From Streptococcus australis (GTDB lineage: Bacteria; Bacillota; Bacilli; Lactobacillales; Streptococcaceae), in NCBI RefSeq assembly GCF_901543175.1, contig NZ_LR594040.1, forward strand, positions 1,426,001 to 1,490,000: DNA of 64,000 nt. The letters are read 5' to 3'. The position numbers were made by a program, and so were the translations under genes. Position 1 is the first letter of the stretch, and each line of letters starts with the position of its first letter. The notes under the pieces were generated by a model. It made no database searches, was not told the origin of the DNA, and worked only from the letters and a program-made list of their open reading frames with translations. Shown in pieces: positions 1-64,000 of the stretch.

Positions 1-126
1 TAATACCTTTCCCTTATTATACAATAAACTTTGAACTTTATAGCTAAATTGATATAGAATAGATTTTACTTTTAAGACTATTTTAATATTTTAAATTTTC
101 TAAAAGTACTTTCAGAGCTTTGTGAC

Positions 127-150
127 AAAAAAGAGAGCGAGTGCCCTCTC
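127..150 (-). terminator. Rho-independent terminator of the acetyl esterase gene
   Basis: Read on the minus strand, a GAGAG/CTCTC stem with an eight-base loop is followed by six T residues. It lies just after the esterase stop codon. The 126 bases to its left are AT-rich and show no gene. Confidence 0.7.
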
Positions 151-154
151 AAAG

Positions 155-1138
155 TTATTTTTTTACATAAGAAAAAGAAATCTCACTACCACAGAGCCAA
201 TTGTAGACTTGGTCATTGACAAAAACATTCATGGCTTCGTGGGCATACTCAGACATGATACGATAGGCCTTATCGCAAGTTAGACGATTATAAATCGCAA
301 ACTGGGTAATAGGATAGCAAACATCGTCATCCAAGCCCGTGATCATCTTGACCTCTCCTTTGATCCGATGGGCAAGATTCTTCACATCGATATAGGCAAG
401 GGTCGCCATGATTTCCTCCTCTGTTTCATGGAAGGGATCGTGGAACTTGAAATAACGGAAGAGTTCATCATAGGCTTCACTGGTATTGCCAATCTCAAGC
501 ACTCGTCTAAAGTCAGACAAGAAGGGATAGATGGCAACTGTTCGCTGAATCCGAGGATTAAGCGCTGCTGCAACCAGGGCTAAAGCTCCTCCCTGTGAGG
601 CACCATAGCTAGAAAGTCTTTCCTCATCTACCTGTGGCAGACTAGCAACAATTTCGATCAACTGGTAAATATCCAGATAGACATCCTTATAAAAGAGCTG
701 GTCTCGTCCTTCAACGGCACCACGGATAATGTGCCCCTTGACCGTATTTCCTAGTGGTGAGCGCAAGCCGTCTTGTGAATAGCCCGACTGGCCTCGAACG
801 TCCATAGAAACAACACCGTAACCAGCCACAGTATAGGCCAGCATGTCAGCCCAATCCCAACCACGCCCCATGTAGCCATGGAAATGGAAGATTAGCGGAA
901 CCTTCTCCTCAGTCTTTGGAAGGACGACGCGTGCATAGACCTTTCCTTCATTAGTTCCCTCAAAGATTAGCTCATAGCACTTTACTTGAGGAATATGGAA
1001 ATCCTTTTCCTCCAACTGGTAGGCAGGAAGAACTGAAACTTTTTTGACTTCCTCATCCCAGAAAACATCAAAGTCTTCTGGGACCTCATCCCTTCCTTTA
1101 TAAATCTTGATTTCTTCTAGCAAAGCTGGATTTTTCAT
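155..1138 (-). CDS. axe1: Acetyl xylan esterase / cephalosporin-C deacetylase family hydrolase
   Basis: A 327-residue alpha/beta hydrolase of the AXE1 family (carbohydrate esterase family 7), which removes acetyl groups from acetylated sugars and is normally cytoplasmic. The nucleophile elbow GASQGG lies near residue 180, an HFHGY oxyanion segment near residue 85, the acid residue in GLDDDVCYP near 270 and the catalytic His in YAHEAM near 305. The open frame continues 33 codons upstream, but the start at 1138 follows AAGGAG at good spacing and matches the family N-terminus. No signal peptide is seen. A RUP repeat lies upstream and a terminator follows. The true substrate cannot be read from the sequence. 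Confidence 0.88.
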   Translation of the reverse strand: MKNPALLEEIKIYKGRDEVPEDFDVFWDEEVKKVSVLPAYQLEEKDFHIPQVKCYELIFEGTNEGKVYARVVLPKTEEKVPLIFHFHGYMGRGWDWADMLAYTVAGYGVVSMDVRGQSGYSQDGLRSPLGNTVKGHIIRGAVEGRDQLFYKDVYLDIYQLIEIVASLPQVDEERLSSYGASQGGALALVAAALNPRIQRTVAIYPFLSDFRRVLEIGNTSEAYDELFRYFKFHDPFHETEEEIMATLAYIDVKNLAHRIKGEVKMITGLDDDVCYPITQFAIYNRLTCDKAYRIMSEYAHEAMNVFVNDQVYNWLCGSEISFSYVKK

Positions 1139-1214
1139 AGCATGCTCCTTTTGATCTGTAATCGCTATCATAACTGTAGCATATCTAAGAAAGCAATGCA
1201 AGAAAGAAGGGTAA

Positions 1215-1317
1215 TACCCTTCGAAAATCATATTCAAACCACGTCAACGTCGCCTTGCCGTACTCAAGCACAGCCTGCGGCCAGTTTCCTAGTTTGCTCT
1301 TTGATTTTCATTGAGTA
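1215..1317. repeat. RUP element (repeat unit of pneumococcus), copy 1
   Basis: A copy of the roughly 105-bp RUP family, with a CTTCGAAAATC end and a GATTTTCATTGAGTA end as imperfect terminal inverted repeats and the conserved core GTACTCAAG. RUPs are thought to be non-autonomous elements mobilised by an IS630-type transposase and inserting at TA. This copy lies upstream of the esterase gene. Confidence 0.9.
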
Positions 1318-1378
1318 TAAACAGAAAGTGATTTTAGATTCTCCTCCCTCAAACTGATCGTCTGAAAGTAGTTTTAAA

Positions 1379-1406
1379 AATAAAAAGAGCGTTTCCGCTC
1401 TTTGTG
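1379..1406 (-). terminator. Perfect hairpin terminator after the 23-codon ORF
   Basis: An eight-base perfect stem AAAGAGCG/CGCTCTTT closed by a GAAA tetraloop. On the minus strand it runs into a T-rich tail. It starts three bases after the stop of the small ORF at 1409-1480, so it appears to belong to that unit. Confidence 0.75.
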
Positions 1407-1408
1407 TA

Positions 1409-1480
1409 TCAATAAGTGCTAGCTCCTTTCTCTTGTTTGACGGTTTGAAACTTCTTTTGGTAGGTCACTTTAATAGTCAT
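1409..1480 (-). CDS. Candidate 23-residue protein, function unknown
   Basis: An open frame of 23 codons with ATG at 1480, preceded seven bases upstream by GAGGA. The peptide begins MTIKVTYQKKF and ends GASTY. It is basic and polar, with no membrane segment or signal peptide. A TATACT box is visible about 35 bases upstream, and a perfect hairpin terminator starts just after the stop. The arrangement of -10 box, ribosome site, ORF and terminator within about 140 bases argues for a real transcription unit. It could be a microprotein or part of a small RNA. I do not recognise a family, and translation is an inference. Confidence 0.5.
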   Translation of the reverse strand: MTIKVTYQKKFQTVKQEKGASTY

Positions 1481-1561
1481 CTGAGAGTCCTCGTTTCTTT
1501 TTGATGACTCTAGTATAAGACCCAAACCTAAAAGCTAGCTTATAGATTTCTTAGAAAAGGC

Positions 1562-3577
1562 TTAATCCAGATATTCTCTCTTTTCTAGGTGGAGAGCAAT
1601 CATGCGCCATTCTGGATCCTCTTGCCAGTTTGGTAGTGAACTGATATAGGTGGCTATTTTTCTAGCTTCTTCTAAAATCGGAAAGTCTTCGATAATATCA
1701 GCCACTTGGAACTCTGGGAGACCTGACTGTCTAGTTCCAAAAATCTCACCAGAACCGCGCATTTTCAAATCTTCCTCAGCAAGGACAAATCCGTTTGTGG
1801 TTTCTGTCATGATGCGCATGCGGTCTTTCCCAGACTCAGTCTTAGGATTGGCAACAAGAACAGCATAGGACTGCTTGTCCCCCCGACCAACACGACCTCT
1901 GAGCTGGTGAAGCTGGCTGAGACCGAACCGATCGGCATCCATTATGATCATGACTGTTGCATTGGGGACATTGACTCCAACCTCGATAACAGTTGTAGAT
2001 ACTAGAATATCTGTTTTTCTCTCTTTGAAATCCTGCATAATCTGGTCTTTTTCGTCACTCTTCATCTTACCATGTAGAAGAGCCACTTCGGCCTTACCTG
2101 CAAAATGAGCTGTTAACTCCTCTGATAAGGCAATGGCATTTTTGAGATCCAAAGCTTCTGATTCTTCAATCAAGGGAGAGATGACGTAGGCTTGAGAACC
2201 TTTCTGAATTTCTCCCTCTAACCAAGTCAACACCTGAGGTAGTTGTTCATGCTTGATCCAACGTGTCACAATGGGTTTCCGACCTGCGGGCATCTGGTCG
2301 ATAATGGAAACATCCATATCACCAAAGGCTGTGATGGCCAAAGTCCGTGGAATGGGAGTCGCCGTCATCATGAGGGCATCTGGATTGTCCCCTTTTTCAC
2401 GTAGAACACGCCTTTGCCCCACACCAAAACGGTGCTGCTCATCGATGATAATCAAACCAAGACGGGCATACTGCACCCCATCCTGAATCAGTGCATGGGT
2501 CCCGATAATCAAATCGGCCTCACCTTTTGCTATGGTCTCCAAGACTTCTCTTTTTTCTGCAGCTTTCAAGGATCCTGTCAAGAGAGCGAGTTTCGAGTCT
2601 GGAAAGAGACCCTGTAGACTTTCAAAGTGTTGCTCTGCTAGGATTTCTGTCGGTACCATGAGAGCAGCCTGGTACCCAGCTGTCACTGCCGCAAACATGG
2701 CTAAACCTGCGACCACCGTTTTTCCGCTCCCCACATCTCCTTGCAGGAGACGATTCATATGGTGGTCAGACTTCATGTCGGCCAAAATTTCCTGCAAACT
2801 CTTTTCTTGAGCTGGGGTCAGGGCAAAAGGAAGATTTTCTTTAGCAGCTGTCACCTTTTCCTGAGACCAATTCAGAACTAGACCGCTTCCTTGAACTCTA
2901 TTTTCAGACTTGAGCGTCTGTAACTGCATTTGGAAGTAAAAGAGTTCCTCAAACTTGATACGACGAAGGGCCTGCTTATATTCTGCCAGATCCTTAGGAA
3001 AATGCATGGCACGAACTGCCTGACAACGGGACATGAGTTTGTATTTGTCCAGCAAAGACTGGGGAAGATTTTCCTCTACCAAGAGGTCCAACCCTTGATC
3101 AAAGGCTGTCTTGATAACCTTGACCAGCCCTGCCTGACTGATTCCTTGAGCCAGTCGATAGACAGGCTGGAGGTCATCTTCCACCTGAGCCAGAACCTTC
3201 ATCCCAGTCAGACTGGCCTTAGCCCGATCCCATTTTCCAAAAACGGCAAGAGTTGCTCCCAATTCTATCTTATCTGCTAGATAAGGCTGGTTAAAGAAAT
3301 TTACCGCAAAAACAACTTCTCCCTGTTTGAGACTAAAGCGCAAGCGATTACGCTTAAAACCATAATACTGGATACTGGCAGGAGTCACTACCTGACCAGA
3401 CAGAACAGCCTTTTCACCATCTTCTAGTTCCAATACCTGCTTGGTCTTGAAATCTTCATAACGGAAAGGAAAGTAGAGCAAGAGATCTTGCAAGTTTTCA
3501 ATTCCTAGTTTGGCGTACTTCTCTGCTGACTTTGGTCCCACACCAGGCAAGACATGCAAGGGTTGGTGTAAATTCAT
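1562..3577 (-). CDS. recG: ATP-dependent DNA helicase RecG
   Basis: A 671-residue RecG, the branch-migration helicase that remodels stalled replication forks and Holliday junctions. The N-terminus has the VLPGVGPKSAEKY helix-hairpin segment and a wedge/OB domain. The helicase core shows Walker A GDVGSGKT near residue 280, DEQH near 380, TATPIPRT near 410 and motif VI QLRGRVGRG near 565. The length is normal for Gram-positive RecG. The start at 3577 follows AAAGGAG. It is the last gene of the secA-DAHPS-acpS-alr-recG cluster, separated from alr by a RUP repeat. Confidence 0.97.
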   Translation of the reverse strand: MNLHQPLHVLPGVGPKSAEKYAKLGIENLQDLLLYFPFRYEDFKTKQVLELEDGEKAVLSGQVVTPASIQYYGFKRNRLRFSLKQGEVVFAVNFFNQPYLADKIELGATLAVFGKWDRAKASLTGMKVLAQVEDDLQPVYRLAQGISQAGLVKVIKTAFDQGLDLLVEENLPQSLLDKYKLMSRCQAVRAMHFPKDLAEYKQALRRIKFEELFYFQMQLQTLKSENRVQGSGLVLNWSQEKVTAAKENLPFALTPAQEKSLQEILADMKSDHHMNRLLQGDVGSGKTVVAGLAMFAAVTAGYQAALMVPTEILAEQHFESLQGLFPDSKLALLTGSLKAAEKREVLETIAKGEADLIIGTHALIQDGVQYARLGLIIIDEQHRFGVGQRRVLREKGDNPDALMMTATPIPRTLAITAFGDMDVSIIDQMPAGRKPIVTRWIKHEQLPQVLTWLEGEIQKGSQAYVISPLIEESEALDLKNAIALSEELTAHFAGKAEVALLHGKMKSDEKDQIMQDFKERKTDILVSTTVIEVGVNVPNATVMIIMDADRFGLSQLHQLRGRVGRGDKQSYAVLVANPKTESGKDRMRIMTETTNGFVLAEEDLKMRGSGEIFGTRQSGLPEFQVADIIEDFPILEEARKIATYISSLPNWQEDPEWRMIALHLEKREYLD

Positions 3578-3597
3578 GCTCCACTCCTTTCTTTTTA

Positions 3598-3700
3598 TAC
3601 TCTTCGAAAATCAAATTCAAACTACGTCAGCGTCGCCTTACCGTACTCAAGTACAGCCTGCGGCTAGCTTCCTAGTTTGCTCTTTGATTTTCATTGAGTA
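3598..3700. repeat. RUP element, copy 2
   Basis: A RUP with the same ends and core as the other copies. It occupies almost the whole alr-recG gap. Its alr-proximal end directly abuts the alr stop codon, so the repeat begins as the gene ends. Confidence 0.92.
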
Positions 3701-4804
3701 TTAGTAATACTCTCTCGGAATGCGATCGCTAAGGAGACAAACCACCTCATAGTTAATGGTGCCACGGTAGACTGCTACCTGAGTTGCCGTGATTTCCTTA
3801 TCTCCGTCAGAGCCAATCAAGGTTACCTTGGTTCCAAGTGGGTAAACCTTAGGTAGACGAATGGTGATTTGGTCCATCGAAACCCTGCCGACGATTGGGC
3901 AAGCTTGTCCATCTACCAAGACGGAGAAATTCTGCATGTCTCGTGTCCAACCATCCGCATAGCCGATTGGTACCGTCGCAATGACTTGCTCACTATCCGC
4001 CTGATAGGTTGCTCCATAGCCCATGCAAGCTCCAGCTGGAACTGTTTTGACATGAACAAGGGCAGATTGCAAGGTCAAGGCTGGTGTCAAGTCATAAGGC
4101 AAGTCCAAGACCTCTCCGCTTGGGTTGAGACCATACATAGCATCTCCCATACGGACTGCATTGAAAATAGTCTCTGCATGCCAAAGAGTCGTGGCAGAAT
4201 TGCTGGCATGGATCAGCTCTGGCACTTCCTTCATACTTGACAGAATGGTTTTAAATCGTTCCAACTGGGCATTAAAGTAAGTATCTGATGCTTCATCTGC
4301 AGTCGCAAAGTGAGTAAAGACTCCCTCAACGCGAGCACCCTTTTGCTTGAGCAAGTCATGAGCCTGCTCAGCCTCACTGGCCTCTCTAAAACCAATCCGT
4401 CCCATCCCTGAGTCAATCTTGAGGTGAACCGATAAGCCTGCTAGGTCTGCCTCCCTAGATAAGAGTGTTTGAATCCACTCCAACCCTGCCACTGTCAAGG
4501 TGATGTCGTATTCTTTAGCTAGGGAAACAGCTTCTAGCTCAGAAACTCCTAAGATGAGGATTTTCTTGTTTATACCTGCTTGACGCAACTCGATAGCTTC
4601 ATCGATATTGGAAACGCAAAATCCATCAACATCATCTTGAATCGCCGTTGCAACGGCAACAGCCCCATGACCATAGGCATTGGCCTTGACCACTGCCCAC
4701 TTGAGCGTTCCTTCAGGGATATGAGCCTCCATTTGCTGAATATTTTGTCGAATGGCTCCCAGATGAATCAGAGCCTTGGTTGGTCTATGTGGACTAGCTT
4801 TCAT
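3701..4804 (-). CDS. alr: Alanine racemase
   Basis: A 367-residue PLP-dependent enzyme converting L-alanine to D-alanine for peptidoglycan and teichoic acid D-alanylation. The PLP lysine lies in [10 protein letters not shown] near residue 38, the substrate-contacting [13 protein letters not shown] segment near 135, and the second catalytic base Tyr in MGYGATYQ near 265. I chose ATG 4804 because GGAGG precedes it and it matches the family N-terminus; an upstream in-frame ATG would add seven residues. It overlaps the 3' end of acpS by 11 bases, so the two are translationally coupled. The stop touches RUP copy 2. Confidence 0.96.
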
Positions 4805-5156
4805 GATTTTCCTCCAAAATGACACTGGCTGTCACAAACTGATCTGTATGGCTGATAGACAGCCAAATCTTCCCTGAAAATGGAGCCTGATTAAAATAGG
4901 GAGCCCCGCGTTCATTGTTCAAAACTTCCAAATCCTGAAAGGTCAGCTTGCCAATACCAGTTCCCATAGCCTTGGAAAAGGCTTCCTTAGCCGACCAGCG
5001 ACCAGCCAAATATTCGATCTGTCTGCGCCCTTTGAGACTGGTAAATCGCTCCATTTCCTTAGTTGTCAGCACGCGCTTAGCAAAGTCCTCACGTCGTGTA
5101 ACTGCGTTTTCTATCGAAGCCAATTCTTCGATATCAATTCCGTGTCCAACTATCAT
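4794..5156 (-). CDS. acpS: Holo-[acyl-carrier-protein] synthase
   Basis: A 120-residue AcpS that transfers 4'-phosphopantetheine from CoA to acyl carrier protein. The N-terminal [12 protein letters not shown] supplies the metal-binding Asp, and [14 protein letters not shown] near residue 55 is the family signature. The open frame extends 36 codons upstream into the preceding DAHP synthase stop region, but MIVGHGIDI at 5156 is the conserved start. The ribosome site before it is weak, which suggests coupling to upstream translation. It overlaps alr downstream. Confidence 0.93.
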
Positions 5157-5200
5157 ACTCATAAAAGGAGCTGAGATTCCCCCAACTCCATCCTTTTCAC

Positions 5201-6232
5201 TTATTTTGTTAAGGTAGTATAAATTTCTTCTACCAAAGCTACTGTATTTTCCCAACCTAGACAAGGGTCAGTTATAGAGCAACCAAAGACCTCTGGTTGA
5301 TTTTGGCGACCATCTGCTAGGTAAGATTCGATCATAAAGCCTCGAACCGTCTTTTTAATCTTTTCATTCCAATCACGATTCAGCAAGGCTTGACGAACAA
5401 TGCGAATTTGTTCCATATACTGCTTGCCTGAATTGTCATGATTGGTATCGATGATAATGAAGGGATTTTCAAGCCCCATGGTCTCATAACGATTGATGGC
5501 ATTTAAGAGTGTTTCATAGTAGAAATTGGGTTCATTTTTACCATATTCGTTCATGGCACCACGAAGGATAACGTGGGCCAAGGGATTTCCTGAAGTTTCC
5601 ACTTCTTGACCGTGGTAAAGGAAGGTTTGCTTGTTTTGAGCCGCATAGATGGCATTAAACATGACTCCAAGGTTCCCAGATGTTGGATTTTTCATCCCAA
5701 CCGGAGCATCAATTCCAGAAGCTACAAAGCGGTGTTCCTGGTCTTCCACTGAACGAGCCCCTACAGCATGGTAGCTGACCAGGTCATCAACCAAAACGAG
5801 ATTTGACGGATAAAGCATCTCATCAGCTGTCGTCAATCCAGTTTCGGTAATCACTCGGTAGTGCAACTGACGAACAGCCTGCAAACCATTGATGAGACTA
5901 GGCGCTTCGCTGGTATTTGGTTGATGAATCATGCCTTTATAGCCATCTCCATTAGTACGAGGTTTAGCCGTATAAACACGCATCACGATAAAGATTTTAT
6001 CCGCGACTTTTTTCTGCAAGTCTGCTAAGCGATGAGCATATTCAAGCACAGCTTCTTCATTGTCTGAAGAGCACGGCCCTATCACCAAAAGGATTCGGTC
6101 ATCCTCACCCGAAATGATGGCTGCCAACTCTCTGTCACGGGCTTCTTTTTTTCGCAAGGCTTCACCTGACAACTGAGTCGCAGCCTTGATTGCTTCAATA
6201 TCAATTTCTTGACCTTTTTCGATAAATGCCAT
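5201..6232 (-). CDS. aroF: 3-deoxy-7-phosphoheptulonate (DAHP) synthase, second copy
   Basis: A 343-residue class I DAHP synthase that condenses phosphoenolpyruvate and erythrose-4-phosphate in the first step of the shikimate pathway. It contains [10 protein letters not shown] near residue 50, [12 protein letters not shown] with the PEP-binding Arg near 95, and the metal-site motifs [13 protein letters not shown] and FMIESYL near 260-300. It follows the first copy with a single base between stop and start, and is clearly homologous to it but differs throughout, so it is an old tandem duplication. Such pairs often differ in feedback control by aromatic amino acids. That cannot be read here, and the aroF/aroG letter is arbitrary. 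Confidence 0.92.
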
Positions 6233-6233
6233 C

Positions 6234-7265
6234 TTACTCTCCTAGCGTTTGGTAAATTTCGCGAACAAGTGCTTCTGTGTTGTCCCATCCGAGACACGGA
6301 TCTGTAATGGACTTACCAAAAACTTCTGGCTCATTTTGACGTCCATCTTCCAGATAGGACTCAATCATAAAACCACGAACATATTTTTTGATCTTCTCAT
6401 TCCAGTCACGGTTGATCAAGGTCTGACGAACGATACGGATTTGATCCATGTACTGCTTGCCTGAATTGTCATGATTGGTATCGATGATGATAAAGGGATT
6501 TTCCAAGCCCATCTTTTCATACTGGGCAATGGTATCCATCAAATTGTCATAGTAGTAATTAGGAATATTTTTCCCATATTCATTCAAGGCACCACGAAGA
6601 ATGGCGTGGGACAATGGATTCCCTGTTGTTTCCACCTCTTTACCGAGGAAAAGGAAACTCTGTTTATTTTGCGCTGCGTAAATCCCGTTAAACATAACAT
6701 TGAGATTTCCAGATGTTGGATTTTTAAATCCTGTTGAAAAGTCTGCTCCACTCGCTACAAAACGGTGCTGTTGATCCTCTACAGAACGAGCTCCAACAGC
6801 CATATAAGAAATCAAATCATCCACCAGCGGAAGATTTTCAGGATAAAGCATCTCATCAGCTGTTGTCATTCCCGTCTCGGTAATCACACGGTAGTGCAGT
6901 TGGCGAACAGCCTTGATCCCATTGATCAAGCTAGGAGTTTCTGTCGCATTTGGTTGATGAATCAAGCCCTTATAGCCATCTCCATTGGTACGAGGTTTAG
7001 CCGTATAGACACGCATGACCATAAAAATACGGTCTTTGACCTCTTCTTGCAAAGCAGACAAGCGCTTGGCATACTCGAGAACCGCCTCTTCGTTATCAGA
7101 TGAACATGGTCCAATCACCAAGAGAATACGCTGGTCTTCCCCACGGATGATGGCTTCCAATTCCTGATCACGTTGATTTTTTCTCGCAAGAGCTGCTCCC
7201 TCTAATTTAGACAAGGCGCGAACTTCTTCAATGTTAATTTTAGGACTTTTAGCTGTAAATACCAT
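6234..7265 (-). CDS. aroG: 3-deoxy-7-phosphoheptulonate (DAHP) synthase, first copy
   Basis: A 343-residue class I DAHP synthase with the same motif set as its tandem partner: [10 protein letters not shown] near residue 50, [12 protein letters not shown] near 95, ITETGMTTADEML near 140 and [13 protein letters not shown] near 260. It follows secA by about 80 bases on the same strand. That gap holds an imperfect hairpin with arms near 7290 and 7325 but no T-run, so read-through from secA is likely. AAGGAG precedes ATG 7265. It supplies chorismate precursors that feed, among others, the tryptophan operon elsewhere in this window. Confidence 0.92.
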   Translation of the reverse strand: MVFTAKSPKINIEEVRALSKLEGAALARKNQRDQELEAIIRGEDQRILLVIGPCSSDNEEAVLEYAKRLSALQEEVKDRIFMVMRVYTAKPRTNGDGYKGLIHQPNATETPSLINGIKAVRQLHYRVITETGMTTADEMLYPENLPLVDDLISYMAVGARSVEDQQHRFVASGADFSTGFKNPTSGNLNVMFNGIYAAQNKQSFLFLGKEVETTGNPLSHAILRGALNEYGKNIPNYYYDNLMDTIAQYEKMGLENPFIIIDTNHDNSGKQYMDQIRIVRQTLINRDWNEKIKKYVRGFMIESYLEDGRQNEPEVFGKSITDPCLGWDNTEALVREIYQTLGE

Positions 7266-7344
7266 GATTCATCTCCTTATAAAGCAAACGGACACCAAGC
7301 AAAAATGTATTTTCACCAGGTATCCGCCTGTATCTTATCTCATA

Positions 7345-9858
7345 TTATTGTCTCTTACCATGACAGTTCTTGAATTTCTTACCTGATCCACATGGGCATT
7401 GGTCATTTCGTCCGATTTGGCTCAAGTCCACATCTGCTGGAAGATGAGTCTGCTGTGCTGCGATATTACGAGTCGCAGTTGTACTGATATTGTGTTCCGT
7501 TTGAGGACGTTCTTGTTCGTGGATTTGTGCTTTCATCATCAAGCGGGTCACATCGAACTCAATCGATCCGATCATGTCGTTAAACATGCGGAAACCTTCT
7601 GCTTGATATTCTACAACAGGGTTGTTTTGGGCATATCCACGAAGACCAACAGCATTTCGCAACTGGTCAAGAGCATCGATATGGTCTGTCCACTTGTTGT
7701 CTACAACACGTAGAATCAAGACTTTTTGGAATTCTTTAACCGCCTCTTCATCACGAAGTTTGGCAACTTGACTATCATAAACCTTCAATGCACGTTGATA
7801 CAGCTCATCTTTGATGGCTTGATCTGACAGACCTGCAAGATCTGAACGGCTAATTGAATCTTCTGGAAGCAAGTTATACTTAGCGAAGTTCAAGATTGCT
7901 TCCAATTTTTCATCTTCTTTCGAACGAGAATGTGCATCTACGATTCGTCCAATTGTACGGCGGATCATAGCATGAATCTCAGGTGCCAAATCACGGTCGG
8001 CAGTAATGACATCATAACGTTGTGCATAGATGATCTCACGTTGTTCACGCATGACATCATCGTATTGAAGGACCTGTTTACGTGTATCGTAGTTATTCCC
8101 CTCAACGCGTTTCTGAGCTGCTTCCACTTGACGCGTTAGCATGCGAGATTCGATGGCTTCATCAGACATGTTGAGACGTTCAAAGATACCTTTCAAGCGT
8201 TCTGAACCGAAACGTTTCATCAAATCATCTTCAAGAGACAAGTAGAATTGTGACTCACCTGGGTCTCCTTGACGCCCTGAACGTCCACGAAGTTGATTAT
8301 CAATACGGCGACTTTCGTGGCGTTCTGTACCAATGACGCAAAGTCCACCTAACTCACGAACTCCTTCACCGAGCTTAATGTCGGTACCACGACCGGCCAT
8401 GTTGGTTGCGATGGTAACCGCACCACGCTGACCAGCATTCATGATTATTTGAGCTTCTCTGTAGTGGTTTTTCGCATTCAAGACTTCGTGAGGAACACTA
8501 GCTTCGACCAATTTCTTAGAAAGAAAATCACTGGTTTCAACGGCAACCGTACCTACCAAGACTGGCTGACCTTTTTGATAACGTGCCTTCACATCTTCCA
8601 CTACAGCCTTGAATTTTGCATCAAGACTTGCATAGAGAAGATCTGAGTGGTCGATACGTTGGATTGGACGGTTGGTTGGGATTGGGATGACACGGATGTT
8701 GTAGATTTCACGGAATTCTTCTTCTTCTGTTTTACCAGTACCTGTCATACCTGCCAATTTCTTATACATACGGAAGAGGTTTTGGTAGGTGATAGAAGCT
8801 GAAGTCTTGGTCTCGTCTTGGATTGGTACACCTTCTTTTGCTTCAATCGCTTGGTGCAAACCATCAGAGTAACGACGACCTTCCATGGTACGACCTGTAA
8901 ATTGATCGACAATCAGGATTTCCTGCTCTTCGCTGACCACATAGTCAATATCGAGAATCATGATGTAGTTGGCACGAAGGGCATTATCGATAAAGTGAGT
9001 AAGAGCTACATTTTCAATATCGTAGAGATTTTCCAGTTTGAAATAGCTCTCAGCCTTGTCAATCCCTGAATCAGACAAACCAATAGTCTTAGACTGAATG
9101 TCGATGATATAGTCATCTTTGTCCAAAGATTTGACAAAGTGATCCGCCATGTGGTAGAGTTGGCTAGTCTCAACTGCATTGGCACCTGAAACGATCAAAG
9201 GAGTACGAGCCTCATCAATCAAGATCGAGTCAACCTCATCGACCAAAGCATAGTTGAGCGGACGCTGTACCATGTTTTCTGCCCGAACAACCATGTTGTC
9301 ACGAAGGTAGTCGAAACCAATCTCTGAGTTAGTCGAATAGGTAATATCACAGAGATAGGCTTCTTTCTTCTCCATTGGTGACTTAGCAGCCAAATTAATC
9401 CCTACTGACAAACCAAGCCATGAATACAATTCACCCATCTCAGTCGCATCACGTTCTGTTAGATACTCGTTGACCGTTACTACGTGAACCCCTTCACCTG
9501 CTAGAGCGTTGAGGTATACCGGCATGGTCGCTGTCAAGGTTTTTCCTTCACCAGTACGCATTTCTGGCACATCTCCATGGTGGAGGACAATCCCACCCAT
9601 GACCTGAACTTTATATGGGAAAAGTCCAAGAACACGCTTGGCAGCTTCACGTACTACCGCAAAAGCCTCATAGAGCAATGAATCCAGCGATTCACCCTTA
9701 TTGTAACGTTCCTTAAATTCATCTGTTTTTGCTTTCAGCTGGTCATCCGTCAAGGCTGCCATCTGATCTTCATATTTGAGAACCTTGTCTGCCATCTTTT
9801 CCAGACGCCGAAGTTCTCCTTTATCATTTTCAATAATCGTTTTTAAAATATTAGCCAT
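7345..9858 (-). CDS. secA: Preprotein translocase ATPase SecA
   Basis: An 837-residue canonical SecA1, the motor that drives unfolded preproteins through SecYEG. It has MRTGEGKT Walker A near residue 103, DEVDSILID near 208, a second nucleotide domain with [10 protein letters not shown] near 490 and [12 protein letters not shown] near 525, and a C-terminal SEC-C zinc motif [15 protein letters not shown]. The zinc tail and full length distinguish it from the accessory SecA2 of some streptococci. It heads the minus-strand cluster ending in recG, and its own promoter is visible upstream. Confidence 0.98.
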
Positions 9859-9903
9859 TATTTTCCTTACTTTAGATTCTCAATATTTTAGAATGTTCTT
9901 TTA

Positions 9904-9932
9904 ATTCTAGCACATTTGCTCTTAATTTTCAA
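9904..9932 (-). promoter_or_regulatory. Sigma-A promoter of secA
   Basis: On the minus strand, TTGAAA (9927-9932) and TAGAAT (9904-9909) are separated by 17 bases, about 45 bases before the secA start codon. Confidence 0.75.
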
Positions 9933-9983
9933 GAAAGAATCCGCGCTTCAAAAGGGAAAAGACATCTCTAAAATCCACTTTTT

Positions 9984-10739
9984 TCAATCTTCTGTCAGCA
10001 TTTTTTTATTTTTTGTTCGTGATGCATGATTGATGATCCAAGCACAACTTGGACTTAGCTCCTCCTTCTGCCAAGTTTGAAGAATCCTTTCAAACTTATC
10101 AGGGTCTTCCTTGTACAAATCATTTAGATTATTGGCTACACTTTTTTGAATGGACTTGTCTCTATCATCCTTTAGATTGGTCAAAATAGTGATAAAATCC
10201 TCAAAATAATCTAATACCACGGTTTGTCTTTTGGCCCAAGGCAGACGGATACGCATACATTCGCTGGCAAGTCTACGAACACGCAAATTTTCATCCTGAC
10301 TCCATTCTAACAGCAAAGCCATTGTATCCTTAGGATAGCGAGCCAGTAAGGGCCTCATGCAAAATTCTCCAGTAAATCGCTTGGTGAGTTCCTTACTAAA
10401 GGCAGCACTCAATTCAAATTCTTGGTCCCCGTATAGCTCTACATATTTACCGATTGGCCAAAGCCAATATCCTTCCGAAAACATGCCTAAACCACCTTCT
10501 AACTCAGGACCTAAAATTTTCTCAAAAACCTTGAGAGAGTCCTGATAAGATAGGGGAAGGCAGTCTTTGATACTTTGAGCCAAGAGTTCTTGCCGCTGAC
10601 TAAACTCCAACTCTTCCAAGTCTTTTTCCAGCAACAAGCTAAATTTTTGTCCATCAAAGGCATCGGACGCTTCTTGCAACCGTCGACTCAAATCCCTAGC
10701 ATAAGCCAAATCATAATAATCCTTTACTTTTTTCGCCAT
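9984..10739 (-). CDS. DNA alkylation repair family (HEAT-repeat) protein
   Basis: A 251-residue helical protein resembling the AlkD/AlkC-like DNA alkylation repair family built from HEAT repeats. Supporting segments are MRPLLARYP, LLEWSQDENLRVRRLASECMRIRLPW and the basic IQKSVANNLNDLYKEDPD stretch, which is typical of the C-terminal half. The open frame starts 70 codons upstream in hydrophobic, unrelated sequence; ATG 10739 follows AAGGGA and gives the soluble family start. Alkylation repair activity is inferred from the fold, and some family members have no proven glycosylase role. Confidence 0.75.
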   Translation of the reverse strand: MAKKVKDYYDLAYARDLSRRLQEASDAFDGQKFSLLLEKDLEELEFSQRQELLAQSIKDCLPLSYQDSLKVFEKILGPELEGGLGMFSEGYWLWPIGKYVELYGDQEFELSAAFSKELTKRFTGEFCMRPLLARYPKDTMALLLEWSQDENLRVRRLASECMRIRLPWAKRQTVVLDYFEDFITILTNLKDDRDKSIQKSVANNLNDLYKEDPDKFERILQTWQKEELSPSCAWIINHASRTKNKKMLTED

Positions 10740-10840
10740 TTTCAAATCCCTTAATCTTCTGTTTACGGGACTTATTATATCATACAGATAGCCTGTCAAC
10801 AAAATCATTTTTACATCTCCAACTATTTTAACAAGAAAGT

Positions 10841-10867
10841 AAAAAGGACTAGAAGCAAATCTAGTCC
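10841..10867 (-). terminator. Terminator of the small membrane-protein operon
   Basis: A perfect eight-base stem GGACTAGA/TCTAGTCC with a six-base loop is followed on the minus strand by TTTTT, just after the stop of the 96-residue membrane protein. Confidence 0.85.
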
Positions 10868-10882
10868 AACAATTTTTAATGT

Positions 10883-11173
10883 TTAATTCCCCAAAAATAC
10901 TGGTAATAAGCCAAAGTACAAAAAGAGATTGATCCAGAAGGCCATGCAAAATAGCACTCCAAAAAGGAAGAGACTCATCTTTTTAGTCAGTACTGAGAAA
11001 AAGATTGCCAATACACCAAAAACGACAAAGAGTTTTTTCATGATGAAAAAATAAACTGAAACTCCTCCTATTTGAAATCCCCAAGGAAGAAAAAATACTA
11101 GCAACCAGAGTAAGCAAATCGCAAGAATATAGGTTTTGTAGTATTGATGAATGAACTGCTTTATTTTGAACAT
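10883..11173 (-). CDS. Small integral membrane protein, unknown function
   Basis: A 96-residue, very hydrophobic protein with three predicted membrane segments (about residues 14-30, 37-62 and 66-92) and a basic N-terminus containing MFKIKQF. AGGAGG sits before ATG 11173. It lies 18 bases after another small membrane protein and shares its promoter and terminator, so the two probably act together. I recognise no family. Confidence 0.65.
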   Translation of the reverse strand: MFKIKQFIHQYYKTYILAICLLWLLVFFLPWGFQIGGVSVYFFIMKKLFVVFGVLAIFFSVLTKKMSLFLFGVLFCMAFWINLFLYFGLLPVFLGN

Positions 11174-11191
11174 CGGAACCTCCTCTAAACT

Positions 11192-11527
11192 TTAGCTATT
11201 GATGGATGTCCTCGTTTTGTTCTCTTGTTTCAGCTTGAACATTCTCTTTAAACAGGCATATATTTTCCAGTCATTCACAAGAGACAAAAAAACTAAAAGG
11301 AACCATATCCCCCACCTTGTTAAATCCATCGGATTTTTCAAGACAAAATTGAAAATCAAGAATGAAAAAACTGTAAAAGCGATACTGAACAAAGCCCACA
11401 GAGGGAGGTAAATCCAGTAAAAGTAATAGAAAAACGTGAAATATTTACTATCTTTGTCCGCTTTCTCAATCCAATGAAAAAAATAAAAGTAGGGTGACAA
11501 AAGCAATAATATAAAAAATTTCTCCAT
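11192..11527 (-). CDS. Small integral membrane protein, unknown function
   Basis: A 111-residue protein with three hydrophobic stretches (about residues 3-18, 32-62 and 70-85), many aromatic residues and a basic C-terminal tail after LKRMFKLKQ. ATG 11527 follows GAGGT; the in-frame GTG one codon earlier is less likely. It is the first gene of a two-gene unit with the 96-residue membrane protein. No family recognised. Confidence 0.65.
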   Translation of the reverse strand: MEKFFILLLLSPYFYFFHWIEKADKDSKYFTFFYYFYWIYLPLWALFSIAFTVFSFLIFNFVLKNPMDLTRWGIWFLLVFLSLVNDWKIYACLKRMFKLKQENKTRTSINS

Positions 11528-11570
11528 CACACACCTCTTTTTGATAACGTTTCTTTGATTTCATTCTATC

Positions 11571-11601
11571 AAAAAGATCTGGAAATGTCTTCCCAGATCT
11601 T
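11571..11601 (-). terminator. Terminator after der
   Basis: On the minus strand, AAGATCTGG pairs with CCAGATCTT and is followed by TTTT, immediately downstream of the der stop. It ends the nrdR-dnaB-dnaI-nitroreductase-der operon. Confidence 0.85.
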
Positions 11602-11607
11602 GCTTGT

Positions 11608-12918
11608 TTATTTCCTCTTTCTTGCAATCAAATGAATCGGGGTTCCTTCAAAGACAAAGGCCTTGCGGATTTGATTTTCCAAGAAACGCAGGTAAGAGAA
11701 ATGCATGAGTTCTTCTTCGTTAACAAAGATGACAAAGGTTGGTGGCTTGGTTGCCACTTGGGTTGCGTAGAAAATCTTGAGGCGTTTTCCTTTGTCTGTC
11801 GGTGTTGGATTGATAGCAATGGCATCCATGATGACATCGTTCAAGACAGCTGATGGAATACGTGTGTTTTGACTTTCACTGATTTGCTTGATCATCTCAG
11901 GTAGTTTGTGGAGACGTTGCTTGGTCAAAGCTGAAACAAAGACAATCGGTGCGTAAGGCAGGTATTGGAACTGCTCACGGATATCTTCTTCCCATTTCTT
12001 CATGGTGTGGTTGTCTTTCTCAAGGGTATCCCACTTATTGACCACGATGATCATCCCTTTACCTGCTTCGTGGGCGAAACCTGCGATACGCTTGTCGTAC
12101 TCACGAATACCTTCTTCTGCATTGAGGACCATCAAGACTACGTCTGAACGGTCAATGGCACGCATAGCACGCATGACAGAGTATTTCTCCGTATTTTCGT
12201 AGACTTTACCAGACTTACGCATACCAGCCGTATCAATCATGGTAAACTCTTGTCCATCCGCATCTGTAAAATGGGTATCAATGGCATCACGCGTTGTTCC
12301 AGCTACTGGACTGGCAATCACGCGATCTTCTCCCAAAATAGCGTTGATCAAGCTTGATTTCCCAACGTTTGGACGGCCAATTAAGCTGAATTTAATGACA
12401 TCTGGATTTTCTTCTTCGACTTCATGTGGTAGATTTTCCACGATGGCATCCAGAACATCCCCTGTCCCGATTCCATGGACAGATGAGATGGGTAGCGGTT
12501 CACCCAAGCCTAGCGCATAGAAATCAAAGATATCATTTCGCATCTCAGGATTGTCAACCTTGTTAACTGCTAGGATAACAGGCTTATGGGTTTTATAGAG
12601 TTTGCGAGCTACGTACTCGTCCGCATCTGTAATCCCTTCTTTACCAGAAACGACAAAGACGATGACATCTGCTTCTTCCATGGCAATTTCTGCCTGGTGT
12701 TTGATTTGCTCCATGAAGGGAGCATCGACGTCGTCAATCCCTCCAGTATCAATCATACTGAAAGAACGGTTGAGCCACTCACCCGTTGCATAGATACGGT
12801 CACGTGTCACACCCTCGACATCTTCTACGATTGAGATTCGCTCACCAGCGATTCGGTTAAATAGGGTTGATTTCCCAACATTGGGACGTCCTACAATGGC
12901 AACAGTTGGTAAGGCCAT
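11608..12918 (-). CDS. der: Ribosome biogenesis GTPase Der (EngA)
   Basis: A 436-residue tandem-GTPase essential for 50S ribosomal subunit maturation. The first G domain has GRPNVGKST at residue 9, DTGGI near 57 and NKVD near 119. The second has GRPNVGKSS near 181, DTAGM near 228 and NKWD near 293. A C-terminal KH-like domain binds rRNA (around [17 protein letters not shown]). Length is standard. It closes the replication operon, 13 bases after the nitroreductase gene. Confidence 0.98.
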
Positions 12919-12931
12919 GTTTTCTCACTTT

Positions 12932-13645
12932 CTAAAATAACTTTTTCTGTTCTAGATTCTTCCGAGTTGAACTAGGTTCGGCTTGACCAAACTGCTCTGC
13001 CAAACGCTGACTCCAAGAGGTCGTCGCACGCGCACCAGCATAGTCTGCCTGTACTTGGTCATAGTCCAAAATCGCTTCAACTGGCTGTTCTTGGTATTCT
13101 TCCTCAAATACCACTTGGCTCAAAGGCAGTCTTGGTTTGACATCGTGTTGTTGATTTGGCACGCCAAGGGCAATCCCAAAAACAGGGTAGGTATAGTCAG
13201 GCAAGTTAAAAAGCTCTGCAACTTCTTCTGACTTATAACGGACCAGACCGATGATAACACCTCCATATCCCAGACTCTCTGCTGCAAGCAAGGTGTTTTG
13301 ACCAGCAAGCGCAGCATCCACAGACGTGATAAGGAGACCTTCTACCCCTTGAGGTTGGAAATTATCCGTATGAAGACTTGCTCCCTTTTCAGCTCGGTTC
13401 AAGTCACCGACAAAGAGCAAAAAGGCAGCTGACTGGCGAATGGCTTCCTGAGGAACCAATTCATATAAGGCATCTTTCTTCTCTTGGCTGCGTACAAGAA
13501 TCACAGAATAAGATTGGAAATTTTTCCAAGAAGATGCCATTTGTCCAGCAGTCAAAATCTCGTCCAAGTCTGCTTGAGGAATCTCTTGCTCCTTAAAGCG
13601 ACGAACTGAAGTATGAGCTTTCATCAGTTTAATGGTTCCTGTCAT
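12932..13645 (-). CDS. NADPH-dependent FMN nitroreductase family protein
   Basis: A 237-residue nitroreductase-fold flavoenzyme. The N-terminal TSVRRFKEQEI is the FMN phosphate-binding segment, ASSWKNFQSYS near residue 37 the second flavin-contacting loop, and AAESLGYGGVIIGLVR near 120 the conserved C-terminal helix. The size and C-terminal extension fit the NfsA/Frp-like (NfrA1) group, which reduces flavins, quinones or nitro compounds with NADPH. Its ATG overlaps the dnaI stop, so it is co-translated within the operon. The physiological substrate is unknown. Confidence 0.85.
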   Translation of the reverse strand: MTGTIKLMKAHTSVRRFKEQEIPQADLDEILTAGQMASSWKNFQSYSVILVRSQEKKDALYELVPQEAIRQSAAFLLFVGDLNRAEKGASLHTDNFQPQGVEGLLITSVDAALAGQNTLLAAESLGYGGVIIGLVRYKSEEVAELFNLPDYTYPVFGIALGVPNQQHDVKPRLPLSQVVFEEEYQEQPVEAILDYDQVQADYAGARATTSWSQRLAEQFGQAEPSSTRKNLEQKKLF

Positions 13646-14538
13646 CGGCGATTTTCTCCTTCTAGTCTCGTTTCCTCAGCCAAATAACGGATTCGTTCCA
13701 TAACCCGTCTAGCTTCCCAAGTCTCATCATTTCCATTCTTTCCTTTGGCAAAATGTTTTTCCAAATCTTGGAAATTAAAGTTGGAAGTAAAGAAGGTCGG
13801 CAAATCTTCCTGCATGCGATACTGGAGAATAACTTGGAGAATCTCATCACGCACCCAAGGGGTCGACTGCTCTGCACCAATATCATCCAAGATTAGAACC
13901 TCTGATAGCTTGATGTCATCCACCAAGGTCTTCACAGATCCTTCACCGATGGCATTTTTCACATCAATGACAAAACTTGGATAGTGGAGAATGGTTGTTG
14001 AAGCGCCACGTTTTTCAGATAAGTCATGGGCAAGGGCCGCCATCATGAAACTCTTACCGACACCAAAATCCCCGTAAAGATAGAGGCCTTTTCGGATGCT
14101 TGGGTAAAGGTCAACAAAGGAATAGAGTCTCTCAAAAATCGGCAAGCGTCCTAGATCATCCAGGTCAATCTGAGCCAACTTCGCTTTCTTGAGACTTGCT
14201 GGTAGATTGATCAACTTAAGGCGATTCTTAATTGCAACCTCTTTTTCAGCCGCGATTAGCTCTGGTGTTTCTTCATAAGACACATCCGCATATCCGTGAT
14301 TCATTACCAAGATAGGCTTGTAGCCACGAGCTATATAGTCAGCATCCCCACGAAGAAACTTATCCCGTTCTGTGATATATTGGTTGAACTTGGAGATGCT
14401 ACGATTTAACTCCTCTTGGCTGAGGGATTCTTTCTGGATAAAAGTCGCTACATCGGGGTCCTTCATAATCTGCTGGACCAAGTCTTGATACTGAAAACGA
14501 CTTGTCTGACGTTTGATTACATCACCAACACTTTCCAT
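13642..14538 (-). CDS. dnaI: Primosomal helicase loader DnaI
   Basis: A 298-residue AAA+ loader that places the replicative helicase DnaC on DNA. The N-terminal helical domain (residues 1-90) binds helicase. The ATPase domain shows GDFGVGKSFMM near residue 156, LILDDIGAEQ (Walker B) near 215 and FTSNFNF (sensor 1) near 250. Gene order dnaB-dnaI is the classical Firmicute arrangement, and the start codon directly follows the dnaB stop. Confidence 0.96.
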   Translation of the reverse strand: MESVGDVIKRQTSRFQYQDLVQQIMKDPDVATFIQKESLSQEELNRSISKFNQYITERDKFLRGDADYIARGYKPILVMNHGYADVSYEETPELIAAEKEVAIKNRLKLINLPASLKKAKLAQIDLDDLGRLPIFERLYSFVDLYPSIRKGLYLYGDFGVGKSFMMAALAHDLSEKRGASTTILHYPSFVIDVKNAIGEGSVKTLVDDIKLSEVLILDDIGAEQSTPWVRDEILQVILQYRMQEDLPTFFTSNFNFQDLEKHFAKGKNGNDETWEARRVMERIRYLAEETRLEGENRR

Positions 14539-15702
14539 CTAGTCTCCTCCTTCTTCTAATCGGGCTAACATTTCTTGTTTTTTACGTTCTAGTTCCAGAC
14601 GAGTTTCCTCACTGGTTTGATTTTTATATTCTGGATTGCTCCACTTGGGAACATTGGTCTTAGTCGAGCTAGTTTTCGATTTTTGGTCTTCCTGACCTTT
14701 TTGCTGACGCTCTCGAATCCGAAGCACGGCTTCCTCTGCTGTCCGAATCTTACGATAGGCATAGTCGTTGGCAACTTTCATGGCATATTTTTCATTGACA
14801 TTGGCCGAATCAACCTTGTTAAAGGTTAAAAGTAAGACGATATTGATGACTTCGTCCAACAAACCTAAAGATGCCATCTGGTGAAGGAGTTCTCTTTCAC
14901 TTTGGGTGATGTTTCCCTTACGCGTTTGCTTGATTTCCGCTAAAAAGTGCAGGGGAGTTTTATTTTTGGCTTCCCTGATAATGGTCATTTCTTTGGAGCT
15001 AAAGTCCGAAGACACCTGCTTTTGTGCTATCTTTTCACGCATGCGTTTGACTGAGATGACCTGAGCCACCGCTGTCGCCTTGGCTAATTGATAGGTTTCA
15101 AACCAAGTCCATTTTTTTTCATTTGCAATGGCAAACAATTCCAAAACATCTGCCTGCTCATTTTCAAAACGCAAACCATCTCGAGCCATCAGGCGCTGAA
15201 AATGTTCCAAGTCAAAATCATTTTTCATCTTGATTTTAGACTCAATTGGAGTCACTTCTTCGGTCAGGGTTGGAAAGACTTGGCTCAAAGAAACAGAGAG
15301 AGCTTCTCCCTCACTTGGAGCCTGCTTCATAGCAGAAACAGCCGTATCCCCAATCTTTTTCTCCAATAGTCTGCTATAGACTGAATGACTTAGAAAATCC
15401 TGACTGGAAAGGGGAGAATGAAGCTGCAATTCATAGACTTCCCCCTTCTGATAAAGGGTCAACAAATCCACAGCAGATAAGATTTTAAAAGACTGGAGGA
15501 GCGTATTCATCCCGAAGTTCAAATGATTAAGAATGTTGGCAAAAAGGTGTTCTTTTTGCCCACCATCCCAAAAGGTAATGGCATATAGATAGAGGCTTAG
15601 CGCCTCCTGACCGATAATCGGGAGGTAGCACTGCACCAGAGAAGAGGTATCTTGCGACACCCGATTATTCTTTAGAAAAGAAAAACGGTCATTTGGCTTC
15701 AT
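14539..15702 (-). CDS. dnaB: Replication initiation and membrane attachment protein DnaB
   Basis: A 387-residue Firmicute DnaB (not the helicase), which acts with DnaD and DnaI in helicase loading at oriC and at restart sites. It begins MKPNDRFSFLKNN, has the winged-helix first domain to about residue 110 and a DnaB/DnaD C-terminal domain around FAIANEKKWTWFETYQLA. The charged, Gln/Lys-rich C-terminal tail is typical. Start and stop directly abut dnaI and nrdR. Confidence 0.93.
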   Translation of the reverse strand: MKPNDRFSFLKNNRVSQDTSSLVQCYLPIIGQEALSLYLYAITFWDGGQKEHLFANILNHLNFGMNTLLQSFKILSAVDLLTLYQKGEVYELQLHSPLSSQDFLSHSVYSRLLEKKIGDTAVSAMKQAPSEGEALSVSLSQVFPTLTEEVTPIESKIKMKNDFDLEHFQRLMARDGLRFENEQADVLELFAIANEKKWTWFETYQLAKATAVAQVISVKRMREKIAQKQVSSDFSSKEMTIIREAKNKTPLHFLAEIKQTRKGNITQSERELLHQMASLGLLDEVINIVLLLTFNKVDSANVNEKYAMKVANDYAYRKIRTAEEAVLRIRERQQKGQEDQKSKTSSTKTNVPKWSNPEYKNQTSEETRLELERKKQEMLARLEEGGD

Positions 15703-16176
15703 TTACTTTTCCTTTTTCTTTTTAGAGGACTGGGTGATCTGCTGGAGCAGACTCTCCAACTCACTCACATCCTTAAAGCTACGATAAACACTGGCAAAAC
15801 GAACATAGGTAATCTCATCCAGCTCCGCCAATTCTTCCATGACTAAAGACCCAATATATTCACTTTGGATCTCATTCTCACTGCGACTACGGAGTTTTTG
15901 CTCAATACGATTGACCACCATGTTGATTTCATCACTTGACACAGGACGCTTCTGGGCTGAGCGGATAATCCCATTAAAGATTTTATCTCTTGAAAATTGT
16001 TCTCGCGTACCGTCTTTTTTGACGACAACCAGCGTTCTTTCTTCTACTCGTTCATAGGTTGTAAAACGATGCTGACACTCATCGCATTCACGTCTTCGAC
16101 GGATGGTATTTCCTTCTTCGGCTTGTCGACTATCAACAACACTAGACTTGGTAGCCCCACATTTTGGACAACGCAT
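15703..16176 (-). CDS. nrdR: Transcriptional repressor NrdR
   Basis: A 157-residue NrdR, the zinc- and ATP/dATP-binding repressor of ribonucleotide reductase genes. The N-terminal zinc ribbon has MRCPKCG and [15 protein letters not shown], followed by an ATP-cone ([15 protein letters not shown] near residue 50). ATG 16176 follows GGAGGG; the frame extends 27 codons upstream but the zinc ribbon fixes the start. It is first in nrdR-dnaB-dnaI-nitroreductase-der. An extended -10 (TGGTATAAT) lies about 30 bases upstream. Confidence 0.96.
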
Positions 16177-16250
16177 GCATTTCCCTCCTTGTCGTTTTCT
16201 TTTCATTATACCATTTTTTAAGCAATTCCCAAAACAATTCTTATTTTTAC

Positions 16251-16279
16251 TTGACAAGTTTTTTGTTTTATTGTATTAT
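16251..16279 (+). promoter_or_regulatory. Sigma-A promoter of the GntR-ABC operon
   Basis: TTGACA at 16251-16256 and TATTAT at 16274-16279 are separated by 17 bases. The -10 lies at the edge of a palindromic operator. Confidence 0.85.
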
Positions 16280-16296
16280 TTAATTAGAACAATAAA
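16267..16296 (+). promoter_or_regulatory. Palindromic operator candidate for the GntR/YtrA regulator
   Basis: An exact eight-base inverted repeat TTTATTGT (16267-16274) and ACAATAAA (16289-16296) spaced by 14 bases. The left arm shares a base with the -10 and the right arm covers the likely start of transcription. This position suits autorepression by the regulator encoded next. Confidence 0.65.
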
Positions 16297-16316
16297 GAAA
16301 AAGAAAGGAGACTATG

Positions 16317-16682
16317 ATGTCCTGGTCATTTGATAATACAAAACCCATTTATTTGCAGATTATGGAAAAAATCAAATTACAGATTGTTTCCCATGAACTA
16401 GAACCCAACCAACAGCTCCCAACCGTAAGGGAACTAGCGAGCGAGGCTGGGGTCAATCCCAACACAATTCAGCGTGCCTTGTCTGATCTTGAGCGCGAGG
16501 GCTTCGTTTATAGCAAGCGAACAACTGGTCGTTTTGTCACTGAGGACTTAGATCTCATCGTTCAGTCCCGCAAACAGCTTTCTGAGGAGCAACTGAAAAA
16601 CTTTGTAACGGGCATGCTTCAATTTGGCTATCAAAAAGAAGAACTGCCAGGTGTGGTTAGCGAATACATCAAAGGAGTGTAA
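16317..16682 (+). CDS. GntR family (YtrA subfamily) transcriptional regulator
   Basis: A 121-residue regulator with an N-terminal winged helix-turn-helix (KPIYLQIMEKIK, then LPTVRELASEAGVNPNTIQRAL) and only a short C-terminal helical region, which defines the YtrA subfamily. These usually control the ABC exporter encoded beside them and often respond to envelope stress or cell-wall antibiotics. Two adjacent ATGs exist; the second (16317) has better spacing to AAGGAG. It is followed four bases later by the ABC ATPase. A palindrome at its promoter suggests autoregulation. Confidence 0.9.
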   Translation: MSWSFDNTKPIYLQIMEKIKLQIVSHELEPNQQLPTVRELASEAGVNPNTIQRALSDLEREGFVYSKRTTGRFVTEDLDLIVQSRKQLSEEQLKNFVTGMLQFGYQKEELPGVVSEYIKGV

Positions 16683-16686
16683 AATT

Positions 16687-17382
16687 ATGACATTACTAGC
16701 ATTTGAAAATGTATCCAAATCCTATGGGGCTACAGCAGCCCTTAACAATGTTTCCCTTGAGATTCCCGCTGGAAAAATCGTCGGGCTTCTCGGCCCAAAC
16801 GGATCTGGAAAAACAACCTTGATCAAGCTGATCAACGGACTTCTCCAACCAGACCAAGGTCGTGTCCTCATTAACAACATGGACCCAAGTCCTGCTACCA
16901 AGGCCATTGTCTCTTATCTACCAGACACGACTTATCTGAATGAACAGATGAAAATCAAAGAAGCACTGACCTACTTTAAAACTTTCTACCAAGATTTCAA
17001 TCTTGAGCGGGCTCAGCACCTTTTAGCAGATCTTGGCATTGATGAAAACAGTCGCCTCAAGAAATTGTCAAAAGGAAACAAGGAAAAGGTTCAATTAATC
17101 CTGGTTATGAGCCGTGAAGCTCGTCTCTACGTGCTCGACGAACCAATTGGTGGTGTGGACCCGGCTGCCCGTGACTATATCTTGAACACCATCATCAACA
17201 ACTACTCACCAACTTCAACTGTTTTGATTTCTACCCACTTGATTTCAGATATCGAGCCAATCCTGGATGAAATCATCTTCCTCAATAACGGAAAAGTCGT
17301 CCGCCAAGGAAATGTAGATGATATTCGTTACGAGTCAGGTGAGTCGATTGACCAGCTCTTCCGCCAGGAGTTCAAGGCTTAG
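16687..17382 (+). CDS. ABC transporter ATP-binding protein
   Basis: A 231-residue ABC ATPase of the exporter type linked to YtrA regulators. Walker A is GPNGSGKTT near residue 38, the signature is the degenerate LSKGNKEKV near 130 instead of LSGGQ, and Walker B is LYVLDEPIGGVDP near 150, with the H-loop in STHLISD. ATG 16687 follows GGAG; an upstream in-frame ATG lies inside the regulator gene. It pairs with the next gene's membrane protein. Substrate unknown. Confidence 0.92.
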   Translation: MTLLAFENVSKSYGATAALNNVSLEIPAGKIVGLLGPNGSGKTTLIKLINGLLQPDQGRVLINNMDPSPATKAIVSYLPDTTYLNEQMKIKEALTYFKTFYQDFNLERAQHLLADLGIDENSRLKKLSKGNKEKVQLILVMSREARLYVLDEPIGGVDPAARDYILNTIINNYSPTSTVLISTHLISDIEPILDEIIFLNNGKVVRQGNVDDIRYESGESIDQLFRQEFKA

Positions 17383-17397
17383 ACAAAGGAGATTATT

Positions 17398-18132
17398 ATG
17401 TTTTGGAATTTAGTTCGTTATGAATTTAAAAATGTTAACAAATGGTATCTAGCTCTCTACGGTGCTGTGCTTGCAATTTCGGTTTTGATTGGTGCATCCA
17501 TTTCTGGTATTAGTCAGACCTACACCAGCTATGGCAATAATCCCTACTATCTGTTAGGCTTTCTGATCTTAGTTTTTGGTGGGCTCAGCGTTACTCTTTG
17601 GATTGCAACAATCTTTTTAATCATTCGACGCTTCAAGGGCAGTGTCTACGATCGTCAGGGCTATCTGACATTGACTCTGCCCGTCTCTGAACACCAGATC
17701 ATCACCGCTAAATTACTAGGTGCTCTCATTTGGTCAATCATAAGCTATATTGTATTTATCTTGAGTATCATTATTATCTTCTCACTCACCCCTGTAGTGA
17801 AAGATTTGCCTCTCCTCTATCGATTTATCTCTCCTTATCTCGGTTACGGTTGGCTGTATACCCTATCTCTTCTGGTGGGTTCAATTACCTGGATTTTATC
17901 CATTTACCTTTGCATCTCAATTGGTCAACTATTTAACGAGTATCGTACCGCTATGGGAATTTTAGCCTATATCGTGCTTAACATCGTGATTGGTTATATT
18001 TCTATCTTCTTCCGAGTTGATGACAACTTCAATTTACTAATAACAGTTGATATTATTAAAGACGCTATTCTAGCGACTATCTATTACCTCGGAACCTACT
18101 ATATCTTGAAAAATAAGGTTAACTTGCAATAA
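17398..18132 (+). CDS. ABC transporter membrane subunit
   Basis: A 244-residue polytopic protein with about six membrane segments (around residues 18-40, 55-80, 103-130, 150-185, 195-212 and 220-238). It starts 15 bases after the ATPase with AGGAG and ends at a hairpin terminator, so it is the permease of the GntR-regulated transporter. No substrate-binding protein is present, which fits an exporter or an envelope-stress detoxification module. Confidence 0.85.
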   Translation: MFWNLVRYEFKNVNKWYLALYGAVLAISVLIGASISGISQTYTSYGNNPYYLLGFLILVFGGLSVTLWIATIFLIIRRFKGSVYDRQGYLTLTLPVSEHQIITAKLLGALIWSIISYIVFILSIIIIFSLTPVVKDLPLLYRFISPYLGYGWLYTLSLLVGSITWILSIYLCISIGQLFNEYRTAMGILAYIVLNIVIGYISIFFRVDDNFNLLITVDIIKDAILATIYYLGTYYILKNKVNLQ

Positions 18133-18138
18133 AAAACG

Positions 18139-18163
18139 CCCAGCTTACAAAAGCTGGGTTTTG
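18139..18163. terminator. Bidirectional terminator between the ABC operon and lrgAB
   Basis: CCCAGCTT and AAGCTGGG form a perfect eight-base stem with an ACAA loop. T-rich tracts flank it on both strands, and it lies between the convergent permease and lrgB genes. Confidence 0.85.
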
Positions 18164-18165
18164 CT

Positions 18166-18861
18166 TTAACTCAATATCAAACTGGCTATAATGGGACTAA
18201 CAAAAACATAGAGAATACCAGTGACACCGATAGCCAAGCCACCCATGGCGCCTGCTACAGAGCCGTATCGAAAAGCCGTACCCGTTCCGACAGCATGACC
18301 TGTCCCTCCAAGGGAAAGACCTACAGCCACTGGATCGTCAATCTTCAACCACTTCAAAAGTGTTGGTCCGATAACACTAGTCAAGATCCCTGTCGCCACT
18401 ACGACGACCAAGGTTACTGTCGTCAAGCCTTGCAATTTTTCTGTGATTCCCACTGCCATGGCGGTTGTCACTGACTTGGGAAAGAGAGAAATGGCTAGGA
18501 AAAAGTCCATGCCAAAGATTTTCGCCACTATGGCAGTGAAGCTAGTGTTGACAACTACTGCTAGCAGACTACCAAAGAGAATACTCCGAGCATGGTGCTT
18601 CATCAAATGAAAACTCTTGTAAAGCGGAATCCCTAGAGCCACGGTCGATGGGACAATCAAGTTATTCAGATAAACCCCACCTTGGTAGTAATCTTGGTAA
18701 GAAATACCCGTCGCCTTAAGAAGGATGATAATGAAAATTGCCGACAAAAGCAAAGGCGTTGTCAATGGATGGGGGAAACGCCTATAAATCAACATTCCTA
18801 CTAGATAAGCTAGGATAGATAATGCAATCCCAAACAGAGGATTGGATACAAATTCACTCAT
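18166..18861 (-). CDS. lrgB: LrgB/CidB family membrane protein
   Basis: A 231-residue polytopic protein of the LrgB/CidB (YohK) family with the signature segments FPKSVTTAMA near residue 125 and GGTGHAVGTG near 185. Works with LrgA in a holin/antiholin-like system that affects autolysis; in several bacteria LrgAB has been linked to pyruvate uptake. The start overlaps the lrgA stop by four bases (ATGA), showing coupled translation. Confidence 0.9.
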   Translation of the reverse strand: MSEFVSNPLFGIALSILAYLVGMLIYRRFPHPLTTPLLLSAIFIIILLKATGISYQDYYQGGVYLNNLIVPSTVALGIPLYKSFHLMKHHARSILFGSLLAVVVNTSFTAIVAKIFGMDFFLAISLFPKSVTTAMAVGITEKLQGLTTVTLVVVVATGILTSVIGPTLLKWLKIDDPVAVGLSLGGTGHAVGTGTAFRYGSVAGAMGGLAIGVTGILYVFVSPIIASLILS

Positions 18862-19232
18862 TTGGCTTCTCCTTTCTCATAATCTCCCTCAAATCGTCTC
18901 TTGATGAACTGAACCACTAGGGCGATGAGGATAATATTGATGACAGCCGCAAAAAAGACAATTAAGACGATGGGCAAGAGATAGGGGGCAATCACGTCAA
19001 ACTTTTCCATGATACCCACTGCTGGCGGCAAAAAGAGAATGGTCATATTGGCCAGCAAGAAATTCCCCACCATATTGACATGTCTGGTCCTCAGCCACTT
19101 GAACTGCAGGGCTAGAAAGAGAATAATCAAACCGATAATACTGCCTGGGATAGGCAGATGAAAGAAACTGGAGATTCCCTCACCGATTAGAGAAATCACA
19201 AAGAGAATCATTAATTGAACATATAACTTCAT
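18858..19232 (-). CDS. lrgA: LrgA/CidA family holin-like membrane protein
   Basis: A 124-residue protein with four membrane segments and the family signatures LPIPGSIIGLIILF near residue 26 and FLPPAVGIM near 70, ending in a basic-acidic cytoplasmic tail. ATG 19232 follows AAGGAG; ten more codons are open upstream. It forms an operon with lrgB. A promoter TTGAAA-16-TAAACT lies at 19266-19293 on the minus strand, back to back with the marR promoter, so the neighbouring MarR protein could regulate both. Confidence 0.9.
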   Translation of the reverse strand: MKLYVQLMILFVISLIGEGISSFFHLPIPGSIIGLIILFLALQFKWLRTRHVNMVGNFLLANMTILFLPPAVGIMEKFDVIAPYLLPIVLIVFFAAVINIILIALVVQFIKRRFEGDYEKGEAK

Positions 19233-19316
19233 CTCAAACTCCTTGAAATAGAATTCTTGCATACCAGTTTACTCTTTTTTCAGGAAATTTCAAGGAAATA
19301 CCGAAATTTTTCTTTC

Positions 19317-19345
19317 TTGCAAGGATTAGCTAAAAGTAGTATAAT
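19317..19345 (+). promoter_or_regulatory. Sigma-A promoter of the marR gene
   Basis: TTGCAA (19317-19322) and TATAAT (19340-19345) are separated by 17 bases. A TTGCATGCGCAA palindrome starts two bases after the -10. Confidence 0.8.
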
Positions 19346-19346
19346 C

Positions 19347-19363
19347 ATTGCATGCGCAATCAT
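19347..19363 (+). promoter_or_regulatory. MarR operator candidate, site 1
   Basis: The sequence ATTGCATGCGCAATCAT contains the inverted repeat ATTGC/GCAAT around ATGC. It overlaps the expected transcription start of the marR gene. A near-identical site stands before the next transcription unit at 19828. Confidence 0.6.
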
Positions 19364-19428
19364 CTTGTGTTGCAAAGACAGTCAGTAATGACTTTTCTAC
19401 TCTATACTTCAAAAGAAAGGAGAAAGCA

Positions 19429-19809
19429 ATGACCTATTTGGAAAAGTGGTTTGACTACAACCGCCGTCAAAAGGAAATGGAAGCCTTGTTAGAAGAAACT
19501 ATCGCCCAGCAGAGTGAACAAAGGTTGACCTTGAAAGAGTTTTACCTGCTCTACTATCTGGACCTAGCTGATGAAAAATCTTTACGACAGATTGACCTGC
19601 CAGATAAACTCCATCTCAGCCCAAGCGCTGTTTCTCGAATGGTCGCTCGCTTGGAAGAGAAAAACTGCGGTTTGCTTAGTCGCCGATGTTGCGATCAGGA
19701 TAGACGGGCTAGTTTTATCTGCCTGACTGACGAGGGGCAAACAACCCTGGCTTATCTACAAAAAGCCGTCGAAGAAAGATTGGAAACAAGTCTTGATTTC
19801 ATTTCATAA
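19429..19809 (+). CDS. MarR family transcriptional regulator
   Basis: A 126-residue winged helix-turn-helix protein. LKEFYLLYYLD precedes the DNA-reading helix in LHLSPSAVSRMVARLEEKN near residue 68, and the wing has DQDRRASFICLTDEG near 95. ATG 19429 follows AAAGGAGA; the open frame upstream crosses the promoter region and is not coding. Paired operator-like sites at its own promoter and before the DUF4649-thioredoxin unit suggest autoregulation and control of redox genes. Ligand unknown. A CC pair at residues 85-86 might be redox-sensitive. Confidence 0.88.
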   Translation: MTYLEKWFDYNRRQKEMEALLEETIAQQSEQRLTLKEFYLLYYLDLADEKSLRQIDLPDKLHLSPSAVSRMVARLEEKNCGLLSRRCCDQDRRASFICLTDEGQTTLAYLQKAVEERLETSLDFIS

Positions 19810-19827
19810 TCAGATTTTTAAAAAAAG

Positions 19828-19843
19828 TTGCGTGCGCAATCAT
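19828..19843 (+). promoter_or_regulatory. MarR operator candidate, site 2
   Basis: TTGCGTGCGCAATCAT differs by one base from the same window of site 1 at 19348-19363. It lies directly upstream of the -35 hexamer of the DUF4649-thioredoxin promoter. Confidence 0.6.
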
Positions 19844-19848
19844 TTTTC

Positions 19849-19877
19849 TTGACATTCCTCTTTCCAAGGAGTAAAAT
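19849..19877 (+). promoter_or_regulatory. Sigma-A promoter of the DUF4649-thioredoxin unit
   Basis: TTGACA (19849-19854) and TAAAAT (19872-19877) are separated by exactly 17 bases, 29 bases before the DUF4649 start codon. Confidence 0.85.
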
Positions 19878-19906
19878 AAAGTCAAGATCGAATAAAGGAG
19901 TTTTAT

Positions 19907-20128
19907 ATGATCGAAATTACCTATCTAGATGCCAGCAAGCAAGAGAGAACCATGACTTTCGAGTCTTATGAAGACTTTGAACGTTCTCAACAAACTTGTC
20001 TTATCGGCGTCGCAGACTACTACACTGTCCAAAAATTAACTTACAATGGTCATGATTTGGACTACCATGGGACTTATGGAGATGTCTTCTTCTATCTCAT
20101 GAAACAAGATTTAAGCCAATATAATTAA
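19907..20128 (+). CDS. DUF4649 family small protein
   Basis: A 73-residue acidic, tyrosine-rich soluble protein beginning MIEITYLDASKQERTM, with DYYTVQKLTYNGHDLDYHGTYG in its second half. It resembles the streptococcal DUF4649 family, whose function is unknown. AAAGGAG lies before the start. It is 14 bases upstream of thioredoxin and shares its promoter, so a link to thiol redox balance is possible but unproven. Confidence 0.75.
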   Translation: MIEITYLDASKQERTMTFESYEDFERSQQTCLIGVADYYTVQKLTYNGHDLDYHGTYGDVFFYLMKQDLSQYN

Positions 20129-20142
20129 AAAGGAGAAATACA

Positions 20143-20457
20143 ATGGCAAAAGCAATTACAGATGCAACATTTGAACAAGAAACAAAAGACGGTTTGGTCT
20201 TGGTAGACTTCTGGGCAACTTGGTGTGGTCCATGTCGTATGCAAGGTCCAATCTTGGATAAATTATCTGAAGAACTTTCAGAAGATGTCTTGAAAATCGT
20301 TAAAATGGACGTAGATGAAAATCCAAACACAGCTCGTGCATTTGGGATCATGTCTATCCCAACCCTTCTCTTCAAAAAAGACGGCCAAGTGGTGAAACAA
20401 GTTGCTGGAGTACACACTGCAGAACAAATCAAAGCTATCGTTGCTGAATTAAGCTAA
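20143..20457 (+). CDS. trxA: Thioredoxin
   Basis: A 104-residue thioredoxin, the cytosolic dithiol reductant for ribonucleotide reductase, methionine sulfoxide reductases and oxidised proteins. The active site WCGPC is near residue 28 and the cis-proline loop SIPTL near 72. AAGGAG precedes the start. It is followed by a strong terminator, and a MarR-type site sits at the upstream promoter. Confidence 0.97.
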   Translation: MAKAITDATFEQETKDGLVLVDFWATWCGPCRMQGPILDKLSEELSEDVLKIVKMDVDENPNTARAFGIMSIPTLLFKKDGQVVKQVAGVHTAEQIKAIVAELS

Positions 20458-20464
20458 TCAAAGG

Positions 20465-20498
20465 AGAGACCAAATGCATTCATTTGGTCTCTTTTTTC
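20465..20498 (+). terminator. Terminator after thioredoxin
   Basis: A perfect twelve-base stem (AGAGACCAAATG with its complement) and a four-base CATT loop, followed by a T-run, a few bases after the thioredoxin stop. Confidence 0.9.
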
Positions 20499-20505
20499 TT
20501 GCCCT

Positions 20506-20534
20506 TTGCCATTTTTCAAAAAATATGCTAGACT
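20506..20534 (+). promoter_or_regulatory. Promoter of the queCDEF leader
   Basis: TTGCCA (20506-20511) and TAGACT (20529-20534) at 17-base spacing, 16 bases before the preQ1 aptamer. Confidence 0.5.
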
Positions 20535-20549
20535 GTAGGTAGAATATTA

Positions 20550-20623
20550 CGATGTTTGGGACATGCCATCGCTAAAAAAAACCTCTACTTGGTATTTTTT
20601 AGCTCCCCTCAAGGGAGCTTTTT
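20550..20623 (+). promoter_or_regulatory. preQ1-I riboswitch with intrinsic terminator
   Basis: P1 is CGATG (20550-20554) paired with CATCG (20567-20571). The 12-base loop has GGG at loop positions 4-6 and a C as its last base, the position that recognises preQ1. A tail with eight A residues leads to CCT (20582-20584), which can pair with the loop GGG as the class I pseudoknot. A terminator hairpin AGCTCCC/GGGAGCT with TTTTT follows at 20601-20623. Loop GGGA could alternatively pair with TCCC of the terminator, giving an on-state. Ligand binding should stop transcription before queC. Confidence 0.85.
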
Positions 20624-20660
20624 GCGTGCTCTGAACATTTCCCATTTTAGAAGGAGTACT

Positions 20661-21314
20661 ATGAAACGTCAATCAGCCTTGGTCGTCTTTAGCGGCGGTC
20701 AAGATTCCACAACCTGCCTCTTTTGGGCTAAAGAACACTATGAAACAGTCGAAGCTGTCACCTTTGCCTATGGCCAACGCCATCATCTCGAAATTCAAGT
20801 TGCTAGAGAAATCGCTAAGGAACAAGGCATTCGTCATCACATCTTAGATATGTCTCTTCTGGGACAAATCACTGAAAATGCCTTGACCTCTGATTTGGAG
20901 ATTGAGCAAAAAGAGGGAGAGGTTCCCAATACCTTCGTTGATGGTCGCAACCACCTCTTTCTTTCCTTTGCGGCAGTTCTTGCCAAGCAACGAGGCATTA
21001 AAGACATAGTGACAGGTGTCTGCGAGACAGATTTTTCAGGCTACCCTGACTGCCGGGATGTCTTTGTCAAATCTCTCAATGTTACGCTCAACCTTGCCAT
21101 GGATTACAACTTTGTTATCCAAACACCTCTCATGTGGCTAGACAAGGCTGAAACTTGGAAGTTAGCCGACCAACTCGGTGCCTTTGACTATGTTCGTGAA
21201 AAGACCTTGACCTGCTACAATGGGATTATCGGAAGTGGGTGTGGGGATTGTCCAGCCTGCCATCTACGTCAGCATGGTTTAGATGTTTATCTCTCACAGA
21301 AAGGAGAGGGCTAA
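20661..21314 (+). CDS. queC: 7-cyano-7-deazaguanine synthase QueC
   Basis: A 217-residue enzyme that converts 7-carboxy-7-deazaguanine to preQ0 with ATP and ammonia in queuosine synthesis. [12 protein letters not shown] near residue 9 is the PP-loop, and the C-terminal zinc site is GCGDCPAC plus an upstream Cys in TCYNG near residue 190. ATG 20661 follows AAGGAG. The stop and the queD start share one base (TAATG). The operon is preceded by a preQ1-I riboswitch. Confidence 0.96.
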
Positions 21315-21757
21315 TGTTTTTTGCACCCAAAGAAATCAAACAGGAAACTGGGGAGTCTCTTGTCTACAATCCTCACAGAACCTTGGTATCAAAAGAGTTC
21401 ACCTTCGATGCTGCCCACCACCTCTTTCACTATGAGGGAAAATGCAAATCCCTGCACGGCCACACTTACCATCTGCAAATCACTGTCAGTGGATTTTTAG
21501 ATGAACGGGGCATGACCTATGACTTTGGAGACATCAAAGCTATCTACAAGGACTACTTAGAGCCCCACTTGGATCATCGCTATCTCAACGAAACTCTACC
21601 CTATATGAACACGACTGCTGAAAACATGGTTTACTGGATTTTCCAAACCATGAGTCAAGAGTTGCCAGACGAGCGCGGTCTCCGTTTGGAATACGTTCGT
21701 CTCTATGAGACTCCGACTGCCTTTGCAGAGTTTAGACGGGAGTGGTTAGATGACTAG
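21314..21757 (+). CDS. queD: 6-carboxy-5,6,7,8-tetrahydropterin synthase QueD
   Basis: A 147-residue member of the PTPS fold that forms 6-carboxytetrahydropterin from dihydroneopterin triphosphate, the step before QueE. The zinc ligands and catalytic Cys appear in FDAAHHLFHYEGKCKSLHGH near residues 25-50, and the substrate Glu near the C-terminus in LYETPTAFAEF. The start overlaps the queC stop, and the stop lies within the first codons of queE, so all three are translationally coupled. Confidence 0.95.
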   Translation: MFFAPKEIKQETGESLVYNPHRTLVSKEFTFDAAHHLFHYEGKCKSLHGHTYHLQITVSGFLDERGMTYDFGDIKAIYKDYLEPHLDHRYLNETLPYMNTTAENMVYWIFQTMSQELPDERGLRLEYVRLYETPTAFAEFRREWLDD

Positions 21758-22466
21758 GGAACGTGTCCTCAAACTACCTGTTCTGGAAATTTTCGGCCCA
21801 ACCTTTCAAGGTGAAGGTCGTGCTATTGGGCAGAAAACCATGTTTGTCCGCACTGCTGGTTGCGACTACCATTGCGACTGGTGCGACTCTGCCTTTACTT
21901 GGGATGGTTCTGAAAAACCAACTCGCATGACGGCCGACGAAGTCATTACTGAGCTGGATAAACTAGGAAGCTACGACTACGTTACCCTATCTGGCGGAAA
22001 TCCTGCTATCCTAGCAGCCAACATGGCTGAACTGGTCACTAAGCTCAAAGAACGTGGAGTCACTCTAGCTGTTGAGACCCAAGGCTCCCGCTGGCAAAAT
22101 TGGTTAAAAGACATTGACCAGGTCACTCTCAGCCCCAAACCTCCTTCCTCCAAGATGGAAGTCAACTTCGAGACCTTAGACTTCATCGTTTCCCAATTGG
22201 ACCGAGACAAAGTCACCTTTAAAATCCCTGTCTTTGATGATGCCGATTTGGCCTTTGCCAAAGACATTCAAGAACGCTACCAACCAGATGTTCTCTTCTT
22301 ATCAGCAGGAAACCCTGAGCCCAAGGCTACGGGTAATATTGTCCAAGACCAACTGGACCGTCTCAAAGAACTTTGGGAACGCATCGCCACTGATGATAGC
22401 TGGGGCAATGTCCGCGTCCTCCCTCAACTGCATACTCTCCTCTACGATAACCAACGTGGTGTTTAA
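21750..22466 (+). CDS. queE: 7-carboxy-7-deazaguanine synthase QueE
   Basis: A 238-residue radical SAM enzyme that rearranges 6-carboxytetrahydropterin to 7-carboxy-7-deazaguanine. The FeS cluster motif CX3CX2C is in GCDYHCDWCDS near residue 38, preceded by the family-specific FGPTFQGEG. LSGGNPAI near 78 is the SAM-binding GGE-like motif. It overlaps queD by eight bases. The 238-residue size is normal for Firmicute QueE. Confidence 0.95.
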   Translation: MTRERVLKLPVLEIFGPTFQGEGRAIGQKTMFVRTAGCDYHCDWCDSAFTWDGSEKPTRMTADEVITELDKLGSYDYVTLSGGNPAILAANMAELVTKLKERGVTLAVETQGSRWQNWLKDIDQVTLSPKPPSSKMEVNFETLDFIVSQLDRDKVTFKIPVFDDADLAFAKDIQERYQPDVLFLSAGNPEPKATGNIVQDQLDRLKELWERIATDDSWGNVRVLPQLHTLLYDNQRGV

Positions 22467-22483
22467 ATTAGAAAGAAAAAATC

Positions 22484-22975
22484 ATGTCACAACAAGAAGA
22501 AATGAAAAACCTAAGCCTACTGGGCAACAAAGAAACCAACTACATTTTTGACTATCAACCAGAAGTCCTCGAATCCTTTGACAATCGTCATGTGGAAAAT
22601 GACTATTTCATCAAATTCAACTGTCCTGAATTTACCTCGCTTTGTCCTATTACGGCTCAACCAGACTTTGCGACCATTTATATTTCCTACATTCCTGACA
22701 AGCTCTGCGTCGAGTCAAAATCCCTCAAACTCTATCTCTTTAGCTATCGAAATCATGGGGATTTTCACGAAAACTGTATCAACACTATCGGGAAAGACTT
22801 GGTCAACTTGCTAGACCCTCGCTATTTAGAAGTATGGGGAAAATTCACTCCACGCGGGGGCATTTCAATCGACCCCTACTACAACTACGGTAGACCTGGA
22901 ACCAAGTATGAAGGCTTAGCAGAACAACGTCTCTTCCAACACGACCTTTATCCAGAGAAAATTGACAACCGCTAA
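22484..22975 (+). CDS. queF: NADPH-dependent 7-cyano-7-deazaguanine reductase QueF
   Basis: A 163-residue unimodular QueF that reduces preQ0 to preQ1. The nucleophilic Cys54 lies in [15 protein letters not shown], and the nearby [15 protein letters not shown] is the QueF signature motif. It completes the preQ0/preQ1 pathway in the four-gene operon under the preQ1 riboswitch, a direct product-feedback design. A RUP variant starts just after its stop. Confidence 0.96.
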
Positions 22976-22980
22976 ACTCA

Positions 22981-23174
22981 TACTCAATGAAAATCAAAGA
23001 GCAAACTAGGAAGCTAGCCTCAGGTTGCTCAAAGCACTGCTTTGAGGTTATAGATAAGACTGACGAAGTCAGCTCAAAACACTGTTTTGAGGTTGTGGAT
23101 AGAACTGACGAAGTCAGTAACCATACATACGGCAAGGTGAAGCTGACGTGGTTTGAAGAGATTTTCGAAAAGTA
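22981..23174. repeat. Enlarged RUP variant with internal 45-bp tandem repeat, copy 3
   Basis: RUP ends are present (TACTCAATGAAAATC and GATTTTCGAAAAGTA), but the centre is expanded. Two 45-base units, 23027-23071 and 23072-23116, repeat in tandem with a few differences. Each unit holds a CAAA...TTTG hairpin and a TGACGAAGTCA palindrome. The element is about 90 bp longer than the plain copies. Confidence 0.85.
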
Positions 23175-23181
23175 TCATACG

Positions 23182-23220
23182 AAAAAGCCCTGTTCCTCAA
23201 GATGAGGAGCAAGGCTTTTT
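23182..23220. terminator. Bidirectional terminator between queF and the aquaporin gene
   Basis: AAAAAGCC and GGCTTTTT flank a TCCTC/GAGGA inner stem. A- and T-runs on both sides let it stop transcription from both convergent genes. Confidence 0.85.
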
Positions 23221-23229
23221 GAGTTTCAA

Positions 23230-23898
23230 TTATTCTTCTGTTCCAAGAAAGTTTTTCGCAACAAGAGCTGCAAGAACACCACCAACGATTGGGGCAAGGA
23301 TGAAAATCCAAACTTGTTGAAGAGCTGCGCCACCTACAAAGACAGCTGGTGCCAAGCTACGAGCTGGGTTAACTGAAAGTCCAGTGATGTTCAATCCCAC
23401 AAGGATCATTGCCATCAAGGACAAACCAATCACCAAACCAGCAATCGCACCATTGCCTTTGCTTGCTGATGTTACAGTCATGATAACCAAGACAAACAAG
23501 AAAGTTGCGATGACTTCAAACAAGAATCCACCAAAGACAGTGACACCGTTTGCCAAGGCATTTTCACCAAGACTAGCAGTTGACATGCCTGAGTTAGACA
23601 AGAGGAAGAATACCGCAGCTGACGCAAGGAAAGCTCCAACTACTTGTCCAAGGATGTAGTTTACAAGCTCAGAAGATGACAAGCGTTTGTTTACAAACAT
23701 AGCGATCGAAACAGCTGGGTTCAAGTGAGCACCTGAAACAGTTCCGATTGAGAAAGCTGCGACTACGATTGCCAAACCAAAGGCAAAAGCAATTCCAAGG
23801 TGTCCAAGACCTTCAACACCATTTCCAAAAACAACAGCTCCTGTTCCGATGAACACAAGCATAAATGTACCGATTAATTCAGCAACAAATTTTTTCAT
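23230..23898 (-). CDS. aqpZ: Aquaporin (MIP family channel)
   Basis: A 222-residue channel with six membrane helices and two pore-lining NPA motifs: AHLNPAVS near residue 65 and VNPARSLAP near 180. The residue after the second NPA is Arg, as in all family members. Length and sequence favour a water channel rather than a long glycerol facilitator, but glycerol or peroxide transport cannot be excluded. ATG 23898 follows AAAGGAG; 20 more codons are open upstream. It stands alone with its own terminator. Confidence 0.9.
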   Translation of the reverse strand: MKKFVAELIGTFMLVFIGTGAVVFGNGVEGLGHLGIAFAFGLAIVVAAFSIGTVSGAHLNPAVSIAMFVNKRLSSSELVNYILGQVVGAFLASAAVFFLLSNSGMSTASLGENALANGVTVFGGFLFEVIATFLFVLVIMTVTSASKGNGAIAGLVIGLSLMAMILVGLNITGLSVNPARSLAPAVFVGGAALQQVWIFILAPIVGGVLAALVAKNFLGTEE

Positions 23899-24008
23899 GA
23901 TAAGTCTCCTTTTTTTCAAACTATGTATTAGTCTATCAAAAGAAGGAAAGGGTTTCAAGAAAATTGATTGGAAAGTTTTTTGAAAATCATAAAATGACCG
24001 GCTAATTC

Positions 24009-24800
24009 CTAGTATTGAAAAGATTGAATAGCTTCTTTCAACTCATCTTGTAAAAAGTTTTTCTGATCAAGTTTAACATAGACTTCCAACAGACAGGATC
24101 TGAAGTTGGAAAATTTATGGAAATCATTTGCTTCTTTCAGGGGAAATTCGACTGTTTGCAGCCAAGCAGTGAGGAGAGAGGGTTCGATTTTCCCTCGTAA
24201 GATTGGTTCATAAAACGCTCTGGCTAACCGCCAATCTTCATCATTTGTAAAACGAATCTCAATACGTTTAAAGATTTTCCCAATGATTTCAAATGCTTCG
24301 ACTATATCTGACTTTGGAAAGCTAGGATGACATATAACTTCCGTCAAGAGATCACCCCCATGCGCAAATGCGTGGATCCAACCATACTGATGAGAGTAGC
24401 CCGTCGTCTCTTTTTCCTTTGTAAGATAGTATAAGCCTTGATTTAGCATGGTAGCCCTGATAGGAGAAGGCAACTGCTGGTAATAAAGTGATTTCTTAGC
24501 ACCATCGCAGGACAGTAGATTGGCATAAATAAGTGCCCTAAAAGAACGTTTAAGAGCTGAAACTCCTCTACTATCAATCTCTTTGTATAGACCTTCATCA
24601 GAGGAGACCTCTTCTGAGATAAACTGAAACTGCTCAAGGGAAAACAACTCTTCTTGAATCCCTCTAGCCAAACTCGTAAAAACAAGTTCGTCTCGAATTT
24701 TTGGAGAGGCATCTCCCAAGTGCTCAAGCAACCACTGAATTTCTTCTCGGCTATAGCTTGGTTTTTCTTCTATCACTTTTCTTTGTAATTCTTGATACAT
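24009..24800 (-). CDS. DUF2785 family protein
   Basis: A 263-residue soluble, helical protein resembling the DUF2785 family, with the conserved segment GWIHAFAHGGDLLTEV near residue 142 and an ISRG-like RGVSALKRSFRALIYANLLS segment near 80. Function is unknown. ATG 24800 follows GAGGT; an in-frame TTG two codons earlier is less likely. The gene lies on the same strand 11 bases downstream of the HxlR regulator, so it is probably co-transcribed with it. Confidence 0.7.
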   Translation of the reverse strand: MYQELQRKVIEEKPSYSREEIQWLLEHLGDASPKIRDELVFTSLARGIQEELFSLEQFQFISEEVSSDEGLYKEIDSRGVSALKRSFRALIYANLLSCDGAKKSLYYQQLPSPIRATMLNQGLYYLTKEKETTGYSHQYGWIHAFAHGGDLLTEVICHPSFPKSDIVEAFEIIGKIFKRIEIRFTNDEDWRLARAFYEPILRGKIEPSLLTAWLQTVEFPLKEANDFHKFSNFRSCLLEVYVKLDQKNFLQDELKEAIQSFQY

Positions 24801-24811
24801 GGTCAATACCT

Positions 24812-25144
24812 CTACATTTCTAGTAATTTAATATAATCCAGACCCCATTTCTCGACAGCATCTAAAACAACTCTGAATTCCTGTCCCATTTCGGTTAAGC
24901 TGTACTCAACTCGTGGTGGAACTTCGGCATAGACCTTTCTTTGAACAATCTTATCCTTTTCTAATTGACGGAGATGACGTGTCAAAATAGTTTGAGTAAT
25001 CCCAGGCAATAATCTCTGCAATTCTTTAAATCGTTTGGTACCCGTACTCAACTGATAAATGATTACCAGTGCCCATTTCCCCGTTAAAACCCTCTGCGTT
25101 GTCGCAAATGGACAAATACCATACTCACTCACTTTATTTGTCAT
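24812..25144 (-). CDS. HxlR family transcriptional regulator
   Basis: A 110-residue winged helix regulator of the HxlR/YodB type. It has the conserved N-terminal Cys11 in YGICPFATT, KWALVIIYQL near residue 23, the recognition helix in ITQTILTRHLRQLEKD near 50, and the wing PPRVEYSLTEMG near 81. Family members of this size often sense electrophiles or oxidants through the N-terminal cysteine. It is divergent from a SnoaL-like gene, and two palindromes lie in the shared intergenic region. Confidence 0.9.
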   Translation of the reverse strand: MTNKVSEYGICPFATTQRVLTGKWALVIIYQLSTGTKRFKELQRLLPGITQTILTRHLRQLEKDKIVQRKVYAEVPPRVEYSLTEMGQEFRVVLDAVEKWGLDYIKLLEM

Positions 25145-25184
25145 AAAATATCTTCTTTCTATTTTTTTTAAAAAATTTATCTTT

Positions 25185-25216
25185 TAGTATCAACAATAGT
25201 ACTAGTTTTGATACTA
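25185..25216. promoter_or_regulatory. Inverted repeat, HxlR operator candidate
   Basis: A perfect nine-base inverted repeat TAGTATCAA (25185-25193) and TTGATACTA (25208-25216) with 14 bases between, centred on AGTACT/ACTAGT. It lies in the divergent HxlR-SnoaL promoter region. Confidence 0.6.
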
Positions 25217-25247
25217 GCTATCGAAAAAGTGTCTACTTGTTTTTTAG

Positions 25248-25264
25248 ATTGTAACTGTTACAAT
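25248..25264. promoter_or_regulatory. Perfect palindrome before the SnoaL-like gene
   Basis: ATTGTAAC and GTTACAAT are separated by a single T. The right arm runs into a TTATAT -10-like box about 25 bases before the start codon. It differs from the upstream repeat, so a second regulator may bind here. Confidence 0.5.
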
Positions 25265-25294
25265 TATATCATAAAAAAGAAATGGAGAATATAT

Positions 25295-25684
25295 ATGTCA
25301 ACAAACTTAGAAATTTTCAATGCTTATAACCAAGCTTTAATTGCTGGTGACTTTCCTGGTGTCTTTGAAACTATGGCAGACGATATTGTCTGGCATCAAC
25401 CTGGTACTCATAGTATATCTGGTACAGTTGTTGGTAAGGACAAGCTAGGAACTCACCTGGCTACATTTGCTGAGAAAACTAATGGAACCTTTAAGGTGAT
25501 AACAAATTGGGTTTCTGATAATAAGGATTTAATCGCAGCCAATGTTACTTTTCTTGGAACACGGGCTGACGGTACTGAACTCAATATGAACGGGATTGAC
25601 CTCTTCCGTATTGAAGACGGAAAAATCAAAGAAGTTTGGCTCTTCTCTTCAGATCAAGCTGAAGAAGATAGCTTTTGGGGATAA
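25295..25684 (+). CDS. SnoaL-like / NTF2-fold protein
   Basis: A 129-residue single-domain protein of the SnoaL-like polyketide-cyclase (NTF2) fold: N-terminal helix LEIFNAYNQALIAGDF, then FETMADDIVWHQPGTH near residue 25 and a C-terminal strand IDLFRIEDGKIKEVWLFSS near 105. Such proteins bind small hydrophobic molecules or act as isomerases or cyclases; no specific reaction is evident. ATG 25295 follows TGGAG; open codons upstream lie in the promoter. It is divergent from the HxlR regulator, which probably controls it. Confidence 0.8.
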   Translation: MSTNLEIFNAYNQALIAGDFPGVFETMADDIVWHQPGTHSISGTVVGKDKLGTHLATFAEKTNGTFKVITNWVSDNKDLIAANVTFLGTRADGTELNMNGIDLFRIEDGKIKEVWLFSSDQAEEDSFWG

Positions 25685-25688
25685 TTTA

Positions 25689-25846
25689 AGAGGCCGGGAC
25701 AAAAAAATTTGATTTTAGGAATTCTTTATTATAAATTTTTAAAATTGATAGATTAGAAAAAAAGCGAACAAGACAGTATTCTGAGTGTCAGATAACTCGT
25801 TTTGTTCGCTTTTTATATTTAAGGTTAGACTTTTGTCCCAGACTCT
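25689..25846. repeat. Palindromic intergenic repeat with GGGACAAAA ends
   Basis: Imperfect terminal inverted repeats (GGGACAAAA near the left end, TTTTGTCCC near the right end) bound about 158 bases holding a nested hairpin. The form resembles a small non-autonomous mobile repeat. It fills the gap between the convergent SnoaL-like and pepF genes. Confidence 0.6.
25757..25814. terminator. Bidirectional terminator nested in the palindromic repeat
   Basis: AAAAAGCGAACAA pairs with TTGTTCGCTTTTT around an imperfect stem-loop. It serves both convergent genes. Confidence 0.7.
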
Positions 25847-25852
25847 TTTAAT

Positions 25853-27649
25853 TTACTCTCCCAACTCAGCACTATAAGCAATAATCTGGTCAACTGTATC
25901 AGACAAGAATTGGATGGTATCACGGAGTGGTTTGTCTGTTGAAATATCCGCTCCGATAATCATGGCTGACTCAAGCGGTGTCTTACTGCCACCTGATTTG
26001 AGAAGATTGAGCCAGTCTCTAGCTCCATTCTCAGAGTTTTTCAGATGGAGATAACCTGCTGTCGAGATGACTAGTCCTGCAGAGTAAGTGTAACTATACA
26101 AGCCCATGTAATAGTGAGCTTGGCGCATCCAAGTCAAAGCTGCATCGTCATCAATCTCAATGGCATCTCCCCAGAAATCCGTCAAAACTTCCTTCATAAT
26201 GCTGTTGAGTTTGCTTGCTCCGAAGGTTTCTCCTTCTTCAATCAGTGTATACACCTTACGCTGGAAGGCTGCTTCCAAGAGGTGGGTAATAAAATTATGG
26301 AAGTAGGTGTCTGTCAAACGATGGGCAAGGGCAAAACGTTTTTGACGTGGGTCATCAGACTGGTGTTCCAAATAATCACTGAGGAGTAACTCATTAAAGG
26401 TTGATGGCGCTTCAACATAGTAGGTCGACATATGGGCATTGAAGTAACTTTGGTGATTGTCAGAAAAGATAAATTGACCAGAATGCCCGATCTCATGAAT
26501 CAAGGTATAGACATCACTCAAACGACCTGTCCAGCTCATGAGGACATAAGGGTGCACGCGATATGGATCCGCCGCATAACCGCCAGAATCCTTGCCACTA
26601 TTGGCAGCGAAGTCCACCCAGCGCTCTTCTTGATAGCGAGCAACTTCCTGACAATATTCCTGCCCCAAAGGTTCTACCGACTTCATGACCAAATCATAGG
26701 CGTCGTCAATAGTCACTTCAGGATTCAGAGCGCTGTCCAAGTCCAATTTCCAGTCTGCAAAGGTCATCTTTTCAAGACCATTTACCTTGGCAACATGCTT
26801 GAGATATCTCTGAGCAACTGGCGCAAAATCCTTCATGATGAGGTCAATCTGGCGGTCAAACATGGCACGGTCCACTTCTTGCTCAGCCAGAAGATAGTCA
26901 AAAACTGAGTCGTAGCCCTTCATATCTGCTAATAGTTTTTCAGACTTAACCTGAGCTAGATAGGCTGCGGCTGCTGTATTTTGGTGCTTACGGAGTCCTT
27001 CTGAGAAGGAACGGAAGGATTTTTCACGAACCTCAGCGTCCTCGTGGTTTTGGTAGAAGTTTTCATAGGTCACAAAGCTGTTTTTGTAGGTCTTGCCATG
27101 GGCTTCAAAGTCAGCCATTTCAAAGTCCCCAGCTCGCATCTTGGTGTAAATATCCTGTGGACTGTAGAAAACTTCGCCCAGATTGGTCAAGGCCTTTTCC
27201 ACATCTGCCCCAAGATAGTGGGCTTTTTTGATTTTTGCCTGACGAATGGCAGCTGTCAAATGTGGCAGTTCACTCAAACGATCCAAGACTTCCTCATCAG
27301 CTTCCACTAAGGCATCGTCAAAGAAAGTCAAGGCTACGCTGGCATCTGTTTCAAATTCCATCCCAGCTTGGGCGATATTAGCAAAATCCTCATTGCTATA
27401 GTCCGTCGTCTGAGGCATAAAGGCATAATTGCCGATATGACTCATCTGGATATAGATTTGTTCCAATTCCGCAAAGGCCTTCTCGAAATCCTCAAAAGTG
27501 TGAAGATTACCCTTGTAGTCACGGCTAAATTGGTTGATGTCTTCTCGAGTCTTTTCGATTGCTCGCAAGAAATCCTCACGATCTTGGTATAGGGCGGTTA
27601 AATCCCAAAGTTCCTTCTCTGGGAATTCTGAACGGTGTTTTTGTTCCAT
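25853..27649 (-). CDS. pepF: Oligoendopeptidase F
   Basis: A 598-residue M3B zinc metallopeptidase that cleaves cytosolic oligopeptides. The zinc motif HEIGHSGQF is near residue 387, with the distal Glu ligand in the YVEAPSTFNE segment near 415. No signal peptide. Full family length, with the N-terminal WDLTALYQ typical of PepF/PepB. It is followed by the palindromic repeat with a terminator and preceded closely by rsmE on the same strand. Confidence 0.96.
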   Translation of the reverse strand: MEQKHRSEFPEKELWDLTALYQDREDFLRAIEKTREDINQFSRDYKGNLHTFEDFEKAFAELEQIYIQMSHIGNYAFMPQTTDYSNEDFANIAQAGMEFETDASVALTFFDDALVEADEEVLDRLSELPHLTAAIRQAKIKKAHYLGADVEKALTNLGEVFYSPQDIYTKMRAGDFEMADFEAHGKTYKNSFVTYENFYQNHEDAEVREKSFRSFSEGLRKHQNTAAAAYLAQVKSEKLLADMKGYDSVFDYLLAEQEVDRAMFDRQIDLIMKDFAPVAQRYLKHVAKVNGLEKMTFADWKLDLDSALNPEVTIDDAYDLVMKSVEPLGQEYCQEVARYQEERWVDFAANSGKDSGGYAADPYRVHPYVLMSWTGRLSDVYTLIHEIGHSGQFIFSDNHQSYFNAHMSTYYVEAPSTFNELLLSDYLEHQSDDPRQKRFALAHRLTDTYFHNFITHLLEAAFQRKVYTLIEEGETFGASKLNSIMKEVLTDFWGDAIEIDDDAALTWMRQAHYYMGLYSYTYSAGLVISTAGYLHLKNSENGARDWLNLLKSGGSKTPLESAMIIGADISTDKPLRDTIQFLSDTVDQIIAYSAELGE

Positions 27650-27659
27650 ATTCTTCCTC

Positions 27660-28403
27660 TTATTTCTCTAATTCTACTAAAACACTAAGGGCTGATAAGG
27701 CGTAAAGTGGCGCTGTTTCTGCTCGCAAAATGCGAGGTCCAAGGCCTGCCAAGACGGCTCCTTTAGCTTCAAAACTCTCAATTTCTGCTGGTGAGAGACC
27801 GCCTTCTGGGCCAAAGATAAAGAGCAGCTTGGCTCCTTTTTCAAGGCAACTAACTGCTTGTAAAAGAGCAGCTGATTCTCCTTCTTTAGCCGACTCTTCG
27901 TAGGCCACTACGATAGAGTCAAACTGGTCCAGTTGTGCTAGAAATTCTGCTTTTTTCTCGAAAAGTTGGATACTTGGGACCAGATTTCGTTTGCTTTGCT
28001 CAGCTGCTCCAAGGGCGATTTTTTCTAGTTTTTCAACCTTTTTACCCAATTTCTTTCCGTCCCACTTGGCGACCGACCAATCGGCAGGAAAGGCCCAGAT
28101 TTGGCTAGCACCCAGTTCTGTCACTTTTTGAGTGATGAATTCCAGCTTATCTCCCTTGGGAAAGCCAGATGCGATGGTCACTTGAACTGGCAGTTCCACA
28201 TTGTCAGCTAACTCTTGGACTAACTCAAACTGACGAGCTTCCACATCCAACACGCGCGCCAAATGCTTAATCCCATCATCAAAGACCAAGACAACCTCAT
28301 CACCTTCTTTCAAGCGCATGACCTGAAACATGTGCTTGCTGGTTTCCTTGTCCTCAATGGTCACAGGTGATGTAGGACCGCCTTTAACAAAATACTGCTG
28401 CAT
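27660..28403 (-). CDS. rsmE: 16S rRNA m3U1498 methyltransferase RsmE
   Basis: A 247-residue SPOUT-class methyltransferase. It has an N-terminal PUA-like domain (MQQYFVKGG... SKHMFQVMRLKEGDEV) and the SAM-binding knot FGPEGGLSPAEIE near residue 185 and LGPRILRAETAPLYAL near 215. ATG 28403 follows GGAGG that lies inside the end of prmA; a TTG four codons earlier is in frame but less likely. Gene order prmA-rsmE is common in Firmicutes. Confidence 0.95.
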   Translation of the reverse strand: MQQYFVKGGPTSPVTIEDKETSKHMFQVMRLKEGDEVVLVFDDGIKHLARVLDVEARQFELVQELADNVELPVQVTIASGFPKGDKLEFITQKVTELGASQIWAFPADWSVAKWDGKKLGKKVEKLEKIALGAAEQSKRNLVPSIQLFEKKAEFLAQLDQFDSIVVAYEESAKEGESAALLQAVSCLEKGAKLLFIFGPEGGLSPAEIESFEAKGAVLAGLGPRILRAETAPLYALSALSVLVELEK

Positions 28404-28404
28404 G

Positions 28405-29355
28405 CTAGCCTCCAATCACACCTGAAATATCCTTGGTCTTCTTAAAGACACAGGCATTCCATTCTCCTTGAATCATATGGGTTTCAAGGAAAAATCCAGC
28501 TGACTCAGCCGACTCGCGCACCATGTCCCACTTGTCCTTGATAATGCCACTCATGATGAGGTAGCCTTCATCCTTGACCAAACGATAAGCATCATCCGTC
28601 AGATGAATGAGGATGTCCGCCAAGATATTGGCCACGATGACATCTGCCTCAATCTCCACGCCTTTAAGCAAATCGCCTGGTTCTACATGGATGTTTTCCA
28701 TGCCTGGATTGAGCTCAATATTTTCCTGAGCGACTCGAACCGCCACATCATCAAGGTCATAGGCGAAAATTTCCTTAGCACCCAGAAGTGAGCTAGCAAT
28801 AGAAAGGACGCCTGATCCAGTACCCACATCTAGCACTGTTTCACCGCCACGAAGAACCTGTTCCAAGGCAAAGAGGCTCATCTTAGTGGTTGGATGGGTC
28901 CCAGTACCAAAAGCCATCCCAGGGTCCAGCTTGATAATCTTTTCTCCCGCAGTCGGCTCATAGTCTGTCCACGAAGGCACGATGGTCAAATCGTGAGTAA
29001 TGCGAGCTGGTTCATAGTATTTCTTCCAGTTGTCTGCCCAGTCTTCCTCAGCCAAGGCAGTCGTCCCCATCTTGACCTCACCCAAATCCATAAAGTCTGT
29101 CAATTCTGCTAGACGAGCCTGCAAATCCGCCTCAACCACTGCTACATCAACCGTTTCCGGATAGTAGGCTGTCACCACGATTTCTTCCTGCTGCTCGACT
29201 TCTGGGAAAATCTCACCAAAACGGTCGACATTCCCCACATAGTCCATACTATCTTCGATCGCAACACCCTGCGCCCCCAGCTCAATCAAGAGATTAGAGA
29301 CCAGCTCCTCTCCCTCGCGCTTCACTGTAACTTTTAGCTCTTGCCATGTTTCCAT
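28405..29355 (-). CDS. prmA: Ribosomal protein L11 methyltransferase PrmA
   Basis: A 316-residue class I SAM methyltransferase that trimethylates ribosomal protein L11. The N-terminal substrate-recognition domain begins [11 protein letters not shown]. The catalytic domain shows [15 protein letters not shown] near residue 142, [14 protein letters not shown] near 170 and VANILADIL near 240. The open frame extends nine codons upstream; METWQEL fits the family. No strong ribosome site precedes it. Directly upstream of rsmE. Confidence 0.95.
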
Positions 29356-29492
29356 AATTAAGATACCAAGCCCGTAAAACACAAAGCCAAAATAGGAAAT
29401 TCTCTGAAGACGCTTGGGTCTAAGAGAAGTTTATCTTTTTGGCACAGTGTTTAGGGCGGGTTCAGTTTAGAAATGTAACCGAACCATCCTTT

Positions 29493-29966
29493 CTATTTGT
29501 CAATCAATTTTTTCATGTAGACCATATCCATACCTTCTTTTTCAGGTTCAATATGGGTTTGGCGGTAGCCATTTTTCTCATAAAAAGCGACCATGCCCGC
29601 ATCCTGTAATACCGTACACAAATCCCACTGTTTAATCGTTGGAAATTCCTTTTCCAGTAATCTTAGCCCCTCAGAACCATAACCTTTTCCTTGATACTGG
29701 GGTAAAATCGCTGCCGTTCCCAACCAAGCCTCCGTCAACTCTTCATTGGTCTGAACTCGTAAAAATCCGATATTTTCTTCCTTTTCTTTCACAAAGTAGT
29801 AATAGCTATTGGGGCGCTCAACCAATTTCCACTTGATTCGTTCGCGGTCCTCGAGATAAGGATCATACTCATCTTGGTATTTTTCATAGACAGCCTTAAA
29901 GCTAGCCCTTTGAATTGCAATTACGGTTTCTAAATCCTCTGCTCCTGCTCGGATAATCTGAATCAT
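29493..29966 (-). CDS. GNAT family N-acetyltransferase
   Basis: A 157-residue GNAT-fold protein. It has the acetyl-CoA loop in AAILPQYQGKGYGSEGLRLLE near residue 88 and the C-terminal segment AGMVAFYEKNGYRQ near 122. The substrate (small molecule or protein amine) cannot be told. A 110-base gap before prmA contains nothing recognisable. Confidence 0.85.
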   Translation of the reverse strand: MIQIIRAGAEDLETVIAIQRASFKAVYEKYQDEYDPYLEDRERIKWKLVERPNSYYYFVKEKEENIGFLRVQTNEELTEAWLGTAAILPQYQGKGYGSEGLRLLEKEFPTIKQWDLCTVLQDAGMVAFYEKNGYRQTHIEPEKEGMDMVYMKKLIDK

Positions 29967-30024
29967 ACTAATACCTCCAAATTCACTCTCTCAACTCGCT
30001 TTCTATGCTCTTCCACACGCTGCT

Positions 30025-30393
30025 TTACTGACCCTCAAATTCTTCAATCACATCCGTGTAGTTTTCTTTCATTGCGTTATGAATCTGCTGTTTAAAAATA
30101 CCAAACATAAGATAATAAACAAATAGAACAATTCCTGCAAACAGTATCAAAAGTAAAAAATATACTGAAAGGGGCAGTACGAGACCTCTATCGCTCAGCA
30201 AGGGTATAACAAGCATTAATACCCAAATAACAGCCGTAGAAATCCCAGCTACTTTAGTACCACTTTCCCTTTGTTTTTTTAGCTTTAAATATTCCATATA
30301 GATGAATGTAGCTTCTTCCCTAGAGTATTGTCCAGTTTTTAGTTTGCGTTTAACTTCTTTATTCAACGTCGTTGTTGCAATCGCAAAAATCAT
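30025..30393 (-). CDS. Two-helix membrane protein, unknown function
   Basis: A 122-residue protein. A basic, helical N-terminal half (KEVKRKLKTGQYSREEATFIYMEYLKLKK) precedes two membrane segments near residues 46-64 and 72-96, then an acidic C-terminus. The start overlaps the Nudix gene stop by four bases, so it is co-translated. I recognise no family. Confidence 0.6.
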   Translation of the reverse strand: MIFAIATTTLNKEVKRKLKTGQYSREEATFIYMEYLKLKKQRESGTKVAGISTAVIWVLMLVIPLLSDRGLVLPLSVYFLLLILFAGIVLFVYYLMFGIFKQQIHNAMKENYTDVIEEFEGQ

Positions 30394-30818
30394 TTTACTT
30401 CCTCCAAATATTCCCTCACTCTATCCTGCAACTGGGGTACAACCTTATCTGAGCCAAGAAACTCTTCAATGCTCATCAGTTTGTAGCCCTGCCCTTCATC
30501 ACCAAAGACGATACTGTCAAACTGTTCCTGCCTTAACTTACCAACCAGAAAGACCGACTGCTTCCCCTCAAAAAGCATACTTGGGTAAACCTTTCTCCAA
30601 AGCAGGCAATCTTTAGTTAGGCGAACTCCTATCTCTTCAAAGACCTCTCTCTGAGCGCACCCGAAAGGACTTTCGTCCCCTTCACGGCCGCCACCTGGCA
30701 GTTCCCACATATTGGGCCACGGGATATTTTCCTTGTCATCACGCAAGATAGTTAAAATCCTATCGTCACAAAAGAGGGCAATTTTGCAACCTGTGAAATC
30801 AGAAAGTTCTATTTCCAT
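30390..30818 (-). CDS. Nudix hydrolase
   Basis: A 142-residue Nudix-fold hydrolase. The Nudix box runs through GGREGDESPFGCAQREVFEEIG near residues 41-63, matching GX5EX7REUXEEXGU. Members hydrolyse nucleoside diphosphates linked to another moiety, including oxidised dNTPs; the specific substrate is not visible. One base separates it from the M50-type gene upstream. Confidence 0.85.
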   Translation of the reverse strand: MEIELSDFTGCKIALFCDDRILTILRDDKENIPWPNMWELPGGGREGDESPFGCAQREVFEEIGVRLTKDCLLWRKVYPSMLFEGKQSVFLVGKLRQEQFDSIVFGDEGQGYKLMSIEEFLGSDKVVPQLQDRVREYLEEVK

Positions 30819-30819
30819 A

Positions 30820-31887
30820 TTAGACTCCTTCTGTTAATGCCTTTTCCAGCTCTGCTAGCCAGTTTTCATAGTAACATCGCTCATCCCGTAGCATTCGGCT
30901 GCTATTCATTTTCTGTCTAGCAATTTTTATAGCCTTGCGAGTTTGAGCTATATCTTTCTTTACCTTAAATTGATACCAGGCTTGAATCATCTGCACATCT
31001 GCCATTTTTAGAGATAAAAAGGATTTGACTCCTCGGATACTTGCATATTCTTCCGCTTTCTCATTATCCCCTTCCAGCAAGGCGATTTGAAGAAGGTATA
31101 GTTGGCAAAAAGTTTCAGACAGCGAGTGTTCTGTTCTCTCTAGTAAAGATTGAAATAGCTTTTTAGCTGTCTCTAAATGACTATCCAATATAAAAACCAC
31201 TCCCTGAAGAGTTTGGATACTTTCTGCAAAGCTCCCTCTCGCCTGTTCAGGAACAGGCATGATAAAGTCTTTCAAGTCATATTCTTGAGGAGCTAACAAG
31301 GTCTGGGCAGAATGCCTCAACACCATGTAGGCGTATTTCGTATTTTCAGGGTGTTGTAGCAATTCCCAGATTTTTGCTCCATCGGTGATATCGACTGGCA
31401 AAGCGTTGTTTAGAAAGAAGGATAAATTCAGAAAAATCCAAGTACCAGCAAAATACCAGCTTCTTGTCAAAAATCCATACAATATCGCTAATAAAATCAA
31501 ACTAAGATGAACTATCAAGCCGCCTGCAAGCATTAGGATAATTCTTTGATCACTTTCATCTTCTTTCAATCCAATATACTGAGCACCAATATTTTTCAGA
31601 ACGGCTGTTCGGCTAAGATGAAACTTGCCTGACTTTTTGGTCAAAAGAAAGTTTCCTAATCCAAAAGCCACCAGACGATAGCCTGTCAGGTAACCGCAAA
31701 ATGCATGTCCCAGCTCATGAAGGATAAAGATTAAATACATGCTTAGAAGAGCAAAGGAATAACCAAAAGTAAAGGCTAAAACTGCGGAATACCCCAACTC
31801 TGCAAATGCGATAGTTCCACAAGCAAAAGCTAGCATAATAAAGATAAAAGCTAGCACATAGATCAAATAAGTCCCAATTTTTTTCAT
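30820..31887 (-). CDS. M50-type membrane metalloprotease-like protein with helical C-terminal domain
   Basis: A 355-residue protein with membrane helices near residues 5-25, 35-60, 115-145 and 145-170. HELGHAF near 57 is the zinc motif and ALPVDITDGAKI near 165 matches the second M50 metal motif (NxxPxxxxDG). The C-terminal 170 residues are soluble and helical, TPR-like. It may be a site-2-type intramembrane protease or a related membrane factor. ATG 31887 is chosen over an upstream TTG, although its ribosome site is distant. Confidence 0.7.
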   Translation of the reverse strand: MKKIGTYLIYVLAFIFIMLAFACGTIAFAELGYSAVLAFTFGYSFALLSMYLIFILHELGHAFCGYLTGYRLVAFGLGNFLLTKKSGKFHLSRTAVLKNIGAQYIGLKEDESDQRIILMLAGGLIVHLSLILLAILYGFLTRSWYFAGTWIFLNLSFFLNNALPVDITDGAKIWELLQHPENTKYAYMVLRHSAQTLLAPQEYDLKDFIMPVPEQARGSFAESIQTLQGVVFILDSHLETAKKLFQSLLERTEHSLSETFCQLYLLQIALLEGDNEKAEEYASIRGVKSFLSLKMADVQMIQAWYQFKVKKDIAQTRKAIKIARQKMNSSRMLRDERCYYENWLAELEKALTEGV

Positions 31888-31905
31888 AAAATCTCTAACC
31901 AACTC

Positions 31906-32376
31906 CTAGTATCTCGGATAAGGATAAAACTCCCCTTCTTCCAAGCCGACTTTTCCTTCTTCAAAGACCTCTTGGTTCCATTCCATGACGAACTCTTCTG
32001 CTTCTGGGTCTTCCAAAAAGTCCATGAGGGCATCCAGCCCCACCTCAGCAGTATCTTTGAGGAATAGTGCAAAATAAGCTAAAAATTCACGAGAAAAACC
32101 TTTTTTAGGGAGATAAGGGATAACAGTCAAATAGTCTTCTTCATTAACCGTTGACTTGGCAGGATTGTAAAAAAGGACTGCTTCTTCAAAGAGAATATCT
32201 TCTGATGACACCTCTCCATCCTCATCCACCATCTCCACACCTGCAGCATTTTGTGCTTCTAGCAGAAAACTCACTTCAACCGCATGATTACGCTTGTCCC
32301 AACTAATCTCAAAGTCAAAAGGAAAGTTCTTGTCCAATTCTTCCTCTAAAACATCTAAAAATCCGTATGTTGCCAT
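31906..32376 (-). CDS. DUF3013 family protein
   Basis: A 156-residue, strongly acidic soluble protein beginning MATYGFLDVLEEELD, with ISWDKRNHAVEVSFLLE near residue 24 and a C-terminus rich in Glu ending EFYPYPRY. It resembles the lactobacillales-specific DUF3013 family; function unknown. It is the first gene of a minus-strand run with the M50-type, Nudix and membrane genes, and divergent from rarA. Confidence 0.75.
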   Translation of the reverse strand: MATYGFLDVLEEELDKNFPFDFEISWDKRNHAVEVSFLLEAQNAAGVEMVDEDGEVSSEDILFEEAVLFYNPAKSTVNEEDYLTVIPYLPKKGFSREFLAYFALFLKDTAEVGLDALMDFLEDPEAEEFVMEWNQEVFEEGKVGLEEGEFYPYPRY

Positions 32377-32491
32377 TTTGTCCTCTTTCTATGCGATTCT
32401 TAAATCGCCCCGATTGCTCGGAAATATGCTAAAATAGATACTACCATCTTACCACATATACATCAGAAAATCCATGTTAGAAAGGACTGCT

Positions 32492-33763
32492 ATGCCTGAC
32501 AATCTCGCGCTTCGCATGCGCCCAAAAACCATTGACCAGGTCATCGGTCAGGAACATCTAGTCGGACCAGGAAAAATCATCCGTCGCATGGTGGAGGCCA
32601 ATCGTCTGTCCTCCATGATTCTCTACGGACCTCCAGGAATCGGCAAAACCAGTATCGCCTCAGCCATCGCTGGAACGACCAAGTATGCCTTTCGGACCTT
32701 CAATGCGACTGTTGATAGTAAAAAGCGACTCCAAGAAATCGCAGAAGAAGCTAAATTCTCTGGTGGATTGGTTCTGCTACTGGACGAGATTCACCGTCTA
32801 GACAAGACCAAGCAAGACTTTCTACTTCCCCTCTTGGAAAGTGGTCTGGTTATCATGATTGGGGCGACGACTGAAAATCCTTTCTTTTCTGTCACTCCAG
32901 CCATTCGTAGCCGTGTTCAGATTTTTGAATTGGAACCCTTGTCCAATCAAGATGTCAAAGAAGCGATTCAGATAGCTCTATCTGACCCTGAACGTGGCTT
33001 TGATTTTCCAGTAGAACTAGATGAGGACGCCCTTGATTTCATCGCAACATCTACAAACGGTGATCTGCGTTCTGCCTTTAATTCGCTTGATTTGGCTGTT
33101 CTCTCTACTCCAGCAAATGATAAAGGCATTCACCATATAACGCTTGACATCATGGAAAATAGCCTGCAGCGGAGCTATATTACTATGGATAAGGATGGCG
33201 ACGGGCACTACGATGTCCTCTCTGCTCTACAAAAATCCATCCGTGGCTCAGATGTTGATGCCAGCCTCCACTACGCAGCCCGCTTGATTGAGGCTGGGGA
33301 TTTGCCTAGCCTCGCTCGTCGTTTGACTGTGATTGCCTATGAGGATATTGGTTTGGCCAATCCTGAAGCCCAGATCCATACCGTAACTGCTCTAGATGCT
33401 GCTCAAAAGATTGGTTTCCCAGAAGCTCGCATCCTTATTGCCAATATTGTCATTGATTTGGCGCTATCGCCCAAGTCCAACTCAGCCTATGTGGCCATGG
33501 ACAAGGCTCTTGCTGATCTCAAAACATCAGGGCATTTACCCATTCCACGGCACCTGCGTGATGGTCACTACAGTGGGAGCAAGGAACTAGGGAACGCCCA
33601 AAACTATCTTTATCCACATAACTATCCTGGAAACTGGGTCAAGCAAGACTATCTGCCAGAAAAAATCCAAAATCACCACTATTTTACTCCAAAAGATACC
33701 GGCAAATACGAACGAGCCTTGGCGCAACGTAAGGAAACCATTGATAAATTAAGGGACTTGTGA
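32492..33763 (+). CDS. rarA: Replication-associated recombination protein RarA (MgsA)
   Basis: A 423-residue AAA+ clamp-loader-like ATPase acting at stalled forks. Motifs are GQEHLVGPG near residue 19, Walker A GPPGIGKTS near 45, DEIHRLDK Walker B near 100, and IGATTENPFFSV sensor 1 near 125; the C-terminal tetramerisation domain follows. ATG 32492 follows AAAGGAC; an upstream ATG adds six codons. An extended -10, TGCTAAAAT at 32427-32435, is visible. The 6S RNA gene follows. Confidence 0.95.
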   Translation: MPDNLALRMRPKTIDQVIGQEHLVGPGKIIRRMVEANRLSSMILYGPPGIGKTSIASAIAGTTKYAFRTFNATVDSKKRLQEIAEEAKFSGGLVLLLDEIHRLDKTKQDFLLPLLESGLVIMIGATTENPFFSVTPAIRSRVQIFELEPLSNQDVKEAIQIALSDPERGFDFPVELDEDALDFIATSTNGDLRSAFNSLDLAVLSTPANDKGIHHITLDIMENSLQRSYITMDKDGDGHYDVLSALQKSIRGSDVDASLHYAARLIEAGDLPSLARRLTVIAYEDIGLANPEAQIHTVTALDAAQKIGFPEARILIANIVIDLALSPKSNSAYVAMDKALADLKTSGHLPIPRHLRDGHYSGSKELGNAQNYLYPHNYPGNWVKQDYLPEKIQNHHYFTPKDTGKYERALAQRKETIDKLRDL

Positions 33764-33792
33764 AATCCTTTTCAAATAATTGCATTTTCCTC

Positions 33793-33820
33793 TTGATTTT
33801 TTTTGAAAAAGTGGTATCAT
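33793..33820 (+). promoter_or_regulatory. Promoter of the 6S RNA gene
   Basis: TTGATT (33793-33798) and TATCAT (33815-33820) at 16-base spacing, followed within about ten bases by the 5' arm of the 6S RNA. Confidence 0.7.
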
Positions 33821-33827
33821 ATAAACA

Positions 33828-34020
33828 TAGAAACGCTGTGGTGTACGACTTCACACTTAAGTGTTGACCGACTATTTTTTGTATTATTAGGGAAACAAAA
33901 GTCTTCTAACAGCATGTAGGCCGTCTCACACGGAAACAGCTTCAGTTAGAGCGAGTTGCCCACCTGCTTAATTGCGCGGGTTCAATACAAACCGTGAAGT
34001 TTCGGCACCAATACAGCTTT
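33828..34020 (+). ncRNA. ssrS: 6S RNA
   Basis: About 190 bases without a reading frame. The ends form a long closing stem: GCTGT (33835-33839) with ACAGC (34013-34017), then GGTG with CACC and ACTTCAC with GTGAAGT. The middle is a largely open bubble, the form of 6S RNA that mimics an open promoter and sequesters the sigma-A holoenzyme. It has its own promoter and leads directly into tRNA-Lys. The 5' and 3' ends are estimates. Confidence 0.8.
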
Positions 34021-34026
34021 TTCTTT

Positions 34027-34099
34027 GCCTCCTTAGCTCAGTTGGTAGAGCAGTAGACTCTTAATCTATGGGTCGCAGGTTCGAGCCCTGCAGGGGGCA
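34027..34099 (+). tRNA. tRNA-Lys (anticodon CTT)
   Basis: A full cloverleaf. The acceptor stem GCCTCCT pairs with AGGGGGC, the D arm is GCTC/GAGC, the anticodon loop CTCTTAA gives anticodon CTT, and the T arm contains GGTTCGAGCCC. The 3' CCA is not encoded. It lies six bases after the 6S RNA and may be co-transcribed with it. Confidence 0.96.
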
Positions 34100-34113
34100 T
34101 CTAAATCAACAGG

Positions 34114-34140
34114 AAAAAGCCTTAAAATTAAGGCTTTTTT
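34114..34140 (+). terminator. Terminator after tRNA-Lys
   Basis: AAAAAGCCTTA and its complement around a three- to four-base loop, ending in TTTTTT. Confidence 0.88.
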
Positions 34141-34237
34141 GTTGTTCTAAAGTAGATTTGTCCCACTTTTTTTATGATCAATCTTTCCAAACACCTCTGA
34201 TTTGATTAAATTCTTCAAAAAATTTAAAACAAAAGTC

Positions 34238-34265
34238 TTGCTTTTCATTTTATTTATGATATACT
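34238..34265 (+). promoter_or_regulatory. Promoter of the rrf2 gene
   Basis: TTGCTT (34238-34243) and TATACT (34260-34265) at 16-base spacing, with TG before the -10. An operator-like sequence follows directly. Confidence 0.7.
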
Positions 34266-34271
34266 TGTTCT

Positions 34272-34284
34272 TGCATTAGATACA
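34272..34284 (+). promoter_or_regulatory. Rrf2 operator candidate, site 1
   Basis: TGCATTAGATACA, an imperfect inverted repeat around TAG, lies at the likely transcription start of the rrf2 gene. It recurs with one change before the oxidoreductase gene. Confidence 0.6.
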
Positions 34285-34304
34285 GGTTAACCAAAGGAGT
34301 TTAT

Positions 34305-34736
34305 ATGGATACAAAATTCTCAGTTGCTTTGCATATCCTAACAATGATTAGCGAGAGCAAGGAAACCCTAAGTTCTCAAGCACTAGCAACTAGCGTTGGG
34401 ACCAATGCTAGTTACATTCGAAAGGTAATCGCCTTATTGAAAAATGCAGGCTTGATTAGTTCCCAGCAAGGAAAAACGGGCTATCAACTCAATAAATCTC
34501 CAAAAGAAATGACTTTACTTGAGATCTATTATGCAACTCAAGAAATCAATCATATTAGCTTATTTCCTGTTCACCAAAATAGCAACCCTGATTGCCCCGT
34601 TGGAAAACATATCCAAGGAGCAGTTTCACCGCTTTTCGCTAGTGCCGAATCTCAATTAGAGAAGGAATTAGCAAATCAAACTTTAGAAGATGTCATTGAC
34701 AATCTATATAAACAAGCCAAACAAGTCCGAAACTGA
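34305..34736 (+). CDS. Rrf2 family transcriptional regulator
   Basis: A 143-residue winged helix protein starting MDTKFSVALHILTMI, with the recognition helix in LATSVGTNASYIRKVIALL near residue 27 and the wing SSQQGKTGYQL near 52. It has a single Cys97 in NPDCPVG, so it lacks the three cysteines that bind an FeS cluster in IscR or NsrR. Thiol-based sensing of electrophiles or oxidants is a reasonable inference. Matching operator-like sites occur before this gene and the downstream operon. Confidence 0.9.
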   Translation: MDTKFSVALHILTMISESKETLSSQALATSVGTNASYIRKVIALLKNAGLISSQQGKTGYQLNKSPKEMTLLEIYYATQEINHISLFPVHQNSNPDCPVGKHIQGAVSPLFASAESQLEKELANQTLEDVIDNLYKQAKQVRN

Positions 34737-34770
34737 TTTGATAGCAAGTCAGTTTTTACCAGAAGCAACG

Positions 34771-34789
34771 TATACTTGTATTAGATACA
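34771..34789 (+). promoter_or_regulatory. Rrf2 operator candidate, site 2, with -10 box
   Basis: TATACT (34771-34776) is followed by TGTATTAGATACA (34777-34789), a perfect five-base inverted repeat around TAG. It matches site 1 except for one base and precedes the oxidoreductase-hydrolase-SDR operon. No good -35 is seen. Confidence 0.6.
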
Positions 34790-34828
34790 GGTATATAAAG
34801 TCGAATTAAATAAGAAAAGAGAAAACAC

Positions 34829-35833
34829 ATGAAAGTCGCACAACACACTACTTATAACAAAAACAATATCACACTCAACATCACAGAAGTCGCTAAACCA
34901 AGTATTACAGACAAACAAGTCTTGGTGAAAGTCACCGCAGCTGGGGTTAATCCTCTTGATAACATGATCTCTCGTGGCGAGGTCAAGATGATTGTTCCTT
35001 ACAAACTTCCTCAAACTGCAGGGAATGAGGTCGTTGGTATCGTTGAAAGCATTGGTAAAAAGGTTGAAAACCTTCAAGTAGGAGACCGTGTCTTTGGCCG
35101 TTTACCACTTGATCATATCGGCGCCTTTGCAGAATACCTAGCTGTCGATAGCCAAGCCTTAGCCAAGGTTCCAGACTATCTATCAGACGAAGAAGCTGCT
35201 GCTGTTCCGCTTACTGCCTTGACTATCATGCAGGCTCTTGACCTCATGGGCGCTCAAGCTGGGAAAACGATCTTTATTTCTGGTGGTACTGGAGGAGTTG
35301 GTGGAATGGCCATTCCGATTGCCAAAGCCAAAGGATTGAAAGTCATCACCAATGGAGCTGGAGATAGTGCTGAGCGTGTATTGAACCTCGGAGCAGATAG
35401 ATTTATTGATTACAAAACAGAGGATTATACAAAAACTGTTAGCCAGGTTGATTATGTCCTTGATACACTTGGTGGAACTGAAACTGAGAAACAAATGTCT
35501 ATCATTAAAAAAGGTGGTCATCTTGTTTCCCTTCGGTCTATGCCAAATGGAGCCTTTGCCAAACGCATGAATCTACCAAAATGGAAACAGATTATTCTTG
35601 GCTTAGCAGGTCGCAAATTTGATAAGATGGCGGGAAAATACGGTGTCCAATACCATTTTATCTTTGTAGAAAGCAACGGCGCTCAATTACAAGAAGTAGC
35701 TGACCTCTTTAGTAAATTAGAAATCAAACCCTCTATCGATACAGTTTATCCATTTGAAGAGGTAAATAGCGCATTAGACAAAGTCGCTAATGGTCGCTCA
35801 CGTGGAAAAACAGTCCTCAGCTTTAAGAAATAA
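34829..35833 (+). CDS. NADP-dependent zinc-independent oxidoreductase (quinone reductase type)
   Basis: A 334-residue medium-chain dehydrogenase of the zeta-crystallin/quinone oxidoreductase type. The GroES-like N-terminal domain has AAGVNPLDNMISRGE near residue 32 and no zinc-ligand cysteines. The Rossmann domain has SGGTGGVGGMAIPIAKAKG near 151. Such enzymes reduce quinones or the double bond of alpha,beta-unsaturated carbonyls. It opens a three-gene operon under an Rrf2-type site, which fits a role in handling reactive electrophiles. Confidence 0.88.
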   Translation: MKVAQHTTYNKNNITLNITEVAKPSITDKQVLVKVTAAGVNPLDNMISRGEVKMIVPYKLPQTAGNEVVGIVESIGKKVENLQVGDRVFGRLPLDHIGAFAEYLAVDSQALAKVPDYLSDEEAAAVPLTALTIMQALDLMGAQAGKTIFISGGTGGVGGMAIPIAKAKGLKVITNGAGDSAERVLNLGADRFIDYKTEDYTKTVSQVDYVLDTLGGTETEKQMSIIKKGGHLVSLRSMPNGAFAKRMNLPKWKQIILGLAGRKFDKMAGKYGVQYHFIFVESNGAQLQEVADLFSKLEIKPSIDTVYPFEEVNSALDKVANGRSRGKTVLSFKK

Positions 35834-35846
35834 AAAGGGAAACACA

Positions 35847-36683
35847 ATGTCATATCTTACTACAAAAAATCAATACATCACTGTCCAAGGAAATCAAATT
35901 GCCTATCGCGAACTTAGTAAAGGCAAATCAAAACTACCTCTTCTGATGCTGGTACATTTGGCAGCAACTCTCGATAACTGGGATCCAAAACTATTAGACT
36001 TGATTGCTGAAAAGCACCATGTAATTGTTGTCAATCTTCCTGGTGTCGGTGCTAGTCAGGGAAAAGTGGCGCAAACCATTCCTGGAATGGCTGAGCAGAC
36101 AATTGACTTTGTAAAAGCGCTTGGTTACGATAAAATCAATCTCCTCGGACTTTCCATGGGGGGCATGATTGCCCAAGAAATGGTCAGAAGTAAGCCTGAT
36201 TTGGTCAACCGTCTCATCTTGGCAGGAACAGGACCTCGAGGTGGAAAAGAGGTCGATAAGGTAACAGGAAAAACCTTTAACTATATGTTTAAAGCCGGAC
36301 TCGAACGTATCGATCCTAAACGCTATATCTTCTATAATCATGATGAACAAGGGAAAATCGAAGCCTTGAAAGTCCTAGGACGAATGGGGATGAGAACAAA
36401 GGAATTTGCGGATAAAGACATGAACCTATCAGGATTCCTAACTCAACTCAAAGCTATTAAACGTTGGGGGAAAGATTCTCAAGACGACCTAAAATTTATC
36501 ACCCAACCAACCTTAATCGTCAACGGGGACAAGGATATGCAAGTTCCAACGGAAAATTCCTATGACATGCATGAGAAAATCGAAAATAGTAAGCTGATTA
36601 TCTATCCAAATGCTGGCCACGGTTCGATTTTCCAATATGCAGACGAATTTTCAAAAGAACTACTGGCTTTCTTGGAGGACTAA
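35847..36683 (+). CDS. Alpha/beta hydrolase
   Basis: A 278-residue alpha/beta hydrolase. The nucleophile elbow is GLSMGG near residue 102, the catalytic Asp is in NGDKDMQVP near 227 and the catalytic His in NAGHGS near 255. The N-terminus resembles small-ester or carboxylic ester hydrolases. ATG 35847 follows AAAGGGA; open codons upstream overlap the oxidoreductase gene. Substrate unknown. Confidence 0.85.
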   Translation: MSYLTTKNQYITVQGNQIAYRELSKGKSKLPLLMLVHLAATLDNWDPKLLDLIAEKHHVIVVNLPGVGASQGKVAQTIPGMAEQTIDFVKALGYDKINLLGLSMGGMIAQEMVRSKPDLVNRLILAGTGPRGGKEVDKVTGKTFNYMFKAGLERIDPKRYIFYNHDEQGKIEALKVLGRMGMRTKEFADKDMNLSGFLTQLKAIKRWGKDSQDDLKFITQPTLIVNGDKDMQVPTENSYDMHEKIENSKLIIYPNAGHGSIFQYADEFSKELLAFLED

Positions 36684-36684
36684 T

Positions 36685-37563
36685 ATGGTCAAAACGATTC
36701 TGATTACAGGTGCTACTGACGGTATCGGTAAACATTTGGCAAAGAAATTGGCCAGTGAAGGCCATCATGTCATCCTCCATGGTCGAAATCCTCAAAAACT
36801 TGAGCTGGCGCTTCAAGAGGTTCGGGCGGTTTCCTTGAGAGGCAGAGTTTCTAGCTACCTTGCAGATTTTTCAAAATTAGACGATGTTTATCGATTTGCG
36901 GAGGTAATCAAGCGAGACTTTCAAAGTATCGATGTCTTGTTTAACAATGCAGGCCTTTATGCTGGGAAAGAACGAAAAGCGAGTGCTGAAAATGTCGAAT
37001 TGACTTTTATGTTATCTGTTCTGGTTCCCTATATGTTAACAACTGAGCTAAGTCCCTTGTTAGAAAATGCGACTGACGGTCGTGTTATCAATACTTCTTC
37101 CTATATGCATCATTTTGCTAAGGTCAAGGATTTGGACTTTGGATTTGAGAATGACTATAATCCAGGATTGGCCTATAATAATTCGAAGCTCTACACTATT
37201 TGGATGACACGCTATCTAGCAAGGGACTTCTTTCTAAAAGGTTCAAATATTACTGTTAATGCCTATCATCCGGGCTTGATTTCAACCAACTTAGGGAATG
37301 ATTCCAGTGACGAAAAGACGAAAAAGTCTCTCTTTGGGCGCTTGATGAAGTCATTTTCTAAAGATTTAGATGAGGGGATTGAAACAGGCTACTGCCTTAC
37401 CTTATCAGAAGAAATCACTGGTTTGACTGGCTACTATTTTGATGAGAAGAAAGTAAAGTCTGTATCTAAAAAAGGATATAATCTCGAAAAAGCTCAGCAT
37501 TTAATCAATTATTGTGATAATAAAATTGAGTTGTTCAAACAAAAATATGCTTTGCTTAATTAG
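36685..37563 (+). CDS. Short-chain dehydrogenase/reductase
   Basis: A 292-residue SDR with the cofactor motif TGATDGIGK near residue 8, NNAGLYAG near 86 and the catalytic Tyr-Lys pair YNNSK near 168, with the preceding Ser in NTSSYMHH. It follows the hydrolase by one base and ends at a strong terminator. The C-terminal 60 residues are longer than in minimal SDRs and resemble retinol-dehydrogenase-like members. The substrate is probably a carbonyl compound. Confidence 0.87.
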   Translation: MVKTILITGATDGIGKHLAKKLASEGHHVILHGRNPQKLELALQEVRAVSLRGRVSSYLADFSKLDDVYRFAEVIKRDFQSIDVLFNNAGLYAGKERKASAENVELTFMLSVLVPYMLTTELSPLLENATDGRVINTSSYMHHFAKVKDLDFGFENDYNPGLAYNNSKLYTIWMTRYLARDFFLKGSNITVNAYHPGLISTNLGNDSSDEKTKKSLFGRLMKSFSKDLDEGIETGYCLTLSEEITGLTGYYFDEKKVKSVSKKGYNLEKAQHLINYCDNKIELFKQKYALLN

Positions 37564-37573
37564 AAAAAAATCG

Positions 37574-37613
37574 AAAAAGTTCTCTTTCCACTACTTTAGA
37601 AAGAGAACTTTTT
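37574..37613. terminator. Bidirectional terminator between the SDR operon and the sugar operon
   Basis: A perfect fifteen-base stem AAAAAGTTCTCTTTC with its complement and a ten-base loop, T-rich on both sides, between convergent genes. Confidence 0.92.
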
Positions 37614-37636
37614 CTTTAGGAGAAATAACTTATTTT

Positions 37637-38956
37637 TTAATCTAGAAGTGATAGCTCAGCTGGCACTGTTAAGTAATAAGTTGCAGTCAAGCTTGCTTCA
37701 CCTTGATTGACAAAGATTTCAATGGAATTTTTATCTAGAATAACTTCCAATTCCTTAGCTTCAATATCTACATATCGTCGGCTTGTATCCTGTTCTTCTT
37801 CCCCACGAATCTCTTGAGCAAGATGGCTACGATCAATGTAAACTTGCTGCGCCTTACTATCATAACCAAATTCAAGATAATCTGTATCATTTCCTAAGCG
37901 GTAACGGCAATCTTTATCTATTTGGATTTGATATTGGCCTTTTTTAATAGGGAATTGTCTTAGTTTGCCATCTTCCAATCGGAGAATTCTAGGCACAGTC
38001 ATGACACCAGCCCACTTGTGACCCTGATCATGAGTTGGAAGTGTACGCCCCCACATCTGCATCCAAGCAATCATAATACGACGATTTTGGTCATCCAACA
38101 ATGTTTGAGGCGCATAGAAGTCCTGACCATGGTCGATTTCTTCTACTGTTTCAGGAACGAACTGTTTAGCTTCCCAGTCTACCTTACCTGTAACCAAAAC
38201 AGAAGAATTGATATTGTGGTAAGAATCTCCCTCACGTTGATAACGCATTGGTGACATGATGATGCAGTCTTTTCCATCTAACTCAAAGTAGTCTGGACAT
38301 TCCCACATAAAGCCTTGGTGTTCAACCCCTTTTAAAAAGATGGATTCGAACTGCCATTCTACTAGGTTATCGGACCCTAGTAGAACGACACAGCCCACAT
38401 TATCTTTGTGCTTGGCAGCAACTACAGAATAGTAGCGCCCCTCTTTCTCAAATATTTTTGGATCACGGAAATCAGCAGCAATCAACTCGTCTGGCAAGTC
38501 TGCTCCTGTTGCAACTGGATTTTGGGAAATCTTTTCAAAGTGAATGCCGTCGTCTGAAAATGCCATATTTTGCACTTGACGGACACCGGTTTCTTCTTCA
38601 ATATGACCAGTATACATGAGCCAGAGGCGATCATCCTTGACAATGGCAGAACCTGAGAAGCAACCATTTCGGTCATAATCTTGATCTGGAGCCAGTGCAA
38701 CTGGCAAGTGCTCCCAAGTCACCAAGTCCTTACTTTTAGCATGACCCCAGTGCATTGGCCCCCAAACACTATCATAAGGATAGAATTGATAGAAGAGATG
38801 GTATTCACCACGAAAATAGACAAATCCATTTGGATCATTGATCCAGCCAATCTCAGCTGAAAAATGTTCTTCTGGTTTATATTGAGTATTGACGAGATGT
38901 TTATGTTCTGCTATAAAACGATTGGCTTTTTCTACTGTAAATGTTTTATTTATCAT
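37637..38956 (-). CDS. GH32 beta-fructofuranosidase (sucrose-6-phosphate hydrolase type)
   Basis: A 439-residue intracellular glycoside hydrolase family 32 enzyme that cleaves fructose from sucrose, sucrose phosphate or short fructans. Catalytic motifs are the nucleophile in WINDPNG near residue 38, FRDPK near 163 and the acid/base Glu in WECPDYF near 218; a beta-sandwich C-terminus with VILDKNSIEIFVN follows. No signal peptide. It is last in the operon after an ABC importer, so its substrate is probably an unphosphorylated oligosaccharide brought in intact. It is somewhat shorter than typical ScrB. Confidence 0.88.
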   Translation of the reverse strand: MINKTFTVEKANRFIAEHKHLVNTQYKPEEHFSAEIGWINDPNGFVYFRGEYHLFYQFYPYDSVWGPMHWGHAKSKDLVTWEHLPVALAPDQDYDRNGCFSGSAIVKDDRLWLMYTGHIEEETGVRQVQNMAFSDDGIHFEKISQNPVATGADLPDELIAADFRDPKIFEKEGRYYSVVAAKHKDNVGCVVLLGSDNLVEWQFESIFLKGVEHQGFMWECPDYFELDGKDCIIMSPMRYQREGDSYHNINSSVLVTGKVDWEAKQFVPETVEEIDHGQDFYAPQTLLDDQNRRIMIAWMQMWGRTLPTHDQGHKWAGVMTVPRILRLEDGKLRQFPIKKGQYQIQIDKDCRYRLGNDTDYLEFGYDSKAQQVYIDRSHLAQEIRGEEEQDTSRRYVDIEAKELEVILDKNSIEIFVNQGEASLTATYYLTVPAELSLLD

Positions 38957-38965
38957 AAGTATATC

Positions 38966-39811
38966 CTATTTTATTCCAGTTCCGGAACCACCCAGACCTT
39001 GAACAATATATTTCTGAGCGACTACATAGACCAAAATCAACGGAATCGTTGAAATAGTTAATACAGCCATTACCTGATTGATATAAACTGGTTGAGTTGT
39101 ATTAATAGTTGTAATTGCAACCTGCATTGAAAATTTAGAAGAATCTGTCAAAACCATCAATGGCCAAATATAATCATTCCAGCTTGAAATAAATGATAAA
39201 ACACCAACTGTAGCAACTGCAGGTTTAGACATTGGAAGCATAATTCTAAAGAAAATTCTAACGATACTTGCTCCGTCCATCTTTGCAGACTCAAGAATCT
39301 CTTCTGGAATTGCAATAAAGAAATTCCTAAATAAGTAAATATTAAATACACTCGCCAATCCTGGAATAATAACTGCAAGACGATTATTGACCAAACCTAA
39401 GGAATTGATAATGGTAAATTGTGGAATTAACACAGTTTCTACTGGAATAATAAGTAAAGCAAGTAAGAATCCAAATAAAATTTTCTTACCTGAAAAATTG
39501 ACTTTTGCAAAAGCGAAACCGGCCAGTGCATTGATAATAATAGAACCAATAGCAAACGTTCCAGCATAAAAAATGCTGTTCCCTAGATATGTAAAAATGC
39601 TAAAGCGCTCAAATACTTCCTGATAAGGTTTAAACCAATCAGAGGGATTTAAACTTGGTAAGAAGGCTTGCCAACTAGTCAAATTTTTATAAACATCCGC
39701 TTCTGGTTTCATAGCTGAAACTACCATCCAAACCATAGGAAAAAGGAAGAGTCCTGCCAATAGGGTTAACAGAATATATTCTAAGATTGTTGTTGGTTTA
39801 AATCGTTTCAT
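38966..39811 (-). CDS. Sugar ABC transporter permease (MalG type)
   Basis: A 281-residue permease with six membrane helices and the EAA loop ILESAKMDGASIVRIFFRIMLPMSKP near residue 185 that contacts the ATPase. ATG 39811 sits nine bases after AAGGAGG and directly after the preceding permease stop; an ATG three codons upstream touches the ribosome site and is less likely. It belongs to the CUT1 family of oligosaccharide importers. Confidence 0.9.
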   Translation of the reverse strand: MKRFKPTTILEYILLTLLAGLFLFPMVWMVVSAMKPEADVYKNLTSWQAFLPSLNPSDWFKPYQEVFERFSIFTYLGNSIFYAGTFAIGSIIINALAGFAFAKVNFSGKKILFGFLLALLIIPVETVLIPQFTIINSLGLVNNRLAVIIPGLASVFNIYLFRNFFIAIPEEILESAKMDGASIVRIFFRIMLPMSKPAVATVGVLSFISSWNDYIWPLMVLTDSSKFSMQVAITTINTTQPVYINQVMAVLTISTIPLILVYVVAQKYIVQGLGGSGTGIK

Positions 39812-39812
39812 C

Positions 39813-40715
39813 TTAGTCATCCTCCTTCAGAACGCGACGTTGTACTAAGCTAATCATACCAATTAACGTTGTAAATACTAAAGCGATTGAGCTAGAATAT
39901 CCTACAAGACGATCAGTAAAACCTTGTTGATAAATATAGTACACCATAGTAATTGTTGAGTTTAATGGACCACCTTGCGTCATAACCATTGGTTGTACAA
40001 TCAGCTTAAAAGCAGAAATTAAAGTTGTTAACAATACAAACAGGGCTGTTGGTTTTAGTAGGGGCATCGTGATATAACGAAACTGAGCCCATTTTGAGAA
40101 TCCATCTAATTCAGCAGCTTCATAGACATCTTGTGGAATATTCTGCATTCCTCCTAAAAATAAAAGCATCTGATAACCTGCACCCTGCCAAGCAGAAACA
40201 AAAACAATTGCATACATAGCTTGTTTGGGACTAGTCAAGAAAGGTTGAGAAGCAAGACCTACCTTATTTAAAATAGCATTTAATAAGCCACTATTTGGAT
40301 TTAAAAGATAAAGCCAAAGAATAGAAATAACTACCAAGGACATGACAACTGGAGCAAAAAAAGCCACTTTAAAAAACATATTCCCTTTGCGCTTTTTATT
40401 AACAATCAAAGCCATTCCTAAGGCTGCTCCCAATTGAACTGGAATAATCCAAACAACAAATTTCAAAGTATTCAAGAAGCTCTTTAAGAAAATCGGATCC
40501 TTTATTAATTGAATAAAATTCTCAAATCCAACAAATTTTCTTTCATCTGGTGTCAACAAATAATAATCTGTAAAAGCGTAATAAATGACCATTCCAACTG
40601 GAATTACCAAAAAGATACCTAATAAAATTAAAGCTGGAGCTAAAAAACTATAACCTAGTATGTTATCTTTTATTTTTTCACGTCTTTTTGTATCCACAAC
40701 AGTTTCTTTACTCAT
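39813..40715 (-). CDS. Sugar ABC transporter permease (MalF type)
   Basis: A 300-residue permease with six membrane helices and the EAA loop VYEAAELDGFSKWAQFRYITMPLLKP near residue 200. A charged cytoplasmic N-terminus (about 25 residues) precedes helix 1. ATG 40715 has the best distance from AAAGGAG. It pairs with the MalG-type subunit. No ATPase gene is in the operon, so it probably shares a general sugar ATPase such as MsmK encoded elsewhere. Confidence 0.9.
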   Translation of the reverse strand: MSKETVVDTKRREKIKDNILGYSFLAPALILLGIFLVIPVGMVIYYAFTDYYLLTPDERKFVGFENFIQLIKDPIFLKSFLNTLKFVVWIIPVQLGAALGMALIVNKKRKGNMFFKVAFFAPVVMSLVVISILWLYLLNPNSGLLNAILNKVGLASQPFLTSPKQAMYAIVFVSAWQGAGYQMLLFLGGMQNIPQDVYEAAELDGFSKWAQFRYITMPLLKPTALFVLLTTLISAFKLIVQPMVMTQGGPLNSTITMVYYIYQQGFTDRLVGYSSSIALVFTTLIGMISLVQRRVLKEDD

Positions 40716-40812
40716 ATCCATCTCCTTTAGTCATATATATATCAAACTAGTCTACTAACAAGAAAGGGGAAGGTAGTTCCAAACATTTTCCTTCCTCCTT
40801 CCTTTTTACAGA

Positions 40813-42123
40813 TTATTTGAGTGACTGATCAATAGCGGTTTGCATTTCTTTTGTACGAGTATCCAAGACTTTTTGCACATTTGGATTTTCTTCATAATAG
40901 CTAATATCTTGCATTGCTTGTTGAAAAGCTCGAGAAACCTGAGGATATGCTACGACAACTGGGCGAGCATGAGCTGTTTTTGAATTTTGTTCCATCAAGA
41001 AACGCATTGGTTCGGATACTTTATCTTTGATATTTTCAATTGTAGATTTACGAATTGGAAGGACCGAATTCCCCAAGCTAATAATTTCACTTGATTCTGT
41101 ATTTGTAGCAAATTTAACAAATTCAGATGCGGCTTCTTTTTTATCAGATTTTGTCGTCACAGCTAATTGCCAACTACCTGAAGGGGATACTAATTTTTTC
41201 GTCTTACTAGATACTGGGTAAGGAAGGATACCAAAATCAATATCTTTGTAGTTTGTATTCATGTCAGCAATCGTCCAAGAACCACTCAAAAGCATTGGAT
41301 ACTCTCCTGTTTCAAAACCTTTTTCGACTGGACTAACAGTTGTATAGCCTTCTTTTACAAGATTCTGAATGAATTGAACTGCTTCTACACTCTCTTTGGA
41401 GTTGAAGTATCCTTCTGCCTTTGTTCCATCTTCGTTTACGACAGAACCATTATTTGACCAAATCAACGGCATATAAGCATATGGCAACATTTCATCGTTT
41501 GAATTAATACGAAAATCAATTGCCGGTTTGTTATAATGATCTTTCAATTTTTTAGCAATCGTATTAAATTCGTCCCATGTCCATGGCTTTTCTAGTGTTG
41601 GAAGCTCTGATTCCACAATTCCGGCCTCTTTGAACATTTTTTTATTGTAATAAACACCAACATTCGATTCAGAAAATCCAAATGCATAGAATTTCCCATT
41701 ATAAGTTCCCTGTTGTTTAATACTGTCCAAAACATCATCCATATTATTATCTTTTAGATAATCATCTAGCGGAGTAATTACTTTAGATTTTGCATAAGCT
41801 GCCGTATTTGGTCCATCAAGGGTAATAACATCTGGAAGACTATTAGTCGTGATAGCAGCATTAACCTTATCTTCATATCCTCCACCACTACCACTACGAG
41901 GAATATACTCAGTTACAACCTTGTACTTACTTTTTCCTGATTGATTAAAGTTATCAACAACTTTTTGCCAAGCTTTTCCTTCATTTGTTTCGTCAGAGAA
42001 TTGTACCCAGACTTTAATATCATTTGAAGAACTCGCTTGTTTTGAGTTAGTTCCTCCACTACAACCTGCAAGTATAGCTAACGATAGCCCCGCAACAACA
42101 GATAACATTGTACCTTTACGCAT
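40813..42123 (-). CDS. Sugar ABC transporter substrate-binding lipoprotein
   Basis: A 436-residue lipoprotein of the CUT1 extracellular binding protein family. The signal peptide MRKGTMLSVVAGLSLAIL leads to lipobox LAGC, with Cys21 as the lipidated residue. A Ser/Gly/Asn linker follows. The body has NSLPDVITLDGPNTAAY near residue 95 and LLSGSWTIADM near 280. ATG 42123 is the second of two adjacent ATGs and has better spacing to AAGGAGG. It is first in the operon, after two operators and a cre site. Confidence 0.92.
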   Translation of the reverse strand: MRKGTMLSVVAGLSLAILAGCSGGTNSKQASSSNDIKVWVQFSDETNEGKAWQKVVDNFNQSGKSKYKVVTEYIPRSGSGGGYEDKVNAAITTNSLPDVITLDGPNTAAYAKSKVITPLDDYLKDNNMDDVLDSIKQQGTYNGKFYAFGFSESNVGVYYNKKMFKEAGIVESELPTLEKPWTWDEFNTIAKKLKDHYNKPAIDFRINSNDEMLPYAYMPLIWSNNGSVVNEDGTKAEGYFNSKESVEAVQFIQNLVKEGYTTVSPVEKGFETGEYPMLLSGSWTIADMNTNYKDIDFGILPYPVSSKTKKLVSPSGSWQLAVTTKSDKKEAASEFVKFATNTESSEIISLGNSVLPIRKSTIENIKDKVSEPMRFLMEQNSKTAHARPVVVAYPQVSRAFQQAMQDISYYEENPNVQKVLDTRTKEMQTAIDQSLK

Positions 42124-42138
42124 CATTTTCCTCCTTTT

Positions 42139-42150
42139 TGAAACGTTTCA
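42139..42150. promoter_or_regulatory. LacI-type operator O2, TGAAACGTTTCA
   Basis: A perfect 12-base palindrome close to the ribosome site of the binding-protein gene, 52 bases from an identical copy. It is the typical site for a LacI/GalR regulator. Confidence 0.8.
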
Positions 42151-42190
42151 TTTTTTATTTATTTTTTAAACAAGTTTTCAGCTTGTTTTT

Positions 42191-42202
42191 TGAAACGTTT
42201 CA
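42191..42202. promoter_or_regulatory. LacI-type operator O1, TGAAACGTTTCA
   Basis: The second identical palindrome, just downstream of the -10 on the minus strand, so it covers the transcription start. The 52-base spacing is about five helical turns. Confidence 0.82.
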
Positions 42203-42214
42203 TTTATAATTTAT

Positions 42215-42243
42215 ATTATAACAGCGCTTTCATTATTTGTCAA
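42215..42243 (-). promoter_or_regulatory. Consensus promoter of the sugar operon with cre in the spacer
   Basis: On the minus strand, TTGACA (42238-42243) and TATAAT (42215-42220) at 17-base spacing. The spacer carries a CcpA cre-like sequence at 42220-42233 (ATGAAAGCGCTGTT read on the minus strand). The -35 overlaps the last codons of the regulator gene. Confidence 0.88.
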
Positions 42244-43246
42244 GCACTGTTTGAATTTTTTTTGTTGTTTTATCTCCCCAAAAATATGTGGGAATTACGA
42301 TTCGTTTTTCTAGAATTTCTTCTTGCTTAATCATTTTCAGTATCATTGTAACAGATTCTTTTGCCATCATACCAATATCTTGAACTATTGTAGACACTAG
42401 ATAAGATTGATCGACAGAAGTTTTTAAACCATCAAACCCAATTATCTGGTAATCATCAGGTGCTATTTTCCCCAGTTCTTTCATAATACTAATAACTCTC
42501 AGAGCCATCATATCATTTATTGTAAATATGCCATCAATTTCTTTATGAGATTGCAAAAAAATTCTTATCTGATCTTCAGGATTTATTAAAGGTTCTTTCA
42601 TTTCAAAATGATAGACATCTACTCCTAATTCCTTAGCTTTTTCTCTGAATCCTTTACTTCTGAGTATAGTCTCATTCTCATACATATTAATTGAACCAAT
42701 AAAAGCAAGGTGCTTATTATCCCTTCTAACCAGTTCCTCTGCTGCAGTTTGTCCTCCTTTGTAATTTGCTGAAGTAACATAGCATACATTTTCCGAAAAA
42801 TGTCTATCTATACTTACAAACGGTAAATCAGATAAAATATATTTGTCAATATCAGAATATGTAATACCAATAATTCCATCCACTTTATTTTGTTTCAACA
42901 TTTCGATATATTCGATTTCATTTTGTGAATCGCTATCAGCGTTACAAATAAATAATTTATAATTATATTTTAATAACTCTTTCTCAACATGATAGGCAAA
43001 CTCCGAGAAAAATGGATGCCATATGCTCGGAATAATCAAAGCGATAGTTTCTGTTCTATTCTTTTTCATACCTCGAGCATAATTATCAGGGATATAGTCC
43101 AATGTTTTTATAGCCCTTTGAACTTTCCTTAAAGTCACTTCTTTGATGCCATTTTCTTTGTTGATCACACGTGAAACGGTCCCAACGCTAACTCCCGCTT
43201 CTAGAGCAACATCTTTCATGGTAATGGATTTTTTTTGCTCTACCAT
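42233..43246 (-). CDS. LacI/GalR family sugar operon regulator
   Basis: A 337-residue repressor. The N-terminal helix-turn-helix is TMKDVALEAGVSVGTVSRVIN, with the hinge helix GYIPDNYARGM-like segment near residue 60. A periplasmic-binding-protein-like effector domain follows. ATG 43246 follows AAGGAGG. A promoter, TTGCTA-17-TACTAT, lies upstream. It most likely binds the twin TGAAACGTTTCA sites before the adjacent ABC/GH32 operon and releases them when a fructosyl sugar is present. Confidence 0.92.
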   Translation of the reverse strand: MVEQKKSITMKDVALEAGVSVGTVSRVINKENGIKEVTLRKVQRAIKTLDYIPDNYARGMKKNRTETIALIIPSIWHPFFSEFAYHVEKELLKYNYKLFICNADSDSQNEIEYIEMLKQNKVDGIIGITYSDIDKYILSDLPFVSIDRHFSENVCYVTSANYKGGQTAAEELVRRDNKHLAFIGSINMYENETILRSKGFREKAKELGVDVYHFEMKEPLINPEDQIRIFLQSHKEIDGIFTINDMMALRVISIMKELGKIAPDDYQIIGFDGLKTSVDQSYLVSTIVQDIGMMAKESVTMILKMIKQEEILEKRIVIPTYFWGDKTTKKIQTVLDK

Positions 43247-43407
43247 ATTCTCACCTCCTTGCACTCTATAGTAACATGCAACCGTTTTTTTAGCAACTAT
43301 TTCTCAATTATTATTGGTAAGATCATTTTTCCCATCATGGATAAAATCACTCCAATTGGCTTTCGACCCCCCTTCAATATTCAAGTATAGACATCTACAT
43401 ACCACAG

Positions 43408-43436
43408 GAAAAGCCTTGAGTTCCAAGGCTTTTTTA
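43408..43436. terminator. Terminator downstream of the GNAT gene
   Basis: AAAAGCCTTG and CAAGGCTTTT flank a five-base loop, next to the GNAT stop codon. A-rich on one side and T-rich on the other, so it can act in both directions. Confidence 0.75.
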
Positions 43437-43440
43437 CTTT

Positions 43441-43896
43441 CTATCTACCCTTTTTCATGATGTATTTTCGTATAGGTGTTTCAACCATTTGAACGATTTC
43501 AAATCCTTCTTTTTGGTAAAGATTGTAAGCTGTTTGATTTGCCTCGTAGACATTTAAAGAAATAGTATCTATGTCTTCATTTTCAAAGGCCAAACTAACA
43601 AATTCCCTTAAAGCCTGGCTACCTAAGCCCTGCCCCTGTTTCTGGGGATTGATAAAGAATCTCCCGATATGAAGATTCCTGTCTTCTAGCCTGATTTTCT
43701 GGATAAGCCCCACAAACTCTTGTCCATCAAAGATTGAAAAGATTCCTTCCAAATCTTGCAAGATTTGAATTGTTAAGGGAAAAGGAATCATTGTTCCCAT
43801 CCATTGTTCTTGAAAGGATTTGCCAAGGGAGTTGGACCATTTGCATACGAGCTGAGCATTTTCTACGCTCACATTTTCTTCAAAACGAATTGTCAT
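43441..43896 (-). CDS. GNAT family N-acetyltransferase
   Basis: A 151-residue GNAT protein with the acetyl-CoA loop in FINPQKQGQGLGSQALREFV near residue 77 and the C-terminal ANQTAYNLYQKEGFEIV near 120, similar to RimI/ribosomal-type acetyltransferases. Substrate unknown. It is divergent from the competence prepilin peptidase, 69 bases apart. Confidence 0.85.
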   Translation of the reverse strand: MTIRFEENVSVENAQLVCKWSNSLGKSFQEQWMGTMIPFPLTIQILQDLEGIFSIFDGQEFVGLIQKIRLEDRNLHIGRFFINPQKQGQGLGSQALREFVSLAFENEDIDTISLNVYEANQTAYNLYQKEGFEIVQMVETPIRKYIMKKGR

Positions 43897-43950
43897 ATTT
43901 TCCTCACCATCTTATCTATGTTTCTTTATTATACTACTTCTCCTATTTTT

Positions 43951-43958
43951 TACGAATA
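43951..43958 (+). promoter_or_regulatory. Competence box (cin-box) for sigma-X
   Basis: TACGAATA preceded by a run of six T residues, the exact consensus of the late-competence promoter recognised by SigX (ComX). It ends only seven bases before the prepilin peptidase ATG. Confidence 0.85.
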
Positions 43959-43965
43959 GATAAGT

Positions 43966-44625
43966 ATGATTGATCTTTATTTTTTTCTTGTCGGGAGCAT
44001 TCTCGCTTCTTTTCTAGGTTTGGTCATTGACCGTTTCCCTGAGCAATCCATTATCCGACCGGCTAGTCACTGCGATTCCTGTCAGACTCGCTTGCGTCCG
44101 CTAGATTTGATTCCTATCCTCTCTCAGGTCTTTCATCGCTTTCGCTGTCGCTACTGTAAGGCTCCTTATCCTTTCTGGTATGCCCTCTTTGAACTGGGCT
44201 TGGGATTCCTCTTTCTGGCTTGGGCTTGGGGATTTCTTTCCTCGGGACAAGTCATCCTGATAACTACTGGCTTGACCTTGGGCATCTATGACTTGCGCCA
44301 TCAGGAATATCCCTTACTAGTCTGGCTAACGTTCCACCTAATCCTCATGGCTTTCTGTGGTTGGAATCTGGTCATGATTTTCTTCCTTATCCTTGGAATT
44401 TTTGCTCATTTTATCGATATCCGTATAGGAGCAGGTGATTTTCTTTTTCTATCATCTTGTGCACTCGTCTTTAGTGTGACAGAGTTGCTGATTTTGATTC
44501 AGTTTGCTTCTGCGACGGGGATTCTTACCTTTCTCCTCCAAAAGAAAAAGGAAAGACTCCCTTTCGTGCCTTTCCTCTTACTTGCTGCTTGTTTGATTAT
44601 TTTTGGTAAGCTACTGCTTGTTTGA
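43966..44625 (+). CDS. cclA: Type IV prepilin peptidase of the competence system
   Basis: A 219-residue membrane aspartic protease (A24 family; ComC/PilD-like) that cleaves and methylates prepilin-like ComG proteins needed for DNA uptake. Two CxxC pairs (CDSCQ near residue 36, CRYCK near 59) form the zinc-binding loop, and the catalytic Asps are in [10 protein letters not shown] near 107 and GAGDF near 156. Eight or so membrane segments. Induced by sigma-X through the TACGAATA box. There is no ribosome site between promoter and ATG. The 3' end overlaps trpA on the other strand by 29 bases. Confidence 0.92.
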
Positions 44626-45373
44626 TAAAGTCCTCAATCGGCTCTCCTTGGTGGAGAGCTTTTACAATTTTTGAACCGACGATAACTCCATCTGACACCG
44701 CATTGAAGCGTTCGACATCGGCTTGACTAGATACACCAAAACCTGTCAAGACTGGGATGTCCGCTACTTGATGCAATTGTGCCAAGTGCTTGTCCAAGTC
44801 TGCACGGTAATTTCCTGACTTCCCTGTCACCCCATTGATAGCAACGGCATAGACAAAGCCTTCCGCTCCCTTGATCAACTCTTTCTGACGTTCAAGTCCT
44901 GTGGTCAAGCTCACTAAAGGAATCAAGGCAATATCTGTGTCTACCAAAAAGGGCTCTACAAAGTTGGCATGTTCATGAGGCAGGTCTGGGATAATCAAGC
45001 CCTTGACCGCTGTATCAGCTAGATCTTTGACAAATTTCTCCACACCGTACTGAAAGAGGGGGTTGAAGTAGGTCATGATGACCAGCGGAACCTCTGTTTG
45101 AATGGTTTTCAAGGTTTCAACCAAAGCCTGGGTAGAAGTCCCATGAGCTAGACTGCGCAAGCCTGCTTCTTCGATCACAGGTCCATCTGCAACAGGGTCT
45201 GAAAAGGGAATACCCACTTCAATAGCTGAGACACCCAAATCTTCTAAAAAGTGGATAGTTTCAGCGAGACCATCCAGACCTTTCTCATGGTCTCCAGCCA
45301 TGATATAGGGAACGAAAATTCCTTTTCCAGCTGCTTTGATAGCGTTCAATTTTTCTGTTAGTGTCTTAGGCAT
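44597..45373 (-). CDS. trpA: Tryptophan synthase alpha chain
   Basis: A 258-residue TIM-barrel subunit that cleaves indole-3-glycerol phosphate to indole. The catalytic Glu is in [16 protein letters not shown] near residue 52 and the second carboxylate in LIIPDLPHE near 130; the phosphate site is [10 protein letters not shown] near 215. ATG 45373 overlaps trpB; eight further upstream codons are open. It is the last gene of trpEGDCFBA, and its stop lies inside the convergent prepilin peptidase gene. No terminator is seen. Confidence 0.96.
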
Positions 45374-46589
45374 GGGCTTCTCCCTTCTTTGCTGCATCTG
45401 CTTCCAAGCGGTCTTTGACTTGAACTACATCCTTGTCCCCACGACCGGATAGGCAGACAATCATTGACTTGTCTGGACCAAGTTCTTTGGCCAATTTCAC
45501 TGCAAAGGCGATAGCGTGGCTAGATTCCAAGGCTGGGATAATCCCTTCCACACGAGACAAGAGCTGGAATCCTTCCAAGGCTTCCTCATCTGTCACGGGG
45601 ACATAGCTGGCACGTTTGATATCGTGGTAGTGAGAATGTTCTGGACCGATACCAGGATAGTCCAAACCTGCTGAGATAGAGAAAGCTTCAAGAATTTGAC
45701 CATGAGCATCTTGAAGCACATCCATGAGAGAACCATGGAGGACACCTGGACGTCCCTTGGTCAAGGTCGCTGCGTGATGCTCTGTATCCACACCAAGTCC
45801 TGCTGCCTCAGCCCCATACATAGCTACAGACTCATCTTCTACAAATGGATGGAAGAGACCGATAGCATTAGAACCACCACCAACACAAGCTACTAGGACA
45901 TCTGGCAAATCTTTACCTGTCAAGTCACGGTACTGTTGTTTAGCCTCTCGACCGATGACACTTTGGAAGTCACGAACGATTTCTGGGAAAGGATGAGGCC
46001 CCAAGGCAGAACCAAGGATATAGTGGGTATCATCGATATTTGCCACCCATGAACGAAGGGCTGCATTGACCGCATCCTTGAGCACGCGCGAACCATCTGT
46101 CACGGCCTCAACCTTAGCTCCCAAAAGCTCCATACGAAAGACATTAAGGGCTTGGCGTTTGACATCTTCCTCACCCATGTAGATGGTACATTCCATGTTA
46201 AAGAGGGCCGCAGCTGTTGCAGTTGCTACACCGTGCTGACCAGCACCTGTTTCAGCGATAATTTTCTTTTTGCCCATGCGTTTAGCCAGAAGAACTTGTC
46301 CCAAGGCATTGTTAATCTTGTGGGCCCCTGTATGGTTGAGGTCTTCACGCTTGAGATAAATCTTAGCTCCACCGATATGCTGGGTCAAGTTTTTTGCGTA
46401 GTAAAGGGGAGTTTCACGTCCTACATACTGGCGTAAGAGCTGGTTTAATTCCTCTTGGAAACTTGGGTCTGCCTGACTTTCACGGTAAGCCTTCTCCAAC
46501 TCCAAAACTGCTGTCATCAATGTTTCTGGGACAAAACGTCCACCGAATTTTCCGTAAAATCCATCTTTATTTGGTTCTTGATATGCCAT
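45366..46589 (-). CDS. trpB: Tryptophan synthase beta chain (operon copy)
   Basis: A 407-residue PLP enzyme joining indole to serine. The PLP lysine lies in [14 protein letters not shown] near residue 96, the carboxylate-binding loop is ETGAGQHG near 119 and the phosphate loop is [10 protein letters not shown] near 240. It begins [14 protein letters not shown]. It overlaps trpA by eight bases and trpF by 23. This is the standard partner of TrpA, while a second beta chain lies upstream of trpE. Confidence 0.97.
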
Positions 46590-47166
46590 TCTTTACCCTC
46601 TCTATAAATCTTCTAATCTTTTCCTGATCTTTTTGTCCATCTGTCTCCACTCCGCTCGATACATCTACTGCATAGGGAGTAAAGTGTCGAATTGCTTTTG
46701 CTACATTGTCTTCCTTAAGGCCGCCTGCGATAAAGAAGGGCTGAGTTAATCCAGTCGTATCCAGTTGACCCCAGTCAAAGGTCTGACCACTCCCAGCAAC
46801 AGGGGCATCAAAGAGTAGATAGTCTGCCTGAGAATTAGGCACATGACCATTTCCATCCACTTGCACAGCCTGAATGCTGGCACAAGGTAAATCCTCAAAC
46901 AAATCATTCCCTACCTGACCATGAACTTGAATCAAGTCCAAGCCAACTTTTTCAATCGCTTCTAGCAGTTGAGCTCGACTTGGTGAAACAAATACACCAA
47001 CCTTTTTAACAGTAGCAGGAGTAGTCTTTGCCAGCTCAGCAGCCTGTTCTAAGGTCACCTGTCTCTTACTAGGTGCGAAGACAAAACCGATGTAGTCTGC
47101 TCCTGCTGACACAGCTGTTTCCACCGCTTCTTTGGTTGATAATCCGCAAATTTTAACCTTTGTCAA
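46567..47166 (-). CDS. trpF: Phosphoribosylanthranilate isomerase
   Basis: A 199-residue TIM-barrel isomerase. The catalytic Cys is in [10 protein letters not shown] near residue 7 and the catalytic Asp in LIQVHGQ and [10 protein letters not shown] near 125; the phosphate site is [10 protein letters not shown] near 152 and VDVSSGVE near 173. It overlaps the upstream trpC by 14 bases. Separate TrpC and TrpF, as here, is normal in Firmicutes. Confidence 0.95.
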
Positions 47167-47920
47167 TCTGTAACTCCTTGATTCTCTGGGCTATATCTTC
47201 TGCCTGCATGAGAGCTGTCCCAACTAAAATTCCGTTAAAGTATGGTGCTACTCGTTCCGCATCCTGCCCTGTGAAAATAGCAGATTCAGAAATGTACAAG
47301 CAATCATCCTTGAAGTATTGTGCCAAGTCTACACTGGTCTGCAAGTCGACTTCAAAGGTTGTCAAATTGCGATTGTTAACACCGATAATTTGAGCTCCAA
47401 GGCGGTGAGCAACTTCCAGTTCAGCAAGATTATGAGTTTCCACCAAGACTTCCAGACCAAGCTCTGTCGCATAGTCATAAAGTTCCTTGAGACGTTTTTC
47501 TGACAAGGCAGCCACGATGAGCAAGATAACTGTCGCACCAGCATTGCGAGCACGGACGATTTGCTTTTCATCGATGATAAAGTCCTTGTTGAGCGTCGGA
47601 ATGTTTACCTGACTGGAAATCTCCCGCAGATAATCCAAATGCCCTTTAAAGAAAACCTCATCTGTCAAAATCGAAATCATCACTGCGCCGTTTGCTTCAT
47701 AAGTCTGGGCCTGTTGCACAATATCTACATCGAGATTGATATCTCCCAGACTAGGGCTAGCTTTCTTGACTTCTGCAATCACCTGCAAGCGTTCCTGATG
47801 ATTCTTCAAAAATGTTGCTAATCGATAGGTCTGGCGCAAGGGTTGGATTTGCTCCAGCTCCATCTGCTCGACCTCACGCGCCTTCTGCTCCAAGATTCGT
47901 GCTAAAAATTCCTGACTCAT
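47153..47920 (-). CDS. trpC: Indole-3-glycerol phosphate synthase
   Basis: A 255-residue TIM-barrel enzyme. It has [15 protein letters not shown] with the catalytic Lys near residue 52, a Glu/Lys pair in [13 protein letters not shown] near 110, [13 protein letters not shown] near 180 and the phosphate-binding GILVGTALM near 232. Starts four bases inside the trpD stop (ATGA overlap). Confidence 0.96.
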
Positions 47921-48921
47921 TTTTGGTACTCCTGTAACAGTCTAAGTTTTTCAAGGGCCTTGCCACTGACAATCACTTGACGGGCCAAGGCAACTCCTTC
48001 CTTGATACTAGCTACCTTACCATTAGCATAGAAACCAAGACCAGCATTTAAAACTGTAGTTTCCAAGAATGGGCTTGGTTCGTTTTTCAGAACGCTGAGC
48101 AAAATTTCTGCATTTTCCTGAGCGTTTCCTCCTCGAATGTCCTCAATTGCAATGCGTTCCATTCCCAAATCCTCTGGAGTGAAGCTTGACAAGGTGATTT
48201 CGCCATTTTCAAGAAGAGCAATATTGGTTGTTCCATTCAAACCAGCTTCATCCAGTCCTTCTGGTCCAGCAACCACAATGGCACGTTTGCGACCCATATT
48301 TTTCAAAACCTGAGCTGTACTTTCTAGAAGTTCTGGACGACTAATCCCAAGAAGCTGTGTTTCCAAGGCCATTGGATGAATCAGGGGACCAGTCAAGTTC
48401 ATGATAGTTGGAATTCCTAATTCCAAACGAGCTGGCATGATGTATTTCATGGCTGGGTGCATATTTTTGGCAAAGAGAAAGACGATTCCAGTTTTATCAA
48501 AGACCTTACCTAGTTCAGCTGGTTTGAGGTCTAGGTTGATTCCCAAGGTTTGAAGGACGTCTGCCGAACCAGATTTAGAAGATATCGAGCGGTTACCGTG
48601 TTTGGCCATGTGAATACCACCACCAGCCAAGACAAAGGCTGCAGTTGTGGAAATGTTAAAACTGAAAGACTTATCTCCACCTGTACCACAGTTGTCCATA
48701 GCATCATGAATTTCAGTTGGAATGTGTTGGGCATGTCCTCTCATGACTTGGGCAATAGCTGTACGTTCTTCAGGTGTTTCTCCCTTCATCTTAAGGGCCA
48801 AGAGGAGAGAAGCAATCTGCGCTTCTGTTACACGTCCAGTTACGATACGTTCGATGACATCCGTCATTTCCACACCTGATAAATTTTCAAATTTTGCTAA
48901 TTTTTCAATAATCTCTTTCAT
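47917..48921 (-). CDS. trpD: Anthranilate phosphoribosyltransferase
   Basis: A 334-residue enzyme that joins anthranilate to PRPP. Motifs are [18 protein letters not shown] near residue 79 for PRPP binding, [17 protein letters not shown] near 107 and the metal-site DEAGLNGTT near 223. Ten bases separate it from trpG, which is a stand-alone glutaminase rather than a fusion. Confidence 0.96.
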
Positions 48922-48931
48922 ATAGACAACC

Positions 48932-49498
48932 TCACTTTACAACCCTATCGATAAAATTCCGAATAGAAGACAAGCCATCTGGCGTTCCTATACTCTCTGG
49001 ATGGTACTGGAAACCATAAATTGGTAGGTTTTTGTGTTGAATACCCATGATGGCTTGGTCATCAGTCGAACGAGCTGTCACTTCAAAGTCTTCAGGCATT
49101 TCTTCAATCAAGATACTGTGGTAACGCATGACCGGATGACCATCCTCGATTCCTTGATACAGAACAGATGGCGCTTCAAAGTTGATATGGCTCTGTTTCC
49201 CATGCATGACTTTGGGAGCCAAACCTAGTTTACCGCCAAAAACTTCTGCGATAGCTTGATGACCCAAACAAATCCCAAGAATTGGCTTCTTGCCAGCAAA
49301 GTCACGAATCATGTCCTCCATCTTACCAGCATCAACTGGCCAACCGGGACCAGGAGAAAAGACCAGACCATCTGCTTTTTCAGCTTCTTCATACAACTTG
49401 GGATCGTCATTTCTCAAGACCTGAACTTCTGCGAAATTCCCAATGTATTGGGCCAAGTTATAGGTAAAAGAATCATAGTTGTCAATCAATAAAATCAT
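48932..49498 (-). CDS. trpG: Anthranilate synthase component II (glutamine amidotransferase)
   Basis: A 188-residue class I glutamine amidotransferase supplying ammonia to TrpE. The nucleophile Cys is in GICLGHQAI near residue 77 and the His-Glu pair in [13 protein letters not shown] near 168. Its ATG overlaps the trpE stop. In some bacteria this subunit also serves folate synthesis; its place here points to tryptophan. Confidence 0.95.
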
Positions 49499-50856
49499 GG
49501 TCTTAGTTCTCCAATTCTAGTCATAGATTTTGCTTTGTTAATGGTTTCTTGGTATTCGTTTTGGGCGATGGAGTCGTAGACAATCCCTGCCCCAGCCTGT
49601 ACATAGGCTCTTTGATTTTTAAGAATCATGGTTCGGATGGCAATAGCCAAATCCATATCACCCGTCGCAGACAAGTAGCCGATTGCTCCTGCGTACACGC
49701 CCCGTTTTTCCGTTTCCAGTTCATAGATGCGTCTCATAGCCCGAATCTTTGGTGCTCCAGAAACGGTTCCAGCAGGAAGTGTTGATTTCAAGGCATCCAT
49801 GGCAGTAAGTTCTGGAAGCAAACGCCCTTTGACCACGCTGGTCAAATGCATGACATAGCGGAAGAACTCCACTTCCATATACTTGGTGACTTGGACACTT
49901 GCCGTTTCAGAGATGCGGCCAATATCGTTACGTCCCAAGTCTACCAACATCCGATGTTCTGCCGTTTCCTTCTCATCTGAGAGGAGGTCTGTCGCCATAA
50001 CCTTGTCTTCTTCATCCGTGGCCCCTCTTGGTCGCGTCCCTGCAATCGGATTGGTTGTCACGATGCCATTTTTGACAGAAACCAAACTTTCTGGACTGGC
50101 ACCGATGATTTGATAATCCCCAAAATCATAGAAATAGAGGTAATTAGATGGATTGGTCACGCGGAGATTTCTGTAGAAGTCAAATGGATTTCCAGTAATC
50201 TCTGCTGAGAAACGTTGACTGAGCACGCATTGGAACATATCACCATTACGAATCAAGTCACGAGCGGTTTCCACCATTTCCTCAAACTTCTGAGGAGCAA
50301 TGTGCGGTTTGAAGTCCAGCGGAGATAAATCCAAATCTTCAAATTCATTTGGAGCAGGGATGCGTAATTCCTCAAGCACTTGATTCAAGGCTTTTTCCAA
50401 GTCTTCTTGACCGCGCTCACTATAGAGAGCATCCTCGATGACATGGATTTTTTCCTTCTTGTGGTCAAAGACCATGTAGCTCTCATAGACGAAGAAATGC
50501 ATGTCTGGAGTCCCAATTGCATCCTCAGGGATTTGACCAATTTCTTCATAAAGCGAAATCATATCGTAACCAACAAAACCAATAGCTCCTCCACCAAAAG
50601 GTAGGTCTGAATGGTGCTGGCTCTTATGAGTCACTTCATAAAGGAAATCCAAGGGATCACGATCAATCACTTGCCCATTTTGATAAAGAACTCCATTTTC
50701 AAACTGAATCTCAAAAACAGGATTATAGGCTAGGATAGAAAAACGAGCTGTTTCCTTGTCTCTCGGAATACTTTCTAAAATAACCTTGTGTTGCCCCTTT
50801 AGGCGCATATAAGCCAAGATTGGCGATAAAACATCTCCATGAATGATTCGTTCCAT
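49495..50856 (-). CDS. trpE: Anthranilate synthase component I
   Basis: A 453-residue chorismate-using enzyme. The N-terminal domain carries the feedback site segment LESIPRDKETARFSILAYNP near residue 28, in which the LLES motif appears as LES. The catalytic C-terminal half has GDMFQCVLSQRF near 200, IAGTRPRG near 280, DLGRNDIGR near 312 and LPAGTVSGAPKIRAM near 375. ATG 50856 follows GGGAAA; the longer open frame runs into the T-box terminator and is not coding. First gene after T-box 1. Confidence 0.96.
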   Translation of the reverse strand: MERIIHGDVLSPILAYMRLKGQHKVILESIPRDKETARFSILAYNPVFEIQFENGVLYQNGQVIDRDPLDFLYEVTHKSQHHSDLPFGGGAIGFVGYDMISLYEEIGQIPEDAIGTPDMHFFVYESYMVFDHKKEKIHVIEDALYSERGQEDLEKALNQVLEELRIPAPNEFEDLDLSPLDFKPHIAPQKFEEMVETARDLIRNGDMFQCVLSQRFSAEITGNPFDFYRNLRVTNPSNYLYFYDFGDYQIIGASPESLVSVKNGIVTTNPIAGTRPRGATDEEDKVMATDLLSDEKETAEHRMLVDLGRNDIGRISETASVQVTKYMEVEFFRYVMHLTSVVKGRLLPELTAMDALKSTLPAGTVSGAPKIRAMRRIYELETEKRGVYAGAIGYLSATGDMDLAIAIRTMILKNQRAYVQAGAGIVYDSIAQNEYQETINKAKSMTRIGELRP

Positions 50857-50901
50857 TGTAATTTCCCTTTCGATTCTAATTCTAGTTCGTGGCGACTGTA
50901 T

Positions 50902-51255
50902 AAAAAATCCCCACGCAAAATAACTTGCGTGAGGACGAAATTCGCGGTGCCACCTCAATTATAGGATTGTTCCTATCTCTCATTCCTGTCTCATACTCAA
51001 TGAAAATCAAAGAGCAAACTAGGAAGCTAGCCGCAGGCTTTACTTGAGTACGGCAAGGCGAAGCTGACGTGGTTTGAATTTGATTTTCGAAGAGTATCAG
51101 ATACCTCCTGTAACAGGCTGTGCGATAAAGGGCACTCCCTTGAGAATTATGTTTTCTTCTCTCATTTCAGATGGACCCAACCTTACAGCTTTCTCTGCTT
51201 GTTTCCAGCAACCACAAGCTCTCTGTGAGAGAAATGACTGTAATTTTCCCATCTG
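50902..51255 (-). promoter_or_regulatory. Tryptophan T-box riboswitch 1, upstream of trpE, interrupted by a RUP
   Basis: On the minus strand, stem I begins CAGATGG at 51255 and closes with CCATCTG at 51168-51174. The bases just before the closing arm give TGG (51177-51179) as specifier codon, so tRNA-Trp. The T-box core TGGCACCGCG lies at 50943-50952, and the terminator stem with TTTTTT at 50902-50936. A RUP (50994-51096) separates the stem I region from the antiterminator. Stem I starts at the base following the trpB2 stop codon, and no good promoter lies between. Confidence 0.9.
50994..51096. repeat. RUP element, copy 4, inside T-box leader 1
   Basis: A complete RUP with TACTCAATG and TTCGAAGAGTA ends, inserted in the untranslated trpE leader between stem I and the T-box core. 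The antiterminator and terminator elements downstream look intact. Confidence 0.92.
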
Positions 51256-52434
51256 TTAGTTTTTAGCATCTAGGTAGTCTGCAATCGCAGCTACATCCTT
51301 GTCTCCACGACCTGAAACATTGATGATGATAATCTCATCTTTACTTAGTTTCGGTGCACGTTTAACTGCTTCTGCGATAGCGTGCGAACTTTCAATCGCT
51401 GGGATAATCCCTTCTGTCTTGCTGAGGAGGAGCAAGGCTTGAACAGCTTCTTCATCTGTCGCTGCTACATATTCCACGCGACCTGAGTCTTTGAAGTAGG
51501 CGTGTTCTGGGCCAACGCCTGGATAGTCCAAACCAGCTGAGATAGAGTAAACTGGCGCCAGCTCTCCATCTTCCTTAAAGACTGCATAGGTCTTCATTCC
51601 GTCAACAATTCCGACACTACCTTTTGTCATAGTGGCTGCGTGCTTGTCTGTATCAAGTCCATGCCCAGCAGCTTCTACCCCAACCAATTTGACTTCTTCA
51701 TCAGCTACATACTGTGAAAAAGCACCGATGGCATTGGAACCACCACCTACACAGGCAATAACGTAGTCTGGTAAACGACCTTCTTTTTCTAAGATTTGAC
51801 GACGAGATTCTTCACTGATGACCTTTTGGAATTCATGAACAATGGTAGGATAAGGATGAGGACCTACAGCAGATCCCAAAACGTAGAAGGCTTCAAGGTC
51901 ATTCATCCATGCTCCAAAGGCTGCATCAACTGCATCCTTGAGAGTTCGTGTCCCCGTTTCAACTGCGTGCACAGTTGCTCCCATCATCTCCATACGGAAA
52001 ACATTGAGACGTTGACGTTCCACATCTTCTGCTCCCATGTAGACATCACAGGCCATACCAAACTTAGCTGCAGCAGCTGCAGTCGCAACACCGTGCTGAC
52101 CAGCCCCTGTTTCTGCGATCACTCGTTTTTTGCCCATACGTTTGGCAAGAAGAATTTGTCCTAAAACGTTGTTGAGCTTATGAGAACCAAGGTGGTTAAG
52201 GTCTTCGCGCTTGAGATAAATCTTAGCGCCACCTAGATGGTCTGTTAAACTTTCCGCAAAATAAAGCGGTGTTTCGCGACCTGAATAATCCTTCAAGTAA
52301 TGGCGAAATTCTGCCAAAAACTCTGGATCATCCTTGTACTTATCAAAAGTCACTTCCAACTCATCCAACAAAGCCTGAATCGGCTCCGGTACAAAACTAC
52401 CACCAAATTGTCCAAAATAACCTTTAGTTGTCAT
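51256..52434 (-). CDS. trpB2: Second tryptophan synthase beta chain, solitary
   Basis: A 392-residue TrpB paralogue. The PLP lysine is in [14 protein letters not shown] near residue 86, where the operon copy has [15 protein letters not shown] near 109 and [10 protein letters not shown] near 232 are intact, so it should be catalytic. It begins [20 protein letters not shown] 52434 follows AGAGG, and the upstream 37 open codons run into a RUP. It is distinct from the operon TrpB along its length, suggesting transfer or old duplication. It has its own promoter and T-box and no paired trpA. The symbol is only a label for the second copy. Confidence 0.9.
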
Positions 52435-52512
52435 AAAATTTTCCTCTTTCTGTATGAATTCGGCTTTTTGTTTGCTTTTAGTAGTAGGCAAGGAGCTGCA
52501 GATAGAACTCAA

Positions 52513-52615
52513 TACTCTTCGAAAATCAAATTCAAACCACGTCAACGTCGCCTTGCCGTACTCAAGTACAGCCTGCGGCTAGTTTCCTAGTTTGCTCTTT
52601 GATTTTCATTGAGTA
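52513..52615. repeat. RUP element, copy 5, between T-box 2 and trpB2
   Basis: A complete RUP with both ends and the GTACTCAAG core, lying in the trpB2 leader after the T-box terminator. About 55 bases without other signals separate it from the terminator. Confidence 0.92.
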
Positions 52616-52672
52616 TAAGTTCATCAAAGCGACTTAAGGCCCTAATAAAAGATAAACAAAATGACCGAAAGA

Positions 52673-52925
52673 AAAAAGCCCACACACGGAATTCACTTCC
52701 GTGTGAGGGCGTTGGTAACGCGGTGCCACCTCAATTGTAAAGGGACTATTCCCCTTTACATCTCTGCCTTGTCTAACAACAAGTTGCACTGTAAGGTGTG
52801 CGCACCGAATTTTCATTGTTTCAAATTCATTTTTTAAATCAGCCCACTTTCACTACTTCCAACCACCTGTTCACAATCACCACAGGCTCCCTGAAGATCA
52901 AAAATAGTTACTTTTCTGATTTATT
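52673..52925 (-). promoter_or_regulatory. Tryptophan T-box riboswitch 2, upstream of trpB2
   Basis: On the minus strand, stem I opens with AAATCAG at 52916-52922 and closes with CTGATTT at 52836-52842. TGG (52844-52846) precedes the closing arm as specifier codon, again tRNA-Trp. The T-box core TGGCACCGCG is at 52719-52728. The terminator (52673-52710) pairs ACACGGAA with TTCCGTGT inside GCCC/GGGC and ends in TTTTTT. Uncharged tRNA-Trp should let transcription enter trpB2. Confidence 0.92.
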
Positions 52926-52931
52926 GAGAAT

Positions 52932-52960
52932 ATTATAAGTTATTGTTCTATCTTTGTCAA
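52932..52960 (-). promoter_or_regulatory. Consensus promoter of T-box 2 / trpB2
   Basis: On the minus strand TTGACA (52955-52960) and TATAAT (52932-52937) are exactly 17 bases apart, about ten bases before stem I. It is the only strong promoter seen for the whole tryptophan region. Confidence 0.92.
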
Positions 52961-52967
52961 GATTTTT

Positions 52968-54197
52968 TTATGATTTTTTTCCAGAACCAAGGATTTCTTC
53001 GGAAATTCTCACCAAAGTATGAACGATATAGTCTACTTCTTCATCAGTTAATTTTGTATGAAGAGGAAGCGTAATTTCATTTTCAAAGAAGGCATAGGCT
53101 CTTGGATAATCTGCCATATCAAAACCAAGATTCTTATAGGCTGTCAAAAGAGGAAGCGGTTTGTAGTGTACATTACTTGCAATTCCTGCTTTGGCCAATT
53201 CTTGGATGATAAGATTACGTTCTTCTAAACTTGCTCCTTCTACATGAGTGATGTAGAGGTGGCGTGAAGATTCGACAGTATCAGTCTTGTGTGCCAATGG
53301 GTGAATACGAGTACCCGCAAACCCACGATCATAGCGGTCCACGATATCCTTACGACGTTGAAGTAAGTTAGGGTAACGATCCAATTGTACCAAACCAATC
53401 GAAGCCATGATATCCGTCATGTTGCACTTGTAGGCCGGCGTTACGATATCGTATTCCCATGAGCCTAGTTGCATCTTGGCAAGGGCATCTTTAGTTTGCC
53501 CGTGAAGGGAAAGGATTTGGAATTCCTTGTACATTTCTTCGTCGTCAATCGCTGGATTGGCTTTCCAAGTAGCACTTCCACCCTCAGCTGTTGTAAAGTT
53601 CTTAACAGCATGGAATGAGAAGGAAGTAAAGTCAGCAATAGAACCAGCTGGTTGCCCTTTATAAGTAGATCCCAAAGCATGGGCACTATCAGAGACAATC
53701 ACAATACGGTTAAGGGCCTTTTGCCACTTGCTAGCAGCTGTAAAGAGATTACGTTTTTTCTCAACAACTTGGAACAAACGGTCATAGTCACAAACAATCC
53801 CGGCAAGCTCTACTGGGATGATGACCTTAGTCTTTTCAGTAATGGCTTTCTCAAGCAAGTCATAGTCCATCTCAAAAGTATCTGCTTGGATATCCACCAT
53901 GACAGGTGTTGCTCCTACGTGAGTGATGACGCTACATGAAGCCGTATAAGTCATAGCTGGAACGATGACTTCATCACCAGGCCCCACTTCAAGAACACGC
54001 AAAATCAACTCAAGAGCGGCAGTCGCAGAGTTGAGGCAGACAGTCTTAGGTGTCTGTGTGTATTGGGACAAGCGACGCTCCAGTTCTTTTGTCTTAGGAC
54101 CCGTTGTGATCCAACCAGAACGTAGGGTATCCGCTACTTCAGCAATTTCAGCTTCTGTAATATCGGGTGGTGAAAATGGAATATTGTAATTTGGCAT
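52968..54197 (-). CDS. DegT/DnrJ/EryC1 family sugar aminotransferase
   Basis: A 409-residue PLP aminotransferase acting on nucleotide-sugar ketones. The Lys forming the Schiff base is in FSFHAVKNFTTAEGG near residue 202, the PLP Asp in VSDSAHALGS near 180 and the N-terminal SGWITTGPKTKELE near 30. ATG 54197 follows AAAGGAG. It lies beside an initiating sugar transferase. In pneumococcus the equivalent pair has been proposed to make and transfer AATGal, the first sugar of teichoic acid repeats; this assignment is from family knowledge and gene context. Confidence 0.88.
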   Translation of the reverse strand: MPNYNIPFSPPDITEAEIAEVADTLRSGWITTGPKTKELERRLSQYTQTPKTVCLNSATAALELILRVLEVGPGDEVIVPAMTYTASCSVITHVGATPVMVDIQADTFEMDYDLLEKAITEKTKVIIPVELAGIVCDYDRLFQVVEKKRNLFTAASKWQKALNRIVIVSDSAHALGSTYKGQPAGSIADFTSFSFHAVKNFTTAEGGSATWKANPAIDDEEMYKEFQILSLHGQTKDALAKMQLGSWEYDIVTPAYKCNMTDIMASIGLVQLDRYPNLLQRRKDIVDRYDRGFAGTRIHPLAHKTDTVESSRHLYITHVEGASLEERNLIIQELAKAGIASNVHYKPLPLLTAYKNLGFDMADYPRAYAFFENEITLPLHTKLTDEEVDYIVHTLVRISEEILGSGKKS

Positions 54198-54239
54198 TGA
54201 TTTGCTCCTTTTATCTGTACTCATTTTCTCATGACTACT

Positions 54240-54932
54240 TTATTTTAGTACCTCAAACACGGTTTGAAACATGATTTTGATGTCTCCAAGGAAACTAAAC
54301 TCTCGGAGATAGGCGAGGTTATAGCGCATCTTCTCAGGAAGGACATGTTCGACATAGGCCTGGTCAACTGATAGACCTTTCTCCGTCATTTGACTGATGA
54401 TCGTATCCTCATCCTTGTAGTTGATACTAGCTGGAGAGGTAATCCCTGCTGGCAAGAGCAAGGTCGCCATCATTTCAGGGCTATACTGCTCGGTGTAACG
54501 TGGCACCTCAGGTCTTGTGCCTACAAAGGACATCTCGCCTTTAAGGACATTGACCAGCTGAGGTAGTTCGTCCAAGCGCACACGACGAATGAAATTTCCC
54601 ACTTTGGTAATGCGACTATCGTTAGCTGAAGTTACCAGACTTCCTTTTTTATCCGCATCCGTTACCATGGTACGGAACTTCCAAATCTTGAACAGACGGT
54701 TGTACTGAGTCACGCGCTCTTGCTTGTAAATAACAGGTCCCTTGCTATCCAACTTGATCCAAATGCTCAAGATAAGAAAGACGGGAGAAGTCAAAAGTAG
54801 CAAAAACAGGGCCAGAACCCAATCCAGGCAACGCTTGAAAATCAGCGAACCCTTCCTTTTAGAGACAAGCTGGTAATAAGACTCAACCTCGCTTGATTGC
54901 ATTTCCACGGGCAAGTCTTCCCATTTCAGCAT
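54240..54932 (-). CDS. Initiating sugar-phosphate transferase (PglC/WbaP type)
   Basis: A 230-residue monotopic membrane enzyme of the bacterial sugar transferase family, which places a sugar-1-phosphate on undecaprenyl phosphate. A hydrophobic segment near residues 37-57 follows the basic KRCLDWVLA. Signature motifs are IWKFRTMV near 82, RRVRLDELPQLVNVLKGEMSFVG near 115 and TRPEVPRY. Next to the DegT aminotransferase it probably starts teichoic acid repeat synthesis with AATGal. Alternative: another undecaprenyl-linked glycan. Confidence 0.87.
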   Translation of the reverse strand: MLKWEDLPVEMQSSEVESYYQLVSKRKGSLIFKRCLDWVLALFLLLLTSPVFLILSIWIKLDSKGPVIYKQERVTQYNRLFKIWKFRTMVTDADKKGSLVTSANDSRITKVGNFIRRVRLDELPQLVNVLKGEMSFVGTRPEVPRYTEQYSPEMMATLLLPAGITSPASINYKDEDTIISQMTEKGLSVDQAYVEHVLPEKMRYNLAYLREFSFLGDIKIMFQTVFEVLK

Positions 54933-55039
54933 GCTGTTTCTCCTTTGTTTTCATTATACTATTTGTCAACATTTTTCATTATACCACAAAATGGAAAAGG
55001 CGGTGCAAGAAAGCTGTGATTTGAAGAATTTCCTTCTTA

Positions 55040-55150
55040 TACTCAATGAAAATCGAAGATCAAACTAGGAGGCTAGCCGCAGGCTGCTCAAAGTACGACT
55101 TTGAGGTTGCAGATAAAGCTGACGTGGTTTGAAGAGATTTTCAAAGAGTA
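55040..55150. repeat. RUP element variant, copy 6
   Basis: RUP ends TACTCAATGAAAATC and TTTTCAAAGAGTA with a partly replaced core that includes a CTCAAAGTACGACTTTGAG hairpin, related to the repeat unit in copy 3. One end abuts the stop codon of the ABC transporter gene at 55151. Confidence 0.88.
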
Positions 55151-56893
55151 TTAGGACATGGCTCCAGCCTGCAAGCTATACATCTTGTGATAGGTTCCTC
55201 CCAGGGCCAAGAGTTCCTCATGAGTTCCACTCTCGATGATGCGCCCCTTGTCCAAGACGTAGATACAGTTGGCATCTTGGATAGTTGAAAGGCGATGAGC
55301 GATGGCAATGGTTGTCCGTCCCTGTCTCATTTTAGCCAGAGAAGCTTGAACCAGACTTTCTGTCTCCGAGTCAATATTGGCTGTCGCTTCATCCAAAATC
55401 AGGATTTTAGGTTGACTGGCGACTGTTCTGGCAAAAGCAAGAAGTTGGCGCTGTCCAGTAGAAAAGCTCGAACCACGCTCGGAAACAGGAGCATCATAGC
55501 CCAGCGGAAGGTTCTGAATAAAGGAATCCGCATCGACAAAGCTAGCTGCGTCCTTTACTTGCTCATCACTGATCTCTTGGTACATGGCGATGTTGGACTT
55601 AATGGTCCCATGATAGAGGAAGGGATCCTGCAAGACTAGACCGATAGTTTTTCTCAACTCTTGCTGACTGTAGTTCCTGATATCTACATCATCCAAGAGT
55701 ACTCGCCCTGACTGAAATTCATAAAAGCGCATGAGGACATTGATAATAGATGATTTCCCCGAACCTGTATGACCCACAAAGGCAATGGTTTCACCCTTCT
55801 TAACCGAAAAGGAAATATCATCCAGAATCGGATGTTTGCCATCATAAGAAAAGCACACATGTTCAAAACGAATATTGCCTTCTTTGACTTTAGCCTGCCC
55901 GTCTTCTTGAAGAGGCTCATAGGTCCTCTCATCAATCAAGGCAAAAACACGGCCTGCAGAAACCAGAGAAGTTTGAAGGGTTGAAAAGTTTTGCGTCACC
56001 TCAATCAAGGGGTCAAAGAGGCGATTGATATACTGGATAAAGGCGTACATGGTTCCTGCTGTTATTCCCAGATAAAGTCCACGATAGCCAAAATAGGCCA
56101 TTAAAACTGCATAGCCTAAGAGTTTCAGCAAACTCATGGCAGGTCTCAAAAAGAGGGCATCCAAGGCTACAGATCGGTTGGCGTAGACCAAGTGTTCTTG
56201 GTTGATTTCATCAAATTCTGCCTGCAGGCGCTTCTCCTGATTAAAGGCTTGGATAATCCTGATTCCTTCGATACTTTCTGCTAGCTTGCTGTTAATATCC
56301 GATAAGAGACTTCTGGTTTTCTCAATAATCTTGACTGACTTTTTCCGATAGAGATTGACCAAAAGGACAATCAAAGGAAGAAAGAGCAAGACCAAAGCTG
56401 TCAAACGATAGTCTAAAACCAACATGGTATAAAGGGTTGTCAGAAAGATAAATACTGCTGAGATAAAACTGGACAAAATCCCTGAAAACATATCACTGAT
56501 GGTCTCGGTATCATTTGTCAAACGAGAGACGATGGAACCTGCTGGCGTCTTGTCAAAATAAGACATGCCCAGTTTTTCCATATTGGCAAAGGCATCGTGA
56601 CGAATATCCCTAACAATACTGTAGGACACCCGCGCAAAGAGAAGATTGCCGACATACTGGACCAGAGTTTGCAGGATATAGAGGCCATAGTAGGCTAATA
56701 AAACTGTAATAGCAAGATGGTTTAGGTTGCTGAGGTACTGGTCGATAAAGTGGGAAGCTACAAGGGGAATGACACTTTTAATGACCGTCGTCGCGAGGAG
56801 AAAACTGAGTGCCAAAAAGGGCAGGAGGCCATAGGGCTTGAGATAAGACATCAAGCGCTTCAATACAGCCCATTGTTCTTTCTTATTCTGCAT
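55151..56893 (-). CDS. ABC exporter, ATPase-permease fusion, subunit 2
   Basis: A 580-residue half-transporter with six membrane helices (residues about 15-310) and a nucleotide-binding domain. Walker A is GHTGSGKSS near residue 377, the signature FSTGQRQLLAF near 477 and Walker B ILILDEATANID near 500, so its ABC signature is slightly degenerate. It overlaps its partner by 11 bases, forming a heterodimeric exporter of the BmrCD/LmrCD type. Possible roles are multidrug or lipid export. A RUP abuts its stop. Confidence 0.9.
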   Translation of the reverse strand: MQNKKEQWAVLKRLMSYLKPYGLLPFLALSFLLATTVIKSVIPLVASHFIDQYLSNLNHLAITVLLAYYGLYILQTLVQYVGNLLFARVSYSIVRDIRHDAFANMEKLGMSYFDKTPAGSIVSRLTNDTETISDMFSGILSSFISAVFIFLTTLYTMLVLDYRLTALVLLFLPLIVLLVNLYRKKSVKIIEKTRSLLSDINSKLAESIEGIRIIQAFNQEKRLQAEFDEINQEHLVYANRSVALDALFLRPAMSLLKLLGYAVLMAYFGYRGLYLGITAGTMYAFIQYINRLFDPLIEVTQNFSTLQTSLVSAGRVFALIDERTYEPLQEDGQAKVKEGNIRFEHVCFSYDGKHPILDDISFSVKKGETIAFVGHTGSGKSSIINVLMRFYEFQSGRVLLDDVDIRNYSQQELRKTIGLVLQDPFLYHGTIKSNIAMYQEISDEQVKDAASFVDADSFIQNLPLGYDAPVSERGSSFSTGQRQLLAFARTVASQPKILILDEATANIDSETESLVQASLAKMRQGRTTIAIAHRLSTIQDANCIYVLDKGRIIESGTHEELLALGGTYHKMYSLQAGAMS

Positions 56894-58628
56894 CTTCTTC
56901 TCCTTTCATTTCCAGCTGCTGAGACTGGTAAGTTTGGGCATACCAGCCATCTAAAGCTAGCAGGTCTTCGTGTGTACCGCGTTCGATGATTTGGCCATTT
57001 TGCAGGACTAAAATCAAATCTGCATGGACGACTGCACTGAGACGATGTGCTGTGATGATAGTTGTCTTATTCTTCCGCGTCTCCTTGAGGTTGTCGATAA
57101 TCGCATACTCCGTCTTGGCATCCACGGCTGACAAGGAATCATCCAAAATCAAGATATCAGGGTCTAAAATCATAGCCCGACTCATGGCCAGACGCTGCTT
57201 TTGACCACCAGAAAGACTGACTCCTTTTTCACCGATTAGCGTATCAAATCCCTGAGGCATGTCCACAATATCTTGGTAAACTTGCGCTAGTTTAGTCGCT
57301 TCCTCGACCGCCGAAAGGGGCAAGTTAGGATTGCCAAAGCGGATATTGTCTAAGATTGAAGCCGCAAAGAGGAACTGGTCCTGCGGAACATAGCCCATAA
57401 GGCTACGAAGATCTGTCAGACGATAATTCCGAATATCATGACCATTTAGGTAAATATCACCCTTATCCACATCATATTCACGCAAGAGGAGCTTGATCAA
57501 GGACGTTTTTCCAGAGCCTGTCTGCCCGACCAAGCCTAGGGTTTGTCCTTTTTCCAGACTAAAGTGAACATCCGTCAGTGTCTCCTCATTTTCAAAGGCA
57601 AAGCTGTCAATGGCATATTCCAAACGTCCATTTTCTATACCATCTAAAGGAAACTCAGGGTCTTGAACAGGTGATTCCTGAGATAAAAGCTCCTCAATCC
57701 GTTGGTAAGAAACCTTCCCTCGCTGGGTAATATTAAAGAGGAAGCCAATGGCCATAAGAGGCCAGACCAACATATCCAAATAACTGATAAAAGTGACTAG
57801 ATTTCCAACCGTGATCTGCCCCTCCTGAATCATCAAGGAACCGACCAAAAGGGTCAAAACATAGGACGAACCAACAAACAAGAGAACCATGGGGTCAAAG
57901 AGACTATCGTATTTCATGGTTTGGAGATTCTTTTGGAAGGTTAATTCATTGACTGCCTGAAAAGACTCAAGCTCATCAGCCTGATAACCGAAAGATTTGG
58001 TCACTTTGATACCCGATACAGACTCCTGTACCTTGTTATTGAGTTCAGAAAAGGCAGCTTGGGATTCCCCGAAAGCCTTATGGGTCTTTCTCCCTAGACG
58101 ACTAGTCGCATAAGCCATGAAAGGCAAGGGAAGAATGGCAACCAAGGTCATTTGCCATGAAATGCTAAAAAGCATGGTCAGCAGAGTCACCAGAGCCGTG
58201 ATAGAGGCATCCACCGCAGACATAACACCGCCACCTGCTAAACGAGTTAAGGCGTTGATATCATTGGTGGCGTGTGCCATCAGGTCCCCCGTCCGATAGG
58301 TCTGATAAAAGGCTGGCGACATCTTAGTAAAATGTTCAAACAAGCGAGACCGCATGATCTGCCCCAGACGATAGGAAGTTCCGAGGATATACATGCGCCA
58401 AACATAGCGCAGATAGTACATCCCAAAGGCTGCCAGCAGTAAATAAAATAGATTAAGAAGGAGGTCCTGCTGGGTTAATTGTCCTCCAGTTATGGCATCA
58501 ATCACCCGTCCCATGACCATGGGGGGAATGAGGTTAAGAATAGCGACTAAAATCAGCGCTAAGATTCCTACGAGATAACGGCGCTTTTCGAGTTTGAAAA
58601 ACCACCAGAGTTTTTGAATAATGGACAT
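56883..58628 (-). CDS. ABC exporter, ATPase-permease fusion, subunit 1
   Basis: A 581-residue half-transporter. Six membrane helices lie in residues about 15-300. The nucleotide-binding domain has GQTGSGKTS near 370, a canonical signature LSGGQKQRLAM near 474 and ILILDDSLSAVD near 497, where the catalytic Glu is replaced by Asp. One degenerate and one canonical site across the pair is typical of heterodimeric exporters. ATG 58628 follows AAAGGGAG. It is the first gene of the pair. Confidence 0.9.
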   Translation of the reverse strand: MSIIQKLWWFFKLEKRRYLVGILALILVAILNLIPPMVMGRVIDAITGGQLTQQDLLLNLFYLLLAAFGMYYLRYVWRMYILGTSYRLGQIMRSRLFEHFTKMSPAFYQTYRTGDLMAHATNDINALTRLAGGGVMSAVDASITALVTLLTMLFSISWQMTLVAILPLPFMAYATSRLGRKTHKAFGESQAAFSELNNKVQESVSGIKVTKSFGYQADELESFQAVNELTFQKNLQTMKYDSLFDPMVLLFVGSSYVLTLLVGSLMIQEGQITVGNLVTFISYLDMLVWPLMAIGFLFNITQRGKVSYQRIEELLSQESPVQDPEFPLDGIENGRLEYAIDSFAFENEETLTDVHFSLEKGQTLGLVGQTGSGKTSLIKLLLREYDVDKGDIYLNGHDIRNYRLTDLRSLMGYVPQDQFLFAASILDNIRFGNPNLPLSAVEEATKLAQVYQDIVDMPQGFDTLIGEKGVSLSGGQKQRLAMSRAMILDPDILILDDSLSAVDAKTEYAIIDNLKETRKNKTTIITAHRLSAVVHADLILVLQNGQIIERGTHEDLLALDGWYAQTYQSQQLEMKGEEDAE

Positions 58629-58650
58629 AAACTCCCTTTCTGATTGCAAA

Positions 58651-58681
58651 TGGAAACCTGAGGCAGAGACCTCAGGTTTTT
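58651..58681. terminator. Hairpin after the DUF421 gene
   Basis: AAACCTGAGG and CCTCAGGTTT flank a six-base loop. On the plus strand it has a five-T tail, and on the minus strand only TTT, so it may be a partial terminator between DUF421 and the exporter operon. Confidence 0.6.
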
Positions 58682-58682
58682 C

Positions 58683-59318
58683 TTATTCATAGGTTACGAC
58701 TGAGACGACACCCTTGTCATACTCAGCGATAAAGATATTGGCTACATTATCATACCCTTGTTTGCTGAGGTTATCAAGCAGCCATTCTTCGCTCCGACCA
58801 ATAGTCTCCAAAATTTCGACTTGGATAACACCGTCTGTGACAACAGGATACTTGGGATTCTCATCTCCCATTTGGACTACGATGAGTTGACCGTTCTGCT
58901 CCTGCATAGCGCGTTTGACTTGTTTCATTTGGAAAATTCCCTGGCTACGGAGCTTAAGTGCTACATCCGCTGCAGATAATCCAACAGAACGACAGGCTTC
59001 TGGATCAATCTTCCCATTTTTGATGAGCAGGGTTGGCTTCCCATCAATCAAACGTTTCACAAAGTGAACATTGTTGTTAAGCCATTTGAGAGTCAAGACC
59101 AGAATGGTCCACATAATCAGGATGACTGCATACTGAAGGATACTGATAGCGCTATTGTAAATCACCCCACCGATGATACCCCCGAGTACATAGTTCTGAA
59201 TTTGATCTATTGCTGAGTTAGGCGCTAGGTTGCCCTTTCCTGTCACATTGATTACAAAAACCAGAGAAAAGAGACCCAAGGCTAGTTTGATTAAAATTTC
59301 GATATAATTGAGTGTCAT
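58683..59318 (-). CDS. DUF421 (YetF-like) membrane protein
   Basis: A 211-residue protein with three membrane helices in the first 85 residues and a cytoplasmic domain of the YetF/DUF421 type (KRLIDGKPTLLIKNGKI near residue 90, DVALKLRSQGIFQMKQVKRAMQEQNGQLIV near 120). Function unknown; related proteins in spore formers affect germination. It overlaps the DUF3290 gene by four bases, a common pairing in streptococci and lactobacilli. Confidence 0.85.
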   Translation of the reverse strand: MTLNYIEILIKLALGLFSLVFVINVTGKGNLAPNSAIDQIQNYVLGGIIGGVIYNSAISILQYAVILIMWTILVLTLKWLNNNVHFVKRLIDGKPTLLIKNGKIDPEACRSVGLSAADVALKLRSQGIFQMKQVKRAMQEQNGQLIVVQMGDENPKYPVVTDGVIQVEILETIGRSEEWLLDNLSKQGYDNVANIFIAEYDKGVVSVVTYE

Positions 59319-59770
59319 TTGTTCTCCTCCACAAGTTCAATTGCATCTGTTTTATACAATTCCACTTTCTCTAGCAGGTGCTTGTCTGGCTCACTGCCGT
59401 TCAGGGCACGGTAGAAATTTGGACCCACCTTAATTAGCGCTCCATCTGTTGCTGCAGAAGTATTAACGTAAACTTCTGATTTATCCACTCCCAAGTCTTT
59501 GGAAATGACCTCTATGAAATGAAGGGAAGTTTGAAATTGATTGTTAGAAGCTTGATTGGTCTGATATTTTGAAATTGTCACCAAAAGGAGAGCTAATAAG
59601 GTCAAAGCTGAAATCATGACCAACTCACGAAATTTGGTCCCCTTTTTATCATGGTAAGCCTTAAAAGCAAAAAATCCTGTGATGGCTAGGAGAACAATCC
59701 CAAAGCCAATCATGATTCCATTTTGCTGACTGATTTGGCTAAGCACATAGTCATAAGAGTAGAATTTCAT
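59315..59770 (-). CDS. DUF3290 family membrane protein
   Basis: A 151-residue protein with two membrane helices (about residues 19-36 and 48-66) and an extracytoplasmic or cytoplasmic C-terminal domain with VGPNFYRALNGSEPDKH near 115. Starts MKFYSYDYVLSQI. Function unknown, but co-occurrence with DUF421 suggests a shared membrane complex. Confidence 0.82.
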   Translation of the reverse strand: MKFYSYDYVLSQISQQNGIMIGFGIVLLAITGFFAFKAYHDKKGTKFRELVMISALTLLALLLVTISKYQTNQASNNQFQTSLHFIEVISKDLGVDKSEVYVNTSAATDGALIKVGPNFYRALNGSEPDKHLLEKVELYKTDAIELVEENK

Positions 59771-59803
59771 CTATTTTCACTCCCTTTCATAAAATCATTC
59801 TTC

Positions 59804-59832
59804 ATTATAAACGAAAGAGAGTGATTTTTCAA
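59804..59832 (-). promoter_or_regulatory. Promoter of the DUF3290-DUF421 operon
   Basis: On the minus strand TTGAAA (59827-59832) and TATAAT (59804-59809) at 17-base spacing, about 33 bases before the DUF3290 start. Confidence 0.85.
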
Positions 59833-59840
59833 ACCATACG

Positions 59841-59870
59841 TTGGGGAAATAGACCTTTTTTTGGTATAAT
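59841..59870 (+). promoter_or_regulatory. Promoter of exoA
   Basis: TTGGGG (59841-59846) and TATAAT (59865-59870), spacing 18, with an extended TGG before the -10. Divergent from the DUF3290 promoter. Confidence 0.7.
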
Positions 59871-59903
59871 AAAATCTATAATCTCAATGAAAAAGGTAAC
59901 TTT

Positions 59904-60731
59904 ATGAAACTCATCTCATGGAATATTGATTCCCTCAATGCTGCCCTAACTAGTGATTCAGCTCGTGCCAAATTGTCCCAAGAAGTCCTACAAACCTTGG
60001 TAGCTGAAAATGCCGATATTATCGCTATCCAAGAAACCAAACTTTCTGCCAAGGGCCCTACAAAAAAACATCTGGAAGTTCTCGAAGAACTCTTTCCAGG
60101 ATATGAAAATACTTGGCGGTCTTCCCAAGAACCTGCTCGCAAAGGTTATGCTGGAACCATGTTCCTCTATAAGAAAGAACTCACGCCCACTGTTAGTTTT
60201 CCAGAGATTGGCGCCCCTTCTACTATGGACTTGGAAGGCCGTATCATCACCCTAGAATTTGATGCATTTTTCGTGACCCAAGTTTACACACCAAACGCTG
60301 GAGATGGTCTCAAACGCTTGGAAGAACGCCAAGTCTGGGATGCCAAATATGCTGAGTATCTAGCTGAGTTAGACAAAGAAAAACCAGTCCTTGCGACTGG
60401 TGACTACAACGTGGCCCACAAGGAAATCGACCTTGCAAATCCTGCCAGCAACCGCCGTTCACCTGGATTTACAGACGAAGAACGTGCTGGATTTACCAAC
60501 CTCTTGGCAACTGGATTTACCGACACCTTCCGCCACATTCACGGCGATGTCCCAGAACGTTACACTTGGTGGGCGCAACGCAGCAAGACTTCTAAAATCA
60601 ACAATACAGGCTGGAGAATCGACTACTGGCTGACAAGCAACCGCGTGGCTGACAAGGTGACCAAGTCTGATATGATTGACTCCGGTACGCGCCAAGACCA
60701 CACACCCATTGTCATGGAGATTGAACTCTAA
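59904..60731 (+). CDS. exoA: Exodeoxyribonuclease III / AP endonuclease
   Basis: A 275-residue ExoA/Xth family enzyme for base-excision repair that nicks DNA at abasic sites and removes 3' blocks. Motifs are ISWNIDSLNAAL at residue 4, IQETKLSAKGP near 42 (metal Glu), TGDYNVAHKEIDL near 162 (catalytic Asp/Asn), RIDYWLTSN near 236 and DHTPI near 265 (catalytic His). AAAGG precedes the start. It is the most thoroughly supported gene of its region. Confidence 0.96.
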   Translation: MKLISWNIDSLNAALTSDSARAKLSQEVLQTLVAENADIIAIQETKLSAKGPTKKHLEVLEELFPGYENTWRSSQEPARKGYAGTMFLYKKELTPTVSFPEIGAPSTMDLEGRIITLEFDAFFVTQVYTPNAGDGLKRLEERQVWDAKYAEYLAELDKEKPVLATGDYNVAHKEIDLANPASNRRSPGFTDEERAGFTNLLATGFTDTFRHIHGDVPERYTWWAQRSKTSKINNTGWRIDYWLTSNRVADKVTKSDMIDSGTRQDHTPIVMEIEL

Positions 60732-60742
60732 GGAGAAAACGA

Positions 60743-61129
60743 ATGGACTATCAAGCTGTCATTCCTGAATTTGTAGTATCTGACATCGAAAAATCACGCC
60801 ACTTCTACTGCGACTTGCTGGGATTTTCTGTCGAATACGAGCGTCCAGAGGAGAAATTTCTCTTCCTCTCGCTTGAAGACTGCCAACTTATGCTAGAAGA
60901 AGGCAGCACAGAAGAATTAGCCCAACTAACCTATCCTTTCGGGCGCGGTGTCAATATTTCCTTTGGCATTGCGGATGTTCCTCAGCTCCACCAAAAACTG
61001 CTGGAAGCTGACTATCCTATCCATCGTCCCCTGACAAAAAGAGAATTTCGCGTAGGAAATAGCTTTATTTATCCTCATGAGTTTGCAGTCTTGGATCCTG
61101 ATGGTTATTTTTTAAGATTTAGTGAATAG
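60743..61129 (+). CDS. VOC family (glyoxalase/bleomycin-resistance fold) protein
   Basis: A 128-residue VOC-fold protein: N-terminal VIPEFVVSDIEKSRHFYCDLLGF, then EKFLFLSLEDCQLMLEE near residue 37 and C-terminal EFAVLDPDGYFLRFSE. The pattern resembles bleomycin-type binding proteins or dioxygenase-like domains. No specific activity can be assigned. It follows exoA by 11 bases with AAGGAG, likely co-transcribed. Confidence 0.83.
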   Translation: MDYQAVIPEFVVSDIEKSRHFYCDLLGFSVEYERPEEKFLFLSLEDCQLMLEEGSTEELAQLTYPFGRGVNISFGIADVPQLHQKLLEADYPIHRPLTKREFRVGNSFIYPHEFAVLDPDGYFLRFSE

Positions 61130-61135
61130 AATAAT

Positions 61136-61188
61136 AGAACCCTACAATACTGTGTCGTGTTGTAGGTTTCTGTTTGTTCGCTTTTTTT
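61136..61188 (+). terminator. Putative terminator after the VOC gene
   Basis: An imperfect hairpin with CCTACAA and TTGTAGG arms, followed after a short gap by a run of seven T residues. Confidence 0.6.
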
Positions 61189-61209
61189 ATCTAAACACCA
61201 ACAAAATAT

Positions 61210-61238
61210 TTGATTTCTAAAGCTATTTAGTGTAAAAT
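61210..61238 (+). promoter_or_regulatory. Promoter of the xpt-pbuX operon
   Basis: TTGATT (61210-61215) and TAAAAT (61233-61238) at 17-base spacing, about 40 bases before the purine aptamer. Confidence 0.7.
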
Positions 61239-61278
61239 AATGACATTAACGCTTTGACGTTCTATTATAGTACCATTT

Positions 61279-61415
61279 TACTTGTTTATGTCGTGAATTG
61301 GCACGACGTTTCTACAAGGTGCCGGAACACCTAACAATGAGTATGTCAGCTGAAGGTATGGTGTTGGCCATGCCTATTTTGGGGACTTACTTAGGGGATT
61401 AAGTAGGTCCTTTTT
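61279..61415 (+). promoter_or_regulatory. Guanine (purine) riboswitch with terminator
   Basis: P1 is TACTT (61279-61283) with GAGTA (61339-61343). P2 TCGTG/CACGA encloses AATTGG, J2/3 is GTTTCTACA, and P3 AGGTG/CACCT encloses CCGGAA; the GG and CC of the two loops can kiss. J3/1 has a C at the position that pairs with the ligand, so guanine or xanthine rather than adenine. The terminator at 61383-61415 pairs GGAC and ACTT with their complements and ends in TTTTT. Confidence 0.9.
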
Positions 61416-61477
61416 CTATTACATACTAGAAATTCTAGACAAGCAAATGAAGCATCTTTTAGACTTTAGGAGGTCTT

Positions 61478-62059
61478 ATGAAATTATTAGAAGAGCGCAT
61501 CCTTCAGGATGGGCATATCTTGGGTGACAACATCCTTAAGGTAGATTCCTTTTTAACCCATCAAGTTGACTATCGTTTGATGCGGGAAATTGGTAAAGTT
61601 TTTGCAGAAAAATTCGCAACTGCTGGCATTACCAAGGTTGTAACGATTGAAGCTTCAGGGATTGCCCCAGCCGTTTTTACAGCTGAAGCCTTAGATGTTC
61701 CTATGATTTTCGCAAAGAAAGCTAAAAACATCACTATGAACGAAGGCATCTTAACTGCTGAGGTTTACTCCTTTACCAAGCAGGTGATCAGCACGGTTTC
61801 CATCGCTGGGAAATTCCTCTCACCAGAGGACAAGGTCTTGATTATCGATGATTTCCTAGCAAATGGACAAGCTGCCAAAGGCTTGATTCAAATCATCGAA
61901 CAGGCCGGAGCAACAGTCGAAGCGATTGGTATCGTAATTGAAAAATCCTTCCAAGATGGTCGTGATTTACTTGAAAAAGCAGGCTACCCTGTACTATCGC
62001 TCGCTCGCTTGGATCGTTTCGAAAACGATCAGGTCGTATTTAAGGAGGCAGATCTCTAA
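61478..62059 (+). CDS. xpt: Xanthine phosphoribosyltransferase
   Basis: A 193-residue type I phosphoribosyltransferase converting xanthine and PRPP to XMP. The PRPP motif [16 protein letters not shown] is near residue 125, and the N-terminal [12 protein letters not shown] is typical of Xpt. AGGAGG precedes the ATG. The stop shares one base with the pbuX start (TAATG). Under the guanine riboswitch. Confidence 0.96.
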
Positions 62060-63321
62060 TGCAACAACAAGAAAAACACTCGCAAGCCGCGGTTCTAGGG
62101 CTTCAGCACCTTCTCGCAATGTACTCAGGCTCTATCCTAGTTCCTATTATGATTGCTACAGCTCTTGGTTATTCAGCTGAACAGTTGACCTACCTAATCT
62201 CCACAGATATCTTCATGTGTGGGGTAGCTACCTTCCTTCAACTCCAGTTGAATAAACATTTTGGTGTTGGCCTCCCTGTTGTACTCGGAGTTGCTTTCCA
62301 GTCAGTCGCTCCCTTGATTATGATTGGTCAGAGTCACGGTAGCGGAGCTATGTTTGGCGCCCTTATCGTTTCAGGGATTTATGTAGTTCTGATTTCAGGT
62401 ATTTTCTCAAAAGTGGCCAATCTCTTCCCATCTATCGTAACCGGATCTGTTATTACCACGATTGGATTAACCCTGATTCCTGTCGCTATTGGAAATATGG
62501 GAAATAATGTTCCAGAGCCAACTGGTCAAAGTCTCTTGCTTGCAGCCATCACTGTTCTGATCATCCTCTTGATTAACATCTTTACTAAAGGATTTATCAA
62601 GTCTATCTCCATTTTGATTGGTCTGGTTGTCGGAACCGCCATTGCTGCTACCATGGGCTTGGTTGATTTCTCCCCTGTTGCGGCAGCACCACTAGTCCAT
62701 GTCCCAACTCCCCTCTACTTTGGGATGCCAACCTTTGAAATCTCCTCTATTGTCATGATGTGTATCATCGCAACGGTTTCTATGGTTGAGTCCACAGGTG
62801 TTTACCTAGCCTTGTCTGATATCACAAAAGATCCAATCGACAGCAAGCGCCTTCGCAACGGTTACCGAGCAGAAGGTCTGGCCGTACTTCTCGGAGGAAT
62901 CTTTAACACCTTCCCTTACACAGGATTTTCACAAAACGTTGGTTTGGTTAAATTGTCAGGTATCAAAACCCGTCTGCCAATCTACTACGCAGCTGGTTTC
63001 CTAGTCCTCCTTGGACTCCTTCCTAAGTTTGGTGCCCTCGCCCAAATCATTCCGAGCCCTGTTCTTGGAGGTGCCATGCTGGTGATGTTTGGCTTTGTTT
63101 CCCTTCAAGGTATGCAAATCCTCGCCCGCGCTGACTTTGCTAACAATGAACACAACTTCCTTATCGCAGCTGTTTCAATCGCTGCAGGTGTTGGACTCAA
63201 CAATAGCAATCTCTTTGTCAGCATGCCAACAGCCTTCCAAATGTTCTTCTCAAACGGAATCGTCGTAGCCAGCCTACTTGCCATTGTCCTCAATGTCGTA
63301 TTAAATCGAAAAAAGAAATAA
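62059..63321 (+). CDS. pbuX: Xanthine/purine permease PbuX (NCS2 family)
   Basis: A 420-residue uptake permease with about 14 membrane segments. VVLGVAFQSVAPL near residue 73, the conserved VESTGVYLALSD segment near 242 and FNTFPYTGFSQNVGLVKLSG near 285 match NCS2 xanthine transporters. Co-translated with xpt. Salvage uptake plus phosphoribosylation under one guanine sensor forms a feedback loop. Confidence 0.95.
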   Translation: MQQQEKHSQAAVLGLQHLLAMYSGSILVPIMIATALGYSAEQLTYLISTDIFMCGVATFLQLQLNKHFGVGLPVVLGVAFQSVAPLIMIGQSHGSGAMFGALIVSGIYVVLISGIFSKVANLFPSIVTGSVITTIGLTLIPVAIGNMGNNVPEPTGQSLLLAAITVLIILLINIFTKGFIKSISILIGLVVGTAIAATMGLVDFSPVAAAPLVHVPTPLYFGMPTFEISSIVMMCIIATVSMVESTGVYLALSDITKDPIDSKRLRNGYRAEGLAVLLGGIFNTFPYTGFSQNVGLVKLSGIKTRLPIYYAAGFLVLLGLLPKFGALAQIIPSPVLGGAMLVMFGFVSLQGMQILARADFANNEHNFLIAAVSIAAGVGLNNSNLFVSMPTAFQMFFSNGIVVASLLAIVLNVVLNRKKK

Positions 63322-63322
63322 G

Positions 63323-63347
63323 AAAAAGAGGTGCGAGCCTCTTTTTT
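63323..63347. terminator. Bidirectional terminator between pbuX and the thioesterase gene
   Basis: AAAAAGAGG and CCTCTTTTTT flank a six-base loop, just after the pbuX stop and at the stop of the convergent thioesterase gene. Confidence 0.9.
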
Positions 63348-63752
63348 CTATATCCTCACCTGTCTCTCATCTGACCTCTGGCCTGTGACAAACATAGTAA
63401 AGGTTGCTTTGCAGACATTTCTACCCTCTTGATTGGTGATATCGACATCCACTACACAGGTTGTGCGACCTTGATGGACACATTCTCCTTTAATGGTCAG
63501 CACATCGTCAAGTTTTCCTGCCTTGAGGTAGTTGATAGAGGACTGGAGTGTCACTCCATCTAGCCCCAGAGATATGACCACCAAACCACTAATCTGGTCG
63601 CAAAGGGTAAAGAGATAGCCACCATGGGCATTGCCATAGTAGTTGAGCGACGAGTCCACTACTTTGGTCGTCACCACAACGTGACCATCTCTCATTTGTT
63701 CAATTTCGTAATTTTCAAAGGCAGATATAGCGTCAAAATGAAAATCTTTCAT
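63348..63752 (-). CDS. PaaI family hotdog-fold thioesterase
   Basis: A 134-residue hotdog thioesterase. The signature NAHGGYLFTLCDQISG near residue 41 holds the active-site region, and LQSSINYLKAG near 69 matches PaaI/YdiI-type acyl-CoA thioesterases. ATG 63752 follows AGGAGG; an in-frame ATG seven codons upstream is less likely. Physiological acyl-CoA substrate unknown. Lies next to pbuX and a partial galT-like gene. Confidence 0.88.
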   Translation of the reverse strand: MKDFHFDAISAFENYEIEQMRDGHVVVTTKVVDSSLNYYGNAHGGYLFTLCDQISGLVVISLGLDGVTLQSSINYLKAGKLDDVLTIKGECVHQGRTTCVVDVDITNQEGRNVCKATFTMFVTGQRSDERQVRI

Positions 63753-63821
63753 CGTTTCCTCCTGATATTTCAAACGACACTATCATACTACTTTTTATAG
63801 GACTGTGCAAGGAGAAAGCTC

Positions 63822-64000
63822 CTAGTCTGGCAAAATACCGACCTGTTCTACAAAGCGCATAAAGGCTACCTGTCCATGCTCCGTCTGCTTGTAAACCCCT
63901 GCATCCTCAAGTACACGCGCAAAGATAGCACCCACAGAGTCCTTGACGATTTCAAGGGCTTTTTCTTTATCCGCTAGGTCTGGATATTGGTCTTTAAGTT
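63822..64000 (-). CDS. galT: 3' end of a galactose-1-phosphate uridylyltransferase (class II GalT-like) gene, cut by the window
   Basis: The last 59 codons of a minus-strand gene that runs off the right edge. The peptide contains VKDSVGAIFARVLEDAGVY and QVAFMRFVEQVG and ends at TAG (63822-63824). I recognise it as similar to the C-terminus of class II GalT, the Leloir pathway enzyme. With only the tail visible this is a moderate call. Confidence 0.6.
   Translation of the reverse strand, partial: LKDQYPDLADKEKALEIVKDSVGAIFARVLEDAGVYKQTEHGQVAFMRFVEQVGILPD

Follow-up and report, generated by a model that had tools for sequence, protein, structure and literature searches.

The window, by which we mean the whole 64,000-nucleotide stretch of Streptococcus australis DNA that was analysed, carries on its minus strand a second trpB gene (trpB2) that lies between two tryptophan (Trp) T-boxes, the second of which leads into the trpEGDCFBA operon. 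From the promoter downstream, the features of the locus are:

52932..52960, minus strand: promoter 1, TTGACA-17-TATAAT, 12 of 12 consensus positions
52702..52933, minus strand: Trp T-box 1, specifier UGG at 52846-52844, loop E present (RF00230, 100.1 bits)
52683..52705, minus strand: intrinsic terminator of T-box 1
about 52511..52619, minus strand: RUP element 1, in the leader between T-box 1 and trpB2 (repeat match)
51256..52434, minus strand: trpB2, ATG 52434, stop 51256, 392 aa (TIGR00263, 615.4 bits; cut-off 392.45)
50928..51259, minus strand: Trp T-box 2, specifier UGG at 51179-51177, loop E absent, RUP inside (RF00230, 84.0 bits, E 3.4e-18)
50990..51097, plus strand: RUP element 2, about 108 bp, inside T-box 2 between the stem II region and stem III (repeat match)
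50907..50936, minus strand: intrinsic terminator of T-box 2
49495..50856, minus strand: trpE, ATG 50856 (TIGR00564, 570.8 bits, above cut-off)
48932..49498, minus strand: trpG (TIGR00566, above cut-off)
47917..48921, minus strand: trpD (TIGR01245, above cut-off)
47153..47920, minus strand: trpC (NF001371, above cut-off)
46567..47166, minus strand: trpF (NF002300, above cut-off)
45366..46589, minus strand: trpB of the operon, coding for TrpB1 (TIGR00263, 636 bits)
44612..45343, minus strand: trpA (PF00290 match; the coordinates are the extent of the Pfam match only)

We use the name trpB2 only in the sense of a second trpB. Its product shares 57% identity with the operon TrpB, and membership in TIGR01415, the "TrpB2" clade, was rejected (184.6 bits against a cut-off of 518.85). 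An earlier note on this DNA had described the arrangement, and the searches bore it out: trpB2 is preceded by a consensus promoter (12 of 12) and a UGG T-box (100.1 bits against a gathering score of 93); stem I of the following T-box begins at 51255 in the predicted fold, the base after the trpB2 stop; and this second UGG T-box (84.0 bits; specifier 51179-51177; terminator 50936-50907) stands before trpEGDCFBA. Elsewhere in the window, a purine riboswitch (50.4 bits) was found at 61262-61357 on the plus strand, upstream of an open reading frame at 61478-62059.

T-box 1, with its UGG specifier and terminator, passes the RF00230 gathering score (100.1 vs. 93 bits), whereas T-box 2 of the window, which contains a long insert, stays under it (84.0 vs. 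93 bits; E 3.4e-18) and for that reason is unlisted in a threshold-level Rfam scan. RUP-free second T-boxes scored 94.4-100.5 bits, over the gathering score, in 7 of the 8 tandem loci scanned. By homology, T-box 2 of the window is a T-box, and its low score is probably due to the RUP insert. Compared with the RF00230 model, as the earlier note had proposed, T-box 1 thus qualifies by score, while T-box 2 misses the threshold and qualifies by homology. Covariation was evaluated on structures drawn by hand on one member each, with 24 chosen first T-boxes and 49 of the 72 distinct second T-boxes aligned. T-box 1 showed two-sided changes at 23 of 52 pairs among the 24 chosen homologues, a level reached by none of 500 shuffles. 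Mitis-type T-box 2 is strongly conserved, with 98.9% of cells paired in the 49 sequences, among which no two-sided pair change occurred and shuffles were not beaten, leaving covariation uninformative for this T-box. The strong conservation indicates that mitis-type T-box 2 is a stable variant and not an obvious case of decay.

An AGUA opposite GAA beside the specifier, which we take to be loop E, is present in 139 of 141 first T-boxes and in all 24 second T-boxes of other types, and is missing from all 77 mitis-type second T-boxes, window included. The two exceptions among the first T-boxes are L245 and L246, whose nearest unit has no stem I. Because loop E is absent, tRNA binding by mitis-type T-box 2 may be weak. 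Two pattern searches for the window genome's own tRNA-Trp gene returned 0 matches. In L245, L246 and L177, a complete T-box is followed by a further antiterminator/terminator unit that, judged by eye, has no separate stem I, an arrangement that reads as one sensor with two platforms in tandem.

The repeat inside T-box 2 has 25 matches in the genome, of which 12 are near full length at an identity of at least 90% (query included). The earlier note had overlooked this insertion, together with RUP 1 and the missing loop E. We take the repeat to be RUP on the strength of the description of that element in PMC3049150. RUP is described there as a 107-bp pneumococcal repeat with terminal inverted repeats, present in many copies and folded when transcribed (PMC3049150); the repeat of the window is of the same length class, multicopy and hairpin-forming, and here one copy lies inside a riboswitch linker. 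RUP 2 is inverted relative to RUP 1. A linker that is about 108 nt longer, the rarity of RUP in this place (only the window and L089 among 150 loci, at the same site) and the lack of loop E throughout the 77 mitis-type second T-boxes could mean that T-box 2 was broken by RUP, or that mitis-type T-box 2 is a poor tRNA sensor, with trpE locked at a low level or following T-box 1 alone. We consider this unlikely, since the insert falls between RF00230 model positions 148 and 149, in a variable linker where conserved elements are spared; since RUP 2 by itself folds as a closed hairpin (-28.8 kcal/mol; z -3.6; 0 of 200 shuffles equally stable) that reappears in the predicted fold of the whole T-box 2 leader; since every one of the 77 mitis-type second T-boxes has the specifier string UUGGG; and since the window's downstream trp genes match their families over the full length in a profile search. 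We favor the view that T-box 2 of the window probably still works despite RUP, because the repeat is predicted to fold alone and stem I, stem III, the T-box sequence and the terminator are intact; RUP could also slow or misfold T-box 2. The other locus with this insertion, L089, is identical over the stretch compared to L008 (titled S. pseudopneumoniae 75_SPSE), and the RUP 1 site is shared with L102, which over the stretch compared is identical to L009 (oral taxon 058 F0407). Among mitis-type loci L083-L194, the spacer from the T-box 1 core to trpB2 falls into classes of about 95, 190 or 214 nt and that from trpB2 to trpE into classes of about 297 or 520-708 nt; both spacers seem to have taken up further insertions.

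The 150 trpB2 loci that we read are the matches listed from 284 Streptococcus genomes (242 of them with some match), the window's own included, and 80 named loci overlap this set, so that the two counts are not additive; the best 120 matches of the trpB2 protein search were all near-identical homologues. The comparative search for trpB2 beside trpE in relatives, which the earlier note had put forward, found the order T-box, trpB2, T-box, trpE in 101 of the 150 loci (77 of mitis type and 24 others, window included) and in 59 of the 80 named loci, with S. sanguinis, S. gordonii and S. cristatus among the titles of the latter. The 101 loci rule out a peculiarity of a single genome. The earlier note knew of no such layout described in this genus; the layout itself is common there, and in the accessible parts of the open-licence literature we found no description of a gene between two trp T-boxes. 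A T-box core before trpB2 with no trpE after it within the stretch was seen in 39 of the 150 loci (in L089 the contig ends there); L247 has trpE 45 nt behind trpB2 without T-box 2; and the 9 loci without the T-box core pattern have either a sub-threshold RF00230 match (7 loci) or RF04312 (2 loci).

In a consensus scan with a maximum of 12, promoter 1 scored 12 in 104, 11 in 32 and 10 in 3 of the 139 loci scored. Over the 200 nt before T-box 2 (170 nt at the trpB2 end and 30 nt past the stop), the best site reached 7-9 of 12 in 101 of 101 loci, equal to dinucleotide shuffles, in a scan that is blind to weak, extended -10 or alternative-sigma promoters. Within the reach of this consensus scan, the earlier claim that no good promoter lies between trpB2 and T-box 2 is in line with all 101 loci, none of which has a site above shuffles. 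Promoter-like sites between trpB2 and trpE were rejected as chance, and so was TATACA-18-TAGAAT at 50902-50873, from which a start would fall about 10 nt before the trpE ATG. It could be that trpE has its own promoter, near the trpB2 end or in a repeat, in which case T-box 2 would work alone and trpB2 would form a separate unit. In favour of this, T-box 2 lacks none of its parts; 39 of 101 loci, window included, share a weak 8-of-12 site, CCGAAA-17-TATCAT, at the trpB2 end; and each of the five unlinked trp operons that were read has its own promoter (11 of 12 consensus positions). Of these five operons, L261 and L263 have a T-box core, and the T-box core pattern gave no match in L262, L264 and L265. 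We regard such a promoter as quite improbable given the shuffle-level scores in all 101 loci, the 8 genomes in which trpG (7 genomes) or trpE (L247) stands directly behind trpB2, the promoter retained after loss of trpB2 and the pneumococcal RNA-seq data, the latter two described below. In the trpG cases (mitis-type L082, L097, L112, L136, L142 and L185, and L227), trpG comes right behind trpB2 and the stretch contains no trpE. All seven genomes lack TrpA, and trpG is perhaps kept there for folate synthesis, as pabA. In L227, which is likened to L072 (S. sinensis) by similarity only, a piece of T-box 2 seems by eye to remain. A terminator scan behind trpB2 that was limited to short loops gave a hit in 1 of 150 loci and misses a long-loop hairpin with a T run that can be seen by eye in the parasanguinis-type L195 and L223, so we base no conclusion on this count.

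From 30 genomes picked for having no full trpB2 match, we read 15 mitis-type trpE loci, without L164 and L180, which are trpE fragments, and without L179 and L166-L177, which are more distant; L166-L177 were read separately. Twelve of the 15 retain only scraps or an internal deletion of trpB2, two (L157 and L161) have a broken full-length copy with T-box 1 outside the stretch, and one has no trace of the gene. Both T-boxes could be read in 13 of the 15, and in all 13 promoter 1 is kept at 11 or 12 of 12 after the loss of trpB2, which speaks against a separate trpE promoter, and no site between the T-boxes exceeds 9 of 12. These natural deletions fit a single transcript. The trpB2 scrap between the T-boxes, found in 12 of the 13, measures 31-85 nt, or 62 plus 234 nt in L159; L163 has none.

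These scraps suggest that the tandem T-box pair of the pneumococcal trp operon is what remains after a deletion of trpB2, and we infer that S. pneumoniae is among the genomes that carry them. We assume homology between the pneumococcal T-boxes and T-boxes 1 and 2 of the window. As in the window, trpE of pneumococcus is preceded by two T-boxes (leader order T-box, BOX, T-box), which seem to share a transcript (Croucher et al., 2011; PMC3049150); there the T-boxes are separated by BOX, and the accessible parts of that account do not mention trpB2, whereas in the window trpB2 lies between them. Pneumococcal RNA-seq suggests co-transcription of both T-boxes and BOX, with trpE silent in rich medium, and RT-PCR shows that the BOX between the T-boxes is transcribed (PMC3049150). 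By analogy, these data of others suggest co-transcription at the locus of the window, and they too argue against a separate trpE promoter. Another study reports that in a pnp mutant the trp operon falls along with spd_1604, which it names as the operon's upstream gene (PMC8546594). Elsewhere in Bacillota, trpE is likewise preceded by two Trp T-boxes in series (reviewed in PMC12452182), which are contiguous there; in the window, by contrast, a whole gene stands between them and would be gated by the first only. No trpB2 origin of the pneumococcal T-box pair was found described in the open-licence literature, as far as its text was accessible.

The best-supported reading is that both T-boxes lie on one transcript, on which trpB2 would be gated once and trpE twice. 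It draws on the lack of a promoter above shuffles, the retention of promoter 1 after trpB2 loss, the genomes with trpG or trpE behind trpB2 and the pneumococcal RNA-seq. The parts, their order and conservation, the absence of a consensus second promoter and the natural deletions can be read directly from the sequence. Of the earlier proposal that trpE needs two antitermination events and trpB2 one, it is the arrangement in series on one transcript that gained support (101 of 101 loci, 13 of 13 loci, 8 genomes and the pneumococcal RNA-seq).

With regard to the function of trpB2, 22 of the 150 trpB2 genomes gave no PF00290 (TrpA) match over the cut-off, which is the sense in which we call them TrpA-less (assigned by eye; G133 has one weak match, E 1.7e-4). 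All 22 have a leader before trpB2: a T-box core in 13, a sub-threshold RF00230 match in 7 (E at most 2.2e-13; profile match only) and RF04312 in 2. In three TrpA-less genomes (L248, L251 and L260), the Trp transporter gene trpX lies about 13 to 115 nt behind trpB2. Because trpB2 is kept with a leader in 22 of 22 TrpA-less genomes, TrpB2 is likely a TrpA-independent salvage enzyme that would make tryptophan from indole and serine; the salvage role assigned to trpB2 in the earlier note is supported by the same 22 genomes. Where the window's TrpB1 has an arginine, which by position is Arg179 of S. pneumoniae TrpB, TrpB2 has glycine or alanine in 149 of 150 cases. In the enzymes of Mycobacterium and Salmonella, the counterparts of Arg179 make contact with TrpA, and in the S. 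pneumoniae TrpB structure Arg179 was reported to be too distant for TrpA contact (PMC6608616). Because of that distance, the exchange is a weak hint of TrpA independence. Alternatively, trpB2 could be a redundant paralogue on its way to being lost, with the serial T-boxes a by-product of where it landed and without graded control, as its deletion or breakage in mitis-type genomes that keep the operon might suggest (12 scraps or internal deletions, 2 broken copies and 1 without trace, in 15 loci chosen for having no full match). This appears as improbable to us as a separate trpE promoter, since intact mitis-type copies are 97-100% identical in protein sequence among the matches listed and since, in TrpA-less genomes, the gene is kept with its leader throughout and adjoins trpX in three.

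The RF04312 motif that stands before trpB2 in two TrpA-less genomes was published as the "trpB motif", a riboswitch candidate of unknown ligand found mostly before an amino-acid-like ABC transporter, which in its authors' view might also be an attenuator (PMC11109978). We found it in 59 of 284 Streptococcus genomes, over the cut-off in 34, and at the best 30 loci (L271-L300) it is followed by trpX in 29 and by trpB2 in one. In 31 of 31 streptococcal loci (L271-L300 and L260), a leader frame with Trp codons, TGG CAA nnn TGG, ends 15-18 nt before RF04312. The corresponding peptide pattern WQxW occurred in 5 of 9300 shuffled upstream regions; as the pattern was chosen after the frames had been seen, these single-base shuffles serve as a guide and not as a preset test. 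At 28 other loci of the order (L322-L349, from 246 genomes), where RF04312 precedes trpX in 22, a trpB in 3 and neither within the stretch in 3, a W[QN]xW frame is present in 25 of 28 as opposed to 1 of 2800 shuffles; the presence of at least one Trp codon (28 of 28 loci vs. 523 of 2800 shuffles) is weak evidence, unlike the paired codons. Because the Trp-codon leader frame is found in all 31 streptococcal loci, RF04312 is probably a Trp leader-peptide attenuator.

Immediately upstream of trpX, the genome of the window has a T-box with specifier UGG that scores 104 bits (1150441-1150657 of the contig, locus L301); at this position, other streptococci have RF04312 instead of a T-box. Judged from these loci, trpX and trpB2 each have either a T-box or RF04312, one in place of the other. 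The trpXYZ genes of S. suis are similarly controlled by a Trp T-box, which acts by transcription attenuation and is induced by Trp limitation in reporter assays (PMC9382623); that T-box is single and controls uptake, whereas the operon of the window has two. Replacement of T-boxes by leader peptides in Firmicutes has been proposed for hisS (PMC2965389). In the open-licence literature, to the extent that its text was accessible, a Trp leader peptide at RF04312 or trpX was not found described.

Taken together, we propose that promoter 1 (52960-52932) would drive a single transcript through both Trp T-boxes. Uncharged tRNA-Trp would antiterminate T-box 1 and allow expression of trpB2, and expression of trpEGDCFBA would require antitermination at T-box 2 as well, so that expression of the pathway would be approximately the product of two read-through probabilities. 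By the arithmetic of serial gates, salvage would be induced first and synthesis afterwards. TrpB2 would convert salvaged indole and serine to tryptophan without TrpA, and the RUP in the linker of T-box 2 would form its own hairpin and leave T-box 2 functional. This model as a whole, with serial gates, a TrpA-independent TrpB2 and a tolerated RUP, seems to us reasonably probable. More tentatively, and with somewhat less than an even chance of being correct, the locus may be a graded switch in which the canonical T-box opens salvage at mild uncharging, T-box 2 without loop E is a stricter gate on de novo synthesis, the pneumococcal tandem is a fossil left after trpB2 loss and the RUP hairpin is tolerated in the linker.

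The loci provide a natural allele series for serial T-box control of neighbouring genes: one gate, two gates, a gene between the gates and a gate with a mobile hairpin. They offer an explanation of how the unusual tandem leader of the pneumococcal trp operon arose, and point to streptococcal indole salvage by an enzyme that works without TrpA under the control of a leader. The comparison also suggests an identity for the orphan RF04312, namely a Trp leader-peptide attenuator that stands in the place of a T-box on the same genes.
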